Part shown: positions 1-64,000 of the stretch, piece after piece
Numbering within the stretch: the stretch's first letter is position 1
Layout of the letters: each line of letters starts with the position of its first letter
Virus record (IMG/VR): IMGVR_UViG_3300032294_002797
Location: 1 to 64,000 of that record
DNA from: a virus
Reading direction: 5' to 3' (one strand)
Length of the DNA stretch: 64,000 nucleotides
Program-made: the position numbers and the translations under genes
The notes under the pieces: generated by a model
Seen by the model: only the letters and a program-made list of their open reading frames with translations
What the model was told of the DNA's origin: nothing
Databases searched by the model: none

Positions 1-131
1 TAAAAAATATCTACAGGACGATCACTAGCATTAAAATCTGTGGTACAAACATACTTAATAGGAACGCCATCTTTCTCAGAATAATGGCTTACAACAAAAT
101 CTATATTAGTGACCGGAAAATGCTTAATCAT
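1..131 (-). CDS. Hypothetical protein, partial (runs off left edge)
   Basis: An open frame starts at 131 with ATG and stays open to the window edge (43 codons visible, beginning MIKHFPVTNIDFVV). It overlaps the stop of the next upstream gene in an ATGATTAA junction, which implies translational coupling. The family is not recognised and the C-terminus is missing. Confidence 0.7.
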   Translation of the reverse strand, partial: MIKHFPVTNIDFVVSHYSEKDGVPIKYVCTTDFNASDRPVDIF

Positions 132-417
132 TTTTAGATTTCTCTAATTGTTCTATTAATTCATTTCGCCTATGATGCCATAACCTAGCCAATCCTAGAC
201 AGTTATCAGTATATCCTGTTGTGTTGGGATTGTCAAATACAAAATCGGCCAACGCCTCACTTAACTTTAAAATATCATCCTGTCCCAATCTGTGAGTAGT
301 ATATCCATCATATCCATAAATTCTCAAATCATATGGCTTATTAGTGATATTAGGATTATGATGAATTTCCACTAACAGATCATCAATAACTATAGTTTGT
401 TTTTTATAGTCGCTCAT
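124..417 (-). CDS. Hypothetical phage protein, 97 aa
   Basis: I chose the ATG at 417 (MSDYKKQ), which overlaps the end of the upstream gene; a longer version would start inside that gene. The product is soluble and mixed charge, with a C-terminal amphipathic, Lys/Glu-rich helix. No family is recognised. It is the middle gene of a three-gene overlapping run. Confidence 0.7.
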   Translation of the reverse strand: MSDYKKQTIVIDDLLVEIHHNPNITNKPYDLRIYGYDGYTTHRLGQDDILKLSEALADFVFDNPNTTGYTDNCLGLARLWHHRRNELIEQLEKSKND

Positions 418-649
418 TATGTTTTTTCCCAAGAACTTTTTCACTATAATCTAAAACCTTTTCTCCATTTTTAAATTCTATCAAAGAGTTAAAGTTAGAC
501 AATAATTTAATTTCTATATCTTCGGCTGTAATCTTGTAGTCTTTAAATTTTTTAGGATTCTTTTTGTTATAGACCCTAAAAAAATGACACTTATCAAAAG
601 GACTATAAAGTAAAAAGCCCTTTACTCCTTTGGCAGATTTTTCTTTCAT
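404..649 (-). CDS. Hypothetical protein, 81 aa
   Basis: Lys-rich, basic, soluble product (MKEKSAKGVKGFLLY start) with no signal peptide or membrane segment. It is the first gene of the run and is probably transcribed from the divergent promoter at 738-766, about 90 nt upstream. Function unknown. Confidence 0.65.
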   Translation of the reverse strand: MKEKSAKGVKGFLLYSPFDKCHFFRVYNKKNPKKFKDYKITAEDIEIKLLSNFNSLIEFKNGEKVLDYSEKVLGKKHNERL

Positions 650-737
650 ATAATTTTATTCTAAAACTTAGTTTGAATATTTTTCGGTGTAATACTATAC
701 TAGGGTGTGGGTAGACACTCTTATAACAGATCAATTT

Positions 738-802
738 ATGATACTGGACGCCCAAATGATTGTCAACTACCCTTGACTTTTGTTTGGGTTGTCTTGTTTA
801 TA
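738..802. promoter_or_regulatory. Divergent promoter island with inverted repeat
   Basis: Minus strand: TTGACA (766-761), 17 bp, TATCAT (743-738). Plus strand: TTGACT (773-778), 18 bp, TTTATA (797-802). The two -35 boxes lie back to back inside an inverted repeat (arms about 750-766 and 773-789) around a 6-bp centre. The same arrangement precedes the second HNH gene at 10.65 kb. Confidence 0.65.
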
Positions 803-810
803 TAGATAAA

Positions 811-1536
811 ATGAAAACAAAAATTTGTGGATCATGTAAAGTTGAGAAATCTATTGAAAGATTTTGTAAAGATAGTAGAAAAAAATCTGGATTATGTAGT
901 CAGTGTAAAGATTGTCGAAAAAAATATAATGATAACAATAAAGAAAAAAGACAAAAATATTATGAAGAAAACAAAGAACTAATATCTTTAAAAAATAAAA
1001 TATATAGATGTTCTAATAAAGAAAAATTAGATAAATACTATCAAAAACATAAAAAAAGACACAATGAATATTCTAAACGATGGTATCATTCTCATAAAGA
1101 ATCACAATCAAAATACAATAAAGAATGGAGAGAAAAAAACAAAGATAGACATCATGCAAATTATATAAAATGGAAAAATAAAAACCAAAAATATTTAAAA
1201 AAATATAGAAGAAAAAGAAGAAAACAGCCAACAGTTAAATTGATAGATAATGTAAGAAGAAGAATCAATAGTATGATTAAAAATAAGAGTAAACATTCAA
1301 TAGATTATTTAGGTATAGATATAAAATCATATAAGAAATATTTAGAAAATTTATTCCAAAAAGGTATGACTTGGAAAAATTATGGAGTTAAAGGATGGCA
1401 TATCGACCACATTATCCCACTATCTTCTGCAAAAAATGAAAAAGAATTGATTAAATTATTCCACTATTCAAATACTAGGCCTTTGTGGGCTAAAGATAAT
1501 CTAATTAAATCAAATCGTCATCCTCATACTTTTTAA
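811..1536 (+). CDS. HNH homing endonuclease-like protein with N-terminal zinc ribbon
   Basis: Free-standing HNH nuclease of 241 aa. The start is the ATG at 811 (MKTKICGSC), just after the plus-strand promoter; an in-frame extension to 760 would overlap the -35. Residues about 5-35 have CxxC and CxxC pairs (CGSC, CSQCKDC), a zinc ribbon. A long Lys/Asn/Tyr-rich helical linker follows. The C-terminus carries GWHIDHIIPLSS, the HxxDH core, plus a LFHYSNTRPLW segment typical of phage HNH proteins. Its 3' end overlaps the convergent gene at 1505. It is the only plus-strand gene in its neighbourhood, consistent with insertion of a selfish element. Confidence 0.88.
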   Translation: MKTKICGSCKVEKSIERFCKDSRKKSGLCSQCKDCRKKYNDNNKEKRQKYYEENKELISLKNKIYRCSNKEKLDKYYQKHKKRHNEYSKRWYHSHKESQSKYNKEWREKNKDRHHANYIKWKNKNQKYLKKYRRKRRKQPTVKLIDNVRRRINSMIKNKSKHSIDYLGIDIKSYKKYLENLFQKGMTWKNYGVKGWHIDHIIPLSSAKNEKELIKLFHYSNTRPLWAKDNLIKSNRHPHTF

Positions 1537-1813
1537 TAAGCCAACCTAATTTCATTAAATCAAACCGTACTTCATCGGTAACTTTCCCCTCGCAGCCACA
1601 TGCATACCAATCCATATAATCTCCTTTTTTTATAAGATCAGATATAATTCCACCGGCATATCGCCATGAGCAAGTCCATTCTTTATCATTGTAAAAAAAT
1701 CTATTATTACACAAAGAACAGTATAGGTCTTTACAATATCTAAATGAGTTTATACATTTATCTTGTATCTCTTTGCTATTAATCAAATCTTTTTCTAAGT
1801 CTGGTTGATTCAT
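1505..1813 (-). CDS. Hypothetical Cys-rich protein, 102 aa
   Basis: Cys residues in the pattern CxxxLYCSLC, then C-SW and CGC, suggest a zinc-binding fold, and the C-terminus is acidic (YEDDDLI). Its last 11 codons lie antisense to the end of the HNH gene, so the HNH insertion may have reshaped this 3' end. The start overlaps the stop of the next gene (ATGA). Function unknown. Confidence 0.65.
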   Translation of the reverse strand: MNQPDLEKDLINSKEIQDKCINSFRYCKDLYCSLCNNRFFYNDKEWTCSWRYAGGIISDLIKKGDYMDWYACGCEGKVTDEVRFDLMKLGWLIKKYEDDDLI

Positions 1814-2031
1814 AAGTCAATATTAATATTATGTTCGTTCAATAGTCTATAAAACTCTTCACGAATTTTATCTAAAGCATCATCTGCATCTTTAAAATCA
1901 TGATGATACTTGTACCAACTTCTTAATTGCTGACTAAAATCCCACAAAAAAGACTGTACTTTGGGTGCTTGAGTAGCAATTTCATACTCTCTTTGATCTT
2001 CTGGCAAATTAAATTCTAATATACTTTTCAT
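1810..2031 (-). CDS. Conserved phage hypothetical protein (FNLPEDQ family)
   Basis: 73 aa. The start at 2031 forms an ATGA overlap with the upstream stop and gives MKSILEFNLPEDQ. The order of an FxLPEDxxE motif, a WDFxxxLRxxxKY helix and a C-terminal LLNEHNI segment matches a small protein common in unrelated phages and prophages, with no known function. Family assignment is from memory of the motif. Confidence 0.75.
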   Translation of the reverse strand: MKSILEFNLPEDQREYEIATQAPKVQSFLWDFSQQLRSWYKYHHDFKDADDALDKIREEFYRLLNEHNINIDL

Positions 2032-2804
2032 GTCCAAATACTGTGTCTTATCTTGATTAATTCGATAAGTTTTTCAGTATCCTCGTTGTCGTATTGTTCT
2101 TCTATTTTTTCTAATTTAGCTAAAGCGTTTTTAAGTTTTTTAGTATCTTTGGTAGATTTTCTATCAAAACATTCGTCTACTTTAGTATATCCGCTCAAAT
2201 CTTGAGGGTCTTTTCTTTTTGGTCTAGTAACTGTCCACCAAGTATAAAGTTCTTTAATTTGTTTAGCGGCTATTGCTTGCGGGGTTGGTTTATTATAATT
2301 TGGATCGGTTTTATCTTTGCACCAATCTTTTCCATAGGTCAATCTTGACGCCCAGTTTAAATGATCTAATCCGGCTTTTGGACAGCGACCATTAACGAAC
2401 TTATATTTATTTTTGTTTTTGCTGCTCCATCTGCTCATAGATGCCAGTTCTACTTCTACATAATCAACCAGTTCATAGAAAAGACCGTGCAATATTTTTG
2501 TGTCAAAATCATAATACTGTCCCGGTTTGAGTCCTGTATTAACAAGATGACACTTATCTATCCATCGATTTTTTACATAGGTCTTTATGGAATAATAAAG
2601 ATCACTAGGATAATAAACAATGTCTTGAAGTTTCTTGAAGCCGGTTTCAACAATCCAATATCGTATAGGATGCTTTTGTGCAGCGTCTTTGTGCCATTCA
2701 TCCCACTCTGCCCAGCCAAGAGCATACGGTTTTTTTGATCCGCGAATATAATCCGCAAATTTTCCACTGTTCCAGTAATGTATTCGGCTTCTACGCATAT
2801 TCAT
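2028..2804 (-). CDS. Conserved phage hypothetical protein, 258 aa
   Basis: I chose the ATG at 2804 (MNMRRSR), preceded by GAAG, over a TTG nine bases upstream. The protein is rich in Trp/Tyr, with WAEWDEWH near residue 30 and a Lys/Glu-rich C-terminal helix. It resembles uncharacterised proteins of large phages (W-W-x-RP segments) but I cannot assign a function. It overlaps genes on both sides. Confidence 0.75.
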   Translation of the reverse strand: MNMRRSRIHYWNSGKFADYIRGSKKPYALGWAEWDEWHKDAAQKHPIRYWIVETGFKKLQDIVYYPSDLYYSIKTYVKNRWIDKCHLVNTGLKPGQYYDFDTKILHGLFYELVDYVEVELASMSRWSSKNKNKYKFVNGRCPKAGLDHLNWASRLTYGKDWCKDKTDPNYNKPTPQAIAAKQIKELYTWWTVTRPKRKDPQDLSGYTKVDECFDRKSTKDTKKLKNALAKLEKIEEQYDNEDTEKLIELIKIRHSIWT

Positions 2805-2976
2805 TTTCTTCAAAAATTATTTCGACAAATTCATTACCATCCTCATCCTTTTGGATAAGTTCATTGTCTATAGTCTGAACCATATCATAGTCTCGTATAA
2901 CTACCTCTATTCCTTCTGGAATATTAATAGGATCAACAATACCACCATCAACTTTAAGAATAATTTGTTTGGTCAT
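2791..2976 (-). CDS. Small conserved phage protein, 61 aa
   Basis: Begins MTKQIILKVDGGIV and contains PEGIEVVIRDYD followed by an acidic tail. This is the layout of a small beta-rich protein recurrent in phages and plasmids, of unknown role. It overlaps both neighbours, in an operon with 2028-2804 and 2954-3184. Confidence 0.75.
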   Translation of the reverse strand: MTKQIILKVDGGIVDPINIPEGIEVVIRDYDMVQTIDNELIQKDEDGNEFVEIIFEENEYA

Positions 2977-3184
2977 AGTTCTCGCTTTCGTTTTGACTGT
3001 TGATAAACTCTCTTATATCATTATTAAATTCTTCTTGTTCTTTACCTAAAACAACAGCAGCATGATACAAAATATGATCTCTGGGATCATTACCTTCCTC
3101 AATATATTCTTGATAACTAATTTGCTCACAATCGCTGTCAAAAATATAATGAGCACATTCTTCAGCAGCAGTTCTAAAGTTCAT
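2954..3184 (-). CDS. Hypothetical acidic protein, 76 aa
   Basis: First gene of a five-gene operon. A TTGGAG ribosome-binding site precedes the ATG at 3184. Predicted helical, Glu/Asp-rich, with no recognised domain. Confidence 0.7.
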   Translation of the reverse strand: MNFRTAAEECAHYIFDSDCEQISYQEYIEEGNDPRDHILYHAAVVLGKEQEEFNNDIREFINSQNESENYDQTNYS

Positions 3185-3210
3185 AATCTGTTCTCCAAGG
3201 GTTTAGGATT

Positions 3211-3239
3211 AGTATACCATACTTATCGGCTACTGTCAA
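3211..3239 (-). promoter_or_regulatory. Early promoter (CGATA-spacer class)
   Basis: TTGACA, 17-bp spacer containing GCCGATA, TATACT, reading leftward into the 3184-1505 operon. Confidence 0.8.
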
Positions 3240-3246
3240 GAGAAAC

Positions 3247-3283
3247 TTTAAAAAATAGCGGGAGACAGTGAATCCCCCGCTAT
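3247..3283 (-). terminator. Rho-independent terminator of the hsp20 gene
   Basis: On the minus strand an 8-bp stem (ATAGCGGG/CCCGCTAT, 13-nt loop) is followed by TTTTTAAA, immediately downstream of the Hsp20 stop codon. Confidence 0.8.
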
Positions 3284-3297
3284 CTTTATTACAATAC

Positions 3298-3798
3298 TCA
3301 TCCTTCTTTAATTTTCAATCGCTTAACTTTACTTTGAGGCTGTTCAGTTGCGGCCAAAGCAAATGTTAGTGTTAATATACCATCTTTTAATGTGGTAACT
3401 GGATCTTTATTTTCTAAATCAGACGGCAATCTAACAACACGCCTAAATTCTTGACCACTCAATTCTCTAATTTGATAATCTTCTGTTTTCCCGAGATAAT
3501 CTTCATGCAAAAATCCGCTAACAGTCAATAATCGTCCCTGTTCATCCTCTGATAATTCTACTGTCAAATCATCCAACTTCACACCGGGAACGGTATATCT
3601 CAAAATTAAATCAGATTCATTTCTTACAGCATCCATCAAGGGATAGCCCCGTCCCTTTTTGCTCAATCCTGCAAAAAAATCATGCCCAAAAATATTATTC
3701 ATAGCATGATCTAGTTCTTTACTAATCTCAGAAAAAAGATCAACACGGCGAGGGGCAAGATAGCCGTTAGAATTAGTAGGACGATATAGCATATTCAT
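3298..3798 (-). CDS. hsp20: Small heat shock protein, Hsp20/alpha-crystallin family
   Basis: A 166-aa ATP-independent holdase chaperone that would bind unfolding proteins in the cytoplasm. The alpha-crystallin domain spans residues about 50-145, with the phrase YTVPGVKLDDLTVEL and the beta-8/9 stretch LKDGILTLTFA. A C-terminal basic tail (VKRLKIKEG) follows. The N-terminal region has phage-type LFSEISKELDHAMN. The GGAGG site and ATG at 3798 are clear. The gene is monocistronic, with its own promoter and terminator. Hsp20 genes are common in cyanophages and other large phages, where aiding assembly or stabilising host proteins is proposed. Confidence 0.93.
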   Translation of the reverse strand: MNMLYRPTNSNGYLAPRRVDLFSEISKELDHAMNNIFGHDFFAGLSKKGRGYPLMDAVRNESDLILRYTVPGVKLDDLTVELSEDEQGRLLTVSGFLHEDYLGKTEDYQIRELSGQEFRRVVRLPSDLENKDPVTTLKDGILTLTFALAATEQPQSKVKRLKIKEG

Positions 3799-3802
3799 AT
3801 TA

Positions 3803-3885
3803 ACCTCCGTTACAAACTAAAACTTAGTTTAACATTGTAAAATTAGCCCATTATTATGGCACTAATAGATTCACGCGAATCCGAA
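3803..3885 (-). promoter_or_regulatory. Structured 5' leader of hsp20
   Basis: The roughly 85-nt untranslated leader contains two inverted repeats, GATTC-GCGT-GAATC and AAACTAA-GTT-TTAGTTT. A near-identical copy of the second (CTAAAACTTAGTTT) also occurs at 661-674. Temperature- or protein-responsive control is conceivable, but this is inference. Confidence 0.4.
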
Positions 3886-3887
3886 AT

Positions 3888-3915
3888 ATAATATATACTC
3901 AAAATACTTTGTCAA
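3888..3915 (-). promoter_or_regulatory. hsp20 promoter
   Basis: TTGACA, 16-bp spacer, TATTAT. Unlike most promoters here the spacer lacks CGATA, so it may be regulated separately. Confidence 0.65.
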
Positions 3916-4586
3916 GATACTATCAAATTGACTTGACCATTTTTAATGGTAATATATGAACAATTCTTATCTGTCCATGATCCTGTATTATAGTATTCAA
4001 TCTGACCATTAGTATTTACTAGAGGTAAATGAGTATGTCCACAAATCACACCGTTTACATTGTGTAATGATCCGTACAATTTAGCCTTTTCGCAAATTAT
4101 TTCAGAACATCTTAAAAATGTTTTGCTGTTATTTTTTGCTAGAGTTGAATAATAAAAATCTGTAGAAAAATAAGCGTCTATATACTGTATCGCTCTATAA
4201 AAATAGTCAGCACATTTTGTTAATACGGGATGGTTAGTAATGAATCTATCGAAAATATCACCATGCAATATTAAAAAAACTTTGTCTCTGCTTTTGATTG
4301 TATATTCATTAACAAATAATGAACCTATCAAATGAGAAATATCTTCTGACCCATCGTGATTACCTTTAATCCACACTATTTTTGTGTGTTTAGAAATTTT
4401 ACGAAAAGTTGCCAATATATCCCAATGGTTTTGTTTTAATCTTTTAAAGTTAAGGCTGTCAAACAAGTCTCCATTTATAATTAGTTCTTTTGTGGGCGGC
4501 AATGAGGATAAAAATTGTTGTATTTGCTTAACTCTGCAAATATTACTACCCAAATGCAGATCACTAATAATAATAGAATCGTACAT
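3912..4586 (-). CDS. Calcineurin-like metallophosphoesterase (UDP-diacylglucosamine hydrolase-like)
   Basis: A 224-aa dinuclear-metal phosphoesterase. All core motifs are visible in order: SDLHLG (D-x-H), NGDLFD (GD), KGNHDG (GNHD), LHGD and GHTHLP. The spacing resembles the LpxH / UDP-2,3-diacylglucosamine pyrophosphatase subfamily more than MRE11 or SbcD. The substrate in the phage is unknown; nucleotide, cyclic nucleotide or lipid-precursor hydrolysis are all possible. It is downstream of and coupled to the 59-aa gene at 4586 by a TAATG overlap. Confidence 0.9.
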   Translation of the reverse strand: MYDSIIISDLHLGSNICRVKQIQQFLSSLPPTKELIINGDLFDSLNFKRLKQNHWDILATFRKISKHTKIVWIKGNHDGSEDISHLIGSLFVNEYTIKSRDKVFLILHGDIFDRFITNHPVLTKCADYFYRAIQYIDAYFSTDFYYSTLAKNNSKTFLRCSEIICEKAKLYGSLHNVNGVICGHTHLPLVNTNGQIEYYNTGSWTDKNCSYITIKNGQVNLIVS

Positions 4587-4765
4587 TATTTATTTTCTAG
4601 AAATCTGCTAATAAAACCAACTAATGTTTTAAGTTCTTCTTCACTTAGTTGTATAGTTTCCAGTTTAGCAGTATCTCTATCGTGAATCCACAAAGTAAAA
4701 TAATTTTCGCCTCTGGTTAATTTAATAACCTTATTGCATACTTCAAGAGTATCTAAGTATTTCAT
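4586..4765 (-). CDS. Small hypothetical protein, 59 aa
   Basis: Begins MKYLDTLEVCNKVIKL and ends in an amphipathic helix (LKTLVGFISRFLENK). It overlaps the ASCH gene by ATGA upstream and the phosphoesterase by TAATG downstream, so the three genes are one operon. No family recognised. Confidence 0.75.
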   Translation of the reverse strand: MKYLDTLEVCNKVIKLTRGENYFTLWIHDRDTAKLETIQLSEEELKTLVGFISRFLENK

Positions 4766-5142
4766 ACTTTACAATTCTTAACGTAGATAATTCCACGCTT
4801 CTTAGGAGGATCAACAGGATTTTCAAATTTAGTAATATTACTAACTACCCACCCATATTTCTTTTTATCTTCATTCCAGTTATAAGATTTATCGTTTTCT
4901 TCTACTTTATGTCTATTATAGTCATCAGTCCAAGATTGTTTATCTGGATATTGAAAAGAATGACTAAAGGTTATAGTGCCGATTATTCTACTTTTAAATC
5001 GACCGTATTTCCCCGGAGTTTCTATTAGTGCTAACTCAATACCTTCCAGTCTTTTAGGCAGTGGGTACGAGCGTGTTTCAACGCTTTTCTCGCCATTGAT
5101 TAAAAGGGATGACCACGGTATTTGAATATTTAAACCTGTCAT
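4762..5142 (-). CDS. ASCH-domain protein (PUA-like fold)
   Basis: 126 aa. The N-terminus INIQIP-type start followed by PWSSLLINGEKSVETRSYP is the signature of ASCH domains (conserved G-x-K-x-x-E-x-R). The next strand (IELALIETPGK, IIGTITFSHS) fits the beta-barrel. ASCH proteins bind RNA or act on modified nucleosides; the role here is unproven. It is the first gene of the 5142-3912 operon. Confidence 0.88.
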   Translation of the reverse strand: MTGLNIQIPWSSLLINGEKSVETRSYPLPKRLEGIELALIETPGKYGRFKSRIIGTITFSHSFQYPDKQSWTDDYNRHKVEENDKSYNWNEDKKKYGWVVSNITKFENPVDPPKKRGIIYVKNCKV

Positions 5143-5143
5143 G

Positions 5144-5344
5144 TTACCAGTGACGTATGGTATTGGCTATGATAAAACCACACGTTATAAAATTGATTAG
5201 GATTATACATAATTTGATCCAAAATGCCGTCCATGCTTCTATTTGTGTTAAAATAGGAACATCTGGAGCATCATCATCTGTCTGACCAACTCTATGATCT
5301 ATTGCTCTTGCTAAAATCAGCAAAAACTTTTTTCTACTACGCAT
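5144..5344 (-). CDS. Small membrane protein, 66 aa
   Basis: Basic N-terminus (MRSRKKF), acidic middle (GQTDDDAPDVP) and a single hydrophobic helix near residues 40-62 (WIKLCIILINFITCGFIIA). The start overlaps the stop of the gene at 5337. Function unknown. Confidence 0.7.
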   Translation of the reverse strand: MRSRKKFLLILARAIDHRVGQTDDDAPDVPILTQIEAWTAFWIKLCIILINFITCGFIIANTIRHW

Positions 5345-5519
5345 ATTTCTTTTGTTTATTCAGATGATTGAGGATGTTTATATATTTTTCAGCATCTTCC
5401 CTAGAATCAAACTCCGTAACAATAGTTTGTCCGTTACTCTTAGGAAGAAGAATGGGCTCGCCATTCTTTGTAACCACAAACTTATTACCCTTACTAATCA
5501 CGCCAAGTTTAGCACTCAT
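5337..5519 (-). CDS. Small hypothetical protein, paralogue of 9849-10025
   Basis: 60 aa from the ATG at 5519. The pattern NKFVVTKNGEPILLPKSNG ... EDAEKYINIL is shared with the 58-aa protein at 9849 (NKFVVLQNGVPIVLP ... EDAIRAIDII), so the window holds two members of one unnamed family. Confidence 0.75.
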   Translation of the reverse strand: MSAKLGVISKGNKFVVTKNGEPILLPKSNGQTIVTEFDSREDAEKYINILNHLNKQKKYA

Positions 5520-5549
5520 TATCAACTTTCTCTAGTTAAAGGAATAAAA

Positions 5550-6032
5550 TTAACCGAATTGGGTCCATCTACGTTCTGTAATAATATCTTTAAATTTTTG
5601 TCCGGCAGGAGTTAGTTGAACCATACCTTCGACACAAAAAATACAACCATCCTTATCGCCAGGATTATCATAACGGTCGCCACCTTCTGTATCATAACTA
5701 TCAAAATACAAAGTCAAACCAGTCTTTTTGTTAAAGGACTTTTTTAGATTAGTAACGAGCATTTCATACTCTTGAAAAATATCTTCCACAATACTATCAA
5801 TATCCTTTTCAAGTCTAATAACAGGCTTAGACTTATCTTCCTCTATAGAAATATAAATTTCTTCTTTAATTTGGTCAGGATCATCCCAACTCAACCATTG
5901 ACCAATGCTTCCCCAACCAATATCTTTAAAATATTTAGCATTTTCAATAGCCTTAATTTCGTTAGGACAAATATTCTTCAAATCCTTATATTCAACAACA
6001 AAACTCCCAACTGCAAAACTTCCCATTCCCAT
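5550..6032 (-). CDS. Hypothetical protein, 160 aa
   Basis: Soluble and acidic, with a Gly-rich start (MGMGSFAVGSFVVEY), a YDTEGGDRYDNPGDKDGC segment rich in Asp/Gly and one CxxC-like pair lacking a partner. TTGGAG precedes the start. No recognised family. Confidence 0.7.
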   Translation of the reverse strand: MGMGSFAVGSFVVEYKDLKNICPNEIKAIENAKYFKDIGWGSIGQWLSWDDPDQIKEEIYISIEEDKSKPVIRLEKDIDSIVEDIFQEYEMLVTNLKKSFNKKTGLTLYFDSYDTEGGDRYDNPGDKDGCIFCVEGMVQLTPAGQKFKDIITERRWTQFG

Positions 6033-6048
6033 AATATTTTACTCCAAT

Positions 6049-6174
6049 TTACTTTGTAACTTCAATGCGCCACTTGTTGCCGTGCAATTCAGCAACAACG
6101 CCCATATTCAACTTAACAAGTTCTGCTACAATTTCAGCCAACTTTTGTGTCTCGTTCAGATATAGAAAAATCAC
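6049..6174 (-). CDS. Small hypothetical protein, 41 aa, GTG start
   Basis: GGAG lies 8 nt before a GTG at 6174 that overlaps the upstream TGA (GTGA). The product, VIFLYLNETQKLAEIVAELV then MGVVAELHGNKWRIEV, reads as a helix plus a beta hairpin and keeps the coding frame throughout. Confidence 0.65.
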   Translation of the reverse strand: MIFLYLNETQKLAEIVAELVKLNMGVVAELHGNKWRIEVTK

Positions 6175-6389
6175 TGATTATTCTCCTTAGTCCAAGCCCG
6201 ACTATCTCGTATATAAAGAGCCACAGTATTAGCAGTGTTGTTTATACTATCATTTGCATCGTAATGAGCGGCTATAATATTCTTAATGGTATATTTTTCA
6301 TCGTCTGTAATATAACCATCATCAATATTACCATATTCCATATCAATATAATCAGCCACTTGATACATATATTCTTTAAGAGATTTCAT
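6171..6389 (-). CDS. Hypothetical acidic protein, 72 aa
   Basis: Helical and Asp/Tyr-rich (YMYQVADYIDMEYGN). Overlaps genes on both sides. No family recognised. Confidence 0.7.
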   Translation of the reverse strand: MKSLKEYMYQVADYIDMEYGNIDDGYITDDEKYTIKNIIAAHYDANDSINNTANTVALYIRDSRAWTKENNQ

Positions 6390-6564
6390 CTGTACTTTCC
6401 ATCAAACGATTGTCCAAATTATGAAAAAGATTATTAACATCATCAATCAAATAAGGATACCGATTTGGCAAACCAAATGCTTCTGTATTTTTCATAGAAA
6501 GAGATAAATTGTCCAAAGCATCTAAAATTATTTCCATATCATGTTTTTCGATGTAGTAATTCAT
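6376..6564 (-). CDS. Small phage protein, HDMEIILDAL family, 62 aa
   Basis: The ATG at 6564 sits 5 nt after TTGGAGG; an in-frame upstream ATG falls inside that ribosome-binding site. The helix EKHDMEIILDALDNLSL recurs in the proteins at 10145 (DKHEIGLILDSLESY) and 15351 (STKDMEIILDALSYA), a three-member paralogous family of unknown role. Confidence 0.75.
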   Translation of the reverse strand: MNYYIEKHDMEIILDALDNLSLSMKNTEAFGLPNRYPYLIDDVNNLFHNLDNRLMESTDEIS

Positions 6565-6588
6565 AACATCCTCCAAGGTATGCGTTCA

Positions 6589-6617
6589 AGTATACCACTC
6601 TTATCGGCATTTGTCAA
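6589..6617 (-). promoter_or_regulatory. Early promoter (CGATA-spacer class)
   Basis: TTGACA, 17-bp spacer containing GCCGATA, TATACT. Drives the operon starting at 6564. Confidence 0.8.
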
Positions 6618-6626
6618 CTGCCGTCT

Positions 6627-6782
6627 TTAGGGATTTTCTCTGTCCTCTAACTCATTCAGTTTAGTCTGTAAACTCTGAACCACAATAATATTCATTTCTA
6701 GTCTGTGTTTAATATCGGCCAATCACCATAAACACAAACAAATAAGACCAAATAAAACTATATCAAATAGTAGTTGACTCAT
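6627..6782 (-). CDS. Small membrane/coiled-coil gene with in-frame TGA
   Basis: From the ATG at 6782 the frame encodes a 19-residue hydrophobic peptide (MSQLLFDIVLFGLICLCLW), then TGA at 6723-6725, then continues in the same frame for 31 codons (LADIKHRLEMNIIVV, then a coiled-coil-like LQTKLNELED) to TAA. A membrane helix plus coiled coil is a normal small phage protein, so this is either one gene with a nonsense codon or read-through, or a 19-codon gene followed by an unrelated open stretch. It overlaps the end of the gene at 6763. Confidence 0.5.
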
Positions 6783-6975
6783 TCTCTCTTTTCCATTCAT
6801 TAAAACAAATCTCTGCTCTTTCTGGGGTTTGACATTGATATATTACTTCATAGATTGGTCTACGTACTCCAAAATCACCTAGAGTAAAATAATTGGTAAC
6901 TCTTACAATCTCACTATAAAAAACAGTCTCATTACCTTGATGAACCCCAAGTATTTCTGTCCAAGATTTACTCAT
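6763..6975 (-). CDS. Hypothetical protein, 70 aa
   Basis: Starts MSKSWTEILG. Contains a Y-x-V-x-Y strand and a C-terminal helix (PERAEICFNEWKRE). ATGA overlap with the gene at 6972. No family recognised. Confidence 0.7.
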   Translation of the reverse strand: MSKSWTEILGVHQGNETVFYSEIVRVTNYFTLGDFGVRRPIYEVIYQCQTPERAEICFNEWKRENESTTI

Positions 6976-7136
6976 TTCTTTTCTCCGTTAGGATTATAAA
7001 GAGTGGTACTCATTAGAAAATATTCTTTACTATCAAAATGTTCTTCGCCCCAATCTAATGCTTTTTCGCCATCGTCAAATGGACCAAAGTATTTTGTTTT
7101 TTCTTTTTCATCGACAACTATTAGTATAAATTTCAT
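6972..7136 (-). CDS. Small hypothetical protein, 54 aa
   Basis: MKFILIVVDEKEKTKYFG start, then a DDGEKALDWGEEHF helix. The layout (short strand, turn, helix with conserved Ala/Trp) is like other host-modulating small phage proteins. Overlaps both neighbours by ATGA. Unassigned. Confidence 0.7.
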   Translation of the reverse strand: MKFILIVVDEKEKTKYFGPFDDGEKALDWGEEHFDSKEYFLMSTTLYNPNGEKK

Positions 7137-7225
7137 TTGTTTTCACCATATTTTTTAAAGGTCGCATAAATAGTAACACAAATAGCAATAGATTGAATAG
7201 CGTACCAGAAGTATAGTTCGTTCAT
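7133..7225 (-). CDS. Membrane micro-protein, 30 aa
   Basis: A single hydrophobic helix (FWYAIQSIAICVTIYATF) with a basic C-terminus (KKYGENK). ATG and TGA both overlap or abut neighbouring genes, so it lies in the operon's translational chain. Function unknown. Confidence 0.55.
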   Translation of the reverse strand: MNELYFWYAIQSIAICVTIYATFKKYGENK

Positions 7226-7232
7226 TATCTCA

Positions 7233-7409
7233 TCAAGGCCCATACTTACCATCGCTAAATCCCTCCTTATACCCATCATCGTATGCTTTTTCTATAACTA
7301 TTCTGAGTAAAGCCAATAATTCTTTAGGAATAGTTAGATTCTTGTTTCCTACAACAATTTGATTTATATTATGCTTTTCTATCCAATCGTCAAATTCTTT
7401 ATTATTCAT
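7233..7409 (-). CDS. Small hypothetical protein, 58 aa
   Basis: MNNKEFDDWIEKHNIN start, long central helix (KELLALLRIVIEKAYDDGYKE), Gly-rich C-terminus. Overlaps the gene at 7402. No family recognised. Confidence 0.65.
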   Translation of the reverse strand: MNNKEFDDWIEKHNINQIVVGNKNLTIPKELLALLRIVIEKAYDDGYKEGFSDGKYGP

Positions 7410-7590
7410 TTATTACTCCAAACTCAGGATCATATATAGTTTTACCAAACCATTCATAAATTCTAAACCATCTCCAATTTTCTTTTCTATATTCTTTTTG
7501 ATGAGCCGCATTATATTTTAAAGTCATACCATTGGGACCAAACTGCCAATGATAAGTACCAAATCTTATATTAAACCATAAATTACTCAT
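7402..7590 (-). CDS. Aromatic-rich hypothetical protein, 62 aa
   Basis: Unusually rich in Trp/Phe/Tyr (WFNIRFGTYHWQFGPNG, ENWRWFRIYEWFG). No membrane segment. Family unknown. Confidence 0.7.
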   Translation of the reverse strand: MSNLWFNIRFGTYHWQFGPNGMTLKYNAAHQKEYRKENWRWFRIYEWFGKTIYDPEFGVINE

Positions 7591-7618
7591 AATGTATTCC
7601 CTATTTTATTGTCAAATT

Positions 7619-7834
7619 TTAGTAAACCCACTCATTTAAATTAATTATTTCATACCAATCATAAACTTCGCCAGTTGGAATATATACATAGGCTTTTTCA
7701 TAATTATCATTTTGGCGAATAATTTCTACAACAGAATCTTGGGCTTCTTTTAGAGAAGAAAATGTTGATATCCAACTTTCACTTCCTAATCTTAGGTAAC
7801 GATTTTTTCCCATAGTTAATAGATAAAGTTTCAT
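7619..7834 (-). CDS. Hypothetical protein, 71 aa
   Basis: MKLYLLTMGKNRYLRLG start. Contains a SSLKEAQDSVVEII helix and ends WYEIINLNEWVY. The start overlaps the stop of the gene at 7831. Unassigned. Confidence 0.7.
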   Translation of the reverse strand: MKLYLLTMGKNRYLRLGSESWISTFSSLKEAQDSVVEIIRQNDNYEKAYVYIPTGEVYDWYEIINLNEWVY

Positions 7835-8055
7835 TTGTTTTTCTTATAAGTTAGGGGTGCTGGATGCTGTTTCCATTCTGTTGCTGCAACCAATTCGCCC
7901 GCCTCATTAATTACCATTTTAGTTTTGTTGTCTTCTTCTTTCACAATATAAACTGCCTCACCAGTTTCAGTATCAGCCCAAACTACCCAATTTAATGGAT
8001 AACCATTAGCATCAAAAACGGAATATAAACAATGTTCGGGAACTTTAAGTATCAT
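7831..8055 (-). CDS. Hypothetical protein, 74 aa
   Basis: Beta-rich (LYSVFDANGYPLNWVVWAD, GEAVYIVKEED) with a basic tail. ATGA coupling to the downstream gene. No recognised family. Confidence 0.7.
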   Translation of the reverse strand: MILKVPEHCLYSVFDANGYPLNWVVWADTETGEAVYIVKEEDNKTKMVINEAGELVAATEWKQHPAPLTYKKNK

Positions 8056-8063
8056 TTTTTCTC

Positions 8064-8591
8064 CTATTGATTCACAGAATTAATGAAATTCTCAAGATTT
8101 TGAATATAATCTACTAATTCTGGAATAGTATTTAAATATCCGTGTCTAATAACAGCACTATACATATTAGTATTTTTTGCTCCTTCAATATCTCCAAATG
8201 TTGGATTAGCAGTAACCATCAATGTTTCTGTTGGCTTAAAGTTTGTGTCTTTTTCTATGGTCTTATAAGCATCAAAATGAGGTTTGTACACTTTGTGTTT
8301 ATTTAAGTTAATAATATAGTTCCAATAAATATTGTTAGATTCTGATATGCTTTTGATTAAATCATAAGAACCATTGCTTAATGCTACACAATAATATCCA
8401 TTACCTTGCAAGAGTTTTATTCCTGCTGCACTATCTTCGTGGGCTGTTAAAGCATACCAACTATTAGGGAAAGAATATGGGGAAAAATCTTTTTTATTTA
8501 CATGATCTACATAGTCTTGTATTTCTTGTCTAGATATATTTCTCATATCAAAAACAGTACCAAAACAATCAAAAGCAATACATTTAATCAT
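8064..8591 (-). CDS. HAD-superfamily hydrolase, haloacid dehalogenase-like
   Basis: 175 aa. HAD motifs are visible: motif I FDCFGTVFD (nucleophile Asp8, with Phe where phosphatases carry the second Asp, as in L-2-haloacid dehalogenases); motif II ALSNG; motif III Lys in KVYKPH; motif IV region TANPTFGDIEGAKNTNM, like the dehalogenase signature. It is shorter than typical family members (about 220 aa), so the cap domain is reduced. The chemical role in infection is unknown; a phosphatase role is equally possible. The start at 8591 is adjacent to the gene at 8584. Confidence 0.82.
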   Translation of the reverse strand: MIKCIAFDCFGTVFDMRNISRQEIQDYVDHVNKKDFSPYSFPNSWYALTAHEDSAAGIKLLQGNGYYCVALSNGSYDLIKSISESNNIYWNYIINLNKHKVYKPHFDAYKTIEKDTNFKPTETLMVTANPTFGDIEGAKNTNMYSAVIRHGYLNTIPELVDYIQNLENFINSVNQ

Positions 8592-8793
8592 TATTTTTTT
8601 TCAACATAAAAACAGAATCATTAATTATTCCCTTGGTCATATAAACGGTATCACCGTTGTCCGTTGCAAAATGCAAATAGTCCATTTTATGGAGTTCTTT
8701 AACAAGATTCAACATTTCATCATGTGTTTTTTCATCATATTCTGCACTTTTACCATGAAACACACCATGCTTTGTATAAACTTCAAGTCTCAT
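8584..8793 (-). CDS. Hypothetical protein, 69 aa
   Basis: The start is taken as the ATG at 8793 (MRLEVYTKHG), preceded by AAGGG; a longer reading frame would overlap the next gene. Beta strand, DEKTHDEMLNLVKELH helix, basic C-terminus. Unassigned. Confidence 0.7.
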   Translation of the reverse strand: MRLEVYTKHGVFHGKSAEYDEKTHDEMLNLVKELHKMDYLHFATDNGDTVYMTKGIINDSVFMLKKNND

Positions 8794-9019
8794 TTTTTCC
8801 CTTTTGTTGTTCTGGACTAAAATAATCACATGCTGAATCAATAATAGTTTGTGCGGCCTCTTTGGCAATTTCAACAGTAGCAAGTTTGTCTATAGTCTTT
8901 GATGCTTTCTCAAACGCAAGAGAATATATTTTTTCTGAAAAACGCGATACAAGACCATCGATCCAATCTACTGCTTCTCTGGACATGCGTAGTTCTTTAG
9001 TTTTATTGAATTCAGTCAT
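8783..9019 (-). CDS. Helical hypothetical protein, 78 aa
   Basis: Almost entirely helical (REAVDWIDGLVSRFSEKIY, ASKTIDKLATVEIAKEAAQ). No family recognised. Overlaps the gene at 8584. Confidence 0.7.
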   Translation of the reverse strand: MTEFNKTKELRMSREAVDWIDGLVSRFSEKIYSLAFEKASKTIDKLATVEIAKEAAQTIIDSACDYFSPEQQKGKNET

Positions 9020-9036
9020 CTATTTTTTCCTTTTAA

Positions 9037-9177
9037 TCAACAGAATTTCTTTAAAATATAAGTTATAGCAGTCATATATACTAGCGCCCATAAAAGATTA
9101 TATTCTAATTTAGAAATAGTTATTGTATTCGTTGGTTTATTCGTTGTTTTATACATAACACTTGATTTCTTCGCCAT
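9037..9177 (-). CDS. Small membrane protein, 46 aa
   Basis: MAKKSSVMYK basic start, Thr-rich linker, then a C-terminal hydrophobic helix (LLWALVYMTAITYIL). Overlaps the gene at 9149. Confidence 0.6.
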   Translation of the reverse strand: MAKKSSVMYKTTNKPTNTITISKLEYNLLWALVYMTAITYILKKFC

Positions 9178-9301
9178 TTTTCATAGTAATTAGCATATAG
9201 TTTTCGGCTAATGGTCCGTCTTGGAAAACATAATGAACAGACTGAATAGGACAATTTTCTGTTTTGGTTAATAGGATTAGATAATCGTATAGTTCATTCA
9301 T
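9149..9301 (-). CDS. Small hypothetical protein, 50 aa
   Basis: MNELYDYLILLTKTENC start, then a beta hairpin (YMLITMKNGEEIKCYV). TAATG overlap with the gene at 9301. Unassigned. Confidence 0.65.
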   Translation of the reverse strand: MNELYDYLILLTKTENCPIQSVHYVFQDGPLAENYMLITMKNGEEIKCYV

Positions 9302-9666
9302 TAATAATCCTGTCTGTCATACAATTCTGGATATTCTTTAGTTAGTTTATCTCTAGGATCAAAATCTTGATTAAATTCTTCACAAACAAAAGCGTAAAAT
9401 TCATATCCTTCATATTCGCTCTCTTGATAACGCCCTTCTTGTTTGTCATATTTAACAACAAGTTCTTTTAGTTTATTTAGGAATTCGTTTTGATGAATAT
9501 GTTTTTCAACCTTTTCTCTATAAAGTTGTATTTCTTCTTCATTTAATTGATGCCAATAAATATCCGCCTCGTCCCTAATTTTGTCGGCTTTTGCACCCTC
9601 TAATTCTTCATCATTCATAGAGTATAATAGTTTCCAACATTCAAAAAGTTTATTTAGATTGCTCAT
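9301..9666 (-). CDS. Hypothetical protein, 121 aa
   Basis: Helical and strongly charged (LEGAKADKIRDEADIYWHQL), with acidic/aromatic C-terminal third (QEGRYQESEYEGYEFYAF). No recognised domain. Confidence 0.7.
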   Translation of the reverse strand: MSNLNKLFECWKLLYSMNDEELEGAKADKIRDEADIYWHQLNEEEIQLYREKVEKHIHQNEFLNKLKELVVKYDKQEGRYQESEYEGYEFYAFVCEEFNQDFDPRDKLTKEYPELYDRQDY

Positions 9667-9669
9667 GAT

Positions 9670-9852
9670 TTATAGTATTGCTTTGTTTAGAGATGTTTTG
9701 TCTATGATAGATATATTACCATCGCTATCTTCCTCAATGTATAGATTTTTGGACTCATAGATTTTTATTGGATTCTTAGGTGGGCCATTGTTCAGTTTGT
9801 CCCACTCTTGTTTAAGTTTATCAATATGATATTGAACAGTTTTATCGATCAT
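9670..9852 (-). CDS. Small hypothetical protein, 60 aa
   Basis: N-terminal helix (YHIDKLKQEWDKLNNG) then Pro-rich turn and beta hairpin (YIEEDSDGNISIID). The start overlaps the stop of the gene at 9849. Confidence 0.65.
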   Translation of the reverse strand: MIDKTVQYHIDKLKQEWDKLNNGPPKNPIKIYESKNLYIEEDSDGNISIIDKTSLNKAIL

Positions 9853-10025
9853 AATCCATATCCTTTAAGAATATTTGTAACATAATTTTGTGTTTTAATA
9901 ATATCTATGGCTCTGATAGCATCTTCTAAAGATATAAATTCATATGGCATATCGGGCAAAACTATAGGGACGCCATTTTGTAAGACAACAAATTTATTGT
10001 CTTGTTTAGTAATAGATAGATTCAT
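9849..10025 (-). CDS. Small hypothetical protein, paralogue of 5337-5519
   Basis: 58 aa. Shares NKFVVxxNGxPIxLP and the EDAxxxIxI helix with the gene at 5337. Its ATG overlaps the original stop codon of the frameshifted gene at 10022. Confidence 0.7.
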   Translation of the reverse strand: MNLSITKQDNKFVVLQNGVPIVLPDMPYEFISLEDAIRAIDIIKTQNYVTNILKGYGL

Positions 10026-10152
10026 TTCTTTTCCTCTATTTTAGATTTTACCCACTCAAACCATTGATCTGGAGTAAAATTATAGTATCCTTATAATCTT
10101 GAACACAAGAGATAGCATAAGCAATATCTTCAGCCAGTGTTGGTTTAGTCAT
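10022..10152 (-). pseudogene. Frameshifted small gene
   Basis: The first 24 codons read MTKPTLAEDIAYAISCVQ with DYKD, then diverge. One base off, the frame resumes as YNFTPDQWFEWVKSKIEEKK and ends in a TGA that overlaps the next ATG, as genes in this operon normally do. In the first frame translation ends early after 34 codons. A single missing base near 10085 explains it: a true mutation, a sequencing error, or less likely programmed frameshifting. Confidence 0.6.
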
Positions 10153-10318
10153 TATTTTCTTGCAACACTCCATTCAAATATTTAGCCAAATTCTCCACAT
10201 CATCTTCAGTCCAAACATATTCATGACCATTAGCATTACCATGCTCAATATCAAGTTGGTAACTTTCCAGAGAGTCAAGAATTAGGCCAATTTCATGCTT
10301 ATCAAGATTAATGTTCAT
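10145..10318 (-). CDS. Small phage protein, HDMEIILDAL-type family, 57 aa
   Basis: Starts MNINLDKHEIGLILDSLES and ends LAKYLNGVLQENND. Paralogue of 6376 and 15351. Preceded by TATGGAGAAAAG ribosome-binding site. First gene after a roughly 200-nt leader. Confidence 0.75.
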   Translation of the reverse strand: MNINLDKHEIGLILDSLESYQLDIEHGNANGHEYVWTEDDVENLAKYLNGVLQENND

Positions 10319-10531
10319 TACTTTTCTCCATAATATTGACCATGATGTACCAACTGCACCCGTCCCTACAATTTATTCCACTAAAAGAGGGCCGCTTTAA
10401 TAATAGGATATTTGGAACTATTATTTCACGATTCGGTCTGGTTTAGTCTCCCGTAGGTAAGTATATGACTTATCATCATGGAAAGTCCCATGCGACTCAT
10501 CATAGTCAATATCTAGTTTTGGTCTGACGGC
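10319..10531 (-). other. Long leader with gene remnant
   Basis: About 200 nt lie between the promoter at 10532 and the start at 10318. A stretch at 10421-10525 reads like protein (KLDIDYDESHGTFHDDKS, then YTYLRETKPDRIVK, stop) but has no ATG, GTG or TTG start, so it looks like a decayed gene. A stem of 8 bp (AATAATAG/CTATTATT) follows at about 10400-10426. Confidence 0.4.
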
Positions 10532-10559
10532 AGTTTACCATAACATCGGCACTTGTCAA
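10532..10559 (-). promoter_or_regulatory. Early promoter (CGATG variant spacer)
   Basis: TTGACA, 16-bp spacer with GCCGATG, TAAACT. Leads the 10318-8064 operon. Confidence 0.7.
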
Positions 10560-10639
10560 CACCAACCTTTAGAAAATATGCCAATATGGTGTATTTATTA
10601 GAGTTGAGAGTGTGGTCAGACATTTTCAATACTACAATA

Positions 10640-10706
10640 TAATATCTATCAAACGCCCAGATAATTGTCAACTGACCTTGACGTTATTTGGGCTGTTTGT
10701 TTTAAT
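10640..10706. promoter_or_regulatory. Divergent promoter island with inverted repeat, second copy
   Basis: Arms GCCCAGATAATTGTCAA (10655-10671) and TTGACGTTATTTGGGC (10678-10693) flank six bases and contain back-to-back -35 boxes. Plus strand: TTGACG, 17 bp, TTTAAT (10701-10706). Homologous to 738-802. Confidence 0.65.
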
Positions 10707-10715
10707 GGGTCAATT

Positions 10716-11429
10716 ATGACAAATAAAACTTGTAGTAAATGTAACAAAGAGTTTCCAGCAACAAACAAATACTTTCATAAAAATAAAGACCATAAAGATG
10801 GATTAAGAACATGGTGTAAGATTTGTGTTAAAACTTACCAAAATGACCACAAAAAAATTCGTAAATGTTTAGTTTGTCAAGATGACCTAGAACTATATTC
10901 CAAAAAACGATGCAAAAAATGTCAACAAAATTATACTAAACAATGTAGTAAAGAAAGAGATAAATCGGTTAAACGAAAACAGCAAAGTAAATTAAGAACA
11001 AAGAAATTTCATGAAAATAATCCAAATAAATTAAGTGAATATAATAAAAAATATAGAGAAAGATATAATAAATGGAAAAATAGTAAATATAAAAATGATC
11101 TCAATTTTAAATTGCAAAAAGCATTAAGAGACAGACTTTATCATGCTCTGGCTTCTAATATCAAATCTCAACACACAATGGAACTATTAGGATGCTCTAC
11201 AGAACAATTAAAGGTTCATATAGAGTCACAATTTAAAGATGGTATGAGTTGGGATAATTGGTCTATTAAAGGGTGGCATATTGACCATATTCGCCCATGT
11301 TCTTCGTTCGATCTTTCTGATCCTGTTCAACAAAAACAGTGCTTTCATTACTCTAATCTTCAACCATTATGGGCTAGTGAAAACCTAAAAAAGAATAATA
11401 AATGGGTTTCAGACCCAATAGTATTTTGA
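10716..11429 (+). CDS. HNH homing endonuclease-like protein with N-terminal zinc ribbon
   Basis: 237 aa from the ATG at 10716; an earlier in-frame start would overlap the promoter. N-terminal CSKCNKEF ... CKIC zinc ribbon, a second CLVC ... CKKC pair around residues 50-70, a Lys-rich linker, and a C-terminal GWHIDHIRPCSS nuclease core with CFHYSNLQPLW. It is a diverged paralogue of the 811 gene, sharing domain order and upstream promoter island, so the two probably moved as a unit. Probably a free-standing homing nuclease; its target is unknown. Confidence 0.88.
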   Translation: MTNKTCSKCNKEFPATNKYFHKNKDHKDGLRTWCKICVKTYQNDHKKIRKCLVCQDDLELYSKKRCKKCQQNYTKQCSKERDKSVKRKQQSKLRTKKFHENNPNKLSEYNKKYRERYNKWKNSKYKNDLNFKLQKALRDRLYHALASNIKSQHTMELLGCSTEQLKVHIESQFKDGMSWDNWSIKGWHIDHIRPCSSFDLSDPVQQKQCFHYSNLQPLWASENLKKNNKWVSDPIVF

Positions 11430-11465
11430 TTCTTTGATTTTGATGGGATTTAATCCCGATTTCAT

Positions 11466-11633
11466 TCAATTAATGGTTTGATTATACTTTTTAATAGGAA
11501 CAATAGCCCTTAGACGATTATGAATAATGGTCAAATTATTACGGTCAATGCTAACTTTATCGTTCAAAGTTTGACTAATAACAGACTTCAACAGGGCTAT
11601 TTCTTTATCGGTCAATAAAACATTTCTATACAT
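11466..11633 (-). CDS. Small hypothetical protein, 55 aa
   Basis: The true start is the ATG at 11633 (MYRNVLLTDKEIALL), 5 nt after AGGGGA; the longer frame would run through the promoter. The TDKEIALLKSVISQTL helix resembles small phage proteins of unknown role. Convergent with the HNH gene; a GGGAT-TTA-ATCCC hairpin at 11448-11460 lies between them. Confidence 0.7.
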   Translation of the reverse strand: MYRNVLLTDKEIALLKSVISQTLNDKVSIDRNNLTIIHNRLRAIVPIKKYNQTIN

Positions 11634-11679
11634 AAATCCCCTATAAAACACAACATTAGTACCATTACCAGTAGTATCC

Positions 11680-11708
11680 ACTATACCAGACGATACGGTA
11701 GTTGTCAA
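11680..11708 (-). promoter_or_regulatory. Early promoter
   Basis: TTGACA, 17-bp spacer, TATAGT. Because it lies inside the longer reading frame of the gene at 11466, it fixes the downstream start. Confidence 0.75.
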
Positions 11709-11817
11709 TAGGGTTTATCGACCATTCCTACTTGGCCCCTTTAATCAATTTTCACCACGGGCAAAAGCAATAAGTAAAAATCGATCACTTTTAACTAATA
11801 ATAGAATCTATTAGCTT

Positions 11818-11994
11818 TTATTGTGATGCTTTCGCCTCATTGTAGGATGGTTGAGAGGTATATTGTGGGGAATTTGAGGGGACAGAAAAGATATTTACTA
11901 AAAAATAATGAACAGAAATCATGGAAACTATTGTTACCAGACCTATAAAAGCTAGATTTTTGATAAAAGGAATATGGAATTGATCATTTTTCAT
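11818..11994 (-). CDS. Small membrane protein, 58 aa
   Basis: One hydrophobic helix at residues about 11-38 (NLAFIGLVTIVSMISVHYFL) followed by a Ser/Pro/Gln-rich tail. It is the last of four consecutive overlapping membrane micro-genes (11818-12344). Function unknown; holin-like or envelope-modifying roles are possible. Confidence 0.6.
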   Translation of the reverse strand: MKNDQFHIPFIKNLAFIGLVTIVSMISVHYFLVNIFSVPSNSPQYTSQPSYNEAKASQ

Positions 11995-12086
11995 TTTTCG
12001 TTCCTAACTATGAAAATGGTAAAGATTGTACAGAATAAAAAAACAATACCTAATATTATCCATGTGCTTAATTCGTTGTTACTCAT
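11991..12086 (-). CDS. Membrane micro-protein, 31 aa
   Basis: MSNNELSTWII then one helix (LGIVFLFCTIFTIFIV) and a charged end (RNEK). ATGA overlap with the gene at 11818. Confidence 0.55.
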   Translation of the reverse strand: MSNNELSTWIILGIVFLFCTIFTIFIVRNEK

Positions 12087-12199
12087 TTTTCAAACTCATA
12101 AATGGTGCAGAGATAAGAAAATAATAGGCCATAAAATATTAAAACCCCACTTAATATCCAATGACCATAATCCCTGAGATACCCCAACTCATCGTCCAT
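12083..12199 (-). CDS. Membrane micro-protein, 38 aa
   Basis: Acidic N-terminus (MDDELGYLRDY) and one helix (WILSGVLIFYGLLFSYLC). Overlaps the gene at 11991 and the gene at 12189. Confidence 0.55.
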   Translation of the reverse strand: MDDELGYLRDYGHWILSGVLIFYGLLFSYLCTIYEFEK

Positions 12200-12344
12200 A
12201 GTATTTTCCTATGTGGTATAGGACTGATAGTACTAATAGTAATCCTATTGCACAAATATAGATTCTTGTAATTGGATCATGAACCAAAGTTGGTAATAGT
12301 GGCTTCCTAACTATTGTAACAACTTGGCCGAATAACCCAATCAT
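12189..12344 (-). CDS. Small membrane protein, 51 aa
   Basis: Basic N-terminal half (VVTIVRKPLLPTLV) and a C-terminal helix (IYICAIGLLLVLSVLYHI). The start overlaps the stop of the Lys-rich gene at 12341. Confidence 0.55.
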   Translation of the reverse strand: MIGLFGQVVTIVRKPLLPTLVHDPITRIYICAIGLLLVLSVLYHIGKYYGR

Positions 12345-12580
12345 TGGGGGCCAAATCCAAATGTGGAAAATACCTTATCCTTAATACTCTTTAGTCGATC
12401 TATAAGTTTAAGATCAGTAGGAATAGTAACAGGAATACTAATAGGAATAGGGGCCGGAATAGGAACAACAACATTAATATCTTTTACTAGTTTAGTCGCA
12501 CACTTGTTACTACAAGATTTTTTCCCACACTTTTTCTTGGGCGAAGCTTTTTTGCTAATTTTCTTTTTCTTTTCTGACAT
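12341..12580 (-). CDS. Lys/Cys-rich and Pro/Ile-rich small protein, 79 aa
   Basis: N-terminal 30 residues are Lys-rich with three Cys (KKKCGKKSCSNKCATK), followed by an alternating Pro-Ile segment (VVPIPAPIPISIPVTIP). First gene of the membrane micro-gene operon. No family recognised. Confidence 0.65.
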   Translation of the reverse strand: MSEKKKKISKKASPKKKCGKKSCSNKCATKLVKDINVVVPIPAPIPISIPVTIPTDLKLIDRLKSIKDKVFSTFGFGPQ

Positions 12581-12596
12581 AATAATCTTTCTACTT

Positions 12597-12645
12597 TTGG
12601 CTGACTATTTCCATAATTTCCAAATAACTAGGATTAGATGAGACA
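12597..12645 (-). repeat. Family B structured repeat, copy 1 (diverged)
   Basis: Keeps the minus-strand TGTCTCATCTAATCC start and the TAGTCAGCC end of family B, but the central stem is degenerate. Lies about 2 nt past the stop of the gene at 12647. Confidence 0.55.
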
Positions 12646-12646
12646 A

Positions 12647-13048
12647 TTATATTCCAAAGCAAATCTTGCTGGCTGCTTTAAAATGTTGATCACTTCCTAT
12701 TTTAAGAAATTCTAAGTATGAATTAAACGCGCTTTCATTAACTTTGATCCATCTCATTTGGTCTTTACATACTTTTTCTATAAATGTAGGTTTATTGTCA
12801 GATAAAGAGTATGTTGTCCTAGGATCATAAATTTTACCATTATCTATTCTAACATAGTAGACATATGATAGATCCTTAGACAAAAAATCTTTCATATTTT
12901 TAGGCTCCAAACCTTTTCTAGCAAATACATATTCATCCCATTGATTTCTTAATGAACAACCGGACTCATCGGTATTCTCAGAATAATCGGATGTTGTATA
13001 GTAGAAATATGGTTTTTTACCAGTAGACGATGGCGAAAATATGGTCAT
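12647..13048 (-). CDS. Hypothetical protein, 133 aa
   Basis: MTIFSPSSTGKKPYFYYTTSDYSEN start, no signal peptide, soluble, aromatic-rich. Overlaps the gene at 13045 by ATGA. No family recognised. Confidence 0.65.
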   Translation of the reverse strand: MTIFSPSSTGKKPYFYYTTSDYSENTDESGCSLRNQWDEYVFARKGLEPKNMKDFLSKDLSYVYYVRIDNGKIYDPRTTYSLSDNKPTFIEKVCKDQMRWIKVNESAFNSYLEFLKIGSDQHFKAASKICFGI

Positions 13049-13284
13049 GATAATTCTTTATAAGTTAATTTAGGTTGTAATGATATATCTTCTGTTATGT
13101 CCACAATATCTATAATTAAGATTTTATTAGTCAAATTTTCATTTTTAGGTATAATTTTTTGTATATCAGCACATAGTTTTTCGCACAATATCTGATGATC
13201 CAATTTGTAGGCAAGTTTCATGATATTATAGAAATAACTGTAGCCGGTAACAAGTGTTATCTCCAACTGCGTACTCTGTACCAA
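13045..13284 (-). CDS. Hypothetical protein, up to 79 aa (start uncertain)
   Basis: The only in-frame codon near the upstream gene's end is a TTG at 13284; the first ATG is at 13221 (MKLAYKLDHQILCEKL). Neither has a clear ribosome-binding site. The C-terminal part (ILIIDIVDITEDISLQP) is coding-like and coupled to the next gene. Confidence 0.55.
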   Translation of the reverse strand: MVQSTQLEITLVTGYSYFYNIMKLAYKLDHQILCEKLCADIQKIIPKNENLTNKILIIDIVDITEDISLQPKLTYKELS

Positions 13285-13598
13285 CGTCCATTATTTCCTT
13301 GAGCACTAGCATCTCCTGTTAATTTCATATTATTACTAGGCACACAAGTATTACAGTTAGGACTATTACCATAACCAACTCCTTCAAAGTTTCCTATAGT
13401 ACCCCAGACATGACCGCTGATATTATTAGCTGCCATATGATTTGCTTCTGCCTGACATCTTTCTTGGTCACTACCAAAACTATTAGTATACGAATAAGTC
13501 TTTACTGTTGGCTGACTATAATTGTACACTCTTGGTTTTGCTGCTTGTGCTACATTAACAAATAGTAATAGTACTAACAATCCATTTAATAGTTTCAT
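13257..13598 (-). CDS. Secreted protein with GHVWGTIGNFEGVGYG motif, 113 aa
   Basis: A cleavable signal peptide is clear (MKLLNGLLVLLLFVNVAQA, cut after Ala19). The mature part has CQAEANHMA, then GHVWGTIGNFEGVGYG, NCNTCVP and MKLTGDA, a motif series I associate with small exported proteins of planctomycetes and related genomes. AAGGAGG precedes the start. It is transcribed after the terminator hairpin of the secreted-protein gene at 13677, or from an unseen promoter. An envelope-targeted function and a planctomycete link are inference. Confidence 0.75.
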   Translation of the reverse strand: MKLLNGLLVLLLFVNVAQAAKPRVYNYSQPTVKTYSYTNSFGSDQERCQAEANHMAANNISGHVWGTIGNFEGVGYGNSPNCNTCVPSNNMKLTGDASAQGNNGRWYRVRSWR

Positions 13599-13615
13599 AT
13601 TTCCTCCTTGAGAGT

Positions 13616-13645
13616 ATAAAATAAACCCCCGAGTTTTTTCGGGGG
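13616..13645 (-). terminator. Rho-independent terminator
   Basis: Minus strand: CCCCCGA, five-A-rich loop, TCGGGGG stem, followed by TTTATTTT. It ends transcription of the gene at 13677, possibly leakily, because the next start is only about 20 nt on. Confidence 0.8.
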
Positions 13646-13676
13646 ATTATAATGTATTGTAAATATTGGTTAAGTA

Positions 13677-13892
13677 TTAACGCACAACACTACGGCAGCG
13701 ATTAACTACCTTGCTACCAACATTACGGGTAGCCTGAACTGTGCGACGAGTTACTGTTACTGGAACATTAATAATTTCACGAGTAACATTAACAGTACGA
13801 CTACGCAGCGTACAATTGCCAGTAGGACATTCTCCAGCAATTGCTGATGTTCCGGCAATCATTAGTAAAAGCATCATAACAAACTTAATCAT
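13677..13892 (-). CDS. Small secreted basic protein, 71 aa
   Basis: A signal peptide (MIKFVMMLLLMIAGTSAIAG) is followed by ECPTGNC and a Val/Arg/Thr-rich basic repeat-like segment (VTREIINVPVTVTRRTVQ). It has its own promoter, leader and terminator. Two adjacent exported proteins suggest action at the host envelope. Family not named. Confidence 0.72.
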   Translation of the reverse strand: MIKFVMMLLLMIAGTSAIAGECPTGNCTLRSRTVNVTREIINVPVTVTRRTVQATRNVGSKVVNRCRSVVR

Positions 13893-13914
13893 AGTTTTCT
13901 CCTATTAAAGTAAT

Positions 13915-13930
13915 GTCGCATCCCTGCGAC
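13915..13930 (-). promoter_or_regulatory. Leader hairpin of 13677 gene
   Basis: Perfect 6-bp stem GTCGCA/TGCGAC closing a GGGA tetraloop in the 5' leader, between promoter and ribosome-binding site. It may stabilise the mRNA 5' end. Confidence 0.55.
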
Positions 13931-13941
13931 CGATTTATCCT

Positions 13942-13969
13942 ATACTAACGACTGAGACATAAGGGTCAA
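13942..13969 (-). promoter_or_regulatory. Promoter of secreted-protein gene
   Basis: TTGACC, 16-bp spacer, TAGTAT. Confidence 0.6.
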
Positions 13970-13996
13970 CTTAGAATATCTTAAGGGGCTCGTATT

Positions 13997-14044
13997 CTCG
14001 CTGACTACAACCACAAAAACCAAATCCGGCGGATTAGCTAAGAC
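13997..14044 (-). repeat. Family B structured repeat, copy 2
   Basis: Minus strand: GTCTTAGCTAATCC, then CGGATTTG, then TAGTCAGCG. Lies about 45 nt past the stop of the membrane gene at 14088. Confidence 0.65.
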
Positions 14045-14087
14045 TAATCGCCGGACCTGATTATCTCTAAAGATTGATAAAAATCGT

Positions 14088-14216
14088 TTATAGATTTTTA
14101 CTACCTATATGTGGATTCCAAAAATAACTATACCAAACTCCTAACCCAATCAATGTTAGCAGAGTAAATGTTAATCCACCAATCCAATACCAATTAACTA
14201 AAGGAATGTCTATCAT
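14088..14216 (-). CDS. Membrane micro-protein, 42 aa
   Basis: MIDIPLVNWYWIGG then a helix (LTFTLLTLIGLGVWYSYF). GAGGTGA lies 4 nt before the ATG. Directly downstream of the gene at 14225, so the last gene of that operon. Confidence 0.65.
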   Translation of the reverse strand: MIDIPLVNWYWIGGLTFTLLTLIGLGVWYSYFWNPHIGSKNL

Positions 14217-14224
14217 AAGTCACC

Positions 14225-14467
14225 TCATATAGTAATGTATTCAGTATCTTTTATTTTAGATTTACTAATTTTGGGTCTGTGACCAACCTTAGTAATCTTG
14301 CCTCTATGATCCTTATGTTCCAAAGACATAAAGCAACGCTCCCCGCGATCATCGTAGTCTTTGAAGTGAAAGTCATAATTTTTTAAAACATCCTCTGGTG
14401 ATGTGTCGGAGTCATAAATCTCTCCCTCTACATCGAAAGCCAGAGTTCTATGGAAGGTTCTAGGCAT
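14225..14467 (-). CDS. Hypothetical protein, 80 aa
   Basis: Charged, His/Asp-rich (MPRTFHRTLAFDVEGEIYD, NYDFHFKDYDDRGERC). Overlaps the gene at 14460. No family recognised. Confidence 0.7.
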   Translation of the reverse strand: MPRTFHRTLAFDVEGEIYDSDTSPEDVLKNYDFHFKDYDDRGERCFMSLEHKDHRGKITKVGHRPKISKSKIKDTEYITI

Positions 14468-14756
14468 GATGATACTCCTCTTCTGAAGATGGACTATCTT
14501 GATAGAATTTAGACTCTTTGTTTTTAGTTAAAGTAGCGGGTTGATTAAAATCTTCCCAATTTTCTACTAAAACTTCAGGAGCTTCTTTTCTTATCTCAGA
14601 TTCCAAAGCATAATCAGATGACTTATCTTTTTCTTTAGATAGATAGTCTCTTAACCGATCCTTAATCTGCATGAAATCTAGCTCACCCAGAATTTGATCT
14701 ATATACTTTCTCTGAATCTCTTTCCTATTAACCTCTCTGATATATCGGCTCTTCAT
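14460..14756 (-). CDS. Phage protein related to 15690-15887, 98 aa
   Basis: The segment MQIKDRLRDYLSKEKDK ... LESEIRKEAPEVLVE matches the pattern DxLYSWAYEKLVESK ... LENEIKEFYPDILAE of the 15690 gene. This is a common small phage family of unknown function (helix, then L-x-x-E-I-x-x-x-x-P-x-x-L). Basic N-terminus, acidic C-terminus. Confidence 0.75.
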   Translation of the reverse strand: MKSRYIREVNRKEIQRKYIDQILGELDFMQIKDRLRDYLSKEKDKSSDYALESEIRKEAPEVLVENWEDFNQPATLTKNKESKFYQDSPSSEEEYHHA

Positions 14757-14814
14757 AAATCACCTCATGGTTTCAAAGTTAAAAAACACTTTAGCCCATG
14801 ATTCCATCGTCCCT

Positions 14815-14874
14815 CACAGTATGGTCTGTGATTGATTATCAGCCCCGTGGACAAGTGTCATTATACCACACGAG
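14815..14874 (-). promoter_or_regulatory. Promoter and leader hairpin for the 14756 operon
   Basis: TATAAT on the minus strand (14867-14872 region) with a TTTGCG -35-like box 17 bp upstream. The leader carries a perfect TCACAG-ACCATA-CTGTGA hairpin at 14815-14832. Confidence 0.5.
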
Positions 14875-14921
14875 GTTATGGACGCAAATTTTTAAAAGAG
14901 AGAGTTTTTCGGTCAGACTAT

Positions 14922-15107
14922 CTATTTAGAATCGTTTACAATCACTTTTGGAATGACATCATTAAGATCAAAAATATTTTCGTTGGTTATCAACTCTGTT
15001 TTAGAAAACCAAGCTTGTGGCTTATGAAAGTTTGGGTTGTTGTCAACGAAGTATCTTTGTCCTAACAAAAGATAAAAGCATAAAACTGGATCAAGAGGTA
15101 TAAGCAT
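14922..15107 (-). CDS. Hypothetical protein, 61 aa (uncertain)
   Basis: The translated sequence is protein-like (NPNFHKPQAWFSKTELI, FDLNDVIPKVIVND), but no ribosome-binding site precedes the ATG at 15107 and no good promoter is seen. Confidence 0.45.
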   Translation of the reverse strand: MLIPLDPVLCFYLLLGQRYFVDNNPNFHKPQAWFSKTELITNENIFDLNDVIPKVIVNDSK

Positions 15108-15215
15108 TGTTATTTAAAAAAATAGTGTCTTGACCATACAAATGATAACCTTATATATTATGCAGAGGGGGTGATAATTACTAGTAGAGGCGGTTACTTA
15201 ATACTTATATAACTA

Positions 15216-15287
15216 CTATACTCTAGAGATCACCAAGCCGTCAATCATACCGCAAATAATACAACCTATAAAAATAGCATACAGCAT
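15216..15287 (-). CDS. Possible membrane micro-protein, 23 aa
   Basis: GAGGAA lies 11 nt before the ATG. The product is one hydrophobic helix (MLYAIFIGCIICGMIDGLVI). It resembles the other micro-genes, but this short frame could be chance. Confidence 0.4.
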   Translation of the reverse strand: MLYAIFIGCIICGMIDGLVISRV

Positions 15288-15308
15288 CTGTAAAATTTCC
15301 TCAAGGTG

Positions 15309-15336
15309 TTGACAAGACCAATGTTGTTCGTATAAT
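15309..15336 (+). promoter_or_regulatory. Plus-strand promoter reading antisense
   Basis: Near-consensus TTGACA, 16 bp, TATAAT on the plus strand, pointing into the 3' end of the minus-strand gene at 15351. No plus-strand gene follows, so it may make an antisense RNA. Confidence 0.5.
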
Positions 15337-15350
15337 ACTGCGTAGGCCGA

Positions 15351-15536
15351 TTATCCTGTTGTTACATTCATATTTGCTCCTGAGTTGTCAAGTGATTGAT
15401 ACAAACCATCAATATAATCCCGGTCAGACTCAGACAGGGACTTATCATTCCAATGAGCATATGAAAGGGCATCAAGAATAATCTCCATATCTTTGGTGCT
15501 AAATTTATATGAACCGTATTCTTCGTCGTATTTCAT
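15351..15536 (-). CDS. Small phage protein, DMEIILDAL family, 61 aa
   Basis: STKDMEIILDALSYAHW, then SESDRDYIDGLYQSLDN. Third member of the paralogous set with 6376 and 10145. Downstream of the micro-gene at 15540. Confidence 0.75.
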   Translation of the reverse strand: MKYDEEYGSYKFSTKDMEIILDALSYAHWNDKSLSESDRDYIDGLYQSLDNSGANMNVTTG

Positions 15537-15539
15537 AAA

Positions 15540-15617
15540 CTAACCTCTCTTGTAAACAAGATAAATAGAACTAATGAAGCAACCGTAAACTAAACAGATC
15601 AGAGTAAAATATATCAC
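15540..15617 (-). CDS. Membrane micro-protein, 25 aa, GTG start
   Basis: A strong GGAGGA lies 7 nt before GTG. The product is a single helix (VIYFTLICLVYGCFISSIYL) ending VYKRG. The promoter is 25 nt upstream. The strong ribosome-binding site makes this micro-gene more credible than most. Confidence 0.65.
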   Translation of the reverse strand: MIYFTLICLVYGCFISSIYLVYKRG

Positions 15618-15637
15618 TTGCACTCCTCCATACTACC

Positions 15638-15665
15638 AGTATACCAGACCTATCGGTCGCCGCAA
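15638..15665 (-). promoter_or_regulatory. Early promoter (CGATA-spacer class)
   Basis: TTGCGG, 16-bp spacer with ACCGATA, TATACT. Confidence 0.7.
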
Positions 15666-15689
15666 CCCCTTGACTATAAAGAACTTACA

Positions 15690-15887
15690 TCATTCGGCCA
15701 GAATATCAGGATAAAATTCTTTGATCTCATTCTCCAAAGGCTCATTATCCATCAAGTCTTTACTTTCCACTAACTTTTCATAAGCCCAACTATAAAGAGT
15801 ATCCAAATCCATACCATCTAAGATACTAGAAGCATAAACTCTAATAATATCATCACGATTTTTATCAGTAACAGTAATTATTCCCAT
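15690..15887 (-). CDS. Small conserved phage protein, 65 aa
   Basis: MGIITVTDKNRDDIIRVY start and LENEIKEFYPDILAE end. Related to the protein at 14460. A family widespread in phages with no known function. Confidence 0.75.
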   Translation of the reverse strand: MGIITVTDKNRDDIIRVYASSILDGMDLDTLYSWAYEKLVESKDLMDNEPLENEIKEFYPDILAE

Positions 15888-16039
15888 TCTTTAATCTCCA
15901 CAATATTTTCAGGACCAAAATCCCCAAAGAACTCAGGGTCGGTATATAGTTTATTATTCAGATAATTAGCGATCCTATCCTTATCATAGTCAAGATCATC
16001 GTCTACAATAAGTTCCATACTAATCTTAATTACTTTCAT
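15878..16039 (-). CDS. Small hypothetical protein, 53 aa
   Basis: MKVIKISMELIVDDDLDYD start, then a DRIANYLNNKLYTD helix and acidic C-terminus. Overlaps neighbours on both sides. Confidence 0.7.
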   Translation of the reverse strand: MKVIKISMELIVDDDLDYDKDRIANYLNNKLYTDPEFFGDFGPENIVEIKEWE

Positions 16040-16193
16040 CAGGAACATCTCCAATTACTTCATCAATATACCAATCATAACCCTTATCATCCATCACCCG
16101 TAATTCCTCACTAAGAATCTCAATAGCATTAGTAGCCTCTTGACTATCAGGGTCTTTAATAGAGGGCTCGTCAAATATTACAACAATCTTCAT
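16026..16193 (-). CDS. Small acidic hypothetical protein, 55 aa
   Basis: MKIVVIFDEPSIKDPDSQEA start, followed by a helix and acidic tail. Overlaps the genes at 15878 and 16171. Confidence 0.7.
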   Translation of the reverse strand: MKIVVIFDEPSIKDPDSQEATNAIEILSEELRVMDDKGYDWYIDEVIGDVPDESN

Positions 16194-16353
16194 GCTTTTT
16201 TCCCTTATTAATTTCAGTCATATAAATATTAGCAACCCTCAAATACATCTCACAATCAGTAAGATACTTCTCATTACCAGTATCCATATACCACTTGAGT
16301 CTTTGACTAGAACAATCTAAGGTATAATTAAGTGATCGAATAATATCCTCCAT
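16171..16353 (-). CDS. Helical hypothetical protein, 60 aa
   Basis: MEDIIRSLNYTLDCSSQRLKW start and a second helix (DCEMYLRVANIYMTEI), like a two-helix hairpin. No family recognised. Confidence 0.7.
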   Translation of the reverse strand: MEDIIRSLNYTLDCSSQRLKWYMDTGNEKYLTDCEMYLRVANIYMTEINKGKKHEDCCNI

Positions 16354-16372
16354 CCTCTTCCTTTCTGCACAA

Positions 16373-16459
16373 TTAAGGTCCGTACAATAACAAAAACTGA
16401 ACCCATAGATATACTATCAGATAGTACAGAAAATTAGGAGGGGGTTCTAATATTTTCAT
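16373..16459 (-). CDS. Membrane micro-protein, 28 aa
   Basis: AAGGAG precedes the ATG at 16459. MKILEPPPNFLYYLIVYLWVQ is followed by LLLYGP: a Pro-rich start and one helix. Confidence 0.55.
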   Translation of the reverse strand: MKILEPPPNFLYYLIVYLWVQFLLLYGP

Positions 16460-16502
16460 AATACATGCTCCTTAGAACATATATTATAATATACCCCTAA
16501 AA

Positions 16503-16550
16503 CTCGCTGACTATCACTAAGACCGCCAAATCTGTAGGATTAGGTGAGAC
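16503..16550 (-). repeat. Family B structured repeat, copy 3
   Basis: Minus strand TCTCACCTAATCC ... TTAGTGATAGTCAGCGAG. The possible stem TCAC/GTGA replaces TCGCC/GGCGA of copy 4. Confidence 0.7.
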
Positions 16551-16625
16551 TATAAAAATATCTTATATTGAGAACTAATCTCAACTAATTATTTACTATA
16601 TCTTTTACAACCTTGTTACTATTAC

Positions 16626-16654
16626 AGTATACCACACTCTAAAGGTTGTCGCAA
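16626..16654 (-). promoter_or_regulatory. Promoter of a short non-coding transcript
   Basis: TTGCGA, 17 bp, TATACT. No gene follows before the family B element at 16503. Confidence 0.55.
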
Positions 16655-16708
16655 GTGGTTGACTCATAAGAACTTAGAATCAGTAGTTCTTGTTACTATA
16701 TCAATATT

Positions 16709-16755
16709 CTCGCTGACTATCGCCAAGACCGCAAATCCGCTGGATTAGGCGAGAC
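16709..16755 (-). repeat. Family B structured repeat, copy 4
   Basis: The most regular copy: outer CTCGC/GCGAG, second stem TCGCC/GGCGA, central AATCC-AGC-GGATT. Confidence 0.75.
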
Positions 16756-16810
16756 AAATTAAAAGATTCTACTCTTTATATTTATAGTTAAGATTTTAAC
16801 CTAACCCTTT

Positions 16811-16846
16811 GTCCCATAAAGACTTACATCCACACACCTATCCATT
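16811..16846 (-). repeat. Family A half-repeat
   Basis: A single arm pair (CCTAACCCTTTGTCCCATAA, GACTTACATC) without the second half. Confidence 0.5.
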
Positions 16847-16872
16847 ATATCGGCACTGTGGCGTTTTGTCTA
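16844..16872 (-). promoter_or_regulatory. Promoter of a short non-coding transcript (CGATA class)
   Basis: TAGACA, 17-bp spacer ending GCCGA, TATAAT. Confidence 0.65.
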
Positions 16873-16975
16873 TAACTTTTTTGACGTAACCCGTTGTGGC
16901 ACTTAAACTTACGACAAAATTTCGGGGCCCGATTTGCCCTAAGTCCTTTGATACCAAGCACTTACGTCAAATGAT
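16869..16975 (-). repeat. Family A bipartite repeat, copy 1
   Basis: Two imperfect hairpins (CGTAACCCGTTG ... TTAAACTTACG; CCTAAGTCCTTTG ... AAGCACTTACGTCA) joined by a GC-rich linker. Lies 3' of the DUF932 gene. Confidence 0.75.
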
Positions 16976-17049
16976 GTTGAATCAAAAGAGAAAGCCGCAG
17001 CCGGTTTCCCAGCCACGGCTCTCCCCCTTTTCATCGTGACACGAAAAGA

Positions 17050-17997
17050 TCAGACGGCGTTCGCAAACTCCACTGCGGTATTGAGTGCCTTGAGATTATC
17101 AACTCCGTTCTGGCCGAACCAGAGAGAGTCAAGGCGATTGCTCACATTGCGACCCTTAGTATAATTCAGGTATTCATTGTAGCCGTTATAAGCAGCCCAC
17201 CATGTACCCCGAACCCCCGTTGCACTCTGCTTCGGGCCTTCAACAAGGGCGAGAATCTCGTCCATGATATTGCGGGTACGGGTTTTGATATCCTCGTCGG
17301 GAGTCTTATCAATACCCAGCACCACCTTCACATAACGCTTGATATCTGCTTGATTGAAGTCCTTACTGGCGAGGAACCGATACTGTTCCGCAGTAGCCTC
17401 AAACTGAGCATTGATATTGTCCATAATATCACGCACGTTTTCCAGATTGGTCTTGCTGGAACGAGTGTGACGAATACGAATCAACTGGCTATCCTTACTG
17501 GAGTGAGCAGCCGCAAGCGTATTCACGCACACGACGCGAATCGGAGTATATCCGACGCGAATCGACGTGGTGCCGTCATGGCTGTTCGACAGCAGAATGA
17601 ACTTGCTCACCTCGTCACCGGGAACAATCTCGCTGTTCGAGCGGTTGAGTTGAGCCAGAACCCAAACCTTTTCACCTTCGGAGAGAGAGCCAGCCGTATG
17701 CAACTGGCACTCACCAGCGTCGAGAAACGGCTGGAACCAATCGAAAGCGGCTTGATTCTGGAGCGGCGTATAACGCGGCCCCACAACACCCAGCACGCGA
17801 TTATCATCCTTACGATAGGTAGCCTTGGCATTGACCAATGTACCCTCTGCGGTAAACAAATCCTTTGTGCCAACTTCCCAATCCAGACCAGCAGCGGTAA
17901 TCGCTTCGCCGATAGAGGGATTTTCGTCCAACTGCGTACCCTCACCATGCCAAGGGGTAGCACCAACAAACATCATCTTTTCAACCATAGCAGGCAT
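17050..17997 (-). CDS. DUF932 / phage-plasmid-like protein (TIGR03299 type)
   Basis: 315 aa from the ATG at 17997, preceded by GAAAGGG. The N-terminus has TPWHGEGTQLDENPS, matching the PWHxxG...L signature of DUF932. Further conserved blocks follow: YRKDDNRVLGVVGPRYTPLQ, then ILLSNSHDGTTSIRVGYTPIRVVCVNTL, and near the end GTWWAAYNGYNEYLNY. The family is frequent on phages and plasmids with no proven activity. Base composition is clearly more GC-rich than neighbouring small genes, suggesting a different origin. It has its own CGATA promoter and a family A repeat beyond its stop. Confidence 0.9.
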   Translation of the reverse strand: MPAMVEKMMFVGATPWHGEGTQLDENPSIGEAITAAGLDWEVGTKDLFTAEGTLVNAKATYRKDDNRVLGVVGPRYTPLQNQAAFDWFQPFLDAGECQLHTAGSLSEGEKVWVLAQLNRSNSEIVPGDEVSKFILLSNSHDGTTSIRVGYTPIRVVCVNTLAAAHSSKDSQLIRIRHTRSSKTNLENVRDIMDNINAQFEATAEQYRFLASKDFNQADIKRYVKVVLGIDKTPDEDIKTRTRNIMDEILALVEGPKQSATGVRGTWWAAYNGYNEYLNYTKGRNVSNRLDSLWFGQNGVDNLKALNTAVEFANAV

Positions 17998-18039
17998 AAT
18001 CAACCCTTTCGTGTTATCGTTCTTCGTTCAACTGTACTG

Positions 18040-18068
18040 ATTCTACACTATAGATATCGGCCTGTCAA
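18040..18068 (-). promoter_or_regulatory. DUF932 gene promoter (CGATA-spacer class)
   Basis: TTGACA, 17-bp spacer with GCCGATA, TAGAAT. Confidence 0.8.
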
Positions 18069-18086
18069 GCAGAAAACTTGCGAAAA

Positions 18087-18175
18087 AATTTCGTGACGCA
18101 AACCCTTGTCGCACAAGCACTTACGTCAAAATCGGCCCGCCCGATTTGCCCTAAGTCTTTGCTGGGGCAGGATTT
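18087..18175 (-). repeat. Family A bipartite repeat, copy 2
   Basis: Its right hairpin contains the TAG stop (18151-18153) of the phosphoribosyltransferase gene. Confidence 0.75.
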
Positions 18176-18657
18176 AGGAGAGGCACCCGGAAATCCTTCT
18201 CAAACATTTTAACCGTGTCTGAGCGATAAGCACATTCGTCTGGCATATAGCAATAAACACCTACACACTGTGCTTTGGGACAATCTTCATGGATAGTATT
18301 TTTAATATGCCTAATGGTTGAGCCAGAGCAAACTAGATCATCAACAATAATGTATCTGAATGGAGTTACTCCCTCCATAGGAAAATCGCTGTAGCATTTC
18401 TCATCTGGCTTACGAATAAGAACAATATGTTTTTTCAGTAATTCAGCAATTTGTGGAACAACAACAAGTCCACTCACACCACAACAAGCAATACTATCAA
18501 ACTCGTTAGCAATCTTTCTTAGATCACAAACAGCCTTGATAATAACTTTGTTTCTGGCCTGATGATTTAATACCCTGCAAGTGTGGCTAGCACCTTGAAT
18601 AATCTTACCATCTTCGGTGCGTCTAAAGTCTTCAACCATATTATTCATCACATTCAT
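18151..18657 (-). CDS. Phosphoribosyltransferase-family protein
   Basis: 168 aa. The PRPP-binding loop is YIIVDDLVCSGSTI at residues about 102-115 (two adjacent acidic residues then S-G-S-T), preceded by a hydrophobic strand, and CCGVSGLVVVPQIAELL supplies the upstream PPi-loop region. This is the type I PRTase fold used in nucleotide salvage. The base acceptor cannot be read from sequence. The start codon lies only 3 nt after a tRNA-like element, with no ribosome-binding site, so the mRNA may be released by tRNA-type processing. Confidence 0.85.
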   Translation of the reverse strand: MNVMNNMVEDFRRTEDGKIIQGASHTCRVLNHQARNKVIIKAVCDLRKIANEFDSIACCGVSGLVVVPQIAELLKKHIVLIRKPDEKCYSDFPMEGVTPFRYIIVDDLVCSGSTIRHIKNTIHEDCPKAQCVGVYCYMPDECAYRSDTVKMFEKDFRVPLLNPAPAKT

Positions 18658-18660
18658 AAA

Positions 18661-18737
18661 AACGGACGGTACGATTTGAACGTACTAGAAAGAAAGGAAA
18701 GAAAGAATAGATACTTGTCCCACCAAGTTGCGTCCGT
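18661..18737 (-). ncRNA. tRNA-like element without a normal anticodon arm
   Basis: Minus strand: 7-bp acceptor ACGGACG/CGTCCGT, D-arm ACTT-GGTGGGAC-AAGT, and T-arm GTACG-TTCAAAT-CGTAC are all perfect. Where the anticodon arm should be there are 27 nt of almost pure pyrimidine (TCTATTC, TTTCTTTCC, TTTCTTTC) that cannot form the 5-bp stem. It starts 11 nt after the stop of the gene at 18749 and ends 3 nt before the PRTase ATG. Could be a degraded tRNA or a processing signal. Confidence 0.65.
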
Positions 18738-18748
18738 TCAGAAAAGAT

Positions 18749-18943
18749 TCAATCGTCAATTAGTTCGTCTGTGATATTATGATAATAGTTTTCCCAGCCA
18801 GCATTATCCATAGTCTCAGTCTCGTCTTCATCAAGACCAGCCCAAGGCTCATCAGTGCCATCATTATAGTAGCACTCGTCTTCATACAATTCTTCAGAAT
18901 TGTCTAGAATATTATGATAGTCATATTCAAAATCTCTACTCAT
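18749..18943 (-). CDS. Acidic hypothetical protein, 64 aa
   Basis: The ATG at 18943 (MSRDFEYDY) follows AAAGGAG. Highly acidic with Tyr/Asn (DECYYNDGTDEPWAGLDEDE), similar in character to the acidic proteins at 29879 and 30178. DNA-mimic behaviour is conceivable but unproven. Confidence 0.7.
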   Translation of the reverse strand: MSRDFEYDYHNILDNSEELYEDECYYNDGTDEPWAGLDEDETETMDNAGWENYYHNITDELIDD

Positions 18944-18964
18944 CTCTTTTCTCCTTTGAAAACT

Positions 18965-18992
18965 ATCATACACCAATCAGCCGGTTTGTCAA
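18965..18992 (-). promoter_or_regulatory. Promoter of 18943 gene, tRNA-like element and PRTase
   Basis: TTGACA, 16 bp, TATGAT, lying just past the tRNA-Lys 3' end. Confidence 0.65.
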
Positions 18993-18993
18993 G

Positions 18994-19066
18994 TGGGGCC
19001 TGTGGGACTCGAACCCACGACCAAAGGTTTAAAAGACCCTTGCTCTACCAACTGAGCTAAAGCCCC
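18994..19066 (-). tRNA. tRNA-Lys(TTT)
   Basis: Complete cloverleaf: GGGGCTT/AGGCCCC acceptor, anticodon loop CTTTTAA, T-arm GTGGG-TTCGAGT-CCCAC. CCA not encoded. Confidence 0.95.
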
Positions 19067-19076
19067 TACTTTGTAT

Positions 19077-19105
19077 AGTTTATCCTATCGCTTCCATATT
19101 GTCAA
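19077..19105 (-). promoter_or_regulatory. Promoter of tRNA-Lys
   Basis: TTGACA, 17 bp with GCGATA, TAAACT, 10 nt upstream of the tRNA. Confidence 0.65.
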
Positions 19106-19106
19106 G

Positions 19107-19178
19107 TGACCCCAATGAGAATCGAACTCATATTAACAGATTGAAAGTCTGCTTTCCTAACCATTAGAAGATGGGGCC
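19107..19178 (-). tRNA. tRNA-Glu(TTC)
   Basis: Acceptor GGCCCCA/TGGGGTC, anticodon loop CTTTCAA, T-arm ATGAG-TTCGATT-CTCAT. Confidence 0.95.
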
Positions 19179-19212
19179 ACTCCCGCAACTCAACGTCAGC
19201 CTCCGTTTTGCT

Positions 19213-19241
19213 ATTGTACATAATCGGTATTCTGTTGTCAA
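19213..19241 (-). promoter_or_regulatory. Promoter of tRNA-Glu
   Basis: TTGACA, 17-bp spacer with ACCGATT, TACAAT; back-to-back with the plus-strand promoter of the HNH gene. Confidence 0.65.
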
Positions 19242-19249
19242 GACTTGAG

Positions 19250-19277
19250 TTGTTTTTGAATCGAAATGGTGTATAAT
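19250..19277 (+). promoter_or_regulatory. Promoter of the tRNA-cluster HNH gene
   Basis: TTGTTT, 16 bp, TATAAT; a CAGGAG ribosome-binding site follows before the ATG at 19310. Confidence 0.55.
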
Positions 19278-19309
19278 GACTTAGTGAGTTGTACTACAGG
19301 AGTTCCATT

Positions 19310-19798
19310 ATGAAATGTATTAATTGTAATAAAGATACAGATAACCCTAAATTTTGCTCTAGATCATGCGGAGTGTCTTATAACAACAGAGTAAAACCAA
19401 AAAGAATTAAAAGAATGCAAACATGTATATTTTGTAAAAATCAATTTCATTCTTTACATAGTTATAATCAAAAATATTGTAATAAAAAATGTTTACAAAA
19501 TCATAGAGAGCACAATATCCAAACCAATGGTTTTGGAGAAGGTCATTATCATAATAATTCTATTAGAAAATACCTAATTAAAAAACATGGTAATCATTGT
19601 ATGATCTGTAACCAGTCTGGAGATAATTGGAACGGTAAGCCAATTACTTTAATTGTGGATCATATTGATGGTAAATCTAATAACAATAAACTAGATAACC
19701 TTAGAATTGTTTGTCCTAATTGCGATAGTCAACTACCTACATACAAAGCAAAAAACAAAGGAAATAGCACTCGTAGTTATTTTATAGTCCAAAAGTAA
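19310..19798 (+). CDS. HNH endonuclease with N-terminal zinc ribbon, inserted in tRNA cluster
   Basis: 162 aa. Starts MKCINCNKDTDNPKFCSRSC, a treble-clef-like zinc ribbon, with a second CIFCKNQF ... CNKKC site. C-terminal HNH: CMICNQSGDNW, then VDHIDGKSNNNKLDNLRIVCPNCDSQL, a well-conserved phage HNH core with both metal-binding CxxC pairs. The only plus-strand gene in the cluster, it lies between tRNA-Glu and tRNA-Ile and ends 3 nt from tRNA-Ile. Probably a free-standing homing endonuclease targeting tRNA genes; that target is inference. Confidence 0.9.
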   Translation: MKCINCNKDTDNPKFCSRSCGVSYNNRVKPKRIKRMQTCIFCKNQFHSLHSYNQKYCNKKCLQNHREHNIQTNGFGEGHYHNNSIRKYLIKKHGNHCMICNQSGDNWNGKPITLIVDHIDGKSNNNKLDNLRIVCPNCDSQLPTYKAKNKGNSTRSYFIVQK

Positions 19799-19800
19799 AT

Positions 19801-19873
19801 AGGGCGTGGAGGAGTCGAACCTTCCCTTTTTTTCACCTTATAAGAGTGACTGCCACTACCGGCGGCAACGCCC
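19801..19873 (-). tRNA. tRNA-Ile(TAT)
   Basis: Acceptor GGGCGT/ACGCCC, D-stem TGCC/GGCA, anticodon loop CTTATAA, T-loop TTCGACT with one mismatch in the T-stem. Confidence 0.78.
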
Positions 19874-19882
19874 CATATGAGT

Positions 19883-19911
19883 ATCATACACTATCTATCG
19901 TCAGTTGTCAA
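19883..19911 (-). promoter_or_regulatory. Promoter of tRNA-Ile
   Basis: TTGACA, 17-bp spacer with ACGATA, TATGAT. Confidence 0.65.
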
Positions 19912-19924
19912 CCCCAATCTTTAG

Positions 19925-20009
19925 CGGAATCTGAGGGATTCGAACCCCCGGAGGATTTCTCCTCGTCGGTTTAGTAAACCGGTGCATTAGACCACTCTGC
20001 CAAGATTCC
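19925..20009 (-). tRNA. tRNA-Ser(ACT)
   Basis: Class II tRNA with long variable arm (GAGGA-GAAA-TCCTC), acceptor GGAATCT/AGATTCC, discriminator G. The loop TTACTAA gives anticodon ACT, where bacteria and phages normally use GCT for these codons. Confidence 0.85.
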
Positions 20010-20012
20010 AAA

Positions 20013-20084
20013 CTGGCGAGACAGGATTCGAACCTGTAACCTAGCGGTTAACAGCCGCTTGCACTACCGTTGTGCTACCCGCCA
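20013..20084 (-). tRNA. tRNA-Asn(GTT)
   Basis: Acceptor TGGCGGG/CTCGCCA, discriminator G, anticodon stem AGCGG/CCGCT around CTGTTAA, T-arm ACAGG-TTCGAAT-CCTGT. Confidence 0.93.
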
Positions 20085-20089
20085 TCAAT

Positions 20090-20161
20090 TTCCGGAGCAT
20101 GGGTACGATCCATGAATAAACGGACCAAAGCCGTTTGTGATACCAGTTTCACCACTCCGGA
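20090..20161 (-). tRNA. tRNA-Gln(TTG)
   Basis: Acceptor TCCGGAG/CTCCGGA, anticodon stem AACGG/CCGTT around CTTTGGT. The T-loop is ATCGTAC rather than TTCRANN, which is atypical. Confidence 0.9.
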
Positions 20162-20164
20162 GCA

Positions 20165-20235
20165 AGCCCACAACTAGAATCGAACTAGTATTAGATGATT
20201 ACAAATCAACTGTATTACCATTATACTATGCGGGC
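20165..20235 (-). tRNA. tRNA-Thr(TGT)
   Basis: Acceptor GCCCGCA/TGTGGGC, anticodon loop TTTGTAA with one stem mismatch, T-arm CTAG-TTCGATT-CTAG. Confidence 0.9.
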
Positions 20236-20240
20236 GAAGC

Positions 20241-20429
20241 CTACATATCATAGTCCTGACGCCAACCCCTGTCAATATCACGACGGGTACGCTGACGCTT
20301 GGGACGGTTATCAAACAACGTATTACGTTCTTCTCGGTGTCCAGTAGCCAACTCCCACGGTTGCTTGACCTTGACCTTGATCTTATTGTGGTTGCGTTGG
20401 GGTCGAGTATCGTCGTTGAGGTGGTGCAT
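20241..20429 (-). CDS. Basic hypothetical protein, about 62 aa
   Basis: Arg/Lys/His/Asn-rich (KIKVKVKQPWELATGH, RPKRQRTRRDIDRGW), resembling small basic phage proteins. The start is uncertain: the ATG at 20429 overlaps the end of the upstream gene in another frame. It is immediately upstream of the tRNA run and probably shares its transcript. Confidence 0.65.
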   Translation of the reverse strand: MHHLNDDTRPQRNHNKIKVKVKQPWELATGHREERNTLFDNRPKRQRTRRDIDRGWRQDYDM

Positions 20430-20637
20430 AGTCAAACCATTGTCCATTATCGTGTAAATAAAAAACCTTGTCAATATTAGGATCGTACGCCATTAAACAG
20501 TATTGTACCGGATAAACTGGTTTTGTCAACTGTTTTTGTGGAAGTTTAGGAAGTTTAATATCGCCCTTTTGATAGTCTTTTACACCAGTATAGGCTAAAC
20601 CTAATAGTGCAACGATTACCCCAATCCATTGGATCAT
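20383..20637 (-). CDS. Membrane-anchored hypothetical protein, 84 aa
   Basis: The ATG at 20637 follows AAAGGAGAATTG. N-terminal helix (MIQWIGVIVALLGLAYTG), a Lys/Pro linker (KLPKLPQKQLTKPVYP) and a cytoplasm- or periplasm-facing domain (YDPNIDKVFYLHDNGQW). Function unknown. Confidence 0.72.
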   Translation of the reverse strand: MIQWIGVIVALLGLAYTGVKDYQKGDIKLPKLPQKQLTKPVYPVQYCLMAYDPNIDKVFYLHDNGQWFDYAPPQRRYSTPTQPQ

Positions 20638-20659
20638 CAATTCTCCTTTGCGTCTAACT

Positions 20660-20688
20660 AGCATACCATACTTATCGGCAATTGTCAA
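20660..20688 (-). promoter_or_regulatory. Promoter of 20637 gene and downstream tRNAs (CGATA class)
   Basis: TTGACA, 17-bp spacer with GCCGATA, TATGCT. Confidence 0.78.
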
Positions 20689-20702
20689 GCGACTCTTTAG
20701 TT

Positions 20703-20795
20703 TTTCCTAAGTACTTGAGACATAAGCACTTACGTCAAATTTTCGCCGCCCCGTTCGTCCTAAGTGGTTACCCACAAAGGACTTAGGAAGAGTTT
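20703..20795 (-). repeat. Family A bipartite repeat, copy 3
   Basis: Both hairpins are well paired (CTAAGTACTTG ... AAGCACTTACG; CCTAAGTGGTT ... AAAGGACTTAGG). Ends at the stop of the gene at 20795. Confidence 0.8.
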
Positions 20796-21031
20796 TATTC
20801 TTCTTCCAGGCTCCAACCGGCTTTTCTTACCACCTTAGTAGTTTTATATACTTTAGTATCTGGTAATGCAGTAGCGTAGTCTTTGAATCCTCTTTCATCA
20901 AGATAAAAATGTTCGTCGAGCGTGTCAAATTTATTAGTCTCCCATAATGCTGCTACAGCAGCGTCCAGAGGTTTTTGATTAGTAGAGTAAATAAGTTGTA
21001 GTGTGCCAGATTGTATATAATACTTAGCCAC
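20795..21031 (-). CDS. Hypothetical protein, 78 aa, GTG start
   Basis: GGTGGAGGG lies 4 nt before the GTG at 21031, which overlaps the upstream stop, so the shorter product (AKYYIQSGTLQLIYSTNQ) is preferred. Contains HFYLDERGFKDYATALPD and an acidic end. Unassigned. Confidence 0.72.
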   Translation of the reverse strand: MAKYYIQSGTLQLIYSTNQKPLDAAVAALWETNKFDTLDEHFYLDERGFKDYATALPDTKVYKTTKVVRKAGWSLEEE

Positions 21032-21623
21032 TATACCCTCCACCACATTTGTAGCATGAGCAATATTCATATTCGTCCCCGCCCGTTCCTTCGGCCCAAC
21101 AAGGTTCCTCATACTCACCAATATCACCAAGGCTTTCACGACCAACATCTACAATAACCAATACTTTATGCTTACCTCTTTTTACATATCCAAGATTAGC
21201 ATTATGAGCATCTGTATAGGTTATCCCAAACATTTCTTCAATATCAACTATCATTCTGTTGATAACTTCGAAATTTTCGCACAGGTCATTCTCATAACAG
21301 TAGCCATCGCATTGCCTACACTTGAGCGGTGAAGCAATTTCGGTCAAGTATCCCCACTCGCTCAGTACCAATTTTTCCTCGGCTTTATAACCACCCTTGC
21401 CGTCTGATACTGCAAAATAGTTAGGAATCCGTATTCTGCAAACTGGACTATAAACACGCGGAGTAAAAGTACACGGTTCAGATAGTTCGCTCTGTATATG
21501 ATGAGCAAACTCGGCTAAACTTTTATTAGGAAAACTTTTGAATCCGTATCGGCTACCTTTCATTTTATAGAAAGAGTTTTTGCTTCCCCCATCGGCATAT
21601 TTACCAATATATTTAGTAGTCAT
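21024..21623 (-). CDS. Kinase-like phage protein with Cys-rich tail
   Basis: 199 aa. The segment YTDAHNANLGYVKRGKHKV followed by LVIVDVG at residues about 138-165 matches the catalytic loop and D-x-G of protein-kinase-like folds (D-x-H-x-x-N ... D[FV]G). GFKSFPNKSLAEFAHHI near residue 27 could provide the ATP-binding Lys. CRQCDGYCYENDLC and the C-terminal CSCYKCGGG suggest zinc sites. It is short for a kinase, so activity is uncertain; it may be a phage atypical kinase or pseudokinase. Coupled to the gene at 20795. Confidence 0.65.
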   Translation of the reverse strand: MTTKYIGKYADGGSKNSFYKMKGSRYGFKSFPNKSLAEFAHHIQSELSEPCTFTPRVYSPVCRIRIPNYFAVSDGKGGYKAEEKLVLSEWGYLTEIASPLKCRQCDGYCYENDLCENFEVINRMIVDIEEMFGITYTDAHNANLGYVKRGKHKVLVIVDVGRESLGDIGEYEEPCWAEGTGGDEYEYCSCYKCGGGYSG

Positions 21624-21632
21624 TACATTCTC

Positions 21633-22343
21633 CTAATGAGAGGGAAACAAAACATTAGCCAGACCACGAACACAAAGATCACAGTGTACGCTATTTTTGC
21701 TTTTTGTACAAGTCACAACGCCACGACCACGACGGATTTCCGGGCAAGTGATAAACTTCTCACCCTCTAATACAACGAGTTTAGGCAACGCTTCTCTCCA
21801 TGCGGCGGCTTTAGCCTTGCCGCGAGGACGCTTGGGAGCGATTTTAGTATCACTATCGCACCATGCGAAAAGTTTGAAACCAGCCGCTTTCGCTTGTTTC
21901 ATATCTTCACCGTCGTGGATACTAGCATACATATTTATATACTTGCCAAGTTGAGTAGACAATTTAGTATCATAAATATGGGTATAAGCCCACATAGTCG
22001 GCAGACTACCGCCACTGGCAAGAATACTCTCACAAGCCCACAATACATTATCTACATACTCATGGTCGAGTTCGCCATACTTGAAAAAGTCTCCACGCTC
22101 ATGCCAGCGAACATCTTTATTTTTCTTGACAGCATCCACAAGCATGGCACGGATACGATTTTTTTCCGTGATAAGATTTTGCATACCGGCAGGACGCACA
22201 CCGGGATAGATATTTTCCAAGTCCTCGGCATAGCATCCGTTCCCGAGAAAATCACAATCGCTAGGGCAAGTATCGCCAACGGGGCGACTCACTACGATGC
22301 AATTTTCTTTGCCCAACTTGTCATTACCATTTGCTGTTTTCAT
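21633..22343 (-). CDS. Gp88-like phage protein
   Basis: 236 aa. CPSDCDFLGNGCYA near residue 26 and RWHERGDFFKYGELD, then WAYTHIYDTKL, followed by TCPEIRRGRGVVTCTKSKNSVHCDLC, form the ordered Cys and R-x-H/ERGDF motifs of phage gp88-type proteins (no known activity; four to six Cys suggest metal binding). More GC-rich than neighbours. Own CGATA promoter. Confidence 0.78.
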   Translation of the reverse strand: MKTANGNDKLGKENCIVVSRPVGDTCPSDCDFLGNGCYAEDLENIYPGVRPAGMQNLITEKNRIRAMLVDAVKKNKDVRWHERGDFFKYGELDHEYVDNVLWACESILASGGSLPTMWAYTHIYDTKLSTQLGKYINMYASIHDGEDMKQAKAAGFKLFAWCDSDTKIAPKRPRGKAKAAAWREALPKLVVLEGEKFITCPEIRRGRGVVTCTKSKNSVHCDLCVRGLANVLFPSH

Positions 22344-22364
22344 ATTCTTTCTCCTGTGCTACTG

Positions 22365-22393
22365 ATTCTACATTAGAGTATCGGCAGTGTCAA
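22365..22393 (-). promoter_or_regulatory. Promoter of gp88-like operon (CGATA class)
   Basis: TTGACA, 17-bp spacer with GCCGATA, TAGAAT. Confidence 0.8.
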
Positions 22394-22419
22394 GAGAAAA
22401 ACTTTGGCAAAAATATTTT

Positions 22420-22503
22420 GATGCAAGTCCTTGCTGCATCAGCAGTTACGTCAAAATCGGCCCCGCGAATTCGCCCTAAGTCTTTATGCTGCAACAACTT
22501 AGC
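22420..22503 (-). repeat. Family A bipartite repeat, copy 4
   Basis: Lies directly 3' of tRNA-Asp, showing the repeat also follows non-coding genes. Confidence 0.75.
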
Positions 22504-22576
22504 GAGAGCGACGGGACTTGAACCCGCAACCTCCAGCGTGACAGGCTGGCGATCTAACCAATTGATCTACGCTCCC
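22503..22576 (-). tRNA. tRNA-Asp(GTC)
   Basis: Acceptor GGGAGCG/CGCTCTC, discriminator G, anticodon stem CCAGC/GCTGG around CTGTCAC, T-arm GCGGG-TTCAAGT-CCCGT. Confidence 0.93.
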
Positions 22577-22580
22577 AAAT

Positions 22581-22650
22581 AGCCCCAAGAGGAATCGAAC
22601 CTCTAACCAGTGCTTAGAAGGCACTTGTTATATCCATTTAACTATAGGGC
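22581..22650 (-). tRNA. tRNA-Arg(TCT)
   Basis: Acceptor GCCCTA with 3' TGGGGC, anticodon stem AGTGC/GCACT around CTTCTAA, T-arm AGAGG-TTCGATT-CCTCT. Confidence 0.9.
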
Positions 22651-22717
22651 CATAATACCGATAGCCGCCAGTTATTCACCAGCGGCATCTCGGTTTATTA
22701 TAGCATATCGTAGATGC

Positions 22718-22966
22718 TTAGGCAACAGCCTCGGCTTCCACCTTGGCATTGTGAGCGTCACCGGCCTGCTCGGCAGTAACACCCGTGACGCGGGCACGCC
22801 ACACCTTATAACCCTGCTCGCTGAAACTCTTGATTTCGCCAGCCTTGACATTAGCATGAACATCACCAGGCAGCGAACCACTCAGACACTCACGAATCGA
22901 ATCCACAACCGAGTCACGATCAAGTTCATCGGCAACAATATCAACCGCAAACGCAAACTTCTTCAT
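22718..22966 (-). CDS. Hypothetical protein, 82 aa
   Basis: MKKFAFAVDIVADELDRD start, Ala/Val-rich and GC-rich, with mixed beta/helix pattern (YKVWRARVTGVTAEQAGDAH). No signal peptide. Two tandem CGATA-class or related promoters precede it. Function unknown. Confidence 0.75.
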   Translation of the reverse strand: MKKFAFAVDIVADELDRDSVVDSIRECLSGSLPGDVHANVKAGEIKSFSEQGYKVWRARVTGVTAEQAGDAHNAKVEAEAVA

Positions 22967-23010
22967 GTTACATTCTCCAAAAGTGTTACAGTTCCAATCG
23001 TCATAGTATC

Positions 23011-23039
23011 AGTATACGCTACAGATACTTACTTGTCAA
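23011..23039 (-). promoter_or_regulatory. Proximal promoter of 22966 gene
   Basis: TTGACA, 17 bp, TATACT. The spacer lacks CGATA. Confidence 0.72.
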
Positions 23040-23098
23040 GAGTGCCATGAGGGTTTCTATTGTTGGCTTCGTGGCAGCGTCTTGCGTCGTACTCTATC

Positions 23099-23127
23099 AT
23101 TCTACAGTATAGTATCGGCATTGTCAA
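23099..23127 (-). promoter_or_regulatory. Distal promoter of 22966 gene (CGATA class)
   Basis: TTGACA, 17-bp spacer with GCCGATA, TAGAAT. About 60 nt of non-coding DNA separate it from the proximal promoter. Confidence 0.78.
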
Positions 23128-23152
23128 CCCAGCACTTGAGTTAGCCTCAAAA

Positions 23153-23250
23153 AATTTTTAGTCTTCCTAAGTCGTTGAGTATCAAGCACTTACGTCGAAT
23201 TTTCGCGGCCCGCCTCGCCCTAAGTTCTTTAGGGACAAGGCTTTAGGTTA
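23153..23250 (-). repeat. Family A bipartite repeat, copy 5
   Basis: The right hairpin runs into the TAA stop of the gene at 23248. Confidence 0.78.
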
Positions 23251-23619
23251 CGAGAGATAACCCTCACAACCCAAACCCGCAAGATCACGCAGCAGATTTT
23301 CCGCCGCTTCGGGAGTCTTGAGCGTGATGCTCTGCTTGGTGTTTGTAGCAGCAGGATACCACCTATCGCCCTTCCAACCACCCACCAGAAAATCCGTCCA
23401 CTCCTTACTTTCCTTCAGACCCCAGCCGGTGTGGAGTCGAATAGCCTTGATGCAAGGAATCCGGTTGTCAAGACTCATACCGCCCGTGATAGTAACGGTC
23501 TTGAGTTGATTCACGCCCAACGCAACCTCAAAAGCATTCACGATCCTGTCGTAAATGTCACGGTTGCAATTGTTGGACAGTTCAAAAGCCTCACGGACGC
23601 TCAGTTGCAGATTAATCAT
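23248..23619 (-). CDS. Protein with ribosomal L7/L12 C-terminal-like helix
   Basis: 123 aa. The segment IPCIKAIRLHTGWGLKESKEW matches the VIKAVRxxTGLGLKEAK signature of the L7/L12 C-terminal domain, which contacts translation GTPases on the ribosome. The rest is unassigned. Several phages carry such L7/L12-like proteins; ribosome targeting is inference. Coupled to the gene at 23616 by ATGA. Confidence 0.72.
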   Translation of the reverse strand: MINLQLSVREAFELSNNCNRDIYDRIVNAFEVALGVNQLKTVTITGGMSLDNRIPCIKAIRLHTGWGLKESKEWTDFLVGGWKGDRWYPAATNTKQSITLKTPEAAENLLRDLAGLGCEGYLS

Positions 23620-24098
23620 ATTCCAAAACTTTCTGTATATTTAGGTTCAATCTCGTAAATGCCGTCAAAATTTCCGTTTCGTTCTTCTAGGACATATACC
23701 TGTTTACCATCAGTAATCAAGGTATCGTATTCACTATTGTCCCAAATGAACTCATTGTTATCACTTTCTCGTCGCCAGTGTGGATCACGAAGCGGATTAT
23801 AATACAACTTTTCCAGATTGTCAACAGGTAAAGAGGGATAAAAATCCTTACGCAACATAAACTCATTACATCTAACCCATCCACTCACATCATGCACACC
23901 AGCCTCAAATACCTGTTTAGCCTTATTCGGCCTATTCCACAACTTACAACCCCGCATCTCCAATTGATATTCAGACGGATCAAAATAGCAAACCTCCACG
24001 GTTTTGCCACCTTGCTTAATTTTCAGTTGCCAAAACATATAGTTAGGCCCGTTACTCAAATGAAAGCGAACTTCGCCGTATGGTGGTCTAGGTTTCAT
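23616..24098 (-). CDS. Hypothetical protein, 160 aa
   Basis: Beta-rich, Trp/Tyr/Asn-rich (MKPRPPYGEVRFHLSNG, FIWDNSEYDTLITDGKQV). YFDPSEYQLEMRGCKLWNRP resembles a conserved hypothetical seen in phages. No assigned role. Confidence 0.7.
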   Translation of the reverse strand: MKPRPPYGEVRFHLSNGPNYMFWQLKIKQGGKTVEVCYFDPSEYQLEMRGCKLWNRPNKAKQVFEAGVHDVSGWVRCNEFMLRKDFYPSLPVDNLEKLYYNPLRDPHWRRESDNNEFIWDNSEYDTLITDGKQVYVLEERNGNFDGIYEIEPKYTESFGI

Positions 24099-24104
24099 AT
24101 CGAC

Positions 24105-24132
24105 ATTCTACCTTAAAAACTTTAATTGTCAA
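24105..24132 (-). promoter_or_regulatory. Promoter of 24098 gene
   Basis: TTGACA, 16 bp, TAGAAT. Confidence 0.65.
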
Positions 24133-24144
24133 GTACACCTTAGT

Positions 24145-24192
24145 CTGGCTGACTATCAGCAACGGCAGCAAATCCGTAGGATTAGGCAAGAC
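24145..24192 (-). repeat. Family B structured repeat, copy 5
   Basis: Minus strand TGTCTTGCCTAATCCTACGG ... TAGTCAGCCAGA. The embedded TAA (24182-24184) would stop the startless coding-like tract at 24182-24274. Confidence 0.7.
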
Positions 24193-24274
24193 AAGCAGAT
24201 TGGGTTATGCCATACTCGGCCTTACATTTAACCGTGGCTTCTTTGATATCATTCTGCCAGCGGCCCTCATCTAC
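24182..24274 (-). pseudogene. Startless coding-like tract after a promoter
   Basis: Reads DEGRWQNDIKEATVKCKAEY, then GITQSACLA and stop. Composition is protein-like, but there is no ATG, GTG or TTG between the promoter and the tract. Probably a truncated gene. Confidence 0.4.
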
Positions 24275-24286
24275 TTATCGTGTTCT

Positions 24287-24315
24287 AGTATACCTCTATT
24301 ATCGGATATTGTCAA
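24287..24315 (-). promoter_or_regulatory. Promoter (CCGATA spacer)
   Basis: TTGACA, 17-bp spacer with TCCGATA, TATACT, reading into the startless tract. Confidence 0.7.
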
Positions 24316-24339
24316 GGTTAGTCTTTAAAAAATCCTAAG

Positions 24340-24418
24340 TGCTTGTCCCATAAGAAGTTACGACAAATTTTAGCCGCCGAATTTGCCCTAAGTCCTTATC
24401 CTACAATGAGTTACCGAT
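24340..24418 (-). repeat. Family A bipartite repeat, copy 6
   Basis: Includes the TAG stop (24401-24403) and last codons of the 42-aa zinc-ribbon gene. Confidence 0.78.
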
Positions 24419-24529
24419 ATACCACCAATGGCATTGTTGGCAAAATATCCAGATTATACCATTTTTGTCATATTTCCAACACAATTCGTCACAAGCCCCA
24501 CACGGGCAAATATCACTAAGAGTTTTCAT
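24401..24529 (-). CDS. Small zinc-ribbon-like protein, 42 aa
   Basis: MKTLSDICPCGACDELCWKY then GIIWIFCQQCHWWYIGNSL: two Cys clusters (CPCGAC and CQQC) about 20 residues apart, enough for one zinc ribbon. Stop codon inside family A repeat. Role unknown. Confidence 0.65.
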   Translation of the reverse strand: MKTLSDICPCGACDELCWKYDKNGIIWIFCQQCHWWYIGNSL

Positions 24530-24689
24530 ATACAAACTTTATATATCTATCTACAAGTTCTGATACAGCAATCTCATGAGTACTGATTAGTTCTTTTACT
24601 TGGCTTACATTATGCTTATTTACAGCAGCCATCTTATTTCTGAAAAAACTCAGAATAAGAATCATAGCCTTATCACGATCATTAACCAT
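24516..24689 (-). CDS. Helical hypoth. protein, 57 aa
   Basis: The ATG at 24689 overlaps the upstream stop and follows AAAGGAT. MVNDRDKAMILILSFFRNK, then two helices (SQVKELISTHEIAVSELVDRY). Unassigned. Confidence 0.7.
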   Translation of the reverse strand: MVNDRDKAMILILSFFRNKMAAVNKHNVSQVKELISTHEIAVSELVDRYIKFVYENS

Positions 24690-24939
24690 GTGGATAATCC
24701 TTTGGGTAATCAGTCTCTGGACGTTGTGGCTTGGGTTGTCCCTCGTATGGCATCCACCACGGAGCATCCATACGATCTACTATACCGGGACTTTCTTCAC
24801 AAATCAAGATATGTTCACTCACAGGATCGTCCCAATGAATCTCATATCTTCCCTGCCACACACCAATATACTCGCCAAAATAGTAAACTTTCTGACCATT
24901 AATAGGGCGACGAGGACCGAAAAAACTAATCCATTCCAT
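24682..24939 (-). CDS. Hypothetical protein (DUF551-like layout), 85 aa
   Basis: MEWISFFGPRRPINGQKVYY: a W-x-S ... P-x-x-G-x-x-V-x-x start typical of DUF551-type small phage proteins, followed by aromatic-rich Trp/Pro region and a Pro-rich end. Paralogous in style to 25133. Assignment tentative. Confidence 0.65.
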   Translation of the reverse strand: MEWISFFGPRRPINGQKVYYFGEYIGVWQGRYEIHWDDPVSEHILICEESPGIVDRMDAPWWMPYEGQPKPQRPETDYPKDYPHG

Positions 24940-25133
24940 TAAGATTTTACCTTATGATTAAAAGCCGTATCATATGCTTCCTCTGCCTCTTCGATTTTTT
25001 TCAACACGCTATTTTGCATCTTCTGAAACTGGGCTTTATTGCCCCAGTAATAACCTTCTTCAATATGGTCATGGACAAGGCTCAAGAGATAATCAAGTTC
25101 AGTCTTAGTAAATTCAATAGTTTCGGTTTTCAT
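24939..25133 (-). CDS. Helical hypothetical protein, 64 aa
   Basis: MKTETIEFTKTELDYLLSLV then HIEEGYYWGNKAQFQK: a two-helix protein similar to a common small phage protein. Coupled to both neighbours. Confidence 0.7.
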   Translation of the reverse strand: MKTETIEFTKTELDYLLSLVHDHIEEGYYWGNKAQFQKMQNSVLKKIEEAEEAYDTAFNHKVKS

Positions 25134-25357
25134 TACCAATTCTCCGGCATAGAAATCTCATCAAAACCAATATAGCATATCACTAACGAATTGTCAAACT
25201 GATCCCATTCCAAAGCACCATCATCATATTCTCCATGCCACCAATCACCCCAACCACCTTCTTCTTGATTCCAAGTAAGATCAATAGGAGACGAATATCC
25301 CTTCACGCAACAAAGATATTTCTGATTCACAATAGGATCACCATAATGCCAGTTCAT
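25133..25357 (-). CDS. Trp-rich hypothetical protein, 74 aa
   Basis: The ATG at 25357 follows GGTGGAAATA. MNWHYGDPIVNQKYLCCV start, EEGGWGDWWHGEYDDGALEW centre. Similar layout to 24682. Confidence 0.7.
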   Translation of the reverse strand: MNWHYGDPIVNQKYLCCVKGYSSPIDLTWNQEEGGWGDWWHGEYDDGALEWDQFDNSLVICYIGFDEISMPENW

Positions 25358-25476
25358 TATTTCCACCTAAAACTAAAGTGAGTAGCCTCGTTATCACAAA
25401 TAAACGTAAAATATGCCAGAAAGAACATAGTCAAAGATGGGAAAAATAAAATGATTTTACGAAAGATTCTCATCAT
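25357..25476 (-). CDS. Membrane micro-protein, 39 aa
   Basis: MMRIFRKIILFFPSLTMFFL then AYFTFICDNEATHFS: basic N-terminus and one hydrophobic helix. TAATG coupling to the gene at 25133; promoter 16 nt upstream. Confidence 0.62.
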   Translation of the reverse strand: MMRIFRKIILFFPSLTMFFLAYFTFICDNEATHFSFRWK

Positions 25477-25491
25477 GTTTCCTTTTCCACC

Positions 25492-25519
25492 ATTATACCA
25501 TTCTTTATCGTCAAGTCAA
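25492..25519 (-). promoter_or_regulatory. Promoter of the 25476-24516 operon
   Basis: TTGACT, 16-bp spacer with ACGATA, TATAAT. Confidence 0.72.
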
Positions 25520-26268
25520 GTACCGACACACTGATAGTTTTACGAATAACACTCGGTACTATGTTAGTTCAACCTCAAGGTTTTACCTTATCTAAGGAAA
25601 CTATCAGCAGATTTATAACCAGCGAATCTTTTACGCCCCGATTCTATAATCCATATTAGCCTAAATACTCTAGTGCGAATATCTTCGGGAATATGGAAAC
25701 CGTCCACGGAACTCCTCCCTAGAATCGAGTTAAACTTCCGGAATGTTTTTCGATTCATCTGGCTCTTGGAAACGGTTACTGGTATATTTTATATGGCAGA
25801 GTTTTTAGCCTATCACAAAGGATGGGAAGGGCGAACTCTTTTAATCCTAACCTATTATCTAGGAACCATAATATTGTTTATGGGTGTCACCTATTTCTAC
25901 TCATGCTATCGCATTTTCGGAGGCCACATGGAAGGATCGTCACCGGTAACTCCTCTTCGCTCTGTTGTGCTTTGCCTCGTCATACGGAAAACCGTCACCC
26001 ATAAAGTATTGGTCGTGGTGAGGACGCTATCCCCCATAGATTGGTATTACTATACAGCATATAACCTTGCTGTCAACCCCGGCGATGATTACGTCTTCGC
26101 TGAACGGGAGGTTTATCGTAATAGGTTATCCAATCTAGTCCCTGAGCATGGACCCACGAAAGTTTGTCATAGTACGCTAGGTTTAGTGCTGCTTCTCTAT
26201 CCTAGCACGGCTTAGTATGATGTTATCTCTGGCACTCAACCGCTATGATTTGTTTTGTCTTACTCAGT
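25520..26268 (-). ncRNA. Candidate large structured non-coding RNA (GOLLD/ROOL-like)
   Basis: About 750 nt with its own CGATA promoter, no minus-strand reading frame of note, and dense pairing on the minus strand. A 3' domain is closed by a perfect 10-bp stem CTGATAGTTT/AAACTATCAG (25598-25607 with 25531-25540) enclosing CCTT-AGAT-AAGG (25586-25597) and AACC-TTGA-GGTT (25571-25582). Others: CCATAT/ATATGG (25691-25696 with 25651-25656), GAATCG/CGATTC (25751-25756 with 25722-25727), GCTAGG/CCTAGC (26201-26206 with 26176-26181). Large ornate RNAs such as GOLLD and ROOL occur in phages near tRNA clusters; I cannot confirm membership. Confidence 0.65.
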
Positions 26269-26269
26269 C

Positions 26270-26297
26270 ATTCTACAATATATTATCGACTTGTCAA
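26270..26297 (-). promoter_or_regulatory. Promoter of the candidate structured RNA
   Basis: TTGACA, 16-bp spacer with TCGATA, TAGAAT. Confidence 0.75.
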
Positions 26298-26324
26298 GAG
26301 GGTTTCTTGAAAAAATATTTTTTT

Positions 26325-26412
26325 GATGTAAGGTGTTGGAGGATAAAGACTTACGACAAATCCGGCGGCGCAAATTCGCCCTAAGTCCCCTTGGGCAAAG
26401 AACTTAGAGCGA
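26325..26412 (-). repeat. Family A bipartite repeat, copy 7
   Basis: TGTAAGGTGTTGGAGGATAA ... GACTTACGACA, GC-rich linker, CCTAAGTCCCCTTGG ... AAGAACTTAGAGCG. Between the RNA's promoter and the gene at 26420. Confidence 0.75.
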
Positions 26413-26419
26413 ACCGCGT

Positions 26420-26902
26420 TTAGGTAGTTGCTTCTTCTGTATCGTCTTTGAAGAATTCTTCCATACCAAACTCATTCCACAATGCGACAGGAATCATATC
26501 CTTACTCGGATATTCCACATAGTTATCAGCACCATTATCCCAAATACCACAGAAAGCCATGCCCGGCTCCCAATAACTAGCCTTTACATCATATCCCAAC
26601 TCAACCAGTTTATCATACAAACCAATAGGAGGACTCCACGCACTATCAAACGAACAACTTACTTGGTTTCCTACCCTAGTAGCCTTCAAGCCGTGATATT
26701 CTTCCCTATCTGTACCCATATCGGCCCCAATATCCCATTTGGTTCCCCAATTATCTATTTGCCAGCCGTACCAATCTTCACCTTCTGGTAGAGGCAGAAA
26801 TTCTTCACAAGCCTTACCCAGATTATAGGCTTTCTCAAATCGGTCAACCATAGAAACATCAGTATGCTCAACCGTCAATTTATTCAAACACCAATTAGGC
26901 AT
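26420..26902 (-). CDS. Api92-like / DUF1281 ferredoxin-like protein
   Basis: 160 aa. Starts MPNWCLNKLTVEH and contains DNWGTKWDIGAD, then SCSFDSAWSPPIGLYDKLVEL and a WEPGMAFCGIW segment. These are the signature blocks (PNWC-N-L, NWGTKWD, F-x-TAWSPP) of the Api92-like ferredoxin-like family found in phages and plasmids; function unknown. Starts after AAAGGAAAAAAG. Confidence 0.88.
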   Translation of the reverse strand: MPNWCLNKLTVEHTDVSMVDRFEKAYNLGKACEEFLPLPEGEDWYGWQIDNWGTKWDIGADMGTDREEYHGLKATRVGNQVSCSFDSAWSPPIGLYDKLVELGYDVKASYWEPGMAFCGIWDNGADNYVEYPSKDMIPVALWNEFGMEEFFKDDTEEATT

Positions 26903-26912
26903 CTTTTTTCCT

Positions 26913-27071
26913 TTATTCTATTTCCAAAATCTCATAGACCCCAATCTTAGGATCCATACAATGTTCATCATATTCTTTTTCTTGACGAACCCACTCCCTA
27001 GCATCCTCTATATCGTCAAAATCATAGTTTCTACTTGACCCATTTTCAGTTCTAATCACACGATAGACCAT
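26913..27071 (-). CDS. Small hypothetical protein, 52 aa
   Basis: The ATG at 27071 (MVYRVIRTENGSSRN) follows AGAGAGG and the promoter at 27094-27122; a longer frame would include the promoter and the family B repeat. EDAREWVRQEKEYDEH helix. Unassigned. Confidence 0.7.
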   Translation of the reverse strand: MVYRVIRTENGSSRNYDFDDIEDAREWVRQEKEYDEHCMDPKIGVYEILEIE

Positions 27072-27093
27072 ACAGACCTCTCTTTCTGCACCA

Positions 27094-27122
27094 ATCATAT
27101 CATAATACAGACTATTTGTCAA
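27094..27122 (-). promoter_or_regulatory. Promoter of 27071 gene
   Basis: TTGACA, 17 bp, TATGAT; fixes the downstream start. Confidence 0.7.
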
Positions 27123-27134
27123 GAGCCCATTATT

Positions 27135-27183
27135 TTGGCTGACTATCGCCCATAACCGCAAATCCGTAGGATTAGGAGGGACA
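27135..27183 (-). repeat. Family B structured repeat, copy 6
   Basis: Minus strand TGTCCCTCCTAATCCTACGG ... GGGCGATAGTCAGCC. Its TAA (27172-27174) is the stop codon of the gene at 27172, whose last residues are SCPS. Confidence 0.8.
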
Positions 27184-27333
27184 GGATATACGTTCAACTA
27201 AAATATAGTCGCCATATTTTTCTTTGGCTTTTCGTAGAGCATCATATTCGCTCATAGCAACAACGTATCCAACAAAACGATTGTGTTGGAAAACTCGCCA
27301 TGAAATACCGGAATAGCAAAATGTAGTGTTCAT
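27172..27333 (-). CDS. Small hypothetical protein, 53 aa
   Basis: ATG at 27333 (MNTTFCYSGISWRVF); the longer frame overlaps the promoter. VVAMSEYDALRKAKEKYGDY helix, then ILVERISCPS with the last three codons and the stop inside a family B repeat. Unassigned. Confidence 0.72.
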   Translation of the reverse strand: MNTTFCYSGISWRVFQHNRFVGYVVAMSEYDALRKAKEKYGDYILVERISCPS

Positions 27334-27339
27334 AGAGTT

Positions 27340-27367
27340 ATTGTACCGTATTATCGGCAAGAGTCAA
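27340..27367 (-). promoter_or_regulatory. Promoter of 27333 gene (CGATA class)
   Basis: TTGACT, 16-bp spacer with GCCGATA, TACAAT. Confidence 0.75.
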
Positions 27368-27381
27368 GAGCAAACTTTAGA

Positions 27382-27470
27382 TTATTCGTAAAGTCTTGTG
27401 GTATAAGGAGTTAGATCAAATTTTGCGGCGCGCCCTCGCCCTAAGTGCTGCCGTAGCAACAACTTAGGGG
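27382..27470 (-). repeat. Family A bipartite repeat, copy 8
   Basis: AAAGTCTTGTGG ... AAGGAGTTAGATCAAA, linker TTTGCGGCGCGCCC, CCTAAGTGCTGCC ... AACTTAGGGG. Confidence 0.75.
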
Positions 27471-27496
27471 AAGGGTTCAACTTTTTAGATTATGAA

Positions 27497-27904
27497 TCAA
27501 GCAAACATAAGTGCCAGATTCGTGGAAAACAGTGCCTTACCACCAATTGGCTTACGCACGTTCGTGGTACGTTCTGCATAGAAGTTACGCACAGTACCAT
27601 TCGGCATTTCGCAAGTCACAAGATGGCGAGTACGCTGAAACTGCGGATCGTTTGCACGATACCGGCTACGGACATTCAAACGGCGGATACTATTATCATC
27701 CAACGTGTGAACTTCCAGAACCTTAGCAAGATAACGCTCAGGATCGCCGTGATGGGGCTGCTCATAAATGAAGTTATAAACTTCGCCGGGAGCAGCATTC
27801 CCCAGACTACCATGAACACCACCATAGATGCTATACAGCGTAAAAGCAATCAGAAGACCAGCAACAACAGCAAACAAACCACCAACCAGAATAAAATCGT
27901 TCAT
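27497..27904 (-). CDS. Membrane-anchored hypothetical protein, 135 aa
   Basis: N-terminal helix (ILVGGLFAVVAGLLIAFTLY), then a soluble domain: GEVYNFIYEQPHHGDPERYL, a VLEVHTLDDNSIRRLNVRSRY strand pair and YAERTTNVRKPIGG. This second part resembles a beta-barrel protein common in phages near DNA metabolism genes; function unknown. Confidence 0.75.
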   Translation of the reverse strand: MNDFILVGGLFAVVAGLLIAFTLYSIYGGVHGSLGNAAPGEVYNFIYEQPHHGDPERYLAKVLEVHTLDDNSIRRLNVRSRYRANDPQFQRTRHLVTCEMPNGTVRNFYAERTTNVRKPIGGKALFSTNLALMFA

Positions 27905-27946
27905 ATGAACCCTTTTTGTTGTGAAAACTTTCCCTTATGTCTCACG

Positions 27947-27975
27947 ATTCTACACTACTTATCGGCAAGAGTCAA
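27947..27975 (-). promoter_or_regulatory. Promoter of 27904 gene (CGATA class)
   Basis: TTGACT, 17-bp spacer with GCCGATA, TAGAAT. Confidence 0.78.
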
Positions 27976-28002
27976 GTGCTAAGTTTAGAAAAAATATTTT
28001 CG

Positions 28003-28090
28003 CCATAAGTCGTTGCAGCATAAGGAGTTGCGTCAAATTTTGCGGCACCCGCTCGTCCTAAGTGCTTACACACCAAGGGCTTACGTCAGT
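28003..28090 (-). repeat. Family A bipartite repeat, copy 9
   Basis: Contains the TAA stop (28081-28083) of the next gene in its right arm (GGGCTTACGTCA). Confidence 0.8.
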
Positions 28091-28287
28091 ACGACAGGCT
28101 CGCTCCTGAACGAACATACAGGCTGGCCGCTTGCCGCAACCAAAACGTCAAGCATTGCACCAACCTGTTCCATACGTTCAACAGGCTGATCCATATCGTA
28201 CTCGGGAATCTCAAGAACAAATTCACGATCCAAACCCACATCACCATTATCGGTTTCGATCACAATATCAAAAAAACGGTGTTGCAT
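28081..28287 (-). CDS. Hypothetical protein, 68 aa
   Basis: MQHRFFDIVIETDNGDVG: beta-rich, acidic; PVERMEQVGAMLDVLVAA helix; ends SEPVVLT with the stop inside a family A repeat. Unassigned. Confidence 0.72.
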   Translation of the reverse strand: MQHRFFDIVIETDNGDVGLDREFVLEIPEYDMDQPVERMEQVGAMLDVLVAASGQPVCSFRSEPVVLT

Positions 28288-28310
28288 CTAATCCTCTCTT
28301 TCGTATGCTA

Positions 28311-28339
28311 ATCCTACACTATACTTATCGGCTTGTCAA
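28311..28339 (-). promoter_or_regulatory. Promoter of 28287 gene (CGATA class)
   Basis: TTGACA, 17-bp spacer with GCCGATA, TAGGAT. Confidence 0.78.
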
Positions 28340-28369
28340 GCGGGTCTCTTGAAAAATTTTATTTGACGT

Positions 28370-28455
28370 AAAGCGTTGAGACATAAGGAGTTACGTTAAA
28401 TTTTGCGGCGCCCCCTCGCTCTAAGTTCTTTGGCGGTAAGGGTTTGCGACAGGAG
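28370..28455 (-). repeat. Family A bipartite repeat, copy 10
   Basis: The right hairpin lies inside the nuclease-like gene, encoding its last residues (about NPYRQRT) and TAG stop. Confidence 0.8.
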
Positions 28456-28972
28456 GATAAAACTTCATAAAATTCTCAATATGATCGTCATATGCCATAT
28501 TCATATTGTCACAAGTTTCATCAAAACCAATAGAATATCCTTCCTTACCTCTCTTACGGCTATATTCCTGAACATACCTAGTAACATACTTGCTTTCTGT
28601 CCATTTGAAAATCGTACCTTTTGGAGTAATAAAAACCATGAACAAAATATCAAAAAGTTCAGGTTTGATTTTTTGCAAAGTATAATACTTATATTTGTTT
28701 TGATGCAAAGTCAATTTAGCGGTTTTTACTTCGCACCTAATACTATCATTCAAAAGAATATCAAAAATTTTACCGTGACCGTGCCGTTTCACATCATACT
28801 TAGCCCTACTCAAACGATCACACATCAGGCACTCACCAGCATCCCCCATTCCGGTAGAATCCAGATTGGAGATTTTCCAGCATAGATAATTTTTCTTACG
28901 CGAATAAAAATTGTCTGGACGGGAAATTTTGAGATTATGCTTGATCCTGTTGAAATCTCTCATCGTAAACAT
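28421..28972 (-). CDS. PD-(D/E)XK nuclease-like protein
   Basis: 183 aa. GDAGECLMCDRLSRAKYDV, then KIFDILLNDSIRCEVKTAKL: a helix with an acidic residue, followed by D-(x)9-E-V-K, is the catalytic signature of restriction-endonuclease-fold enzymes (Hjc/type II-like). Asp in FDILL and E-V-K are the presumed metal ligands. The remainder is basic. Could resolve or cleave DNA; substrate unknown. No modification partner is seen. C-terminal codons overlap a family A repeat. Confidence 0.78.
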   Translation of the reverse strand: MFTMRDFNRIKHNLKISRPDNFYSRKKNYLCWKISNLDSTGMGDAGECLMCDRLSRAKYDVKRHGHGKIFDILLNDSIRCEVKTAKLTLHQNKYKYYTLQKIKPELFDILFMVFITPKGTIFKWTESKYVTRYVQEYSRKRGKEGYSIGFDETCDNMNMAYDDHIENFMKFYPPVANPYRQRT

Positions 28973-29000
28973 TGCTTTTCCTCCTTATTGGAATACGCTT

Positions 29001-29029
29001 AGTCTACAATGCTTATCGGCTAATGTCAA
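29001..29029 (-). promoter_or_regulatory. Promoter of nuclease-like gene (CGATA class)
   Basis: TTGACA, 17-bp spacer with GCCGATA, TAGACT. Confidence 0.75.
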
Positions 29030-29052
29030 TAGATTTAGCCATAAAATTATTT

Positions 29053-29142
29053 TTTGATCATAAGTCTATATCCCATAACAACTTACGTCAAATTTTCGCC
29101 GCCCCGCTCGCCCTAAGTGCTTACGCACCAAGGGTTTGCGGC
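29053..29142 (-). repeat. Family A bipartite repeat, copy 11
   Basis: CATAAGTCTATATCCCATAA, CAACTTACGTCAAATTTT linker, CCTAAGTGCTTACG ... AAGGGTTTGCG. Confidence 0.78.
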
Positions 29143-29147
29143 GAGTT

Positions 29148-29381
29148 TTATTCAAAGTCTACGAAAATAACTTGATTATATCCACGAGGCTTAATAGTAA
29201 GGCTCTCGCTGTAATCGTAGGTATCGGCCTTTACACCCGTCATACCCGCGAGCAACTTGGCCTTTCGCACAATATTACGCTGAGACGCCCCGCTATTAAT
29301 AGCAAACTCATAACGGTTAGCCCAAGAGTAGTTTGCCTCACCATTAAATGTGTCGGTCTGCGTAACGGTAACCTTCATCAT
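29148..29381 (-). CDS. Hypothetical protein, 77 aa
   Basis: ATG at 29381 (MMKVTVTQTDTFNG) follows AAGGAATAATAAG. A beta-rich phage protein: WANRYEFAINSGASQRNIVR and KAKLLAGMTGVKADTYDYSE, resembling a small family found with DNA-replication genes. Function unknown. Confidence 0.75.
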   Translation of the reverse strand: MMKVTVTQTDTFNGEANYSWANRYEFAINSGASQRNIVRKAKLLAGMTGVKADTYDYSESLTIKPRGYNQVIFVDFE

Positions 29382-29439
29382 CTTATTATTCCTTTTAGAG
29401 AGAAAAGTGTCGATCCAATTTTTAACGTTTTTAGTAAGC

Positions 29440-29475
29440 ATTTTAACAATTCTGTGTATAATATAGTATACATCA
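29440..29475. promoter_or_regulatory. Divergent promoter region of 29381 gene and HNH gene
   Basis: The AT-rich TATAATATAGTATA core offers -10 boxes on both strands (TATAAT or TATACA plus, TATACT or TATTAT minus), with weak -35 boxes (TTAACA plus, TTGATG minus). Confidence 0.5.
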
Positions 29476-29495
29476 ACTATCAGGAGATGAATACT

Positions 29496-29897
29496 ATGTC
29501 AAAATATGATCCTCAAGAATACCAAAGAAACAAACAGGCCTATTTAGAAAGACAGAAACGATACAAGAACAAACACAAGGATACCATCAATGAGCGTCAA
29601 CGTCAATACCGTGAGTCAAATAAATCCCAACTCAATGTTTATGCCAATAGGCGTAAAAATAAAATTAGAGAAAAATATGATGAATATATGCAAGATAAAA
29701 AATGTAGCCATTGTGGATACTCTGATCCTAGATCGTTAGTTTGGCATCATACTGATTCGTCTAACAAAAAGAATGGCGTTGTTCAATTAGTTGGCAAGAA
29801 ACATGGATGGGATACTATTTTAGCAGAAATTAATAAGTGTATATGTTTATGCCATAATTGCCACAATATATTGCATAATCACCAATCATCTCCGTAG
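29496..29897 (+). CDS. HNH endonuclease, 133 aa
   Basis: Starts at the ATG after CAGGAG (MSKYDPQEYQRNKQ). A Lys/Arg-rich helical first half (KRYKNKHKDTINERQRQYR) is followed by CSHCGYSDPRSLVWHHTD and a C-terminal CICLCHNCHNILH, forming the HNH core with two CxxC metal sites. It is related to the HNH proteins that accompany small phage genes. Its end overlaps the convergent acidic gene at 29879. Confidence 0.88.
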   Translation: MSKYDPQEYQRNKQAYLERQKRYKNKHKDTINERQRQYRESNKSQLNVYANRRKNKIREKYDEYMQDKKCSHCGYSDPRSLVWHHTDSSNKKNGVVQLVGKKHGWDTILAEINKCICLCHNCHNILHNHQSSP

Positions 29898-30154
29898 TCG
29901 GAATCGTGGTTATAGTATTCGTCCACACCCCATCCACATGAGCCGAACGCAGATTCAGCATCACCATCCATACTATCATCGTACGAATCATCCCAACCGT
30001 TCTCCAAATCTTCGGCGGTAACATCACCGTAAAAATCTTTATGGTCATCATACAGGTACTCGGCCAAAAGGGCGTCACTAGGATCATGCTCAACAACCAT
30101 ATCATCATCCTCATAAGCGTTATCGGGATCGAACAGTGGATCAGGGTGGCTCAT
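29879..30154 (-). CDS. Highly acidic hypothetical protein, 91 aa
   Basis: ATG at 30154 (MSHPDPLFDPDNAYEDD) after AAAAGGAG. Asp/Glu/Tyr-rich throughout (ENGWDDSYDDSMDGDAES, YYNHDSDYGDDW). Similar in character to 18749. Possible DNA mimic, which is inference only. Confidence 0.7.
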   Translation of the reverse strand: MSHPDPLFDPDNAYEDDDMVVEHDPSDALLAEYLYDDHKDFYGDVTAEDLENGWDDSYDDSMDGDAESAFGSCGWGVDEYYNHDSDYGDDW

Positions 30155-30177
30155 TTGTTTTCTCCTTTTCACCAATC

Positions 30178-30360
30178 CTACCAAATAAAATCGTTCGCGT
30201 CAAGAGGCTCGGGATACATTTCTTCCCACAAGCCAGTAACTTCTGCGTAATCAAACGGACTGCAATCGCTAGAGTCAATCGGCTCGGCCAGGGGCTCCAA
30301 GATACCATCTTCGGTCATCTCGTTCAGAATCCGGTTGATTTCATCAAAATCGTTCAGCAT
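30178..30360 (-). CDS. Acidic hypothetical protein, 60 aa
   Basis: MLNDFDEINRILNEMTEDG start, Pro/Asp/Glu-rich remainder (AEPIDSSDCSPFDYAE). First gene of the pair with 29879. Confidence 0.7.
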   Translation of the reverse strand: MLNDFDEINRILNEMTEDGILEPLAEPIDSSDCSPFDYAEVTGLWEEMYPEPLDANDFIW

Positions 30361-30386
30361 AATTGATTCTCCCTTGTGATACGCTG

Positions 30387-30414
30387 ATTCTATACTAATT
30401 ATCGGTCATGTCAA
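30387..30414 (-). promoter_or_regulatory. Promoter of 30360 gene (CGATA class)
   Basis: TTGACA, 16-bp spacer with ACCGATA, TAGAAT. An A/T tract (AAATTTTTTTA on the minus strand) lies just upstream, like an UP element. Confidence 0.78.
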
Positions 30415-30444
30415 GCCCGCTCTATAGAAAATCTCTAAAAAAAT

Positions 30445-30536
30445 TTCTTGATGTAAGTCTATGGCAGATAAGGAGTTACGTCGCGGCGGGCGGCGCCGCC
30501 TTGTCCTAAGTACTTTAGGCTCAAGGCTTTACGTCA
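30445..30536 (-). repeat. Family A bipartite repeat, copy 12
   Basis: The linker is unusually GC-rich (GCGGCGGGCGGCGCCGCC). Ends on the TGA stop of the gene at 30534. Confidence 0.78.
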
Positions 30537-30845
30537 ATTTCCCACAACCATACCGTCTATAAACGGATAGGATTTATCGTTGATTTTCACAAACCATTCG
30601 AAATTCTTTTGATAAACATAACGTGGGCTATACTGGTTAATTCGATCTTTAGTAGTCAGAGTTTGCCAGCCACCACTATTCAGTGTATAGGTATCATCCT
30701 CATGAATCTTCACCACATAGGTGCTGTGTAGTCTAATTCCTACGCTACCATCATGCAGAATTTCAGCGTAAGTATTATTACCAACCTTGCGAGTATCCCG
30801 ATTAGTCTTACCACGAACCATACTAACTGCTTCGGAATGATTCAT
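30534..30845 (-). CDS. Conserved phage/plasmid hypothetical protein, 103 aa
   Basis: NNTYAEILHDGSVGIRLHST, then YTLNSGGWQTLTTKDRINQY and YQKNFEWFVKIND form a pattern (N-T ... G-x-V-x-x-x-L-H-x-T ... SGGW-x-T-x-T-T-K-x-R) known from many phages and plasmids with no assigned activity. Downstream partner of the 30994 gene. Confidence 0.78.
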   Translation of the reverse strand: MNHSEAVSMVRGKTNRDTRKVGNNTYAEILHDGSVGIRLHSTYVVKIHEDDTYTLNSGGWQTLTTKDRINQYSPRYVYQKNFEWFVKINDKSYPFIDGMVVGN

Positions 30846-30994
30846 TACTTGTTTTCCTTTTTCTTGGACTCGACCATCTCACGATACAGATTTTCCAGAA
30901 ACCTAACTTGTGCAACTGCACGGCCAGTTTCTTGCTTCATGCGAGTTTCTGTTTTCTGGTACTCGCTAACCGGCTTTCTCTTGGTTTTCATCAT
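30845..30994 (-). CDS. Basic helical hypothetical protein, 49 aa
   Basis: ATG at 30994 (MMKTKRKPVSEYQKTE) after AGGAG. A single Lys/Glu/Arg-rich helix to ESKKKENK. Overlaps the gene at 30534. Confidence 0.68.
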   Translation of the reverse strand: MMKTKRKPVSEYQKTETRMKQETGRAVAQVRFLENLYREMVESKKKENK

Positions 30995-31010
30995 CTTTCT
31001 CCTGCGATTG

Positions 31011-31039
31011 ATTCTACAGTATAGATCGGCAAGAGTCAA
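31011..31039 (-). promoter_or_regulatory. Promoter of 30994 operon (CGAT class)
   Basis: TTGACT, 17-bp spacer with GCCGATC, TAGAAT. Confidence 0.75.
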
Positions 31040-31067
31040 GCATAATCTTTAGCAGATTTTTATTTTG

Positions 31068-31155
31068 TTCTTAAGTCGTTGGAATATAAGGAGTTACGTC
31101 GAATTTTGCGGCGCAAATTTTCCCTAAGTGCTTATGCAGTAAGGGTTTGCGTCTC
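31068..31155 (-). repeat. Family A bipartite repeat, copy 13
   Basis: The right arm contains the last codons and TAA stop of the gene at 31132 (TLTA then stop). Confidence 0.78.
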
Positions 31156-31293
31156 TTTTATCCATCGCCTTTTCAACTGTTTTGCAAGATGTTGTATTCG
31201 GTTCATAATAGCGGCCCGCTGTAACGGATGTTGTACAGTGGACAAACGTATCTGTTCGATTCGCAGAATATCTTGAAGCACTCGCGTTTTCAT
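31132..31293 (-). CDS. Basic helical hypothetical protein, 53 aa
   Basis: MKTRVLQDILRIEQIRLSTV then a second helix (MNRIQHLAKQLKRRWIKE). Frame ends inside a family A repeat. Immediately downstream of 31296. Confidence 0.65.
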   Translation of the reverse strand: MKTRVLQDILRIEQIRLSTVQHPLQRAAIMNRIQHLAKQLKRRWIKETQTLTA

Positions 31294-31295
31294 TT

Positions 31296-31664
31296 TTATT
31301 CCTTCCAAGCAAACGGAGAAATTTCCTCACCACAAGCCAGAATCGCAGCGTACTGGTGAGCAAGAGCCTCAACCCTTTCACGAGAACCCGGCTTGCCAGC
31401 CTTCACGATCATACTATCCTCACCACCCACAAATCGCGGGTCGTTGGTTTCCTTTTTAATCTTGCCCAGATTCTTGAGAGCCTTACGATTAAACTTGAGC
31501 ACCTTTTCGCTCACAACATACCTACCATGATCCTGCACACCGGACACATAGTCCACACCTTCCACAACCCGAGAGTCAGGAACCGGAACCAGAGTAGGAA
31601 TCGCAATTCCCTTGAAAACCATTCGTGCTTGACGCTTCGCATTTTCGATAATTTCAAACTTCAT
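31296..31664 (-). CDS. Hypothetical protein, paralogue of 34771-35085
   Basis: 122 aa. NAKRQARMVFKGIAIPT, KVLKFNRKALKNLGK, NDPRFVGGEDSMIVKAGKPG and AHQYAAILACGEEISPF are nearly the same as in the 104-aa protein at 34771, so a duplication is clear. Here about 18 extra residues follow the IPT segment. No recognised domain; more GC-rich than surrounding small genes. Confidence 0.78.
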   Translation of the reverse strand: MKFEIIENAKRQARMVFKGIAIPTLVPVPDSRVVEGVDYVSGVQDHGRYVVSEKVLKFNRKALKNLGKIKKETNDPRFVGGEDSMIVKAGKPGSRERVEALAHQYAAILACGEEISPFAWKE

Positions 31665-31703
31665 TTTCTTTCTCCTTTGGATTGGTTGGATTCTAGCAAA
31701 ATT

Positions 31704-31940
31704 TCAAGAGGCTGTCAACTCCATTTCCTCGATCATTTCCGCAAACGGAATCATCTTGGAAACGAGCGTCTGCTCAGTATTGTCATCATGGAAGAACGTT
31801 TGTACACTGTCGTTTTCCAGAAACACCGTAACTTGGAATCCGCAGATACTAGCGAAACCGCCGGTCGTGCGACGAATCCACATATCCTTCTCACCAAGAA
31901 ACCTAGCAGCAACCTTTTCAACCATCTCTTGCGTAATCAT
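31704..31940 (-). CDS. Hypothetical protein, 78 aa
   Basis: MITQEMVEKVAARFLGEKDM start, then a beta-rich centre (GFASICGFQVTVFLENDSV) and acidic C-terminal helix. Upstream of 31296 in one operon. Unassigned. Confidence 0.72.
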   Translation of the reverse strand: MITQEMVEKVAARFLGEKDMWIRRTTGGFASICGFQVTVFLENDSVQTFFHDDNTEQTLVSKMIPFAEMIEEMELTAS

Positions 31941-31965
31941 CTCTTTCTCTCTTTCTTATACGGGA

Positions 31966-31994
31966 ATTATACCTTAGTTATCGGCAAAAGTCAA
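31966..31994 (-). promoter_or_regulatory. Promoter of 31940 operon (CGATA class)
   Basis: TTGACT, 17-bp spacer with GCCGATA, TATAAT. Confidence 0.8.
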
Positions 31995-32019
31995 GCAGAA
32001 TATTTAGAGAATTTTTAAA

Positions 32020-32175
32020 TCCTTATTTCTCAACACTTTACGTCAAGACCGGCCTGAATGGACACTTAGAATCTTGAGAAACTGATCGTAAACCCTTGGC
32101 AGATAAGGAGTTACGTCAAATTTTGCGGCGCCGCCTCGCCGTAAGTGCTTATACAGCAAGGCTTTGCGTCAACTA
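32020..32175 (-). repeat. Family A repeat, copy 14 plus a degenerate extra half
   Basis: A full bipartite copy (32078-32175) is preceded by a decayed copy (32020-32060), suggesting local duplication. The right arm holds the TGA stop of the gene at 32169. Confidence 0.7.
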
Positions 32176-32246
32176 TTTACAACCCAGGCCGCTATACATC
32201 CGATCACGAATGAACAAAACAGCATAATCTGATCATTCTTTATCAT
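32169..32246 (-). CDS. Membrane micro-protein, 25 aa
   Basis: MIKNDQIMLFCSFVIGCIAA then WVVNS; one helix. AAAGGAT precedes the start. Third of a run of three membrane micro-genes (32169-32473). Confidence 0.5.
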   Translation of the reverse strand: MIKNDQIMLFCSFVIGCIAAWVVNS

Positions 32247-32358
32247 TTTTTCTATGATCCTTTGAAGGGTAAACCAAATCAGAAACAAGCCAACTGCACC
32301 CAATACCCACCACAAATCCCACAAACATCCAAATCCATTCTACATTTAGATCGGCCAT
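32233..32358 (-). CDS. Membrane micro-protein, 41 aa
   Basis: MADLNVEWIWMFVGFVVGIG then CSWLVSDLVYPSKDHRKNDKE: one helix, charged C-terminus. GAGGGG lies upstream. Overlaps the gene at 32169. Confidence 0.6.
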   Translation of the reverse strand: MADLNVEWIWMFVGFVVGIGCSWLVSDLVYPSKDHRKNDKE

Positions 32359-32380
32359 CCCTAGCACCCCTCTTTAGTTT

Positions 32381-32473
32381 TTATTCTACAGGAATTTTAC
32401 TGATCATGTACCCTAAGAAAAACCCTAGAGTCACAATAAAATTTAGACCCATCAAATATACAAGAATATTCAT
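32381..32473 (-). CDS. Membrane micro-protein, 30 aa
   Basis: MNILVYLMGLNFIVTLGFFL then GYMISKIPVE; a single helix. GAGAGGTGAAGG precedes the ATG. Confidence 0.6.
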   Translation of the reverse strand: MNILVYLMGLNFIVTLGFFLGYMISKIPVE

Positions 32474-32496
32474 AAACCTTCACCTCTCTTTTCCAC

Positions 32497-32524
32497 ATTC
32501 TATACTATTATCGGCCTGCGTCAA
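32497..32524 (-). promoter_or_regulatory. Promoter of membrane micro-genes (CGATA class)
   Basis: TTGACG, 16-bp spacer with GCCGATA, TAGAAT. Confidence 0.75.
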
Positions 32525-32542
32525 GCCCAAGGTACAGTCTTT

Positions 32543-32591
32543 TTGGCTGACTAAACCCACTCAGCCCAAATCCGCAGGATTACCTGGGACA
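32543..32591 (-). repeat. Family B structured repeat, copy 7
   Basis: Minus strand TGTCCCAGGTAATCCTGCGG ... GTGGGTTTAGTCAGCC with CCCA/TGGG pairing. Its TAA is the stop codon of the gene at 32580. Confidence 0.8.
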
Positions 32592-32750
32592 CTTATCCAT
32601 CACAGTATCCAGATATATCCCATCTTTACTCACAACCCATCCATATTCTACATCTTGCCCATAGACCCCAATATAACACCGACCTTTATCACACCCTTCG
32701 ATCTTGCACTCATAACCCACCAGACCCATCAACATAACCCAAATTGCCAT
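32580..32750 (-). CDS. Small Cys-containing protein, 56 aa
   Basis: MAIWVMLMGLVGYECKIEGC then DKGRCYIGVYGQDVEYGW and an end of MDKCPR. Hydrophobic start, possibly a short signal or anchor, then four Cys. The last three codons and the stop are in a family B repeat, as in the proteins at 27172 and 32825 (ends SCPS, SCPT). GAAAGGAT precedes the start. Confidence 0.7.
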   Translation of the reverse strand: MAIWVMLMGLVGYECKIEGCDKGRCYIGVYGQDVEYGWVVSKDGIYLDTVMDKCPR

Positions 32751-32789
32751 AGTTATCCAGAATCCTTTCTTTGACCAGACTATGTTTTT

Positions 32790-32836
32790 CGCTGACTATA
32801 CCCAACCTACCCAAATCCGTAGGATTACGTGGGACA
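32790..32836 (-). repeat. Family B structured repeat, copy 8
   Basis: Minus strand TGTCCCACGTAATCCTACGG ... GTTGGGTATAGTCAGCG with CCCA/TGGG pairing. Its TAA is the stop codon of the gene at 32825. Confidence 0.8.
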
Positions 32837-33031
32837 AGAGAACAGTTCTACATCCGAAATAACTCGCACACACTTTTTGTTTTCGTCTACTTCATAGACT
32901 GAGCAATCGTACTGATATAAAAAACGATTACCGATATCTCTTTGCCAGACTACCCTTGCTTCATCCAGACTATCATACAGACGGTAATCTTGAATGAAAC
33001 CATCAAACACTATTGCAAACTTATTTTTCAT
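32825..33031 (-). CDS. Hypothetical protein, 68 aa
   Basis: MKNKFAIVFDGFIQDYRLYD start, helix SLDEARVVWQRDIG, then a beta-rich end stopping at SCPT inside a family B repeat. Layout resembles other small phage proteins with a Leu/Ala helix after a strand. Unassigned. Confidence 0.72.
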   Translation of the reverse strand: MKNKFAIVFDGFIQDYRLYDSLDEARVVWQRDIGNRFLYQYDCSVYEVDENKKCVRVISDVELFSCPT

Positions 33032-33042
33032 TTTCTAACTTT

Positions 33043-33270
33043 CTACGAAACCGAAACCATAGAGGGATTCTTACGAAACTCCATAGCATACAATTCATCG
33101 ACCACAACCCGGACTACAGTATCCATGTTTACGTTTTTATGAGTGTGGTATCCGATCACGTTTGACCAGACATTGTATGTTCCATCCAAATTGTGCATGA
33201 TAGTCATATCAGCCTTTTTTGCATAGGCATGGATTTTGCTACGAATCGTACTAGACTTAGGAATTTTCAT
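33043..33270 (-). CDS. Basic hypothetical protein, 75 aa
   Basis: ATG at 33270 (MKIPKSSTIRSKIHAYAKK) follows a (GAAA)n purine-rich leader; a longer reading would cover that leader. Ends in VVRVVVDELYAMEFRKN. Unassigned. Confidence 0.7.
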   Translation of the reverse strand: MKIPKSSTIRSKIHAYAKKADMTIMHNLDGTYNVWSNVIGYHTHKNVNMDTVVRVVVDELYAMEFRKNPSMVSVS

Positions 33271-33347
33271 TTTCTTTTTCTTTCTTTCTCTTTCGACTAT
33301 TATACCAAACTTTTTCGCCGCCGTCAACCCCCTTATCGGGGGAGACA

Positions 33348-33551
33348 CTAGATTTTCCAACAGGCAAAAACCAGCGTAAACTGTGCATTCGGATACTTCG
33401 ACCGAATGTACGCTTCTGCTGTAGACTTCCTATTGTCCGTAGCACTCACACCTTGCACAGTCTTACCATCTATCACAACATTCCAGATTCGACGCTTGCG
33501 AATCTTAGGGAGACTACCGATAAAACTGTTGACACTGATAACTTTTTCCAT
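33348..33551 (-). CDS. Basic hypothetical protein, 67 aa
   Basis: MEKVISVNSFIGSLPKIRKR then WNVVIDGKTVQGVSATDNRK and a SKYPNAQF helix. Purine-rich leader. No family recognised. Confidence 0.7.
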   Translation of the reverse strand: MEKVISVNSFIGSLPKIRKRRIWNVVIDGKTVQGVSATDNRKSTAEAYIRSKYPNAQFTLVFACWKI

Positions 33552-33610
33552 TTTCTTTCTCTAACTTTCTAAACTTACCTAACTTACCAAAATCCCCCGG
33601 ATAGAGCAGA

Positions 33611-33772
33611 CTATGCTGCTTCACCATCATCGTAACCGGGAATATAGTCGGCATCGTCTGCGACTAATTCACAATGTTCACCACAATCGGGACAAATACC
33701 GTAGTCCATTCGGATACCGGTCATCTCAACTCCACAGCAATCCGAAACGTAATCAAAATCAGGATTTCTCAT
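33611..33772 (-). CDS. Acidic zinc-ribbon-like protein, 53 aa
   Basis: MRNPDFDYVSDCCGVEMTG then GICPDCGEHCELVADD: a CC and a CPDCGEHC cluster can bind zinc. Acidic C-terminus. The CPDCG motif resembles small phage zinc-ribbon proteins. Confidence 0.68.
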   Translation of the reverse strand: MRNPDFDYVSDCCGVEMTGIRMDYGICPDCGEHCELVADDADYIPGYDDGEAA

Positions 33773-33839
33773 TCTAACTCTCTCTTTCTTATGCCATATA
33801 TAAATGCACTTCCCGTGCCAAACCCAAAAATATTTTTTG

Positions 33840-33880
33840 TGTCGTAAAGTGTTGCCCCATAAGGGTTTACGATTTTGCTT
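33840..33880 (-). repeat. Family A half-repeat
   Basis: CGTAAAGTGTTGCCCCATAA, GGGTTTACG only. Confidence 0.55.
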
Positions 33881-34024
33881 AGTTCGTGAGCAGCGTCTGC
33901 CTATGTAGCATTATGCAACAGTGCTGTAGCATTTTGCGTCGCGTATTTCGGCCTAAAACATTAAAGTGAAGCAAATTGCAACACCACAATATATAGTGTG
34001 CCTCAAAATTAGGCACCACAAGGC

Positions 34025-34115
34025 ACTTGCCGTAAGTCGTTACCACATAAGCACTTACGTCAAATTTTTGGGCGAAAATTCGTCGTAACTCCTTACATAG
34101 CAAGGGTTTACGTCG
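34025..34115 (-). repeat. Family A bipartite repeat, copy 15
   Basis: GTAAGTCGTTACCACATAAG ... CACTTACGTCAAA, AT-rich linker, CGTAACTCCTTACATAGCAA ... GGGTTTACGTC. Copies 15 and 16 share the AT-rich rather than GC-rich linker. Confidence 0.78.
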
Positions 34116-34131
34116 AACTTTTTAGGCTTTA

Positions 34132-34344
34132 TTACTTATTCCAATTAACATACCACTCTTGCCCATCTTGGCTCATCGTGCGAAGGAACCCACGCTTCCT
34201 CCAGTACCTATCTTGCATATACTGGTCATATATTCCCCATACCTTAGCAAATACCCAAAATCCCACATTACCCACAAGGTATAGAAACCCAAACATGAGA
34301 GAGATGGTCACAACCCACATACCCATAATCCAAAGCGTAGTCAT
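34132..34344 (-). CDS. Membrane protein, 70 aa
   Basis: A long N-terminal hydrophobic region (LWIMGMWVVTISLMFGFLYL and GNVGFWVFAKVWG, probably one long or two short helices), then a basic Trp-rich tail (YWRKRGFLRTMSQDGQEW). Unassigned. Confidence 0.7.
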   Translation of the reverse strand: MTTLWIMGMWVVTISLMFGFLYLVGNVGFWVFAKVWGIYDQYMQDRYWRKRGFLRTMSQDGQEWYVNWNK

Positions 34345-34358
34345 TTGTTTTTCCTTAG

Positions 34359-34544
34359 TTAGTTAGCAAAACCAATATAGTCGCAAACCACACACTTGTC
34401 AAGATACATGGATCGGAAACCCACATTCTCGATTTCCATGGTAAACAGGAGACGGTTTCCATTCATATACTTGAACGAAACCACCTTACCCGTAAACTTC
34501 TCACCCGTACCGTACTCAACCGAAAGAATGTTTCCAATCGTCAT
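34359..34544 (-). CDS. Beta-rich hypothetical protein, 61 aa
   Basis: ATG at 34544 (MTIGNILSVEYGTGEKF) after AGGAAAAAGAAA. TGKVVSFKYMNGNRLLF suggests a small beta barrel (KOW/SH3-like layout, tentative). Upstream of 34132 in an operon. Confidence 0.68.
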   Translation of the reverse strand: MTIGNILSVEYGTGEKFTGKVVSFKYMNGNRLLFTMEIENVGFRSMYLDKCVVCDYIGFAN

Positions 34545-34664
34545 TTTCTTTTTCCTTTTCTCTTGTGTGTTTCTATTATACATACTTAATCGACCAATTC
34601 AAGAGAAAAATCCAGAAAATTTCAAATATAATTTCATGCCAAAGTTTAAAAAAATCTTGCTGTA

Positions 34665-34755
34665 AGTCGTTACGTAGCAAGTACTTACGTCAAATTTTTG
34701 GGCAAAAATTCGTCGTAACTCCTTATGCTGTAAGGGTTTACATCGAGTTTTTTGT
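34665..34755 (-). repeat. Family A bipartite repeat, copy 16
   Basis: GTAAGTCGTTACGTAGCAAG ... TACTTACGTC, AT-rich linker, CGTAACTCCTTATGCTGTAA ... GGGTTTACATC. Confidence 0.78.
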
Positions 34756-34770
34756 ACAGTGTACAGAAGA

Positions 34771-35085
34771 TTACCCCTCTGAGAAGGGGGATACTTCTTC
34801 TCCACACTCCATAATCGCGGCATATTGTGAGGCGAGAGCCTGCACACGCTCAGATGAGCCAGGCTTTCCCACACGCATGATCATATGATCAGTACCCCCC
34901 ACAAAGCGGGGATCGTTCTTTTCCACCTTACGCTTGCCCATATTCTTCAGGGCGGTTCGGTTGAATTTGATCACCTTCTCAACTTGGATATCTTCACCAT
35001 CTATGTTTTTCACTTCGGTAGGGATTGCTATTCCCAGGAAAACCATTCTGGCTTGTCGTTTTGCATTTCGGATAATCGGATACAT
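34771..35085 (-). CDS. Hypothetical protein, paralogue of 31296-31664
   Basis: 104 aa, with RNAKRQARMVFLGIAIPT, KVIKFNRTALKNMGK, NDPRFVGGTDHMIMRVGKPG and ASQYAAIMECGEEVSPF matching the 31296 protein. Lacks its 18-residue insert. The two copies are separated by 3 kb of unrelated genes. Confidence 0.78.
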   Translation of the reverse strand: MYPIIRNAKRQARMVFLGIAIPTEVKNIDGEDIQVEKVIKFNRTALKNMGKRKVEKNDPRFVGGTDHMIMRVGKPGSSERVQALASQYAAIMECGEEVSPFSEG

Positions 35086-35126
35086 TTCTTTTTCTTTCTG
35101 TTTAGAGTGTAGGATTGTTGGATAAC

Positions 35127-35357
35127 TTAGGGAAGCCAGGCATCATCCACAACATAGCCCATCTCGTCAACTTCAATCCAACCACCATCATCACAGAATC
35201 CAATTTCCTCATCTATGTTAATCTGGTTAAACTTATTAACCCTTGCCAGAAGATCACCAGCAAAAGCAACCCTATTCACCAGAGTATCGAGCGAAGTCTT
35301 ATTGAGGAACTCGGTCAACTCAGTCACAGTATTCAGAACAATCAGGTTAGCAAACAT
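35127..35357 (-). CDS. Hypothetical protein, 76 aa
   Basis: MFANLIVLNTVTELTEFLNK and SLDTLVNRVAFAGDLLARV helices, then an acidic beta-rich end (CDDGGWIEVDEMGYVVDD). Purine-rich leader. First gene of the 35357-34771 operon. Confidence 0.72.
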   Translation of the reverse strand: MFANLIVLNTVTELTEFLNKTSLDTLVNRVAFAGDLLARVNKFNQINIDEEIGFCDDGGWIEVDEMGYVVDDAWLP

Positions 35358-35395
35358 TTTTCTTTCTCTCTTTTTTCTCTTTTTCTTATATCGAC

Positions 35396-35423
35396 ATTAT
35401 ACCATGCTTTCTTGAAACTTCAA
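35396..35423 (-). promoter_or_regulatory. Promoter of 35357 operon
   Basis: TTGAAG, 16 bp, TATAAT; no CGATA in the spacer. Confidence 0.6.
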
Positions 35424-35524
35424 GAGAAAAATAGGAATTTTTATGTCAAGAGATTTTGACAAAACTTTTACGATTTATCGGCCCGATTGGCACACCTTTT
35501 GCTATCGCAAGAGTCATGCCAAAA

Positions 35525-35612
35525 AAAGTTGTTGTAAGTGCTTGTGGCATAAGGAGTTACATCAAATTTTTGGGGGCAAATATACCCTAAGTCCTTATAC
35601 CACAATAGGTTA
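35525..35612 (-). repeat. Family A bipartite repeat, copy 17 (last)
   Basis: TGTAAGTGCTTGTGGCATAA, GGAGTTACATCAAA linker, CCTAAGTCCTTATACC ... AATAGGTTAGG. None occur to the right of this point. Confidence 0.75.
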
Positions 35613-35817
35613 GGGGGTTTTTTCGTTTATGTTACCCATTTCCCCCAAACTTCGAAAATCGCCCGGTGGTACAAACATAATAAGGACACAATAAAGTAAA
35701 TGTATCACCTAAACCACCCCTATAGACCCACTTTAATGATAAACTTAAATAATTTATGGGTTGTTGCTAGTAACCAGAGTAGCTTTTATTGTCTAAAAAT
35801 ACAGTTAATATACAACA

Positions 35818-35839
35818 AAAGGCGAGTTTCCCCGCCTTT
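35818..35839 (-). terminator. Terminator of the DNA-binding protein gene
   Basis: AAAGGCG/CGCCTTT stem with 8-nt loop followed on the minus strand by TTTTGTTG, about 33 nt past the stop at 35873. Confidence 0.7.
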
Positions 35840-35872
35840 GCTGCAACACACATTAGTATTTAAATTAAATTA

Positions 35873-36091
35873 TCAAACTGTAGTAGAAGACTTAGTAGTA
35901 TTAATCTTTTTTGGTCTTCCCCTATTCTTTTTCAGAGCCAACTTACGACGCTGTCTACGAATCATAGATGTGCTGATATTTTGCCCTGTCATTTCTGTTA
36001 ACTTGGCCGCTAGTCCGTCATCAGATAATGCAGCATGATTATTCTGAATGTAATCTAATTCACTACTAGACCATTTTTTATAATTAGCCAT
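35873..36091 (-). CDS. Small DNA-binding regulator (HTH with AT-hook-like tail)
   Basis: 72 aa. KKWSSSELDYIQNNHAALSD then LAAKLTEMTGQNISTSMIRR reads as a Myb/SANT-like or HTH helix set (the W-S-x-x-E-x-x-x-I start is typical). RGRPKK near residue 58 is an AT-hook-like motif. It lies next to the divergent palindromic promoter region and is transcribed away from the late genes, so it probably represses or activates across that region (inference). Confidence 0.75.
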   Translation of the reverse strand: MANYKKWSSSELDYIQNNHAALSDDGLAAKLTEMTGQNISTSMIRRQRRKLALKKNRGRPKKINTTKSSTTV

Positions 36092-36104
36092 TTTTTATTT
36101 CCTT

Positions 36105-36165
36105 TGTAAAGTTGACAAATTGCCACAACAACCTATTATAATAGGTATTGACCTATTTTGCGCAA
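36105..36165. promoter_or_regulatory. Divergent early/late switch region with palindrome
   Basis: The 14-bp palindrome CCTATTATAATAGG (36131-36144) supplies -10-like boxes to both strands. The minus strand has TTGCGC-16-TATTAT into the regulator gene; the plus strand has TTGACA (36112) about 19 bp from TATAAT, and a second TTGACC at 36149. This is the only point where transcription switches from leftward to rightward. Confidence 0.6.
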
Positions 36166-36174
36166 GGTAAAATT

Positions 36175-36360
36175 ATGAGTAATTCCAAAAAAATCACCAA
36201 TGTTGCTTCTGTGCTGTGTACTAAAGCTTCAGGATGTATCGAAAATATAGCGGATGATCTTAACCAACCAGATGGAAAGTGTATAGCAGAGCTTATAAAT
36301 GACCAAGAAAAATCTCAAGCCCAAGAAATGCCCATCAACACTTCCGAACAATGTAAATGA
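36175..36360 (+). CDS. Hypothetical protein, 61 aa
   Basis: ATG at 36175 (MSNSKKITNVASVLC). Acidic C-terminal half. First gene of the rightward operon; its end overlaps the sigma-like gene in another frame. Unassigned. Confidence 0.6.
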   Translation: MSNSKKITNVASVLCTKASGCIENIADDLNQPDGKCIAELINDQEKSQAQEMPINTSEQCK

Positions 36361-36955
36361 GCAAGAATTTTTGACAGTATTGGATAATATTAGTAAAAGA
36401 TTGGCCTATAAATTCCAGTTCGGCTATCATAGTTTTGAGGATATGAAACAGCAGGCAGCCATATTTGCTCTAGAAGGCCTGGAAAAATATGACAAAAAAC
36501 GCCCCTTAGAAAACTTCTTATGGACCCACGTAAGAAATAGGCTATTTAACTATAAACGAGATAATTATCAAAGACCCGATAAACCCTGTATTAGTTGTAG
36601 ATTTTTTGATAAACATTGTAAGAACTCTACTAATCAGTGTTTAGAATATACAAATAAAGATGACTGCGAAGAATATGCAGCATGGAATAATAGAAACTCT
36701 AGAAAAAAGAACATAATGAAACCGGTAGGAATAGACGATCTGTCTGAAAGTCTCACCAGTGGAAATGCCAAACATTCAATATTAGATATTGTAGCTAATG
36801 AACAAATAATCACCCTGTTAGACAAACATATTCCTGCACAATACAGAGAAACATACTTGAGATTGAAGCATGGAGATAAAGTCTATAAGTCAGATCTCGT
36901 TAAATTAACCAAAGTTATTAAAAATATTTTATCTGAAAATAATTATGACATCTAA
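36299..36955 (+). CDS. Sigma-70-family-like factor with Cys-rich insertion
   Basis: 218 aa. Residues about 35-88 (YHSFEDMKQQAAIFALEGLEKY and then RPLENFLWTHVRNRLFNYKRD) match sigma region 2.1-2.3 as in phage late sigma factors: an SFED-like start, A-x-x-A-L-x-x-Y-D, and an F-L-W/Y-T-H-V-R-N-R motif. A CISCRFFDKHC ... CLEY ... DDCEEY stretch follows, suggesting an inserted zinc site. The C-terminus could be a reduced region 4. Position at the head of the late operon supports a late-transcription role. The start could be at a later ATG. Confidence 0.8.
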   Translation: MTKKNLKPKKCPSTLPNNVNEQEFLTVLDNISKRLAYKFQFGYHSFEDMKQQAAIFALEGLEKYDKKRPLENFLWTHVRNRLFNYKRDNYQRPDKPCISCRFFDKHCKNSTNQCLEYTNKDDCEEYAAWNNRNSRKKNIMKPVGIDDLSESLTSGNAKHSILDIVANEQIITLLDKHIPAQYRETYLRLKHGDKVYKSDLVKLTKVIKNILSENNYDI

Positions 36956-37781
36956 TTCTAAAATACCTAAAAAAAGAGGACAATTAAGTTTAGATGAAGA
37001 AAAATATATTAGAGATAATATTACAACATTAAGTATTGATGAAATTGCTCAACATTTAAATCGAAGCTCAACTCCTATCGAGAGATACATTAGAGAATCT
37101 AAAATCAATTTATCGTCTCACGAAGAACAAATTAATGATCGAATACTTAGACAAAAACTATATACAAAAACATTTTGGCCAGAAATAGAAAAACAATTTG
37201 ATAAAGATAGCGGAGAATTAGCATATTTTGAAAATACATGGATAGGACTCATCAAACAATTTAGAGAAGACGTTTTAGCAGCAGAAGAATTACAAATTAA
37301 ACAGTTTATTACAATAGATATTCTCATCAATCGCAGTATGAAAGAAAGAAAGCGACACATAGCTGACACTGAAAAGCTTCAGGTACAAGTCGATAAAGAA
37401 TATACTAAACCAGAGGACCAAAGAGATATTGCTAAATTGTCTAATTTAGAAACACAACTAAGTTTCGCTAGAAATAGTATTGCTAATTATACTAATGAAT
37501 ATACTAAACTATTAAATGAACAACAAAAGATAAGCAAAGATTTAAAAGCTACGCGAGAACAGCGCATAAAACGCATAGAAGATGGTAAAAGCTCTTGGAT
37601 AGGCTTAATACGAATGTTAGAAGATGAAAATATTAGAGAAAAAGAAGGAAGACAAATGGAAATTATGGCTATGGCGGTAGAAAAAAGTAAAAATAAACTA
37701 GCTGAATACCACGAATATGCAGATCAAATAGTAGACAGCCCATTACTCACACCAGAAATCATTTTAGACAGAGGAGAATAG
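36945..37781 (+). CDS. HTH/coiled-coil protein, candidate small terminase subunit
   Basis: 278 aa. An N-terminal HTH-like unit (LSLDEEKYIRDNITTLSIDE and IAQHLNRSSTPIERYIRE) is followed by a long coiled-coil region at residues about 130-240 (ERKRHIADTEKLQVQVDKEY and similar). DNA-binding plus oligomerisation architecture and location upstream of the large terminase suit a TerS or a terminase-associated protein. No direct family match; a regulator is the alternative. Confidence 0.55.
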   Translation: MTSNSKIPKKRGQLSLDEEKYIRDNITTLSIDEIAQHLNRSSTPIERYIRESKINLSSHEEQINDRILRQKLYTKTFWPEIEKQFDKDSGELAYFENTWIGLIKQFREDVLAAEELQIKQFITIDILINRSMKERKRHIADTEKLQVQVDKEYTKPEDQRDIAKLSNLETQLSFARNSIANYTNEYTKLLNEQQKISKDLKATREQRIKRIEDGKSSWIGLIRMLEDENIREKEGRQMEIMAMAVEKSKNKLAEYHEYADQIVDSPLLTPEIILDRGE

Positions 37782-37786
37782 TACAG

Positions 37787-38761
37787 ATGAAAACAGCTAT
37801 TATTACAGGAATAACAGGTCAGGATGGATCATATTTAGCTGAACTACTACTAGACAAGGAATATAAAGTAATAGGATGTTATCGTAGATCTAGTATTAAT
37901 AGTTTTGAAAGAATTAAGCACATAATAAAAGCCCCCAATTTAATTTTAGAAGAATTTGACCTCACAGACTCATCATGTTCTCATACATTAATTAATAAAT
38001 ATAGTCCTGATGAGATATACAATCTTGCAGCACAAAGCCATGTAGGAACCAGCTTCAAGCAACCATCTACCACTTTCGAGATAGATACTATAGGAGTTGT
38101 ACACTGGCTAGAAGCCATACGAAGTCATGGCTCAGCCATAAAGTTTTATCAGGCTAGTACTAGCGAAATGTTTGGTCGTAATTTTAGCATATCTAATGAT
38201 GGGAAAAAATATCAAGATGAAAATACCGAATTAATACCTCAGAGCCCATACGGAGTAGCCAAAGTAGCAAGTCACAGAATGTTGCAGATTTATCGTGAAG
38301 CATATGGTATTTTTGCTTGTTCTGGAATATTGTTTAATCACGAAAGTCCACGACGCGGGGACAATTTTGTTACTCGTAAAATCACAAAATATATAGGAGA
38401 CTTAGTGAAAGGTAAAACCAATGATACCTTAAAATTAGGCAATTTAAATGCTAGTAGAGATTGGGGACATGCTAAAGACTATGTATATGCTATGCATCTT
38501 ATGTTGCAACATAAAGTAGCTGATGACTATGTTATTTGCACCGGCTCTACATATACTGTGTTAGACTTTTTAAAGAAAGCCTTTGAAATAGTCAATCTTG
38601 ATTATAAGAAGTATGTAGATATTGATCCTTCATTATATAGACCAGCAGAGGTTCAGTATCTTAGGGGAGTCAATACTAAAGCACAACAGCAATTAGGCTG
38701 GAAACCATCTACAACTTTTGATGATTTGGTAAAAGAAATGGTTTTACACGATACTAATTAG
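37787..38761 (+). CDS. gmd: GDP-mannose 4,6-dehydratase
   Basis: 324 aa, extended SDR enzyme converting GDP-D-mannose to GDP-4-keto-6-deoxy-D-mannose with NADP. Rossmann GxxGxxG as TGITGQDGSYLAE (residues 7-19), LAAQSHVGTSF after strand 4, catalytic STSEMFG, and the YGVAK Tyr-x-x-x-Lys dyad (about residues 154-158). LNASRDWGHAKDYV and a YRPAEV motif near the C-terminus match the family. No epimerase or transferase partner is in the window. Likely used for phage glycan or to alter host surface sugars. It sits between the TerS candidate and TerL, an unusual place. Confidence 0.95.
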   Translation: MKTAIITGITGQDGSYLAELLLDKEYKVIGCYRRSSINSFERIKHIIKAPNLILEEFDLTDSSCSHTLINKYSPDEIYNLAAQSHVGTSFKQPSTTFEIDTIGVVHWLEAIRSHGSAIKFYQASTSEMFGRNFSISNDGKKYQDENTELIPQSPYGVAKVASHRMLQIYREAYGIFACSGILFNHESPRRGDNFVTRKITKYIGDLVKGKTNDTLKLGNLNASRDWGHAKDYVYAMHLMLQHKVADDYVICTGSTYTVLDFLKKAFEIVNLDYKKYVDIDPSLYRPAEVQYLRGVNTKAQQQLGWKPSTTFDDLVKEMVLHDTN

Positions 38762-38763
38762 CT

Positions 38764-39033
38764 ATGTTTAGAAATTTTAAAGATCCTGCCTATAAAAAAT
38801 GGAGAGAACAAGTATATCAAAGAGATAAGTATAAATGCAGATGGCCTAATTGTAATATGAAAAAAAAATTAAACGCCCATCACATCAAAACTTGGTCAAA
38901 TTATCCCGGTTTGAGATTTAACACAGAAAATGGTATTACATTGTGTAAATATCATCATGATTTAATTAAGGGTATGGAAGAAATATATGCTGCAACTTTT
39001 TTAAGAATTTTAGCTAATGATAGACTTCAGTAA
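38764..39033 (+). CDS. HNH endonuclease, 89 aa
   Basis: YKKWREQVYQRDKYKCRWPN then KLNAHHIKTWSNYPGLRF and NGITLCKYHHDL: a compact HNH with CxxxxC, HH-I and C-x-x-H-H ligands. The N-terminal R-D-x-Y-x-C is typical. HNH proteins next to terminases often assist packaging-site cleavage in some phages; it could equally be a homing enzyme. Confidence 0.88.
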   Translation: MFRNFKDPAYKKWREQVYQRDKYKCRWPNCNMKKKLNAHHIKTWSNYPGLRFNTENGITLCKYHHDLIKGMEEIYAATFLRILANDRLQ

Positions 39034-39496
39034 TTTTCATATAATTATAGATACCAGAGAACAACATCCATGGTCTTTCGATCACATGGAAAAAAGTATA
39101 TCTAAATTAGATACTGGGGATTATTCCTTAAAAGGATTAGAACATATTTTTTGTATAGAGCGTAAAGGTAGTGTAAGTGAATTTGCTAATAATATTACAG
39201 AAAAAAGATTTAAAGATGTTATTGAAAGAATGAATAAAATACCTAATTCTTTCTTACTATGTGAATTTGATCTAGAAGATGTTTTAATATATCCTGTGGG
39301 ATCTAATGTTCCTAAACGCATGTGGGATAAGTTAAAAATATCGCCTAAATTTATTTTGAAACACATGATAGAATTACAAATAATATATAATATTAAACTG
39401 GTATTTTGTGGTAATGCATCTAATGCCGAAAAGATGGCTATCAGTATCATGAGAAAAATTTATGAATATCACGGACAGCCAAAAACAGATCTTTGA
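39017..39496 (+). CDS. ERCC4-domain nuclease
   Basis: 159 aa. HIIIDTREQHPWSFDH, KLDTGDYSLKGLEHIF, then CIERKGSVSEFANNI: the D-x-R-E-x ... G-D-Y ... E-R-K catalytic signature of the ERCC4/XPF nuclease fold. Overlaps the HNH gene (17 nt) and TerL (35 nt). Likely structure-specific endonuclease in replication-packaging processing. Confidence 0.9.
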   Translation: MIDFSNFHIIIDTREQHPWSFDHMEKSISKLDTGDYSLKGLEHIFCIERKGSVSEFANNITEKRFKDVIERMNKIPNSFLLCEFDLEDVLIYPVGSNVPKRMWDKLKISPKFILKHMIELQIIYNIKLVFCGNASNAEKMAISIMRKIYEYHGQPKTDL

Positions 39497-41495
39497 CGAT
39501 GCTTGGCTAGACCTAGGAGATCTTAATTCTCTTAGTATAGCAAGCAATCCAATGATTGGTAGATCAGAACAGGATATAGAAAATCCAGATTTACATCTTA
39601 TAAAGTTATTAAAAAGTCCTAGATACATAGCAACAACATGTAAATTACTATTTAATATAGAATTGCATCCTATGCAAGTAGTAATTCTACAAGAATTTTG
39701 GGAAAGACCATTTCCTATGTATATCGCTAGTCGTGGTTGGGGTAAATCTTTTCTTTTAGCTTTATATTCTATATTACGATGTATTTTTAATCCTGGTACT
39801 AAAATTGTAATAGTTGGCGCAGCTTTTAGGCAGAGTAAAATTATTTTTGAGTATATGGAAACTATCTGGAGAGGCAGTCCTATTCTGAGAAGTATTTTTA
39901 ATGGTAATGATGATGGTCCTCGTCGAGATGTTGATAGATGTACTATTAGATTAGGAGATAGTTGGACCATAGCTGTTCCTATGGGAGATGGTAGCAAAAT
40001 CAGAGGTTTAAGAGCTCATATTATTATTGCGGACGAGTTTGCATCTATATCTCCGGATATTTATGAAACAGTAGTCGCTGGTTTCGCAGCAGTTTCAGCT
40101 AGTCCTATCCAGAATGTTAAAGAACAAGCCAAAAAAAGAGCCATGATCGAAGCAGGAGTATGGAATGAAGAACTAGAACAGCTAAGTCAAAAAATGGGTA
40201 ATCAGGCTATTATATCAGGAACAGCAGACTATTCATTCAAACATTTTGCTAATTATTGGAAACGATATAAAACTATTATAGAAAGCAAAGGAGATAATAA
40301 AAAATTAGAAGAAATTTTTAATGGTGAAGTACCAGAAAATTTTAATTGGAAAGACTATAGTATTATTAGAATACCATATGAACTCATACCTAAAGGCTTC
40401 ATGGATGACAAACAGGTTGCTAGAGCAAAAGCCACCATTCATACTGGCATATATAATATGGAATATGCAGCATGCTTTACGGCTGACAGCGATGGGTTTT
40501 TTAAGAGAAGTTTAATCGAAAGTTGTGTCACTAGCGATACACGACCCATTATATTAAATAACCAGATCATTGTCTTTGATTCTGTTACTACTGGCAATAA
40601 TTTTAGTAAATATATCTATGGTATCGACCCAGCCTCTGAAAGAGATAATTTTAGTATTGTAGTCTTAGAACTACATCCTGATCATGCTAGAATTGTTTAT
40701 TGTTGGACTACTAATAGAACTAATTTTAAAGAGCGTCAAAAAACTGGTTTAATTAATGAATATGATTTTTATAGTTTTTGCGCTCGTAAAATCCGAAACT
40801 TAATGAAAGTATTTCCTCCTTTGAAAATAGGAATGGATGCTCAGGGTGGTGGTATAGCTATCGAAGAGTCGCTGCATGATCCGTCAAAATTAGAAAATGG
40901 AGAAATATTGATATGGCCTACTATCAATAGAGACAAGCCTAAGGATACAGATGATCAGCCAGGACATCATATATTAGAGCTGGTACAATTTGCTAAAGCA
41001 GACTGGACTAGTCAAGCTAATCATGGCTTACGAAAAGATTTAGAAGATAAAGTATTATTATTTCCTAGATTTGATCCTCTTACATTGGGCTTAGCTTTAG
41101 ATCAAGAGGGCAAAAATATTCTAGACACCGATCTTAATCCTTTATATGATAGCTTAAGTGAGTGCATATTGGAAATAGAAGAATTAAAGAATGAACTTAC
41201 CACTATTGTAATGACACAAACAAGTACAGGATCTGGAGGTCGTGATCGTTGGGATACTCCAGAGGTTAAATTACAAAATGGAAAAAAGGGTAGACTACGT
41301 AAAGACAGATATAGCGCACTATTAATAGCTAATATGATAGCTAGACAATTAAAGACATATTTGGTAGCACCATCTTATGATGTTATTGGAGGAAATAGAA
41401 CGGAAATAGTGAAACAAGATGGTCAATTATACAAAGGCCCTGAATGGTTTACTTCTGGAGCTAATGAAGACCTATATAATGGCATATATCGATAA
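39462..41495 (+). CDS. terL: Terminase large subunit
   Basis: 677 aa. Walker A SRGWGKSFLL (residues about 90-99), Walker B with catalytic Glu IIIADEFASI (about 186-195). The nuclease domain includes GIDPASERDNFSIV and later KIGMDAQGGGIA, giving the metal-binding Asp residues. Powers DNA packaging into proheads and cuts concatemers. The ATG at 39462 overlaps the ERCC4 gene by 35 nt; a later start is possible. Confidence 0.95.
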   Translation: MNITDSQKQIFDDAWLDLGDLNSLSIASNPMIGRSEQDIENPDLHLIKLLKSPRYIATTCKLLFNIELHPMQVVILQEFWERPFPMYIASRGWGKSFLLALYSILRCIFNPGTKIVIVGAAFRQSKIIFEYMETIWRGSPILRSIFNGNDDGPRRDVDRCTIRLGDSWTIAVPMGDGSKIRGLRAHIIIADEFASISPDIYETVVAGFAAVSASPIQNVKEQAKKRAMIEAGVWNEELEQLSQKMGNQAIISGTADYSFKHFANYWKRYKTIIESKGDNKKLEEIFNGEVPENFNWKDYSIIRIPYELIPKGFMDDKQVARAKATIHTGIYNMEYAACFTADSDGFFKRSLIESCVTSDTRPIILNNQIIVFDSVTTGNNFSKYIYGIDPASERDNFSIVVLELHPDHARIVYCWTTNRTNFKERQKTGLINEYDFYSFCARKIRNLMKVFPPLKIGMDAQGGGIAIEESLHDPSKLENGEILIWPTINRDKPKDTDDQPGHHILELVQFAKADWTSQANHGLRKDLEDKVLLFPRFDPLTLGLALDQEGKNILDTDLNPLYDSLSECILEIEELKNELTTIVMTQTSTGSGGRDRWDTPEVKLQNGKKGRLRKDRYSALLIANMIARQLKTYLVAPSYDVIGGNRTEIVKQDGQLYKGPEWFTSGANEDLYNGIYR

Positions 41496-41550
41496 TTAGT
41501 GTATGAATAGATAATTCAATTACAATACTATTACATTTAGAATATAAATT

Positions 41551-43737
41551 ATGGCCAATAAAAAGTATCCAAAAAGTTCAGCTATAGACGATCAATCTAT
41601 TATCGGCCAAGAAGCATATGTTACATGGGGAGATGATTTATCGTCAAAAAGAGAAGCTCTAAATAAATCTTCTGAATCTATGTCAGAATATACACTTATA
41701 GAGCATCAACATGCTAATGCTAATAGACGATATGGGTTAAATTATTCCAATCTAGATGGTAGCACCGGCGGCCGCCCAGGCTTAACCAGATCTGACTATG
41801 ATTTTTTTCGTCCAGACGAAGCAGTACCCAAACACATCAAAGGTATTATCAAAAGAGCAGAAGATATTTATCAGAGAGTAGGACTAGTTAAAAATGTCAT
41901 AGATCTTATGGGTGATTTTGGTTCTCAAGGAATTCGATTAGTACATAAAAACAAAAGAATAGAAAGATTCTATAGAAGTTGGTTTAAAAAAATAAAAGGA
42001 AAAGAACGTAGCGAAAGATTTCTTAATAATCTGTATAAAACAGGTAATATAGTAATTAATAGACAAACAGGTAAATTAAGCTTAAAAGTTTCTGATAATT
42101 TATATAGAGCAGTAGGCTCTCCTGATTTAACTGTAGACGACTTGGATTCTATTAAACTAGAAAAAAGAGAGATACCGTGGAAATATACTTTTATAGACCC
42201 ATTCTATGTTGATGTGTCTGCTGGTGCTCTAGCATCTTTTAGTTCGCTTAAAACTTATGAACTATCTTTGCCAGCTAATCTTAGAAGAACTATTAATAGT
42301 CCTAAAAGCACTCAAGAGCAAGAAATTGTAAATAATTTACCATCACAAATTCTGGAAGCAGCTAAAAGTAAAAAGCCGTTTCCTTTGTCCGCAGACAAAA
42401 CACTTGTTTTTCACTACAAAAAAGACGATTGGCAACCTTGGGCTTATCCCATGGTATACTCTATCATGGATGATATTACAGTTATCGAAAAATTAAAATT
42501 AGCTGATATGGCAGCGCTCGACGGAGCAATATCAAATATCCGTATTTTTAAATTAGGTAGTTTAGAGCATAAAATAGCTCCTACCAAAGCAGCAGCTGGT
42601 AAATTAGCTCAGATTCTAGGAAATAATGTTGGTGGAGGCACAATGGACTTAGTTTGGGGGCCTGATATAGAGTTGTTAGAATCCAATACTAATGTTCATC
42701 AATTTTTAGGCGAAGCTAAATATATACCACATCTTAATAGTGTCTATGCTGGTCTTGGCATTCCTCCCACCCTAACAGGTACTTTTGGGGCAGCAGGAAC
42801 AACCAATAATTTTATTAGTCTAAAGACACTAACTCAAAGATTACAGTATGGAAGAGATTTATTGACAGAATTTTGGGATAAAGAAATTGCATTAGTACAA
42901 AAGGCTATGGGTTTTAAATATCCTGCAAAGATAGAATTTGATAGAATGGATCTTAGTAACGAAGATTCTGAAAAAGCATTATTAATTCAATTGGCTGATC
43001 GTAATCTTATTAGTGACGAACTCTTACAAACTCGTTTTGGTTTTGATCCAGATATAGAAAAATCTCGTCTCAATAGAGAACATAGAGATCGAAAGGGTTC
43101 AAGAATGATAAATAAATCTGGTCCGTGGCATGATCCTCAGCCAGACAATAGTTTGAAAAAAATAGCTTTACAAACAGGTATAGTTACGCCGAGCCAGGTG
43201 GGTTTGCAACTCGATACTAAAAAAAATGGAGAGAAGAATTCTCTAGAACTCAGACAAGCTTTTAAACCAACCCAGTTGGTCAAAGATTCGCCAGAATCTT
43301 TGCCAGGCGAACCACAGCAAGGCCGACCCCCATCATCTAAAGATTCCAGTAAAAGATCTCCCAAAAAATTTGCCCCACAAACCGGAGCTAAATTAATCTT
43401 ATGGTGCGCCCAAGCTCAAGAACAAATCAATAAAATTGTAAATCCTATCATGCTAGAGTTTTTCAACAAAAAAAATCTACGTAGTTTATCCAATCAAGAG
43501 ATCGAAGAACTAGAAAAGCTTAAAAGCTCCATATTCTTTAACTTGGATCCTTTCTGCACCATATCCCAAGAAAAAATCTTAAATACTATTAATTCTCCGT
43601 TAAATAACACAATTATTAATGAATATAGTGTATGGTTAAAGCAGTTGTCTTTATCTATTGGTAAAGAAATTAGTACTGATGAAATTAAACACGCTAAAAC
43701 CTCATTTTATCATTTTTTATACAGTGATAAGGTTTAA
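41551..43737 (+). CDS. Portal protein
   Basis: 728 aa. Starts after a 55-nt gap from TerL. Residues about 85-330 contain portal-type blocks (GLVKNVIDLMGDFGSQG, TGNIVINRQTGK and IPWKYTFIDPFYVDV), then YSIMDDITVIEKLKLADMAA and QRLQYGRDLLTEFWDKEI. Position between TerL and the protease/scaffold supports the assignment. The C-terminal 150 residues are Pro/Lys-rich with a helical end. Confidence 0.85.
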   Translation: MANKKYPKSSAIDDQSIIGQEAYVTWGDDLSSKREALNKSSESMSEYTLIEHQHANANRRYGLNYSNLDGSTGGRPGLTRSDYDFFRPDEAVPKHIKGIIKRAEDIYQRVGLVKNVIDLMGDFGSQGIRLVHKNKRIERFYRSWFKKIKGKERSERFLNNLYKTGNIVINRQTGKLSLKVSDNLYRAVGSPDLTVDDLDSIKLEKREIPWKYTFIDPFYVDVSAGALASFSSLKTYELSLPANLRRTINSPKSTQEQEIVNNLPSQILEAAKSKKPFPLSADKTLVFHYKKDDWQPWAYPMVYSIMDDITVIEKLKLADMAALDGAISNIRIFKLGSLEHKIAPTKAAAGKLAQILGNNVGGGTMDLVWGPDIELLESNTNVHQFLGEAKYIPHLNSVYAGLGIPPTLTGTFGAAGTTNNFISLKTLTQRLQYGRDLLTEFWDKEIALVQKAMGFKYPAKIEFDRMDLSNEDSEKALLIQLADRNLISDELLQTRFGFDPDIEKSRLNREHRDRKGSRMINKSGPWHDPQPDNSLKKIALQTGIVTPSQVGLQLDTKKNGEKNSLELRQAFKPTQLVKDSPESLPGEPQQGRPPSSKDSSKRSPKKFAPQTGAKLILWCAQAQEQINKIVNPIMLEFFNKKNLRSLSNQEIEELEKLKSSIFFNLDPFCTISQEKILNTINSPLNNTIINEYSVWLKQLSLSIGKEISTDEIKHAKTSFYHFLYSDKV

Positions 43738-43743
43738 TATTAT

Positions 43744-45294
43744 ATGATTATATATGACCAAGAAATTAATGATGGATTAAATAATCAAATTTTATCATCC
43801 TCTACTATAGCATATGCTTCCATAGCATGCCCTCTGATAAATAACGACCCGTCTACTCGTATTAAAGATCAATTTATTAGTTTAGCTTCTTTAGATGATG
43901 CAGACTTGTATTATGTACAATCTATATTAGTTAGTTCATCATGGAATAAAAATGATGATATTTTTGATAAACTTGAAGTATGGAAAGCTAGGCACACACC
44001 AGAAGATAAGCCGACAAATCTTGAACACGATGAAAATCTTATTATAGGTCACATTACAGCTAATTGGCCGATTGATGAGAATGGTAGTCGTATAGATGAA
44101 AACATAGATATTAATAGTATTCCAGATAAATTTCATATTCTAACCGGCTCTGTAATATATCGAGCTTTTACAGATCCTACTCTCAAAGAACGTGCTGAAA
44201 ACCTCATCACAGAGATAGAAAATGGTACCAAATATGTTAGCATGGAATGTTATTTTGATGGATTCGATTACGGCTTAATTCATAAGAACACTGGAGAATA
44301 TAAAATATTGCAGCGAAATAATAGTACTGCATATTTAACTAAATATTTAAGATCATATGGCGGAGCCGGTGAGCATGAGATCTATAAGATTGGTCGTGTA
44401 CTTAGAAATATTACTTTTAGTGGTAAGGGATTTGTGGACAAACCCGCTAATCCAGATAGTATAATTTTTACAAAAGAAAATATTTCTAGTTTATTCGATA
44501 AAAAAAATGATGATTTATCAAAATCAGGTGTAATATTAAATCAGTCTACTTCAACCGTGGAGAATATAATTATGAGCGAAATTTTAGAAAAGCAAGTCGC
44601 AGAACTAGGCGCTAAAATCGATACAGTATCATCTGCTTGCGCCGAAACTGTTAAAGAAGCATACAGTATTGCTTCGGAACTTAAGGATTCTAATCAGAAT
44701 CTTTCTAGTACACTTCAGGCCAAAGAAGAAGAACTTGCTTCACTTCAAGCCGCCAAGAAACTACAAGAAGAAGAAACAGAAAAAATGAAAGCATCTTTTG
44801 ACGAACAGCTCGAAGCAGCTATGAAAAAATGGCAAGCAGAAAAAGATTCTATGGAAGAAGAATCCAAGAAAACCAAGGCAGAATTAGAAGCCTTAGTCGA
44901 AACTTTAGCGGGCTATAAGTCTAAAGAAGAAGAAATGCTCAAGAAAGAAAAGAAAATGAAAAGAATGGCAGCATTACTTTCTGCTGGTTTAGACAATGAT
45001 ACCGCAACTTCCACCGTCGATAAATTTGATAGTATTGACGATGAGTCGTTCGAAGCTATGACTACAATTCTGGCCGCTGTTAAGCCTTCAATGAAAAAAG
45101 AAGAAGAGGCCATGATGATGAAACCTTCTAAGAAAATGGCTGCAGAAGAAGCTGTTGCTGCTCTTGAAACAGTAGAAACAGAAGAAGCTATTGAACTTAG
45201 TGTTGGTAGTGATTCCACAGAATCACCAGTAGAAGCTATTCGTTCTGAACTTGTAGAATTTGTTAGTGCTAGATTAAGTAAAAACTCAAAATAA
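43744..45294 (+). CDS. Prohead protease-scaffold fusion (candidate)
   Basis: 516 aa. The N-terminal half (IIGHITANWPIDENGSRID, HILTGSVIYRAF, VSMECYFDGFDYGL, VLRNITFSGKGFVDKPANPD) resembles phage prohead-core/protease domains that end in a GxGxVDxPAN-type strand. The C-terminal half (about 276-516) is Glu/Lys/Ala-rich coiled coil like scaffold proteins. An internal ATG with a ribosome-binding site could make the scaffold part alone. Catalytic residues are not certain. Confidence 0.7.
   Translation: MIIYDQEINDGLNNQILSSSTIAYASIACPLINNDPSTRIKDQFISLASLDDADLYYVQSILVSSSWNKNDDIFDKLEVWKARHTPEDKPTNLEHDENLIIGHITANWPIDENGSRIDENIDINSIPDKFHILTGSVIYRAFTDPTLKERAENLITEIENGTKYVSMECYFDGFDYGLIHKNTGEYKILQRNNSTAYLTKYLRSYGGAGEHEIYKIGRVLRNITFSGKGFVDKPANPDSIIFTKENISSLFDKKNDDLSKSGVILNQSTSTVENIIMSEILEKQVAELGAKIDTVSSACAETVKEAYSIASELKDSNQNLSSTLQAKEEELASLQAAKKLQEEETEKMKASFDEQLEAAMKKWQAEKDSMEEESKKTKAELEALVETLAGYKSKEEEMLKKEKKMKRMAALLSAGLDNDTATSTVDKFDSIDDESFEAMTTILAAVKPSMKKEEEAMMMKPSKKMAAEEAVAALETVETEEAIELSVGSDSTESPVEAIRSELVEFVSARLSKNSK
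44572..45294 (+). CDS. Probable nested scaffold protein (in-frame internal start)
   Basis: GTGGAG lies 9 nt before the in-frame ATG at 44572 (MSEILEKQVAELGAK), exactly where the protease-like domain ends and the coiled coil begins. This would yield a 240-aa scaffold, as with lambda C/Nu3. Supported by position and sequence only. Confidence 0.5.
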   Translation: MSEILEKQVAELGAKIDTVSSACAETVKEAYSIASELKDSNQNLSSTLQAKEEELASLQAAKKLQEEETEKMKASFDEQLEAAMKKWQAEKDSMEEESKKTKAELEALVETLAGYKSKEEEMLKKEKKMKRMAALLSAGLDNDTATSTVDKFDSIDDESFEAMTTILAAVKPSMKKEEEAMMMKPSKKMAAEEAVAALETVETEEAIELSVGSDSTESPVEAIRSELVEFVSARLSKNSK

Positions 45295-45307
45295 GGGAGA
45301 ATAAAAC

Positions 45308-45790
45308 ATGGCTCTTAAACCAGATCGTATTGAACTTCAAACAGATATCTCTTACTTCATGAACAATTCTACTACTTCTACTATAGAACGTGGTGGTGTT
45401 GCTTCTATCAGCACCGGTGGTTCGGGAGTAGCTATGGATGATAGCTCGGCTGTAGTAGCATATGCTACCACTGCTAGTGGCTGCAAACCAGTAGGTGTAC
45501 TCTTAAATGACGTAGTGAATATTGATTTGACTAGACAACACATCAATTGGCACAAAGATGAAGTGCAAGGTGGTGGCAAAGTTACTTTGCTACAAGTTGG
45601 TCAAATTACTACAAATAGAGTAGTAGGCTCTCCAACTGCTGGCGCTACCGCTTATGTTGGTGCCAGCGGAAACTTCTCTGCCACACCACCCAGTGATGCT
45701 GGCACAGAAGATGAAGCTTATCGCGTTGGTCGTTTCTTGAGTGCAAAAGATGCAGATGGTTACGCAAAAGTAGCAGTCAACATTGCCTAA
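45308..45790 (+). CDS. Head decoration-like protein
   Basis: 160 aa, Gly/Thr/Val-rich, beta-rich (GGVASISTGGSGVAMDD, CKPVGVLLNDVVNIDLT, GRFLSAKDADGYAKVAV). Gene order scaffold-decoration-capsid and the G-V-L-x-x-D-V motif fit phage DUF2190-type or capsid-stabilising proteins. AGGGAGAAT precedes the ATG. Confidence 0.7.
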   Translation: MALKPDRIELQTDISYFMNNSTTSTIERGGVASISTGGSGVAMDDSSAVVAYATTASGCKPVGVLLNDVVNIDLTRQHINWHKDEVQGGGKVTLLQVGQITTNRVVGSPTAGATAYVGASGNFSATPPSDAGTEDEAYRVGRFLSAKDADGYAKVAVNIA

Positions 45791-45811
45791 TAACAAACGG
45801 AGAAAATAAAC

Positions 45812-46825
45812 ATGTCAGCAGTAAATAGTAAACCTTTTCAAGCAACACCAGAACTTACAGATCTTTTGATCAAGTCTGGTTCACAACACAGAGAAACTTC
45901 TTTAGCTGCCAACGCAGAATTTGCCAAAGCTCTAGAGCAGCCTCTTCGTCAGGCCGTACTTAGCGGCAATATTCTAGACGGTATCTTTGAACCTATTCGT
46001 TTAGCTCAAAGCGCTACTCCAGAATTTCCATTAGATTTCTTGGCTCCTGGTACAGAAAAGGACTTTGTCGCCTATACTGTACCCAACCACGGTTATATCC
46101 CAGAGCGACATGTAGAAGGCGATTACGTTATGGTACCAACATTTGATATTGGTGCTAGTATCGACTATCTCCTAAAATACGCTAGAGACGCCCGTTGGGA
46201 CGTTGTTGGTCGCGCAATGGAAGTTCTAGAAGCTTCATTTGTTAAAAAGATGAACGATGATGGCTGGCATACTCTTCTAGCCGCTGGCGTTGATCGTAAT
46301 ATCGTTGTTTATGATAGCGATGCCGCTAGTGGTCAGTTTACAAAGAGATTGGTTTCTCTTATGAAAACAGTTATGCGTCGTAACGGAGGCGGTAACTCAG
46401 CTAGTAACAATAGAGGTCTATTAACAGATCTTTATATTTCTCCCGAGGCAATGGAAGATATCCGTAATTGGGGTCTCGATCAGGTTGATGAAGTAACACG
46501 CAGAGAGATTTACACAGCTGCCGATGGCACAGTAAATCGCGTTTTCGGCGTTAATCTTCATGATCTAGATGAACTTGGCGAAGGTCAAGAATACCAGTTA
46601 TTCTTCAATAACACACTCTCAGCTACTTTACCGGGTGGCGACAATGAGCTTGTTGTTGGTCTTGATCTACGCAAGAGAGATAGTTTCATTATGCCAATCC
46701 GTGAAGAAGTTCAGATTTTTGAAGATGATACTCTTCATCGTCAAAAGAGAGCTGGTTTTTACGGCTGGGCAGAACAGGGCTTTGCTGTTCTAGACAACCG
46801 CAGAGTGATTTTAGGCTCTCTATAA
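45812..46825 (+). CDS. Major capsid protein
   Basis: 337 aa. Position, higher codon bias than the fibre genes, strong ribosome-binding site (ACGGAGAA) and HK97-like features: N-terminal helix, EFPLDFLAPGTEKDF, EGDYVMVPTFDIGASIDYLL (P-domain/E-loop region), long spine-like helix (WDVVGRAMEVLEASFVKKM) and C-terminal DNRRVILGSL. A terminator follows. Likely the most expressed structural gene. Confidence 0.85.
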   Translation: MSAVNSKPFQATPELTDLLIKSGSQHRETSLAANAEFAKALEQPLRQAVLSGNILDGIFEPIRLAQSATPEFPLDFLAPGTEKDFVAYTVPNHGYIPERHVEGDYVMVPTFDIGASIDYLLKYARDARWDVVGRAMEVLEASFVKKMNDDGWHTLLAAGVDRNIVVYDSDAASGQFTKRLVSLMKTVMRRNGGGNSASNNRGLLTDLYISPEAMEDIRNWGLDQVDEVTRREIYTAADGTVNRVFGVNLHDLDELGEGQEYQLFFNNTLSATLPGGDNELVVGLDLRKRDSFIMPIREEVQIFEDDTLHRQKRAGFYGWAEQGFAVLDNRRVILGSL

Positions 46826-46856
46826 TAGTTCTTGACTTTGATATAGCTAAAATAAA

Positions 46857-46891
46857 AGAGGGACCAGTTTATCTGGTCCTTCTTTTTTTAT
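46857..46891 (+). terminator. Strong terminator after the capsid gene
   Basis: GGACCAG/CTGGTCC stem, 5-nt loop TTTAT, then TTCTTTTTTTAT. Confidence 0.9.
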
Positions 46892-46954
46892 ATACCTAGC
46901 AAAAGGTGTATATCTTCTATATAAGCAGCATTTTTTCTTATAGGAATTATTATT

Positions 46955-47470
46955 ATGTCTTGGCAAACAGAAATACCTATTATTGTGCGCACGCTAATCA
47001 ACGATTTAAGTGATCAACCTACTTATAGCGACGAAAGGATACTGCAAGTTATAACAGTAGCAGCAAAATATGTTCAATTTGACGTGGTTCTTGAACATCA
47101 ATATCTGGTCGATGTTACCAATCCAAACATTAGTCCAGATCCTACTTCTGATAGAGATGAAATTTTTATTAGTTTAGTCAGCTTGAAAGCTGCTTGTATT
47201 GTTGATCAAAGTACTTTTAGAACCAAAGCTGCCAATGAGGGTATAAGAGCAGCACTCGGTCCAGCTCAATTATCTATAGCGGGCAGTTTAGCGGGATGGA
47301 AAACTATACTAGAACAAGGTCCTTGTGCAGCATACGATGAACTAGTTTCTCATTGGGATGTTGGGCAAGCTACCACTGCTAAGGCTATTCTCAGTCCATT
47401 CGTTGGAAATAATTTTGATCCCAGATATTTACAAACCTATACTGATAGATCACGATATTTCTATTCTTGA
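46955..47470 (+). CDS. Head-tail connector-like protein
   Basis: 171 aa, helical with polar loops (IIVRTLINDLSDQPTYSDER, LQVITVAAKYVQFDVV). Such a short-helix protein after the capsid, starting with WQTEIP and a DxxxxPTYSDE loop, resembles phage head-completion/adaptor proteins. Assignment is positional. Confidence 0.6.
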   Translation: MSWQTEIPIIVRTLINDLSDQPTYSDERILQVITVAAKYVQFDVVLEHQYLVDVTNPNISPDPTSDRDEIFISLVSLKAACIVDQSTFRTKAANEGIRAALGPAQLSIAGSLAGWKTILEQGPCAAYDELVSHWDVGQATTAKAILSPFVGNNFDPRYLQTYTDRSRYFYS

Positions 47471-47485
47471 TCATAGGAGACAACC

Positions 47486-47938
47486 ATGGCAGCTGCTGAA
47501 TACAGTTTTACAATGGAAAAAGGAACAGCTTTTGTTATTGCTTTTGAATATAAGAACGATAATAATACTGCTATTAATTTGACAAATTGGTGTGCAAGAC
47601 TCAGATGGATAGAAGATCAACCAGAAAATCCCATTATACGTACTTTTGTGACAGATACACGAAATAGTCAATATGAGTTTTATATAGATCCATTATTAGG
47701 TAAACTAATTTTAAGAATACCAGCTAGTCAAACAGCTCAATATACCTTCGGTGGTGCAAGATATGATCTAGAATTACAAGAGCCGAACGATTTATATTCT
47801 GGTGGAGGGAAAAAAGTATTTAGAATTTTACAAGGCTCTATTGGATTGATATCAAGAAATGTTCCTGGTACTGAAGCATTTCAGTGTGATATTAATACGC
47901 AAGATGATTGTGGACAATGTTCGTCATTAGGCAATTAA
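47486..47938 (+). CDS. Virion protein, 150 aa (baseplate/neck-like)
   Basis: Beta-rich: YSFTMEKGTAFVIAFEYKND, INLTNWCARLRW, LILRIPASQTAQYTFG, ARYDLELQEPND. This pattern (strand, D-x-T-x-W ... I-x-x-xA-S-x-T ... Y-D-L-x-L) is a small immunoglobulin-like phage virion protein frequent near tail-fibre genes. Function unproven. Confidence 0.6.
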   Translation: MAAAEYSFTMEKGTAFVIAFEYKNDNNTAINLTNWCARLRWIEDQPENPIIRTFVTDTRNSQYEFYIDPLLGKLILRIPASQTAQYTFGGARYDLELQEPNDLYSGGGKKVFRILQGSIGLISRNVPGTEAFQCDINTQDDCGQCSSLGN

Positions 47939-47945
47939 TAATCAA

Positions 47946-50900
47946 ATGAGTATAGTATCCGTTCAAGAGCAATTTCAACCATCTAGATATCTTGTAATAT
48001 CTAATTTATCTAATTCACAAGAGATATCTACAACCAGAGTTCTAGTATCTGATTTAAGAACTAATACTATTAATTTGGTCACCATAGAAAAAGGTCCAGT
48101 CGGCGATACTGGACCACAAGGACCTAAAGGAGAACCCGGTAAAGATGGTTTAATTTTTAATGTATTGCCAATTACTAGTGGAGGTACCAATAATACTAAT
48201 TTTGATACCAATTATTTGATCTCATATGATGGAAATAAACTTGTTAGCTCTCCGTATACCGTTAATGATATAGTTAATCTGAGTAATGCTACTAATAATA
48301 GTATAACTGGTATAATAGCCGGTTCTGGAATACAACGCACAATCGGTCCCAATAATACTTCTATTTTAGATGTAAAAATCGGAGATGGTCTAAGAATTTC
48401 CAACTCTACTATTGTAGTAGATGATAGTGTCGTTAGAGCTACTGGCGTTAATATAAATCAATTGATCGGCACGCTCCCAATTTCTAAGGGAGGCACAAGT
48501 AATTCTTCGTATTCTGTTAATAGATTAATTTATTACAATGGTTCTAGTTTTAGTTCTTTTCCTTTGAATACTGGAAATATTGTAGTTAGCGGATCCACTA
48601 TAAATATTGTAGCTGGTTCTGGTCTTATTGGCGGAGGACTGACCACAGTACCAAACGGCACGGTGGTTTTGGAAATTGGTCCTTCTTCAGATATTTTAGT
48701 TGAAGAAAATTCTATATCTTTAACTCCTGTAGGATCTCCAGGAACATATACCAAAATTACGACAGATGATAAAGGAAGAGTCATATCTGGATCATCATTA
48801 ACTATTCAAGATATTATTGCATTGTTGGGATATACTCCTTGGCATGCCGGTAACGACGGAGAATCATCCGGACTGGATGCTGATTTATTAGATGGGAGGC
48901 ATGGATCTTTTTATCAAAATGCTAACAATTTATCTGGCACATTAAATTTAGATAGACTGCCCAATTTACACAGTCAATCCCAAGTAGGAACCAAATTTGT
49001 TATCAATACCAAAGGCCTGATAGAAGATGTATATCTCGCTGATTCTCAAGATATTATTTCTTCTCTTGGCTATAGGCCGCTAAATGCTGAATCAGATGAC
49101 ACAAAATTAGGATCATTAAATATTATTGGTAATTTAATTACTAGTGCTGGAGATGTTAGCCTATATGACAATCTTCCTCTGTTAGGTACAAACAGACCTA
49201 ATATATTACCCTCCGAGCCAAGAGGATTTACTTTTAATTATGGTGGATCTTTTACTAATAAAACAGGTATCTTAGCATATTATCCTACAGATAATCAACT
49301 TAGATTGATTACTAATATTTTTGGATCGGGTTCTAGTATAGATGCTAATGATATAAATCAGGACGATATTAATGGAGGAGATGCTCAATCTATTTATATA
49401 ATAGAGAATCTACAGGGAGATACTAGTACAGTTTTATTTAGAGAAATTGCAGATCAACTATATATTAGTACAAATACATCTCAAACTATATATGGCTTTA
49501 AAAGATTCTTAGCAGACTTAGAGGTTGCATCACAATTACGTATACTGGGAGACAATGCTACTCCTACTAGACCTCCGTTGTCTGTTGGTAATAATAATTT
49601 ATTAGTAACTAATTTAAATGCGGACTTATTAGATAATGCGCACGGATCATTTTATCGTAATGCAGCAAATATCACTGGGTCTTTTAGTTATAATAATGTT
49701 ACCTTTGATCACATTCAGGGCGAAAATAATTTTATACCTAAGTTTACAGATCCCAGAGAACCTTCTCGTCAAATCACAGCATCTAATATTTTACAAAGAT
49801 CTAATGGCGACATAGAAATTAGTAATGAAAGGAATCTGATTGTTGGACTAGATGATAATGTTACTGATAGTGCTTCTATTAATACGCTCACTGTTGGAGA
49901 AAACAATTTCACCAGTTCTGAAAATAGCATATCAATAGGTCAACATAATATATTAGCCGGCTTTAATTCTGCTACTATCGGCAGTCGCAATATGGCAAGT
50001 GGCGATAATTCTATTGCTACTAATTTAGGTTCTACTACCAGAAGTGATCAGTCAGTAGCTATGGGTTCTTATGGCATAACAGAGGTGCCTAACCAGTTTG
50101 CTTTTGGAGCTTTTAGAACAGTGGGTTCTGGTAATCAAATTTTGGAACACGGACAGTATTCAACTGTTGCAGCTTATTTAAGGGGCACAGAGACGGATGG
50201 TAATTGGCGCTCTATGACACCTATTATTAATTTACCTAAAGATAAAACTATAGCATTCAATATAGAACTATTAATTAATAAAGGTCTAAGTAGCGGTGTT
50301 GGACATTTTCTTTTTGAAAGTGGTATTATTAATAATGCAACCTATCGTAATCCTTTAAATATTACAGAAATACTAAATAGTACAACTGTTCCCAATAGCG
50401 GAACTAAAATACAAGTATTTAATAACTCTCAACTACGTAGACATTATCATTTTTGGAACTATACAAATCCAGTAAGACCAGAATCGCCAACCCGAGTCGG
50501 ACAATATATAAATTGTCTGGATGCTCCTAATAGAGAACTTGATATATCTATTCGACATTTACCTACTTATCATATGTATACTCCAACACAGGTACATATA
50601 AGTGGCATATTCGAAAAAACTTTTGATGGTAATCTCATTCTAGATGTATCTAAACCTAGATATAGCGGTATTTTTACCCAGTCGTTTACAAGTCCTCATA
50701 TCTCCATATACAGTAAAAATCATGGCGTGGTACAAGACTCAGAAGTAGATATAGAATTTGTAAGCAGCTCTAAATATTTTTTACCCAAAAAGAGATATAA
50801 AGCTCTGCTAAGTGGTCAAGACTCCTTTTTTGTATCATCACCAGAATGGAGAGGAGTCAAACAAACACTAAATAACGAAACTAAAATTTATATTCAAAAT

Positions 50901-53900
50901 ACTAGTGAATATAATAAATTATTTGCATTTGATTTTATTGCTTCTATTAGTAATAATATCATTACTTTACCCATCGGTACGGTAAATAATGCCGGCTATA
51001 GAATAGATCAAATTGCTAAAAATAATATGAATATTAAGCTTGTACAACCTTATTCTAATATAGCCTATAATCGAATTATACAATCTATTAGTGGCAATAA
51101 ATTATTTATTAACTATCCATTATACTCAGATAGTCCTAATCCACAACAATTTACTGGAGATATTCGTGTTATTCTAGATAATTACTCTTTTTTTGTATAT
51201 AAAGAATGCGATAGTCTTTATATTAATTCTGAGTTTCAAAATATCAAAGATGCAAAAGCCACAAATACTGCGCAGTTTTTCCCTGATGCGAGATTTTCAT
51301 TTGTAAATGACGGCGGATCAGGCACGGTGATCAATCCCCAAGATGCTCTTTTATACAGCAATCAAAATAATTCTATAGAGATAGCTGTTGATGATATTGA
51401 TCAAAATGGAATATTTGATTTAGATGATGTAACAAATGTGGCCACAAACAATAATCCTTTTATATTTTCTATATCTATACCATACAACATTACTAATATT
51501 TCAGATGGCTCCGTTGTTTCTGTAAGACCCGTTTTTAATAATAATACAGGAACATTAAATTTATATCATAGAAATACATATAATTGTAGTTATAGCTCTA
51601 CATACTCTGATCTCAATAAACATAGTGGCTGTTATATTAGATGGAAAGATGATAGTAATTATCACAGAATATCTATTTTTGATTCTGGAAATAAACCTGT
51701 CAATTTTATATCCAATCCTCCGTCATTTGAGTTATCTAACGGATATTTATCTGATAATAATAAATTTTTTAATATTCAACAAAGTGGTAATAGATATTAT
51801 TTATATACTAATACATCTTTTGATTATGAAACTAATAATATAATTCCCATTAGAGTTAAAGCATCATCACACAAAGATAATATTGCTCCTAATTTTGAAA
51901 AAATTCTTTATATCTATATACAGAATCAACAAGAAAATCCTTTAGTAGCTAAACCTATTGGTAATTTTAATATTTATGCTAATGATATTTTTGAATATAA
52001 TGTTCCTAGTGATACTTTTTCTGATTCAGATCATGGAGAACTAAAATATTCCGCAGAGATAAAAGGTGGACACTCCTTACCAAGATGGTTAGTATTTAAT
52101 AGCCAAACTATTAGTTTTAGCGGAACGCCGGATATATGCGATATAGGAGCTTATTCTATAGATTTAATAGCTACAGACGAAGATGGCTTGAGTATTACAG
52201 ATAATTTTATTATCGAGGTTGCCGATAATCCTGTATCAACCATGGAAGTCTTCGCTTATGACGTGAGCAATATTCTAAGAACAGAAAATATTTATCTTAC
52301 ACAAAATCATTTGGAGGAAAACGCACCTCCGGCTACACTTGTTGGAGAATTGCGTCATATCGGAGGATATAATCCATACATAACATTTTTGACTGCAGAA
52401 AATAATTTTTCCGGCATCTTGAATAAAAATAGCGATATCGTCACAAAATGTAAGCCCATTTTACAACATTATATCCCAGCATCTATATCAGGATCTCCAG
52501 AGTTTCTATCTATTTATTCTGATGTATCTCTTAAAGACAATCTTAACAATACTTTGGGATCTGGATATAAAGTAAAAAATGTATATAAGCCAACTATTTT
52601 TAGCGGAACACCTATTAATAATGGCAAAATTATTTTTGATAATACTAATTTTGATTATTCTGTATCTACATTATTTACAAATCAGTTATTACCCATGAGG
52701 AATGTTAATCCGTCTTTTGGTTCTAGGATGAGAATCGGCTCATTTAATGATTATAGCGCCACGTTGACGAATGGATTATTACAAGAAAAAAGAGGTTCAG
52801 ATATAGAGCTTATTTTGACCGAGAATAATGAAGTTATAAATCATAATATGAATGAACTTTTAATTTCTTATTATATTGAGGAAGAAGACCGATTTAATGA
52901 TATATGTTCAGAGAATGAAGTAGATAAATTAATATATACTAACTATCATGAATATAAAAATATTTCATGGTCCACCAAAAATATGTACTCTTGGTTATTC
53001 ACAGAGTCTGAAGATTCTAATTTGGTGCCAGAAAATAATGTTCTCCAGAACCTACAAAGCGAAAATATATCTAACCTAGAGAGTATTTCGTATCCACCCA
53101 CTTATACAAATATAGAATTATTAACAGAAAATTACGAGAATATAAATGATGAAGCTTATTTTTCATTAACGGATAATATTGTAGATTATGTGTGGTACTC
53201 TGATGATCCTATAAAAATTTATCGACAATTTCATAACAATATTGATAGATCTTTTATAGACAATAAGAGTCCTAATTATCCGCTAAATCCATTACAACAA
53301 TTATATTACAGTAATGATACTATAGGATTATTACAGTCAAATATAGATTATACTAGAGATAACAATCAATTAAATTATGCTCATGACTACTGGTATTTTG
53401 ATAAAGAACTTAATAATGCTGTCTTATATGTCGATAAATTAGGTTCTGATGATAATGCTCATTTTATTACAGAGCAACGCATTTATGCTGGAGCCTACAT
53501 TGATAGCGCCCCATATGAGTATGGTTTATTAATCACAGAGGATGGCCATGGAATTATTTCTAATACAAAAACTCATCATGGATCAAGAATAGAGTTATCT
53601 GATAGATATGAAATTTTGGAATCAATTAATATATTTAATGATAATGGCAAAATTTTTCTCGATTCTTCTATTGACTCTCTTCTTTGTGAAAATAACGATC
53701 TTGTAGTACACGACTATGCCATTAGCGCTAAGAGTGGTACGGCGTACATCCTATTTCCTGGTAAAAATAATCAGATTAAAATTAATTATCCTAATAGAGC
53801 ATCATTATCTGCTAATAGAATAGGTCATGGTCAACAGGGATATTATGAAGATCAACTGTCTCTATTACCCACAAGTCTAAAATTTACTGAACCAAACTTT

Positions 53901-56900
53901 TTCTATACCTGGGGTAAGCTTATTCCGTATAGACTTTATACAGATGAATATGCTATAAGACTTGATTCTGCTTATAGCGGAATATCTCAAAATGGCAAGA
54001 TTTGCTATTCTGGTAATATTCCTGATTCTGGACATTATTTTCCAGAAATTTTTCAGACCTATAACTTTACTACCTATACAGGTATTTGCCCGATACCTTC
54101 ATTATCTGGAGGCTTTAACGGCTTTGGTATCAGAGAAAATTATAATGATAATGGAGAGTATGTTACGGGACTAGTTACTTTTTATACGGATGTAACATCT
54201 TCTAAGATTTCTATTAGTGCTATAAATGATGAATTTAATTTAGATGAACGAAATACCGATTATCTCAGGATCTATAACCCGGTCACATCCGCGTATAATC
54301 CTCAATTGCCTAGAATAGATACTTATTTCGATATCGATATTTTATCTGACAAAGCTTTTTCTGTAGAAAATTTATTTTTATACCCATCCATATATAATAT
54401 TGTTCATTCCGGTAATATTTCTGTTAATCTAGATCGTAATCATAATCGTAAGAGCTATAGTCCTAAAATAGTAAATAGAATACCCATAGTTTTTGATACT
54501 GTCTATAATTCAAATCAAAATCGCTTACCAAAAAATAACTTTTTTGATATAGAGAGTATCAGCGGAAATAAAATCTACGTTAAGGATGACAGAAGCTATC
54601 TTCTTAAAGAAAGTATTTATCCTGATTATTTTAATCATGCTGTACGAGCATCCTATTTGACCAATGGTTGTTCATTTTTAGGATCTTTATTTCATAATAA
54701 TAATAAGATATATGATATAAGACCCAATTTAAATTTATTTGATCAAGTCTATAATAATGCTACTTTCGAATTTGACAAGAACAAAAAAGAACTCGCTATA
54801 AATTTACCTACTGGTCTTGTAAAAGTATTTGACAATATTGAACTATTCAATTTTGCTGCATTATCTCCTTATATGATTTTTGATACGTCTAAAGTCTACC
54901 ACACAGGCTTCACTGTATTGCAACAAAATATGTCTATCAGAAATACCGATCCCACTCCGGAACAAGATTTTATATTGATGGAAAGATCATTAACAGTTCT
55001 AGCTCCAGATAATATCGAAAGACTAACCTTCAATAGTGATATATTCAGTAATTCGGTGTCAGGGACATGTTCTATTTCGTCTAAATTAGCAAATAGACTT
55101 GCTACCGGATATTTATTAAACTACACAGACAATATATCTAATCAATCTGGTCACCAGGTGTTAAGTATTCAAAACGGATATCAATTATCTGGAGTTATTC
55201 CTCGTAATCATAATATTCTATCATCCACTGGAATTCTTCTAGATGACAGGCTGGGTTTTTCTAGTGTAATATCTACCGGATCTCCGATTCTACTTAGCGG
55301 AGTGAAAACACACAAGATCGTTGACTCCGATGATATTGGGTATACAGAATTTTATAGGATTAATGCCTCTGGATTCCCTGTTCATCACTTGTTATCTAGT
55401 GGTATTTATGGTAAAGGAACTGTTTCTTTGCCATATAAGATTTTTATAGATACAAGCGGATCCAGCACAAATACGAGAATGGTAGAACTTTTATATCTTG
55501 GACATAACCCTAATACTCTAAATTTTTATGGAGTATTGAGCACGTCCGGATCAATGGGAGATTTTTCTATCACACAAATAAAATTAGCTGATCAATTGCA
55601 CATCGATTATTTAAATAAATTAGGTGTTGTTTCCGGCGTAACTCCTGTGATAGATACCGGAACACTAGGCTATGATTCAAATATTAATTGGTCTATACCA
55701 GTTGATAGATATGATATCATTCAGTTGAGAATTGATCCTAATAATATGCCTTCTGGTAATAATGCTTGTTATTTATATGCATATATGCAAGATCCGGCTG
55801 ATCCCTTACCTCTTAAGCTAGATCATCCGTCGCTAGTTAATACTGGCATAGCATACTTTCCTTCTTATAAAGAGATAAATAAATCTTTATTTTATATTTT
55901 ACCAACTATTAATACTACAGTTAAATATTGTAATCTTAATCAACCATATAATAAAAATAATAATATATTTTATAATGGCAATATTATTCAGTTAACTCGC
56001 TTAGATTCTATTAAAAGTTTTCTTAATAAAAATGATCATATTAAATTACAAAAAATTAATGATGTAAATATTATTGGTGGATCGCATATCAATAAAATAA
56101 ATAACAGCAATGAGACCACTCATATAACAGGAATATCTATAGACGGAAAGATCGCCATACCTCCAAATCAATATATGTATGCTAGCAAAGCTTTGTTAGA
56201 AGACACAAACAGACATGTAGACGTATTCTCTACTGGTATTAACACTCGAACTCCTATATCTGGATACATCGATTTTGTAGGGTATAATTCCGGATCGTTT
56301 AACTTAATAGACTATAACAATCTTATAGTGCAGTCTCATGGAGGTTCTACTGCTAGGTGGCCCCAGGATACTGATGGGCATCTTGTTCCTCCTATATTTA
56401 CAGGTATATATTCTGTAGTAGATAATGGTACTTCATCGTGTACCTCTGGAAGATTATGTGTATCAATATCTGGATATAAAAATACTCCTATATCTGATTA
56501 TATGTTATTTGATAAATATTATTATTTTGATTTTATTGATGGTATGCCATCATCTAGTAATCTTTATAAAATTAAAGATAAATTATCATATCAAAAAATA
56601 TCTATAGATATACCATATGATACTAGTTTGATTAATAATTCTGGTCTAGTTTACATAATAGATAGTCACTTTAATATCAAGCCCCACCTGGATCCTAATT
56701 TAAATAATGCCTTTATAAGAAATGTTGCCACGCTTTCTAATGTAAATAATATTGATCTGCTGGAACATACTATACATGCATTTGACGACAGTACTAAAAA
56801 ATGGAACCATATCTTCCATCTGCCTCAAACATTACCAGCATTTTCATCTTATCCCATCTCTGTGTCCATAGGTTCTGCGTTACAATCTGGTAATATTGTC

Positions 56901-59900
56901 AATTATCCAGAAATTCCCAAAATAGGCATTCGTGATGTGTCGGTATTAAAAAATAGAGATTTTGCTATATTTAATCCTGTAACTAATAATATGTCGACCT
57001 ATACTGATACTGATGCGCTTACAGTGAGAGTTAGGATCAGCGGAGGTACTCCTCCATTAAATAGCAATATTTCTATTAATACTCCTAAGATATTTATTAG
57101 CGGAGTAGCGGAATATAGTTTTCTATATTTTGATAGTTTATATGGATATACATCATCTGGCTGGAATATAGGCATCAATATCTATCCGTTTAAAAATACT
57201 GGGGTGTTTCCTATAGCGATTGGTGTCTTTGATGAAACTGGTTCAGATTATAGATATCTTAATTTGAGTATTACTGAAAGACCTATGATAGTACCTACCT
57301 ATCCTACTGGGTATGCATCAGTAACTTCTCCTTATTGGAAGCTATATTTTGATGTTAAAGGTATAGATTTAGGAGTTAATAATCCTAACGATCAAGGATT
57401 ATTCGTTTACGGATCACCCAATGATTTCAGTTATGATTTTGTAAGACATTCATCTTCTGAGCTAGAGCTTATAGGCTATCCAGCTGGTGGTGGATTTTCT
57501 ACTGGTATTTGGAATCCAATAGTTATTGTCAATGATTTTAATAGCGGTCAAATAATAGCTTCGGGTAGTGGTTCTTTACATATATTATCTAGCTTAAATG
57601 ATAGACCTCCATATACTCCACATATTAATAATTTAAATACTAACACATATATAAATTTAGCAAAAGATGAAAATATATCATTTCAGGTGCCGGTTTACGA
57701 AACGGATCAGCAACACTCTTCTATCACCACATCAGTAAATGGAGGAGTATATTTTGGAACAACACGAATCTTTGCTGGTTTTGATCCTGGCCTAAACAGA
57801 TTTAACATAGAATATGTGCCGACTAACACCGGAAATACATCGTATTTATCAGAAACAGCTTATGCTGCTGATAGACTGGTCAATTTCTCGGTATCTCAAC
57901 CTATATATACAAATGGCAATCCGAGTTGGACTACTTATACTTCAGAAAATTATTTGACTAATTTTACTTTTTTCAGACCATTGCTTATAGATACTACTTT
58001 TACCAATACAGTGCCCGAATTTGAAATTGATAAACCGTGGGTATACGAATTTGCTATAGTAGAGGGAGTTTGCAAACATAGGCCCAATCTACCTCCAAGA
58101 GTAACATTATTTAATACTCCTAATTTTGGCACTATAACACACAGATATTTATCTTATAGTTTGTCTTATAGATATGATAATATTAATAAACTGTGGATCG
58201 TAACAGCGCAAGGTAAGCCAGACATATATGGTAAATATGCTCCGTCTACCGGTATATATACTATGAATATTTTTGCTGATGATACATACGGGAGCTATAG
58301 TCGTTCTTCATTCAATATCAAGTACATTCCCACTAATTCTATACAATATATTTTTCCTAATTTATACAATACTCCTAACAATGAATTTTTTATTCAAGCT
58401 GATATCAAGGAGCCAAATAGTGGGGTATACCCGAATATTACATTTGATGGTGAAAATACTATCGATATGAACTATGCTAATATGTACAAAAAGTATAATA
58501 AAGATTTGAATATCTGGGAGGTAGCTGGAACAGGTAATAAATTTGTACAGAAATGGGATTCTAGAATTTTAATAGATAAGACATCTATTAATCCTTCTAT
58601 CACTCTTCAATGCAAAGGCATAGCTACAGATAAGATTACGGCTGTGGCAAAAGTTAATTTACTAGAATTACAAAATACTAATAGAGATATTGTTATTGAT
58701 CAAGCAAAATCAATAAAAATTAGTGGCATTAAAAATTATACCAATCCAGAATCTGGAATTATTATTAAACAAGGTGACGAGCCGTGGACACTGGAATTTG
58801 ATACTATTTTTGGTTTGGAGTCACCATTACATCCTCCTACTATTATTTTACAAAACACTCCAACTTTTTGCACAGGATATGACCCTCGTTTAGATCCCAA
58901 ATATAGCGATGTAATCGATCCGAATTTACAAAATCCATGCTTGTCTTCATCTAGTCCATCTTTCAATGATAATCTTAAAACTTGGCATTTTAAGTTTTCT
59001 GGAGTGCCGTCGTGCTCCTTGTTGGGATCATTACCATTCACGATTACTGCCATAGATACAAATTTGGTATTAGAAAATCCATATATAGAACCACCAGATA
59101 TTGTAGATACTTTATTTACTTATGTTCCTATAGATATTCCTCATCCTGATCCCGTTGTACAAGATAAAGAGGATCCTCAGGAGCAACTATTACTCAAGCC
59201 GCTGTGTGATACATTTTATTTTCGTAAATTAAAATTCGGCCCCAAAGCAAGAGAACAATGTCCACAGCCAACTGGTTTAACTGGGATAATTATTAGCGGC
59301 AGTTTACCATCTGGCTTAAGCTATACTATTAATTATCCATCTTATTTATTAGATAATCCTTTTAACGCTCCGCTATATAATAACTTACAGAGTGGAGAAG
59401 TTATTATCCAAGGATATCCTTTGTCTTTTGCTCCCAATGGTGCTGCATACGATGAAACTTTCGGCATTACAGTGGTAGACGCAAGAAATAATAGCGGATC
59501 TAAGGTTCTAACTTTTAATCAGACAGTTTCTATCAATGATCCTAACATTAGCATAGCAGTTTACTTCGATAGTGATAAGCCGGTATTTACACCATCTACC
59601 GGACTACAAATTTTACCACTACAGGGAACGTATAGATGGAAACCAGAGCCTATTGTTGATGAATTAGAATGTCGTAGTATATTACCTAATAATACATGTC
59701 CAACTAAGATTATCCCATATAGTGGACAAGAAGAACCAGACTCACTTCTATTTTTGCTGATGAATGAAACTAATAATTTTGGTATCCAGTCAGAAGATCT
59801 TGTGATAGGGAATGAAGTTTATATCAGAATAAATCAAGATGTCAGTAATTCGAATAATGGAAGATATTCTTTAAAGAAAACTACTTCGAGTTTTCCTGGA

Positions 59901-62018
59901 TCTCCAGTTCCATCTAATCTGTGGTATGTAAATACAAAAGAAGCTTTTCAACCCAGAACCGGATTAGTTGATATTGTAGTAGGAAATTATAAATTTGAAA
60001 ATATCAGTGACTTGAATAATTTATTTAATGGAGATATACAATATAATTTTGGATGCTTATTGGGTAATGGATCCATAGGAAACGATGGACTGAACAATAA
60101 GCTGGGCATTAAAGGATATCTAAGTCCCGGTTTTAGCGGATATCTGCCCACAAATGGAGCATGGAAGTCGAATGATGTTAGATTAACAGGTCTACGTTTT
60201 ATAAATATTGATTCTTCTAATACTAGAACCAATATAGCATATACTAATTGCTGGGAAACAGGATATTTAAGGATCAGCGGAGTTGTATTGCCGAGGCCGT
60301 ATGTGGAAATAACGGATCCTCCACCAGCGGCTAATAATAATTTTAGTTGGGATGGTTCGTCTTTTGCTTTAGATACTAGACTATCATTTGGTAATACTCA
60401 GCTGGAAAGAGGCATCGTAGAAAATCTGCGTAATGGAACAGCAAACTACTTATTGACCAATATGTATACCAATCAAACAGAATTATCCGGCTCTCAGTCG
60501 ATATCCCTGACTAGCCCAGTGGCTATCAATTTAACATCTGCTATTTTGGGTAATGCCGCTCGTGGCACAGGCACTGTATTTAAATTAGACATAGAATCAC
60601 CATCTAATTCTACTTTTCCAACCTTTAATGTTCAGGCTAGGCCGGGTGCTATCCCATCCACATATTTCTGGGTACATAAGGCTACCGCTACACCAGTTAC
60701 AAAACCTTCTCAATCATCATTACCTCCTATTATCCCTTGCATACCTGAATATATTAGTATAGTTAGTGGAGATATTATTAATAATATTAGTCCATCTATT
60801 TATGGCATAGATGGTTCTGCATACGGAGGATACATTCCTCACGATATTTGTTTTCCAGAGCCTCCTACCTGCTCTAATAACGAATTATATTATACTAGCG
60901 GAGGATCTCCATGGTTAGCTAAGAATTATCTTCCCATTATATCTGGCATTATACTAGAGTCTATAAATACTAAAAATAATTTTAAAACCACAGGTAGTTA
61001 CAACTCTTCGGCTCAAACTGTTTTAATTAGCAATATCAATAATGTATTATTAGAGGGAAATCTAATAAATATAACAATTACCAAAACAGAATGGAATAAC
61101 GAGATAACTGTCGTTGATTCATTTATAACAGAGCTATCTTCAACCAATATAGTCGGAAATAATGTTGTATTCTATAATAAAATTTATACTAATATAGGAC
61201 AGAGCGCTTTGATGATAGATATTAAATTTCTAAATCAAATTAAAGATATAGATACTATTAATAATTTAGTTACTGTTTATCATAATAATCTAAATCTATC
61301 AATTAATGATAATATAGCCATGAGTTCTGTTAGTGGATCTACATCATTAAATGCTATCGATTCTCCTGGAGTGCCCTATATTGCCGTCATAGATAATACA
61401 GGATTAATAATTAGCACTAATCTATATAATAATTTCAACATAGGCAATTATGTAAATATATACAAAATCATAGAAGATAATATTAAAATTATGCCAAATA
61501 ATATATCTTCAGATCAAGAAGGTGTTTATGATTTCAAAATCTCTGGAAGAGCCAATATTTTATATGGTAACTATTTTTATCGTATTATGACTAAAGAAAA
61601 TATAAATATGCCTATATTTAGTAATATTAGTACAAATATTGTTCCTAAAAAATATGAAAAAGACATTCCTATGGTGGTTAGTAAGCCATTAGAGATACTG
61701 TCGGCCTCTGTTACTTGGCCTTCAGCATCTAATAGTTGGACTGTTACCCTAGAGATAGATGGGGGCAGACTGCCAGCTCTGTCTGAAACTATTGATGTCA
61801 GAATAGACCTAGATGGTACTGAAAATTATGTTCGCTGTGGGTTTAGAAGATTTCCTATAAATAAAGATAAAGATATATTTAATCCGATAAATAATACTAC
61901 TATTATTACTTTATCTTCTATTCCTAATACGGTGGATTGGGGTAACCAATCAGCATTTCATATTAGGGTTTCCGATAGCACCGGCACAGATACCGTACTT
62001 ATATTGAAGGATACATGA
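47946..62018 (+). CDS. Giant tail-fibre/adhesin-like protein, 4,690 aa
   Basis: One uninterrupted 14-kb frame. N-terminus: IEKGPVGDTGPQGPKGEPGK collagen-like repeat (residues about 50-75), then fibre repeats with ITSGGTNNT and ISKGGTSNS, two DADLLDGRHGSFY / NADLLDNAHGSFY units, and YadA-head-like NSISIGQHN, SATIGSRNMASGDNS and SVAMGSYG near 650-710. Near 1310-1430: cadherin/PIG-like domain (SDSDHGELKY, LVFNSQTISFSGTPD). Many FSGTPxNNG/ISGVP-type Ig-like units follow. No protease or enzyme domain seen. Probably host recognition or decoration of tail tip; the single frame may be processed. Confidence 0.85.
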   Translation: MSIVSVQEQFQPSRYLVISNLSNSQEISTTRVLVSDLRTNTINLVTIEKGPVGDTGPQGPKGEPGKDGLIFNVLPITSGGTNNTNFDTNYLISYDGNKLVSSPYTVNDIVNLSNATNNSITGIIAGSGIQRTIGPNNTSILDVKIGDGLRISNSTIVVDDSVVRATGVNINQLIGTLPISKGGTSNSSYSVNRLIYYNGSSFSSFPLNTGNIVVSGSTINIVAGSGLIGGGLTTVPNGTVVLEIGPSSDILVEENSISLTPVGSPGTYTKITTDDKGRVISGSSLTIQDIIALLGYTPWHAGNDGESSGLDADLLDGRHGSFYQNANNLSGTLNLDRLPNLHSQSQVGTKFVINTKGLIEDVYLADSQDIISSLGYRPLNAESDDTKLGSLNIIGNLITSAGDVSLYDNLPLLGTNRPNILPSEPRGFTFNYGGSFTNKTGILAYYPTDNQLRLITNIFGSGSSIDANDINQDDINGGDAQSIYIIENLQGDTSTVLFREIADQLYISTNTSQTIYGFKRFLADLEVASQLRILGDNATPTRPPLSVGNNNLLVTNLNADLLDNAHGSFYRNAANITGSFSYNNVTFDHIQGENNFIPKFTDPREPSRQITASNILQRSNGDIEISNERNLIVGLDDNVTDSASINTLTVGENNFTSSENSISIGQHNILAGFNSATIGSRNMASGDNSIATNLGSTTRSDQSVAMGSYGITEVPNQFAFGAFRTVGSGNQILEHGQYSTVAAYLRGTETDGNWRSMTPIINLPKDKTIAFNIELLINKGLSSGVGHFLFESGIINNATYRNPLNITEILNSTTVPNSGTKIQVFNNSQLRRHYHFWNYTNPVRPESPTRVGQYINCLDAPNRELDISIRHLPTYHMYTPTQVHISGIFEKTFDGNLILDVSKPRYSGIFTQSFTSPHISIYSKNHGVVQDSEVDIEFVSSSKYFLPKKRYKALLSGQDSFFVSSPEWRGVKQTLNNETKIYIQNTSEYNKLFAFDFIASISNNIITLPIGTVNNAGYRIDQIAKNNMNIKLVQPYSNIAYNRIIQSISGNKLFINYPLYSDSPNPQQFTGDIRVILDNYSFFVYKECDSLYINSEFQNIKDAKATNTAQFFPDARFSFVNDGGSGTVINPQDALLYSNQNNSIEIAVDDIDQNGIFDLDDVTNVATNNNPFIFSISIPYNITNISDGSVVSVRPVFNNNTGTLNLYHRNTYNCSYSSTYSDLNKHSGCYIRWKDDSNYHRISIFDSGNKPVNFISNPPSFELSNGYLSDNNKFFNIQQSGNRYYLYTNTSFDYETNNIIPIRVKASSHKDNIAPNFEKILYIYIQNQQENPLVAKPIGNFNIYANDIFEYNVPSDTFSDSDHGELKYSAEIKGGHSLPRWLVFNSQTISFSGTPDICDIGAYSIDLIATDEDGLSITDNFIIEVADNPVSTMEVFAYDVSNILRTENIYLTQNHLEENAPPATLVGELRHIGGYNPYITFLTAENNFSGILNKNSDIVTKCKPILQHYIPASISGSPEFLSIYSDVSLKDNLNNTLGSGYKVKNVYKPTIFSGTPINNGKIIFDNTNFDYSVSTLFTNQLLPMRNVNPSFGSRMRIGSFNDYSATLTNGLLQEKRGSDIELILTENNEVINHNMNELLISYYIEEEDRFNDICSENEVDKLIYTNYHEYKNISWSTKNMYSWLFTESEDSNLVPENNVLQNLQSENISNLESISYPPTYTNIELLTENYENINDEAYFSLTDNIVDYVWYSDDPIKIYRQFHNNIDRSFIDNKSPNYPLNPLQQLYYSNDTIGLLQSNIDYTRDNNQLNYAHDYWYFDKELNNAVLYVDKLGSDDNAHFITEQRIYAGAYIDSAPYEYGLLITEDGHGIISNTKTHHGSRIELSDRYEILESINIFNDNGKIFLDSSIDSLLCENNDLVVHDYAISAKSGTAYILFPGKNNQIKINYPNRASLSANRIGHGQQGYYEDQLSLLPTSLKFTEPNFFYTWGKLIPYRLYTDEYAIRLDSAYSGISQNGKICYSGNIPDSGHYFPEIFQTYNFTTYTGICPIPSLSGGFNGFGIRENYNDNGEYVTGLVTFYTDVTSSKISISAINDEFNLDERNTDYLRIYNPVTSAYNPQLPRIDTYFDIDILSDKAFSVENLFLYPSIYNIVHSGNISVNLDRNHNRKSYSPKIVNRIPIVFDTVYNSNQNRLPKNNFFDIESISGNKIYVKDDRSYLLKESIYPDYFNHAVRASYLTNGCSFLGSLFHNNNKIYDIRPNLNLFDQVYNNATFEFDKNKKELAINLPTGLVKVFDNIELFNFAALSPYMIFDTSKVYHTGFTVLQQNMSIRNTDPTPEQDFILMERSLTVLAPDNIERLTFNSDIFSNSVSGTCSISSKLANRLATGYLLNYTDNISNQSGHQVLSIQNGYQLSGVIPRNHNILSSTGILLDDRLGFSSVISTGSPILLSGVKTHKIVDSDDIGYTEFYRINASGFPVHHLLSSGIYGKGTVSLPYKIFIDTSGSSTNTRMVELLYLGHNPNTLNFYGVLSTSGSMGDFSITQIKLADQLHIDYLNKLGVVSGVTPVIDTGTLGYDSNINWSIPVDRYDIIQLRIDPNNMPSGNNACYLYAYMQDPADPLPLKLDHPSLVNTGIAYFPSYKEINKSLFYILPTINTTVKYCNLNQPYNKNNNIFYNGNIIQLTRLDSIKSFLNKNDHIKLQKINDVNIIGGSHINKINNSNETTHITGISIDGKIAIPPNQYMYASKALLEDTNRHVDVFSTGINTRTPISGYIDFVGYNSGSFNLIDYNNLIVQSHGGSTARWPQDTDGHLVPPIFTGIYSVVDNGTSSCTSGRLCVSISGYKNTPISDYMLFDKYYYFDFIDGMPSSSNLYKIKDKLSYQKISIDIPYDTSLINNSGLVYIIDSHFNIKPHLDPNLNNAFIRNVATLSNVNNIDLLEHTIHAFDDSTKKWNHIFHLPQTLPAFSSYPISVSIGSALQSGNIVNYPEIPKIGIRDVSVLKNRDFAIFNPVTNNMSTYTDTDALTVRVRISGGTPPLNSNISINTPKIFISGVAEYSFLYFDSLYGYTSSGWNIGINIYPFKNTGVFPIAIGVFDETGSDYRYLNLSITERPMIVPTYPTGYASVTSPYWKLYFDVKGIDLGVNNPNDQGLFVYGSPNDFSYDFVRHSSSELELIGYPAGGGFSTGIWNPIVIVNDFNSGQIIASGSGSLHILSSLNDRPPYTPHINNLNTNTYINLAKDENISFQVPVYETDQQHSSITTSVNGGVYFGTTRIFAGFDPGLNRFNIEYVPTNTGNTSYLSETAYAADRLVNFSVSQPIYTNGNPSWTTYTSENYLTNFTFFRPLLIDTTFTNTVPEFEIDKPWVYEFAIVEGVCKHRPNLPPRVTLFNTPNFGTITHRYLSYSLSYRYDNINKLWIVTAQGKPDIYGKYAPSTGIYTMNIFADDTYGSYSRSSFNIKYIPTNSIQYIFPNLYNTPNNEFFIQADIKEPNSGVYPNITFDGENTIDMNYANMYKKYNKDLNIWEVAGTGNKFVQKWDSRILIDKTSINPSITLQCKGIATDKITAVAKVNLLELQNTNRDIVIDQAKSIKISGIKNYTNPESGIIIKQGDEPWTLEFDTIFGLESPLHPPTIILQNTPTFCTGYDPRLDPKYSDVIDPNLQNPCLSSSSPSFNDNLKTWHFKFSGVPSCSLLGSLPFTITAIDTNLVLENPYIEPPDIVDTLFTYVPIDIPHPDPVVQDKEDPQEQLLLKPLCDTFYFRKLKFGPKAREQCPQPTGLTGIIISGSLPSGLSYTINYPSYLLDNPFNAPLYNNLQSGEVIIQGYPLSFAPNGAAYDETFGITVVDARNNSGSKVLTFNQTVSINDPNISIAVYFDSDKPVFTPSTGLQILPLQGTYRWKPEPIVDELECRSILPNNTCPTKIIPYSGQEEPDSLLFLLMNETNNFGIQSEDLVIGNEVYIRINQDVSNSNNGRYSLKKTTSSFPGSPVPSNLWYVNTKEAFQPRTGLVDIVVGNYKFENISDLNNLFNGDIQYNFGCLLGNGSIGNDGLNNKLGIKGYLSPGFSGYLPTNGAWKSNDVRLTGLRFINIDSSNTRTNIAYTNCWETGYLRISGVVLPRPYVEITDPPPAANNNFSWDGSSFALDTRLSFGNTQLERGIVENLRNGTANYLLTNMYTNQTELSGSQSISLTSPVAINLTSAILGNAARGTGTVFKLDIESPSNSTFPTFNVQARPGAIPSTYFWVHKATATPVTKPSQSSLPPIIPCIPEYISIVSGDIINNISPSIYGIDGSAYGGYIPHDICFPEPPTCSNNELYYTSGGSPWLAKNYLPIISGIILESINTKNNFKTTGSYNSSAQTVLISNINNVLLEGNLINITITKTEWNNEITVVDSFITELSSTNIVGNNVVFYNKIYTNIGQSALMIDIKFLNQIKDIDTINNLVTVYHNNLNLSINDNIAMSSVSGSTSLNAIDSPGVPYIAVIDNTGLIISTNLYNNFNIGNYVNIYKIIEDNIKIMPNNISSDQEGVYDFKISGRANILYGNYFYRIMTKENINMPIFSNISTNIVPKKYEKDIPMVVSKPLEILSASVTWPSASNSWTVTLEIDGGRLPALSETIDVRIDLDGTENYVRCGFRRFPINKDKDIFNPINNTTIITLSSIPNTVDWGNQSAFHIRVSDSTGTDTVLILKDT

Positions 62019-62019
62019 T

Positions 62020-63186
62020 ATGCCTACTATCAATGTGATTACTCCAGAAAATAAATTACTCATTATCAATACTACAGAAAGCTCTGAAGATGTTCGTTCA
62101 TCCACAGTAAATATAAACGATAATTTTACTAGGACTATTGCTATTGTTGATATAGAAAGAGGTTTACAAGGACCACCAGGATCCGGCCTACCAGGTCCTC
62201 AAGGAGATAAGGGAGAGAAGGGAGACAAGGGTGATAGTATAGTTGGGCCTATTGGACCCATGGGACCACCTGGTTCCGGAATATCTGTGTTAAAATTGAC
62301 TGATTTTATTAATACAATTTCTTTAAGCGGAATATCTGATACATTACGAATAGCTGGTAATAATGGAACATCTATTGCTCTCGACAGTAATAGTAATACA
62401 TTGACTATTTCTTCACCAAATATAGTTGGGATCTATGCTCCTGTGAGTCATCAACACAATGTTGCTCAAATTACAAATTTTAACGAAGGAGTCGATGACA
62501 GAGTTTATAATCTTTTAGAAAGCGGAGATTATATATCATTATCTTATCATGATGATGATTTTAATAAACTACTAATAAGTGTTTCCGGATTAGATATTGG
62601 CACAGACGTACAAGCCCACTCTTCTGCTCTAGATTCTATATCTAGTTTGTCCATCTATTCCGGCGCTATGTTGTATGGAAATAGTAATACAGGCTTCAGA
62701 TTAATTACAGCTACTAGCCAAGCAGTAAAACTATTAAATGATGGTACGGCTCAAGAACAACGCAATACACTCGGCTTAGGCTCGTCCGCGATATATGACC
62801 AATCATATTTTGCAAAAATTAATGGCGGCAATAGTTTCACAGGAACTCAGTCTTTGGGCGACGGTGAACTAAATAGATTTTCTGCCAGTATTAATTATCA
62901 AACTACTAATAATTATATTGTCGAACAAAACGATAACGGTAAAATTATAGCACTAGACCACAATGATAGTTTTATTAATGTGAGTTTTTCAAATAATATT
63001 ACCAATGGATTTAATTGTCTGGTAGCCCAATTAGGGTCGGGGCAAGTGAGATTTTCCGGCACCATATTAAATAGATATAATCACACCAAACTAGTTGGAC
63101 AATACTCTATAGCTACTATTGTTAAAATTGCTACAGCTAAATTATTATTATCGGGAGATACAACAGCATTAAATAGTGGACCATAA
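62020..63186 (+). CDS. Collagen-like tail fibre protein, 388 aa
   Basis: Starts 1 nt after the giant gene. The first 50 residues (MPTINVITPENKLLIINTTE ... TRTIAIVDIERG) resemble the N-terminus of the giant protein, suggesting a shared attachment module. Then GPPGSGLPGPQGDKGEKGDK and GPIGPMGPPGSG, G-x-y repeats forming a triple helix (residues about 52-88), and a beta-rich distal part with SGVQ-like tail-spike motifs and a Cys. Ends ALNSGP. Trimeric fibre likely. Confidence 0.85.
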   Translation: MPTINVITPENKLLIINTTESSEDVRSSTVNINDNFTRTIAIVDIERGLQGPPGSGLPGPQGDKGEKGDKGDSIVGPIGPMGPPGSGISVLKLTDFINTISLSGISDTLRIAGNNGTSIALDSNSNTLTISSPNIVGIYAPVSHQHNVAQITNFNEGVDDRVYNLLESGDYISLSYHDDDFNKLLISVSGLDIGTDVQAHSSALDSISSLSIYSGAMLYGNSNTGFRLITATSQAVKLLNDGTAQEQRNTLGLGSSAIYDQSYFAKINGGNSFTGTQSLGDGELNRFSASINYQTTNNYIVEQNDNGKIIALDHNDSFINVSFSNNITNGFNCLVAQLGSGQVRFSGTILNRYNHTKLVGQYSIATIVKIATAKLLLSGDTTALNSGP

Positions 63187-63188
63187 TT

Positions 63189-64000
63189 ATGATTCTTCCT
63201 CCATTCTTTGGTTTTATCAATAAAAGAGACACCAGCGAGCTTGAACAGATATTGCTTTCGTATCTTTCTATCGATACTGTATCTTATACTATTCCAACAG
63301 AAAAAATTAATTTATCTTATCTTGCGGCTGATGTTATTTCATATAATAAAAAATCACCTATTATAAATTTAACATATGTCTCTAGCGATGTATTATCTTA
63401 TAATACTCTCAAGGAAGAAAATCGAATATCTTATATAGCAGCAGATGTCTTGGTATATAATTTACCCCCTACTCCTCCTGGTCTTATAGAATATATTTTT
63501 GCAAGAGACAAGGATTCATTAGGTATTTTTAAATGGCCAAAACCTTTTGATGGTAAATCACCCATTACAGACTATTTAGTAGAGTATAGTGACGATTCTG
63601 GAGCTTCTTGGAATACCTATTACGATGGCACTAGTACCAATACAGGATTAAATATTTCCATAACAAATAATGTTCCTTATCAAATTAGAGTAGCCGCAAT
63701 TAATAATATAGGAACCGGATTGTTTACTACTAGTGATATTATTATTCCATCTGGCGGAATAGATAATGATAATGATTTATTGTTCTTTGCAAATATGGAT
63801 CAAGCAGATAGAAATCAAATTGTGGATTATTCTTGTTTAATTAATCAAATTGATACAATAGAAAATGTCGAGCCAAATATATCAGATGGAAGCTGGTATT
63901 TTCCTGGAGATGTTTCATATAGTGACGAATCTTTTATTACTCAAACTTATCCTCATATGAGAGCATACGACCCGGATGGTTTATATAATACACTCTGGTC
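63189..64000 (+). CDS. FN3-domain virion protein, partial (runs off right edge)
   Basis: Starts at the ATG at 63189 and is open to the window end (270 codons seen). After MILPPFFGF there are three short tandem repeats (LSYLAADVISYN, LTYVSSDVLSYN, ISYIAADVLVYN), then an FN3 domain (PPTPPGLIEYIFARDKDSLG, PITDYLVEYSDDSGASW, QIRVAAINNIGTG). Next follows a concanavalin-like start (LLFFANMDQADRNQIVDYS), probably a LamG-type domain. Consistent with a fibre or receptor-binding protein. Confidence 0.82.
   Translation, partial: MILPPFFGFINKRDTSELEQILLSYLSIDTVSYTIPTEKINLSYLAADVISYNKKSPIINLTYVSSDVLSYNTLKEENRISYIAADVLVYNLPPTPPGLIEYIFARDKDSLGIFKWPKPFDGKSPITDYLVEYSDDSGASWNTYYDGTSTNTGLNISITNNVPYQIRVAAINNIGTGLFTTSDIIIPSGGIDNDNDLLFFANMDQADRNQIVDYSCLINQIDTIENVEPNISDGSWYFPGDVSYSDESFITQTYPHMRAYDPDGLYNTLW

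Follow-up and report, generated by a model that had tools for sequence, protein, structure and literature searches.

A phage RNA family with the top half of a tRNA and no anticodon arm, a candidate tRNA mimic

The element and its locus

The stretch of DNA analysed here (the window) comprises 64 kb of the 223-kb record of a virus that infects bacteria. On its minus strand, downstream of a cluster of ordinary tRNA genes, a short acidic open reading frame (ORF), a tRNA-like element and a phosphoribosyltransferase (PRTase) gene follow one another (Table 1). The packing is tight, with 10 nt between the upstream stop codon and the element; the 3 nt between the element and the PRTase ATG (18657) and the lack of a ribosome-binding site for the PRTase are as the sequence-only reading had described them. 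A neighbour resembling the acidic ORF is also found upstream of the element in most relatives. An HNH-type endonuclease ORF, possibly a homing gene, was noticed on the opposite strand within the tRNA cluster (19289-19798, plus strand), and an open reading frame of 4690 aa lies downstream of the head genes (47946-62018, plus strand).

Read 5' to 3' on the minus strand (window 18738..18661), the element is AACGGACG CA ACTTG-GTGGGA-CAAGT ATCTATTCTTTCTTTCCTTTCTTTCTA GTACG-TTCAAAT-CGTAC CGTCCGTT. It has the acceptor stem, the D-loop GG and the UUCRANN T-loop arm of a canonical tRNA, but the anticodon arm with its 7-nt loop is absent both from it and from its relatives. The place of this arm is taken, as had been proposed, by a 27-nt tract (18686..18712), which does not form any stem. 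The perfect 5-bp T-arm with TTCAAAT was likewise borne out, whereas the lengths given earlier to the other two helices had to be revised. The acceptor stem is indeed paired, but it reads better as 8 bp than as 7 bp, the extra pair being present in 16 of 21 distinct relatives in comparison to 52 of 126 (41%) ordinary tRNAs of the same viruses (a ninth pair is found in 2 of the 21). The D-arm and its GG stood, but with a stem of 5 bp instead of 4 bp and the 6-nt loop GTGGGA. When both strands of the 64-kb window were searched by brute force for an acceptor stem, a D-arm, any linker and a T-arm, ordinary tRNAs and the element were the only results.

Table 1. Features of the element and of the adjacent genes in the window.
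Feature	Position	Strand	Remarks
Whole tRNA-like element, 78 nt	18661..18738	-	Covariance model R1, 79.7 bits (sequence among the 18 used for building R1)
Acceptor stem, 5' strand (AACGGACG), 8-bp stem	18731..18738	-	All 8 pairs with double-sided changes among relatives
Junction CA, 2 nt	18729..18730	-	tRNA position 8 is C
D-arm ACTTG-GTGGGA-CAAGT	18713..18728	-	5-bp stem, 6-nt loop; loop conserved
Polypyrimidine linker (ATCTATTCTTTCTTTCCTTTCTTTCTA), 27 nt	18686..18712	-	Replaces the anticodon arm
T-arm GTACG-TTCAAAT-CGTAC	18669..18685	-	Perfectly paired
Acceptor stem, 3' strand (CGTCCGTT)	18661..18668	-	CCA not encoded
5' leader CTTTTCTG	18739..18746	-	Pyrimidine-rich
PRTase gene	18151..18657	-	No Shine-Dalgarno; ATG 3 nt past the element
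Short acidic ORF	18749..18943	-	Stop 10 nt before the element; start taken at the ATG within the listed TTG ORF
Ordinary tRNA-Lys(UUU)	18993..19066	-	Closest member of the tRNA cluster

Relatives and conservation of the fold

In viral contigs, the same fold lies immediately before the genes of PRTase homologues. To avoid circularity, we anchored the loci by the PRTase protein only, and the element, with the same missing arm, was present at 75 of 80 viral loci, every one with the D-loop GTGGG[AT]; for each of the D-stems found in this way (ACTTG, GCTTG, TCTAG, TCTCG and ATACG) the partner strand matches. A pattern of D-arm and T-loop yielded 50 viral stretches, with a matching acceptor in all but four, and a pattern with a longer linker yielded many more viral members; the pattern-found members from other groups than the PRTase one had in part been chosen for their pairing. 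When the six D-loop bases were left free, the candidates with a credible acceptor stem had GTGGGA only, plus one GTGGGT. In the first search with model R1, elements scored at least 42 bits and tRNAs at most 29 bits. Some long-linker members scored 30-37 bits, which overlaps with tRNA scores (up to 33), and their membership is based on the shared D-loop and acceptor.

In 25 distinct sequences with the linker removed, 97.8% of cells were paired, in comparison to 69.1% after shuffling and 30.4-42.5% after sliding, and 15 of 18 pairs, in all three helices, had changes on both sides. As this set had been pre-filtered for pairing, the PRTase-anchored loci provide the cleaner support. The structure is under selection and is kept by compensatory change. 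In the wider set of 74 strict elements, the eighth acceptor pair is present in 53 (one clade has T:T there) and position 8 is C in all 74, where ordinary tRNAs have U8. The D-loop GUGGG(A/U) and the T-loop UUCRAAU are fixed across the family, and positions 14 and 21 form a G:C pair in place of the canonical A14/A21 core. The acceptor pairs, on the other hand, vary freely over the 74 elements, in which neither an acceptor identity element nor a discriminator is conserved; CCA is encoded in almost none of them, with an in-register ACCA directly after the stem in L027 only.

The sequence-only reading had also considered a recent wreck of a tRNA. The absence of the anticodon arm and the loss of the element in a few relatives would suit a decaying tRNA gene, a chance fold or an assembly artefact, but compensatory change in three helices, retention at 75 of 80 PRTase-anchored loci and occurrence in many independent contigs leave this explanation with next to no probability. 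Covariation rules out a decayed tRNA or a chance fold, and the identical architecture in many other contigs indicates that the tract is no artefact. None of the relatives had the element in a form with a normal anticodon arm.

Comparison with known RNA classes

When the locus was compared with tRNA models, ARAGORN and Rfam made no call on the window element, including no match to RF00005. In other records (L011, L025, L027, L035, L051, L053 and L055) the element does receive an ARAGORN call, as tRNA-Lys, Asp, Cys, Ile, Leu, '???' or Pyl, and false tRNAs of this type may be present in public annotations. Because tRNA finders overlook or mislabel such RNAs, a structured RNA in dozens of viral contigs has apparently gone unnoticed; in the open-licence literature on anticodon-less phage tRNAs we found no description of the family.

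Several known RNAs share parts of this architecture. tRNA-Sec has an 8+5 bp acceptor/T stack and a lengthened D-stem with a short loop, of which the eighth pair, formed in 53 of 74 elements, and their 5-bp D-stem are reminiscent; the (UCA) anticodon arm and the long variable arm pattern of tRNA-Sec are lacking. The tRNA-like domain of tmRNA has an acceptor and a T-arm, and the anticodon arm is missing from it as well. tmRNA has no D-stem and contains a tag-coding part, whereas the elements have a D-stem of 5 bp and linkers of ~9-63 nt; neither a tmRNA match nor a tag reading frame was found on the elements, and L028 and L047 carry a separate permuted tmRNA gene. YrlA mimics the D, T and acceptor arms without an anticodon (PMC8394870), but the ends of this Y RNA form a separate Ro-binding stem, and a TROVE/Ro (Ro/Rsr) protein was found in none of 33 carrier records, which are partial; the host may have a Ro protein. 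Searches with the Rfam models of tRNA-Sec, tmRNA and YrlA (RF02553) gave no match, either for the window element (E<=5) or for the elements of ten other carriers (E<=0.05). We reject Y RNA for the lack of both a TROVE protein in these records and an Rfam match, and tmRNA and tRNA-Sec for the lack of an Rfam match; membership in any of these classes is, all told, very improbable.

Closer in some respects are mascRNA and menRNA (of MALAT1 and NEAT1), which lie inside longer transcripts and have an acceptor stem, a small D-arm with guanines touching the T-loop and no usable anticodon (PMC11693755). They differ in belonging to animal nuclear lncRNAs and in keeping a longer stem at the anticodon position, and their processing is proven, whereas that of the phage element is deduced from its fold. 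Species 1 RNA of phage T4 (rnaC) is also a stable phage RNA whose gene adjoins a tRNA cluster and whose T-arm resembles that of a tRNA, but it is annotated as 139 nt, and R1 matches only its T-arm (16.5 bits), which falls short of homology.

Leader, linker and the PRTase gene

Linkers of some relatives contain a small hairpin, which the window version lacks. About half of the PRTase-type members in the tree have a long linker, mostly with such a hairpin, and the long-linker character changed at least five times on the PRTase tree. The PRTase-type linkers are G-poor, with CCTTTC in 46 of 59 and a longest pyrimidine run of 14.0 in comparison to 8.8 after shuffling; those of the other groups are rich in GC, rich in AT or just ~10 nt long. 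The leader is 81% pyrimidine in 58 PRTase-type relatives, in comparison to 49% before 607 ordinary tRNAs. Purine-rich sites in the window that complement the linker were uninformative; they exceed chance only modestly, and 2 of the 11 are the tract itself.

In the PRTase group the ATG follows the acceptor at a distance of 0-12 nt, immediately so in L101 and L171. A Shine-Dalgarno (SD)-like motif was present in none of 39 PRTase genes of relatives, as against 86 of 160 control ORFs (54%), the 39 genes being related and not independent counts. L156, L177 and L178 have cleanly lost the element, and a second copy was not found elsewhere in their records; their PRTase is still SD-less, with an AT-rich leader. 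The lack of an SD is therefore independent of the element, and the element is not essential. In L225 (1407-1480, plus strand) and L008 (1736-1809, plus strand) an ordinary tRNA-Lys(UUU) stands directly before the SD-less PRTase and the element is absent; in L008 it ends 2 nt before the ATG, in the same slot as the element. Both look like a neighbouring tRNA of the cluster and not like an intact form of the element.

Members that do not belong to the PRTase group have other neighbour genes, and the next gene is often tens to hundreds of nt away. Each searched record has one copy of the element, and the records of several carriers contain no tRNA gene.

Possible functions

It is nearly certain that the element belongs to an undescribed family of phage noncoding RNAs consisting of the top half of a tRNA without the anticodon arm. 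The conserved structure, the fixed D-loop, C8 and T-loop, the free middle, the single copy and the unrelated neighbours characterise this family, which is best read as one of tRNA mimics. The proposal of a tRNA mimic in the sequence-only reading is strongly supported.

The half that is retained comprises the acceptor stem, the D-arm, the T-arm and the elbow of D-loop and T-loop. Since the elbow and the acceptor/T stack read by RNase P and RNase Z are present, the transcript is likely to be processed like a tRNA, that is, cut out by these two enzymes and then given CCA. In mascRNA and menRNA, D-loop guanines and the T-loop can recruit RNase P/Z without aminoacylation (PMC11693755). The free RNA could then act in trans, tying up a host or defence protein that recognises the elbow and the acceptor end of tRNAs; such a mimic could not take part in decoding and would be safe from anticodon nucleases. 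This trans-acting mimic is our best guess, with a roughly even chance of being right, and a decoy role may be proposed for it by analogy. It is favoured by the residues fixed beyond the needs of processing and by the members without a PRTase. That no acceptor identity or discriminator is conserved and that CCA is almost never encoded would suit an RNA for which charging does not matter.

The RNA is unlikely to serve as a decoy for an anticodon nuclease, since the arm that it lacks is precisely that of the anticodon. It has been proposed that phage tRNAs withstand anticodon nucleases (PMC10264068); an RNA without an anticodon cannot replace cleaved tRNAs, so any role in defence would be of another kind. 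As a bolder and unlikely extension, a virus-only RNA family spread across unrelated phages might use a tRNA without its decoding arm as a weapon or shield that saturates a host or anti-phage enzyme attacking or reading the acceptor end of tRNAs (e.g. a nucleotidyltransferase toxin), a role unlike that of the known phage tRNAs, which stand in for cleaved ones.

The fixed position 0-12 nt before one gene in the PRTase group stands against a role in trans and suggests a local one. In the main rival explanation, RNase P and RNase Z would cut the fold out of the operon transcript, leaving the upstream gene with its 3' end and the PRTase with a leaderless or nearly leaderless mRNA. The short distance to the ATG, the consistent lack of an SD-like motif and the tRNA-Lys filling the same slot in L008 all speak for such punctuation in cis. 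It is weakened by the three relatives whose PRTase is SD-less though the element is lost and by the members with other neighbours and a distant next gene; moreover, an ordinary tRNA would do equally well, which leaves the fixed C8 and GUGGG unexplained. We regard it as rather unlikely. The working part could also be the pyrimidine-rich leader and linker, whose CU tract would bind ribosomal protein S1 or purine-rich (Shine-Dalgarno-like) RNA and so tune translation, as the recurrent CCTTTC, the long pyrimidine runs and the composition of the leader may indicate. However, the tract is absent from the other groups and its complements in the window exceed chance only modestly, so that this explanation seems improbable. 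Finally, the complete acceptor and T-arm, together with the ACCA of L027, would allow a charged, non-decoding tRNA that donates its amino acid outside the ribosome. This is highly doubtful, as no acceptor identity or discriminator is conserved, G3:U70 (alanine) was seen in none of the elements and G-1:C73 (histidine) in only 11 of 74.

Whether phages turn tRNA mimics against host tRNA biology has been an open question since the discovery of the T4 stable RNAs C and D, and the present family offers a direct test of it. It is also a natural case in which the handling half of a tRNA is separated from the decoding half.

Distribution and neighbouring RNAs

Across the genomes of 85,000 species of bacteria and archaea, a pattern scan gave 9 chance-looking matches, none with a paired acceptor; the pattern required a T-arm closed by CC and would overlook members of the PRTase type. 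A BLAST search of cultured phages, whose sensitivity is low for a query this short and variable, revealed no convincing carrier, and three weak matches gave no match to the model. No nearest isolates were found by the portal protein, and among cultured phages the PRTase has only distant relatives, which are genes of mycobacteriophages.

Other structured RNAs were observed next to some elements. In L027 an abiF RNA (RF03085, 57 bits; 347-383, plus strand) lies 12 nt downstream of the element, and no AbiF/Abi_2 gene was found in this partial 25-kb record. RNAs of the abiF type have been shown to neutralise the AbiF protein (PMC12373285). The L027 copy is possibly a viral mimic of the antitoxin RNA, and its proximity, as a clue to the function of the element, is suggestive only. 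Permuted (two-piece) viral tmRNA genes adjoin the element in L028 (860-1250, minus strand) and L047 (1788-2301, plus strand), and in L105 a skipping-rope RNA (RF02924, 51 bits; 1015-1122, minus strand) lies ~200 nt from it.

Follow-up and report, generated by a model that had tools for sequence, protein, structure and literature searches.

A candidate new class of large, modular noncoding RNA encoded by uncultivated large phages

The window, that is, the whole stretch of 64,000 nucleotides analysed here, comes from a virus record of 223,302 bases. The minus strand of the window from 26263 to 25520 is confirmed by comparative sequence analysis as a structured noncoding RNA gene of about 740 nt (25520-26263, both ends being predicted), which lies among small minus-strand genes and about 3-7 kb from tRNA genes. 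A sequence-only reading had already proposed a large structured RNA with its own promoter at this place, near a tRNA cluster and with no gene on the minus strand, and these proposals are borne out: the only minus-strand open reading frames listed in the region have 56 and 43 codons, and the RNA gene is preceded by a sigma-70-type promoter (26270-26297, minus strand) that matches the consensus at 11 of 12 positions, with TTGACA as -35 box (26297-26292), a 16-nt spacer and TAGAAT as -10 box (26275-26270). Transcription would be expected to start near 26263. Promoters with at least 11 of 12 matches were found within 330 nt upstream of the conserved core of the RNA (described below) in 62 of 64 relatives, compared to 7 of 1280 shuffled sequences. 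At the other end, the promoter of the next gene (25492-25519, minus strand, TTGACT-16-TATAAT) begins at the base following the RNA, which suggests that the RNA is a separate transcription unit; the boundary of 25520 chosen in the earlier reading is the base preceding the -35 box of this promoter (25519). The 3' end of the RNA in the window is placed by prediction, since it showed no intrinsic terminator. The upstream neighbour (26420-26902, minus strand) encodes a protein of 160 residues (MPNWC...), and other genes take its place in some relatives. The interval between this gene and the RNA holds a hairpin-rich intergenic element of about 140 nt that ends at the -10 box (26412-26270) and is found at many sites in L082-L110; these recurrent elements seem to form a common promoter cassette for many small genes.

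Judged from its sequence, the RNA is assembled from modules in series, most of them separated by linkers resembling ACAAUACAA. This build and its shuffling, the pseudoknots and the tRNA-like modules of relatives, all described below, had escaped the sequence-only reading. The linker AAUACAA occurs 115 times in 27.6 kb, where 2.2 occurrences are expected, and each module inspected has its own closing helix. In the window the order is a-CORE-g-h-3' domain-tail, all on the minus strand. Module a, the 5' accessory module (26167-26248), is closed by UCAUAG/CUAUGA, a helix read by eye, its copies being too similar for covariation; it is also present in L094, L154 and L097. The core module (26006-26167, 162 nt) consists of helices P1 to P6 and a pseudoknot, which in the window are P1 CGUGG/CCACG, the P2 hairpin GUC/GAC, P3 UAGAUUGG/CCAAUCUA, P4 AACC/GGUU, P5 ACAGC/GCUGU, the pseudoknot AUAACC/GGUUAU and the P6 hairpin. 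In this model the topology of the core is cloverleaf-like, formed by P1, the P2 hairpin, the P3 arm and the P6 hairpin. Module g (25878-26005), closed by UUUAUGGGUG/CACCCAUAAA, is shared with L165, L090, L048 and L144, and module h (25793-25870), closed by UAUGG/CCAUA, with L165, L154 and L094. The 3' domain (25618-25783) is closed by ACCAG/CUGGU and contains the helices AACCGU/ACGGUU and GAAUC/GAUUC.

The last element, the tail module (25520-25607), is an H-type pseudoknot and contains the 10-bp stem noticed in the sequence-only reading together with its two tetraloop hairpins, all of them present at 25607-25531. Its helix 1 pairs CUGAUAGUUU (25607-25598) with AAACUAUCAG (25540-25531) and encloses the hairpins CCUU-AGAU-AAGG and AACC-UUGA-GGUU, and its helix 2, formed by GUACCGA (25559-25553) and UCGGUAC (25526-25520), crosses helix 1. 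By eye, helix 2 covaries, being GUACCAC/GUGGUAC in L132 and L154 and UACCAAG/CUUGGUA in L183. We considered that the stem might lie outside the RNA, as it is missing from most relatives and occurs without a core in L091; this was rejected, since it is an optional tail module in further members. In many relatives, a tRNA-like element lies inside the tail; those of L087, L148 and L129 exceed the Rfam cut-off for tRNA, and ARAGORN assigned unusable anticodons to the tRNA-like elements of L087 and L107. Another tRNA-like module is found 5' of the core in L154, where it exceeds the same cut-off, and in others. Modules T and W of the relatives are the only ones that score as tRNA. The modules of the window's own RNA include no tRNA-like one, and neither ARAGORN nor the Rfam tRNA and tmRNA models made a call in 25520-26268, core and 3' domain included.

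Relatives were gathered by searching with the upstream protein and, next, with short motifs of the conserved region, yielding 73 distinct core sequences from uncultivated phage contigs; one core match lies on a contig of 4.6 kb that belongs to a bacterial MAG with Lanier in its title. With a covariance model of the core, the matches within any one genome fell at a single locus, where one genome has the core duplicated in tandem. When records of at least 150 kb were picked by their terminase alone, six of seven carried the core and one record of 192 kb was without it. A nucleotide search among named phages gave no match to the window DNA, and identity to the terminases of named phages is at best about 26%. 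Transfer RNA genes lie within a few kb of the RNA in most relatives. It should also be noted that Pistol self-cleaving ribozymes are found near a tRNA-Arg gene in two relatives (L123 5432-5494 and L087 9613-9675; Rfam scores of 55.7 and 53.7 bits, respectively).

Covariation in the core was assessed on 57 cores (52 distinct) with a seven-helix model of 35 pairs. Pairing is kept in 97.8% of the cells and changes on both sides are seen in 16 of the 35 pairs; the covariation score is 0.263 compared to 0.132 in shuffled alignments, with none of 500 shuffles reaching the observed value, and slid controls of the model are 28-42% paired, controls that are to be read bearing in mind that, here as for the 3' domain, the aligned sequences are kin and non-independent and the structures were derived from the same sequences. 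The 7-bp pseudoknot (AUAACC or AUAAGCC with GGUUAU or GGCUUAU) is kept by compensatory changes, and variants were also observed for P3 (GAUUGG/CCAAUC, GAUUAG/CUAAUC and GAUAGG/CCUAUC) and P5 (CAGC/GCUG, CAAC/GUUG and CACU/AGUG). An independent RNAalifold run recovered most of P1, P2, P3 and P5. In the 3' domain, computed on its constant parts joined together, 98.7% of the cells are paired and both sides changed in 7 of 16 pairs. The cells include 80 G-U and 2 A-C combinations, an excess which indicates that the minus-strand RNA is the target of selection. The single-sequence folding energy gave z = -1.03 for the minus strand and -0.83 for the plus strand, values that chance could produce; this measure is uninformative where an RNA is modular and pseudoknotted, and it is conservation and covariation that establish the large structured RNA that had been proposed.

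Profile searches detected at least 17 accessory modules apart from the core and the 3' domain, a build of two fixed parts and rotating accessories that we did not find in the literature consulted. The 63 complete arrays fall into 36 architectures, in all of which the core precedes the 3' domain; they include c-CORE-k-CORE-j-3'domain-tail-W in L148 and T-V-d-CORE-U-3'domain in L134. Modules g and k occur both 5' and 3' of the core (g is 5' of it in L146). The 3' part of the 3' domain is present in 52 of 61 core arrays. A few records, some truncated by contig ends, have a 3' domain without a detected core (L101/L233, L225, L227, L230, L237, L239 and L243); in these the core may have diverged beyond detection, been substituted or been cut off with the contig.

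The identities of the core and of the 3' domain are uncorrelated across 47 members (r = 0.10), and among 46 pairs with cores more than 95% alike, 25 have 3' domains less than 75% alike. The window shares 98% of its core with L092 and differs from it in the 5' modules, and it has a module a identical to that of L094 with cores 78-86% alike. Near-identical modules beside diverged cores, and the reverse, are best explained by exchange of modules between phages, mostly at the linkers resembling ACAAUACAA, rather than by simple loss. It is a tentative proposal, to which we give slightly less than an even chance, that these phages assemble and reshuffle RNA modules that fold independently, tRNA-like ones among them, through recombination at the short conserved linkers, and thus possess a diversifying RNA machine. 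If true, this would make a domain-shuffled natural RNA comparable to modular proteins. Since its modules are exchanged naturally, the RNA family is also a ready-made experiment on the roles of the parts.

Several observations were made in passing on these elements. L094 has a small open reading frame apparently inserted within the RNA gene, between a second, partial core and module h. The window carries a second, smaller structured RNA (24317-24140, minus strand) made of module c alone (24273-24195), which has its own promoter (TTGACA..TATACT) and is followed by an AAUCC-UACG-GGAUU hairpin; this standalone RNA lies about 1-3 kb downstream of the large RNA in many relatives, and by eye its closing helices covary. 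Inside the tRNA cluster and on the opposite strand, positions 19289-19798 (plus strand) encode a protein with a weak match to HNH_3, below the Pfam cut-off, which might possibly be an agent of local recombination.

To place the RNA among known families, the region was scanned with all families of Rfam 15, and none matched at the gathering score, GOLLD and ROOL included; permissive filters up to E = 10 gave merely three unrelated sub-threshold matches, and 12 relatives scanned with Rfam gave no large-RNA match. We take GOLLD to be RF02032 and ROOL to be RF03087, the accessions RF01998 and RF02032 proposed earlier for them looking wrong, a mix-up without consequence since the scan took in every Rfam family. 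The models of group I and group II introns and of other known ribozymes likewise found no match in the region, and a group I intron, considered for the resemblance of GACUAGA to the R element, was rejected as having no Rfam match. The sequence-only reading had left open a diverged member of GOLLD or ROOL or a new class; of these, the membership is not upheld and the new class is, as by every test available here the RNA would stand outside both families. A literature search also returned no RNA matching it, a finding of little weight as most subscription papers lie outside its coverage.

According to excerpts of one study (PMC12286853), GOLLD is phage-encoded, in many cases longer than 800 nt and located near tRNA genes, with a conserved 3' region, a less conserved 5' region and sometimes tRNAs in the linker; ROOL is described there as a phage or prophage RNA, 659 nt long in the solved example, often near tRNA islands and with several pseudoknots, and both are reported to form RNA-only cages of unknown purpose (PMC12286853). 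The window RNA resembles GOLLD in being phage-encoded, large and near tRNA genes, but it has no Rfam match, no visible fold in common with GOLLD, and accessory modules that are shuffled while the order of core then 3' domain stays fixed. It similarly resembles ROOL as a phage RNA near tRNAs with pseudoknots, whereas it lacks an Rfam match here too and has exchangeable modules, which are absent from the description of ROOL in those excerpts (PMC12286853). Regarding tRNA itself, the likeness lies in the cloverleaf-like core, in the UGCGA-type, T-loop-like P6 of the variants L048, L087 and L110 and in modules W and T; by contrast, the P3 arm of the core has a pseudoknot, and CCA, anticodon and any ARAGORN or Rfam call are lacking. 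To the very small number of large ornate RNAs known from bacteria, the window RNA adds a class with no Rfam relative. Large ornate phage RNAs near tRNAs were already known, and it is the combinatorial build that is new to our knowledge. With the tRNA-like modules and the tRNA neighbourhood, the latter shared with GOLLD and ROOL, it becomes possible to test for a link between tRNA biology and the giant RNAs of phages.

We consider it likely that this is a large noncoding RNA gene of a new class, belonging to a clade of uncultivated large phages, whose product works in trans, serving as a structural particle or scaffold; by analogy with GOLLD and ROOL, it would most plausibly be a similar RNA particle with a structural role. 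What chiefly speaks for action in trans is that the RNA is not tied to one gene, since the flanking genes vary between relatives on both sides. The host RNA polymerase would transcribe it early in infection along with the neighbouring small genes, its modules would fold independently of each other, and the RNA would work alone, as an oligomer or with protein. The core and the 3' domain would be the constant working parts and the remaining modules variable adaptors; in relatives with tRNA-like modules, host tRNA-processing enzymes may trim the RNA.

The RNA could instead be a cis-acting 5' leader that controls the translation, stability or processing of the following gene, which we judge unlikely. 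In 18 of the 63 arrays (L106, L128, L150 and L196, for example) a ribosome site and an ATG follow the 3' end with no intervening promoter, so that a leader role is possible there; the missing terminator in the window also speaks for a leader. However, a new promoter comes before any gene start in 35 of the 63 arrays, the window with its promoter at the very next base among them, which also supports action in trans; moreover, the downstream genes belong to several unrelated families, and the RNA occupies a single locus despite the abundance of similar small genes in these phages.

Rather improbable, too, is a decoy array, whose tRNA-like and other modules would titrate tRNA-processing enzymes of the host or defence nucleases that cut tRNA, with an arms race driving the shuffling. 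The tRNA-like modules above the Rfam cut-off that flank the RNA in L087, L148, L129 and L154, some of them with unusable anticodon loops, and the fast turnover of modules agree with it, as does the action of phage tRNAs against tRNA-targeting defence reported in two studies (PMC10264068, PMC11555353); but the window RNA has no such module, and neither ARAGORN nor Rfam identifies the constant core and 3' domain as tRNA. A cis-acting DNA element (an origin, or a recombination or packaging site) whose palindromes merely look like RNA would account for the single locus per genome and for modules that act like recombining cassettes; it is very doubtful nevertheless, given the strong strand asymmetry of the G-U and A-C counts, the promoter oriented to read the region in nearly all relatives and the compensatory changes that preserve the pseudoknot. 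Finally, a protein-coding region can practically be dismissed: the 180-codon plus-strand frame, whose translation under purifying selection the sequence-only reading had named among the observations that would speak against an RNA, is open in the window, but its homologue is interrupted by stop codons in 43 of 57 core rows, 26 of 56 core length differences are not multiples of three, substitutions in the core show no codon-position bias, and open reading frame lengths across the RNA family are about those of shuffled sequence.

Elsewhere in the window, a plus-strand gene at 36299-36955 encodes a protein in which a sigma-70 region 2 domain scores 26.2 bits (cut-off 24), possibly a phage sigma factor, and a giant structural or adhesion protein is probably encoded at 47946-62018 (plus strand), where one open reading frame runs for 4690 codons and begins with a collagen-like stretch.
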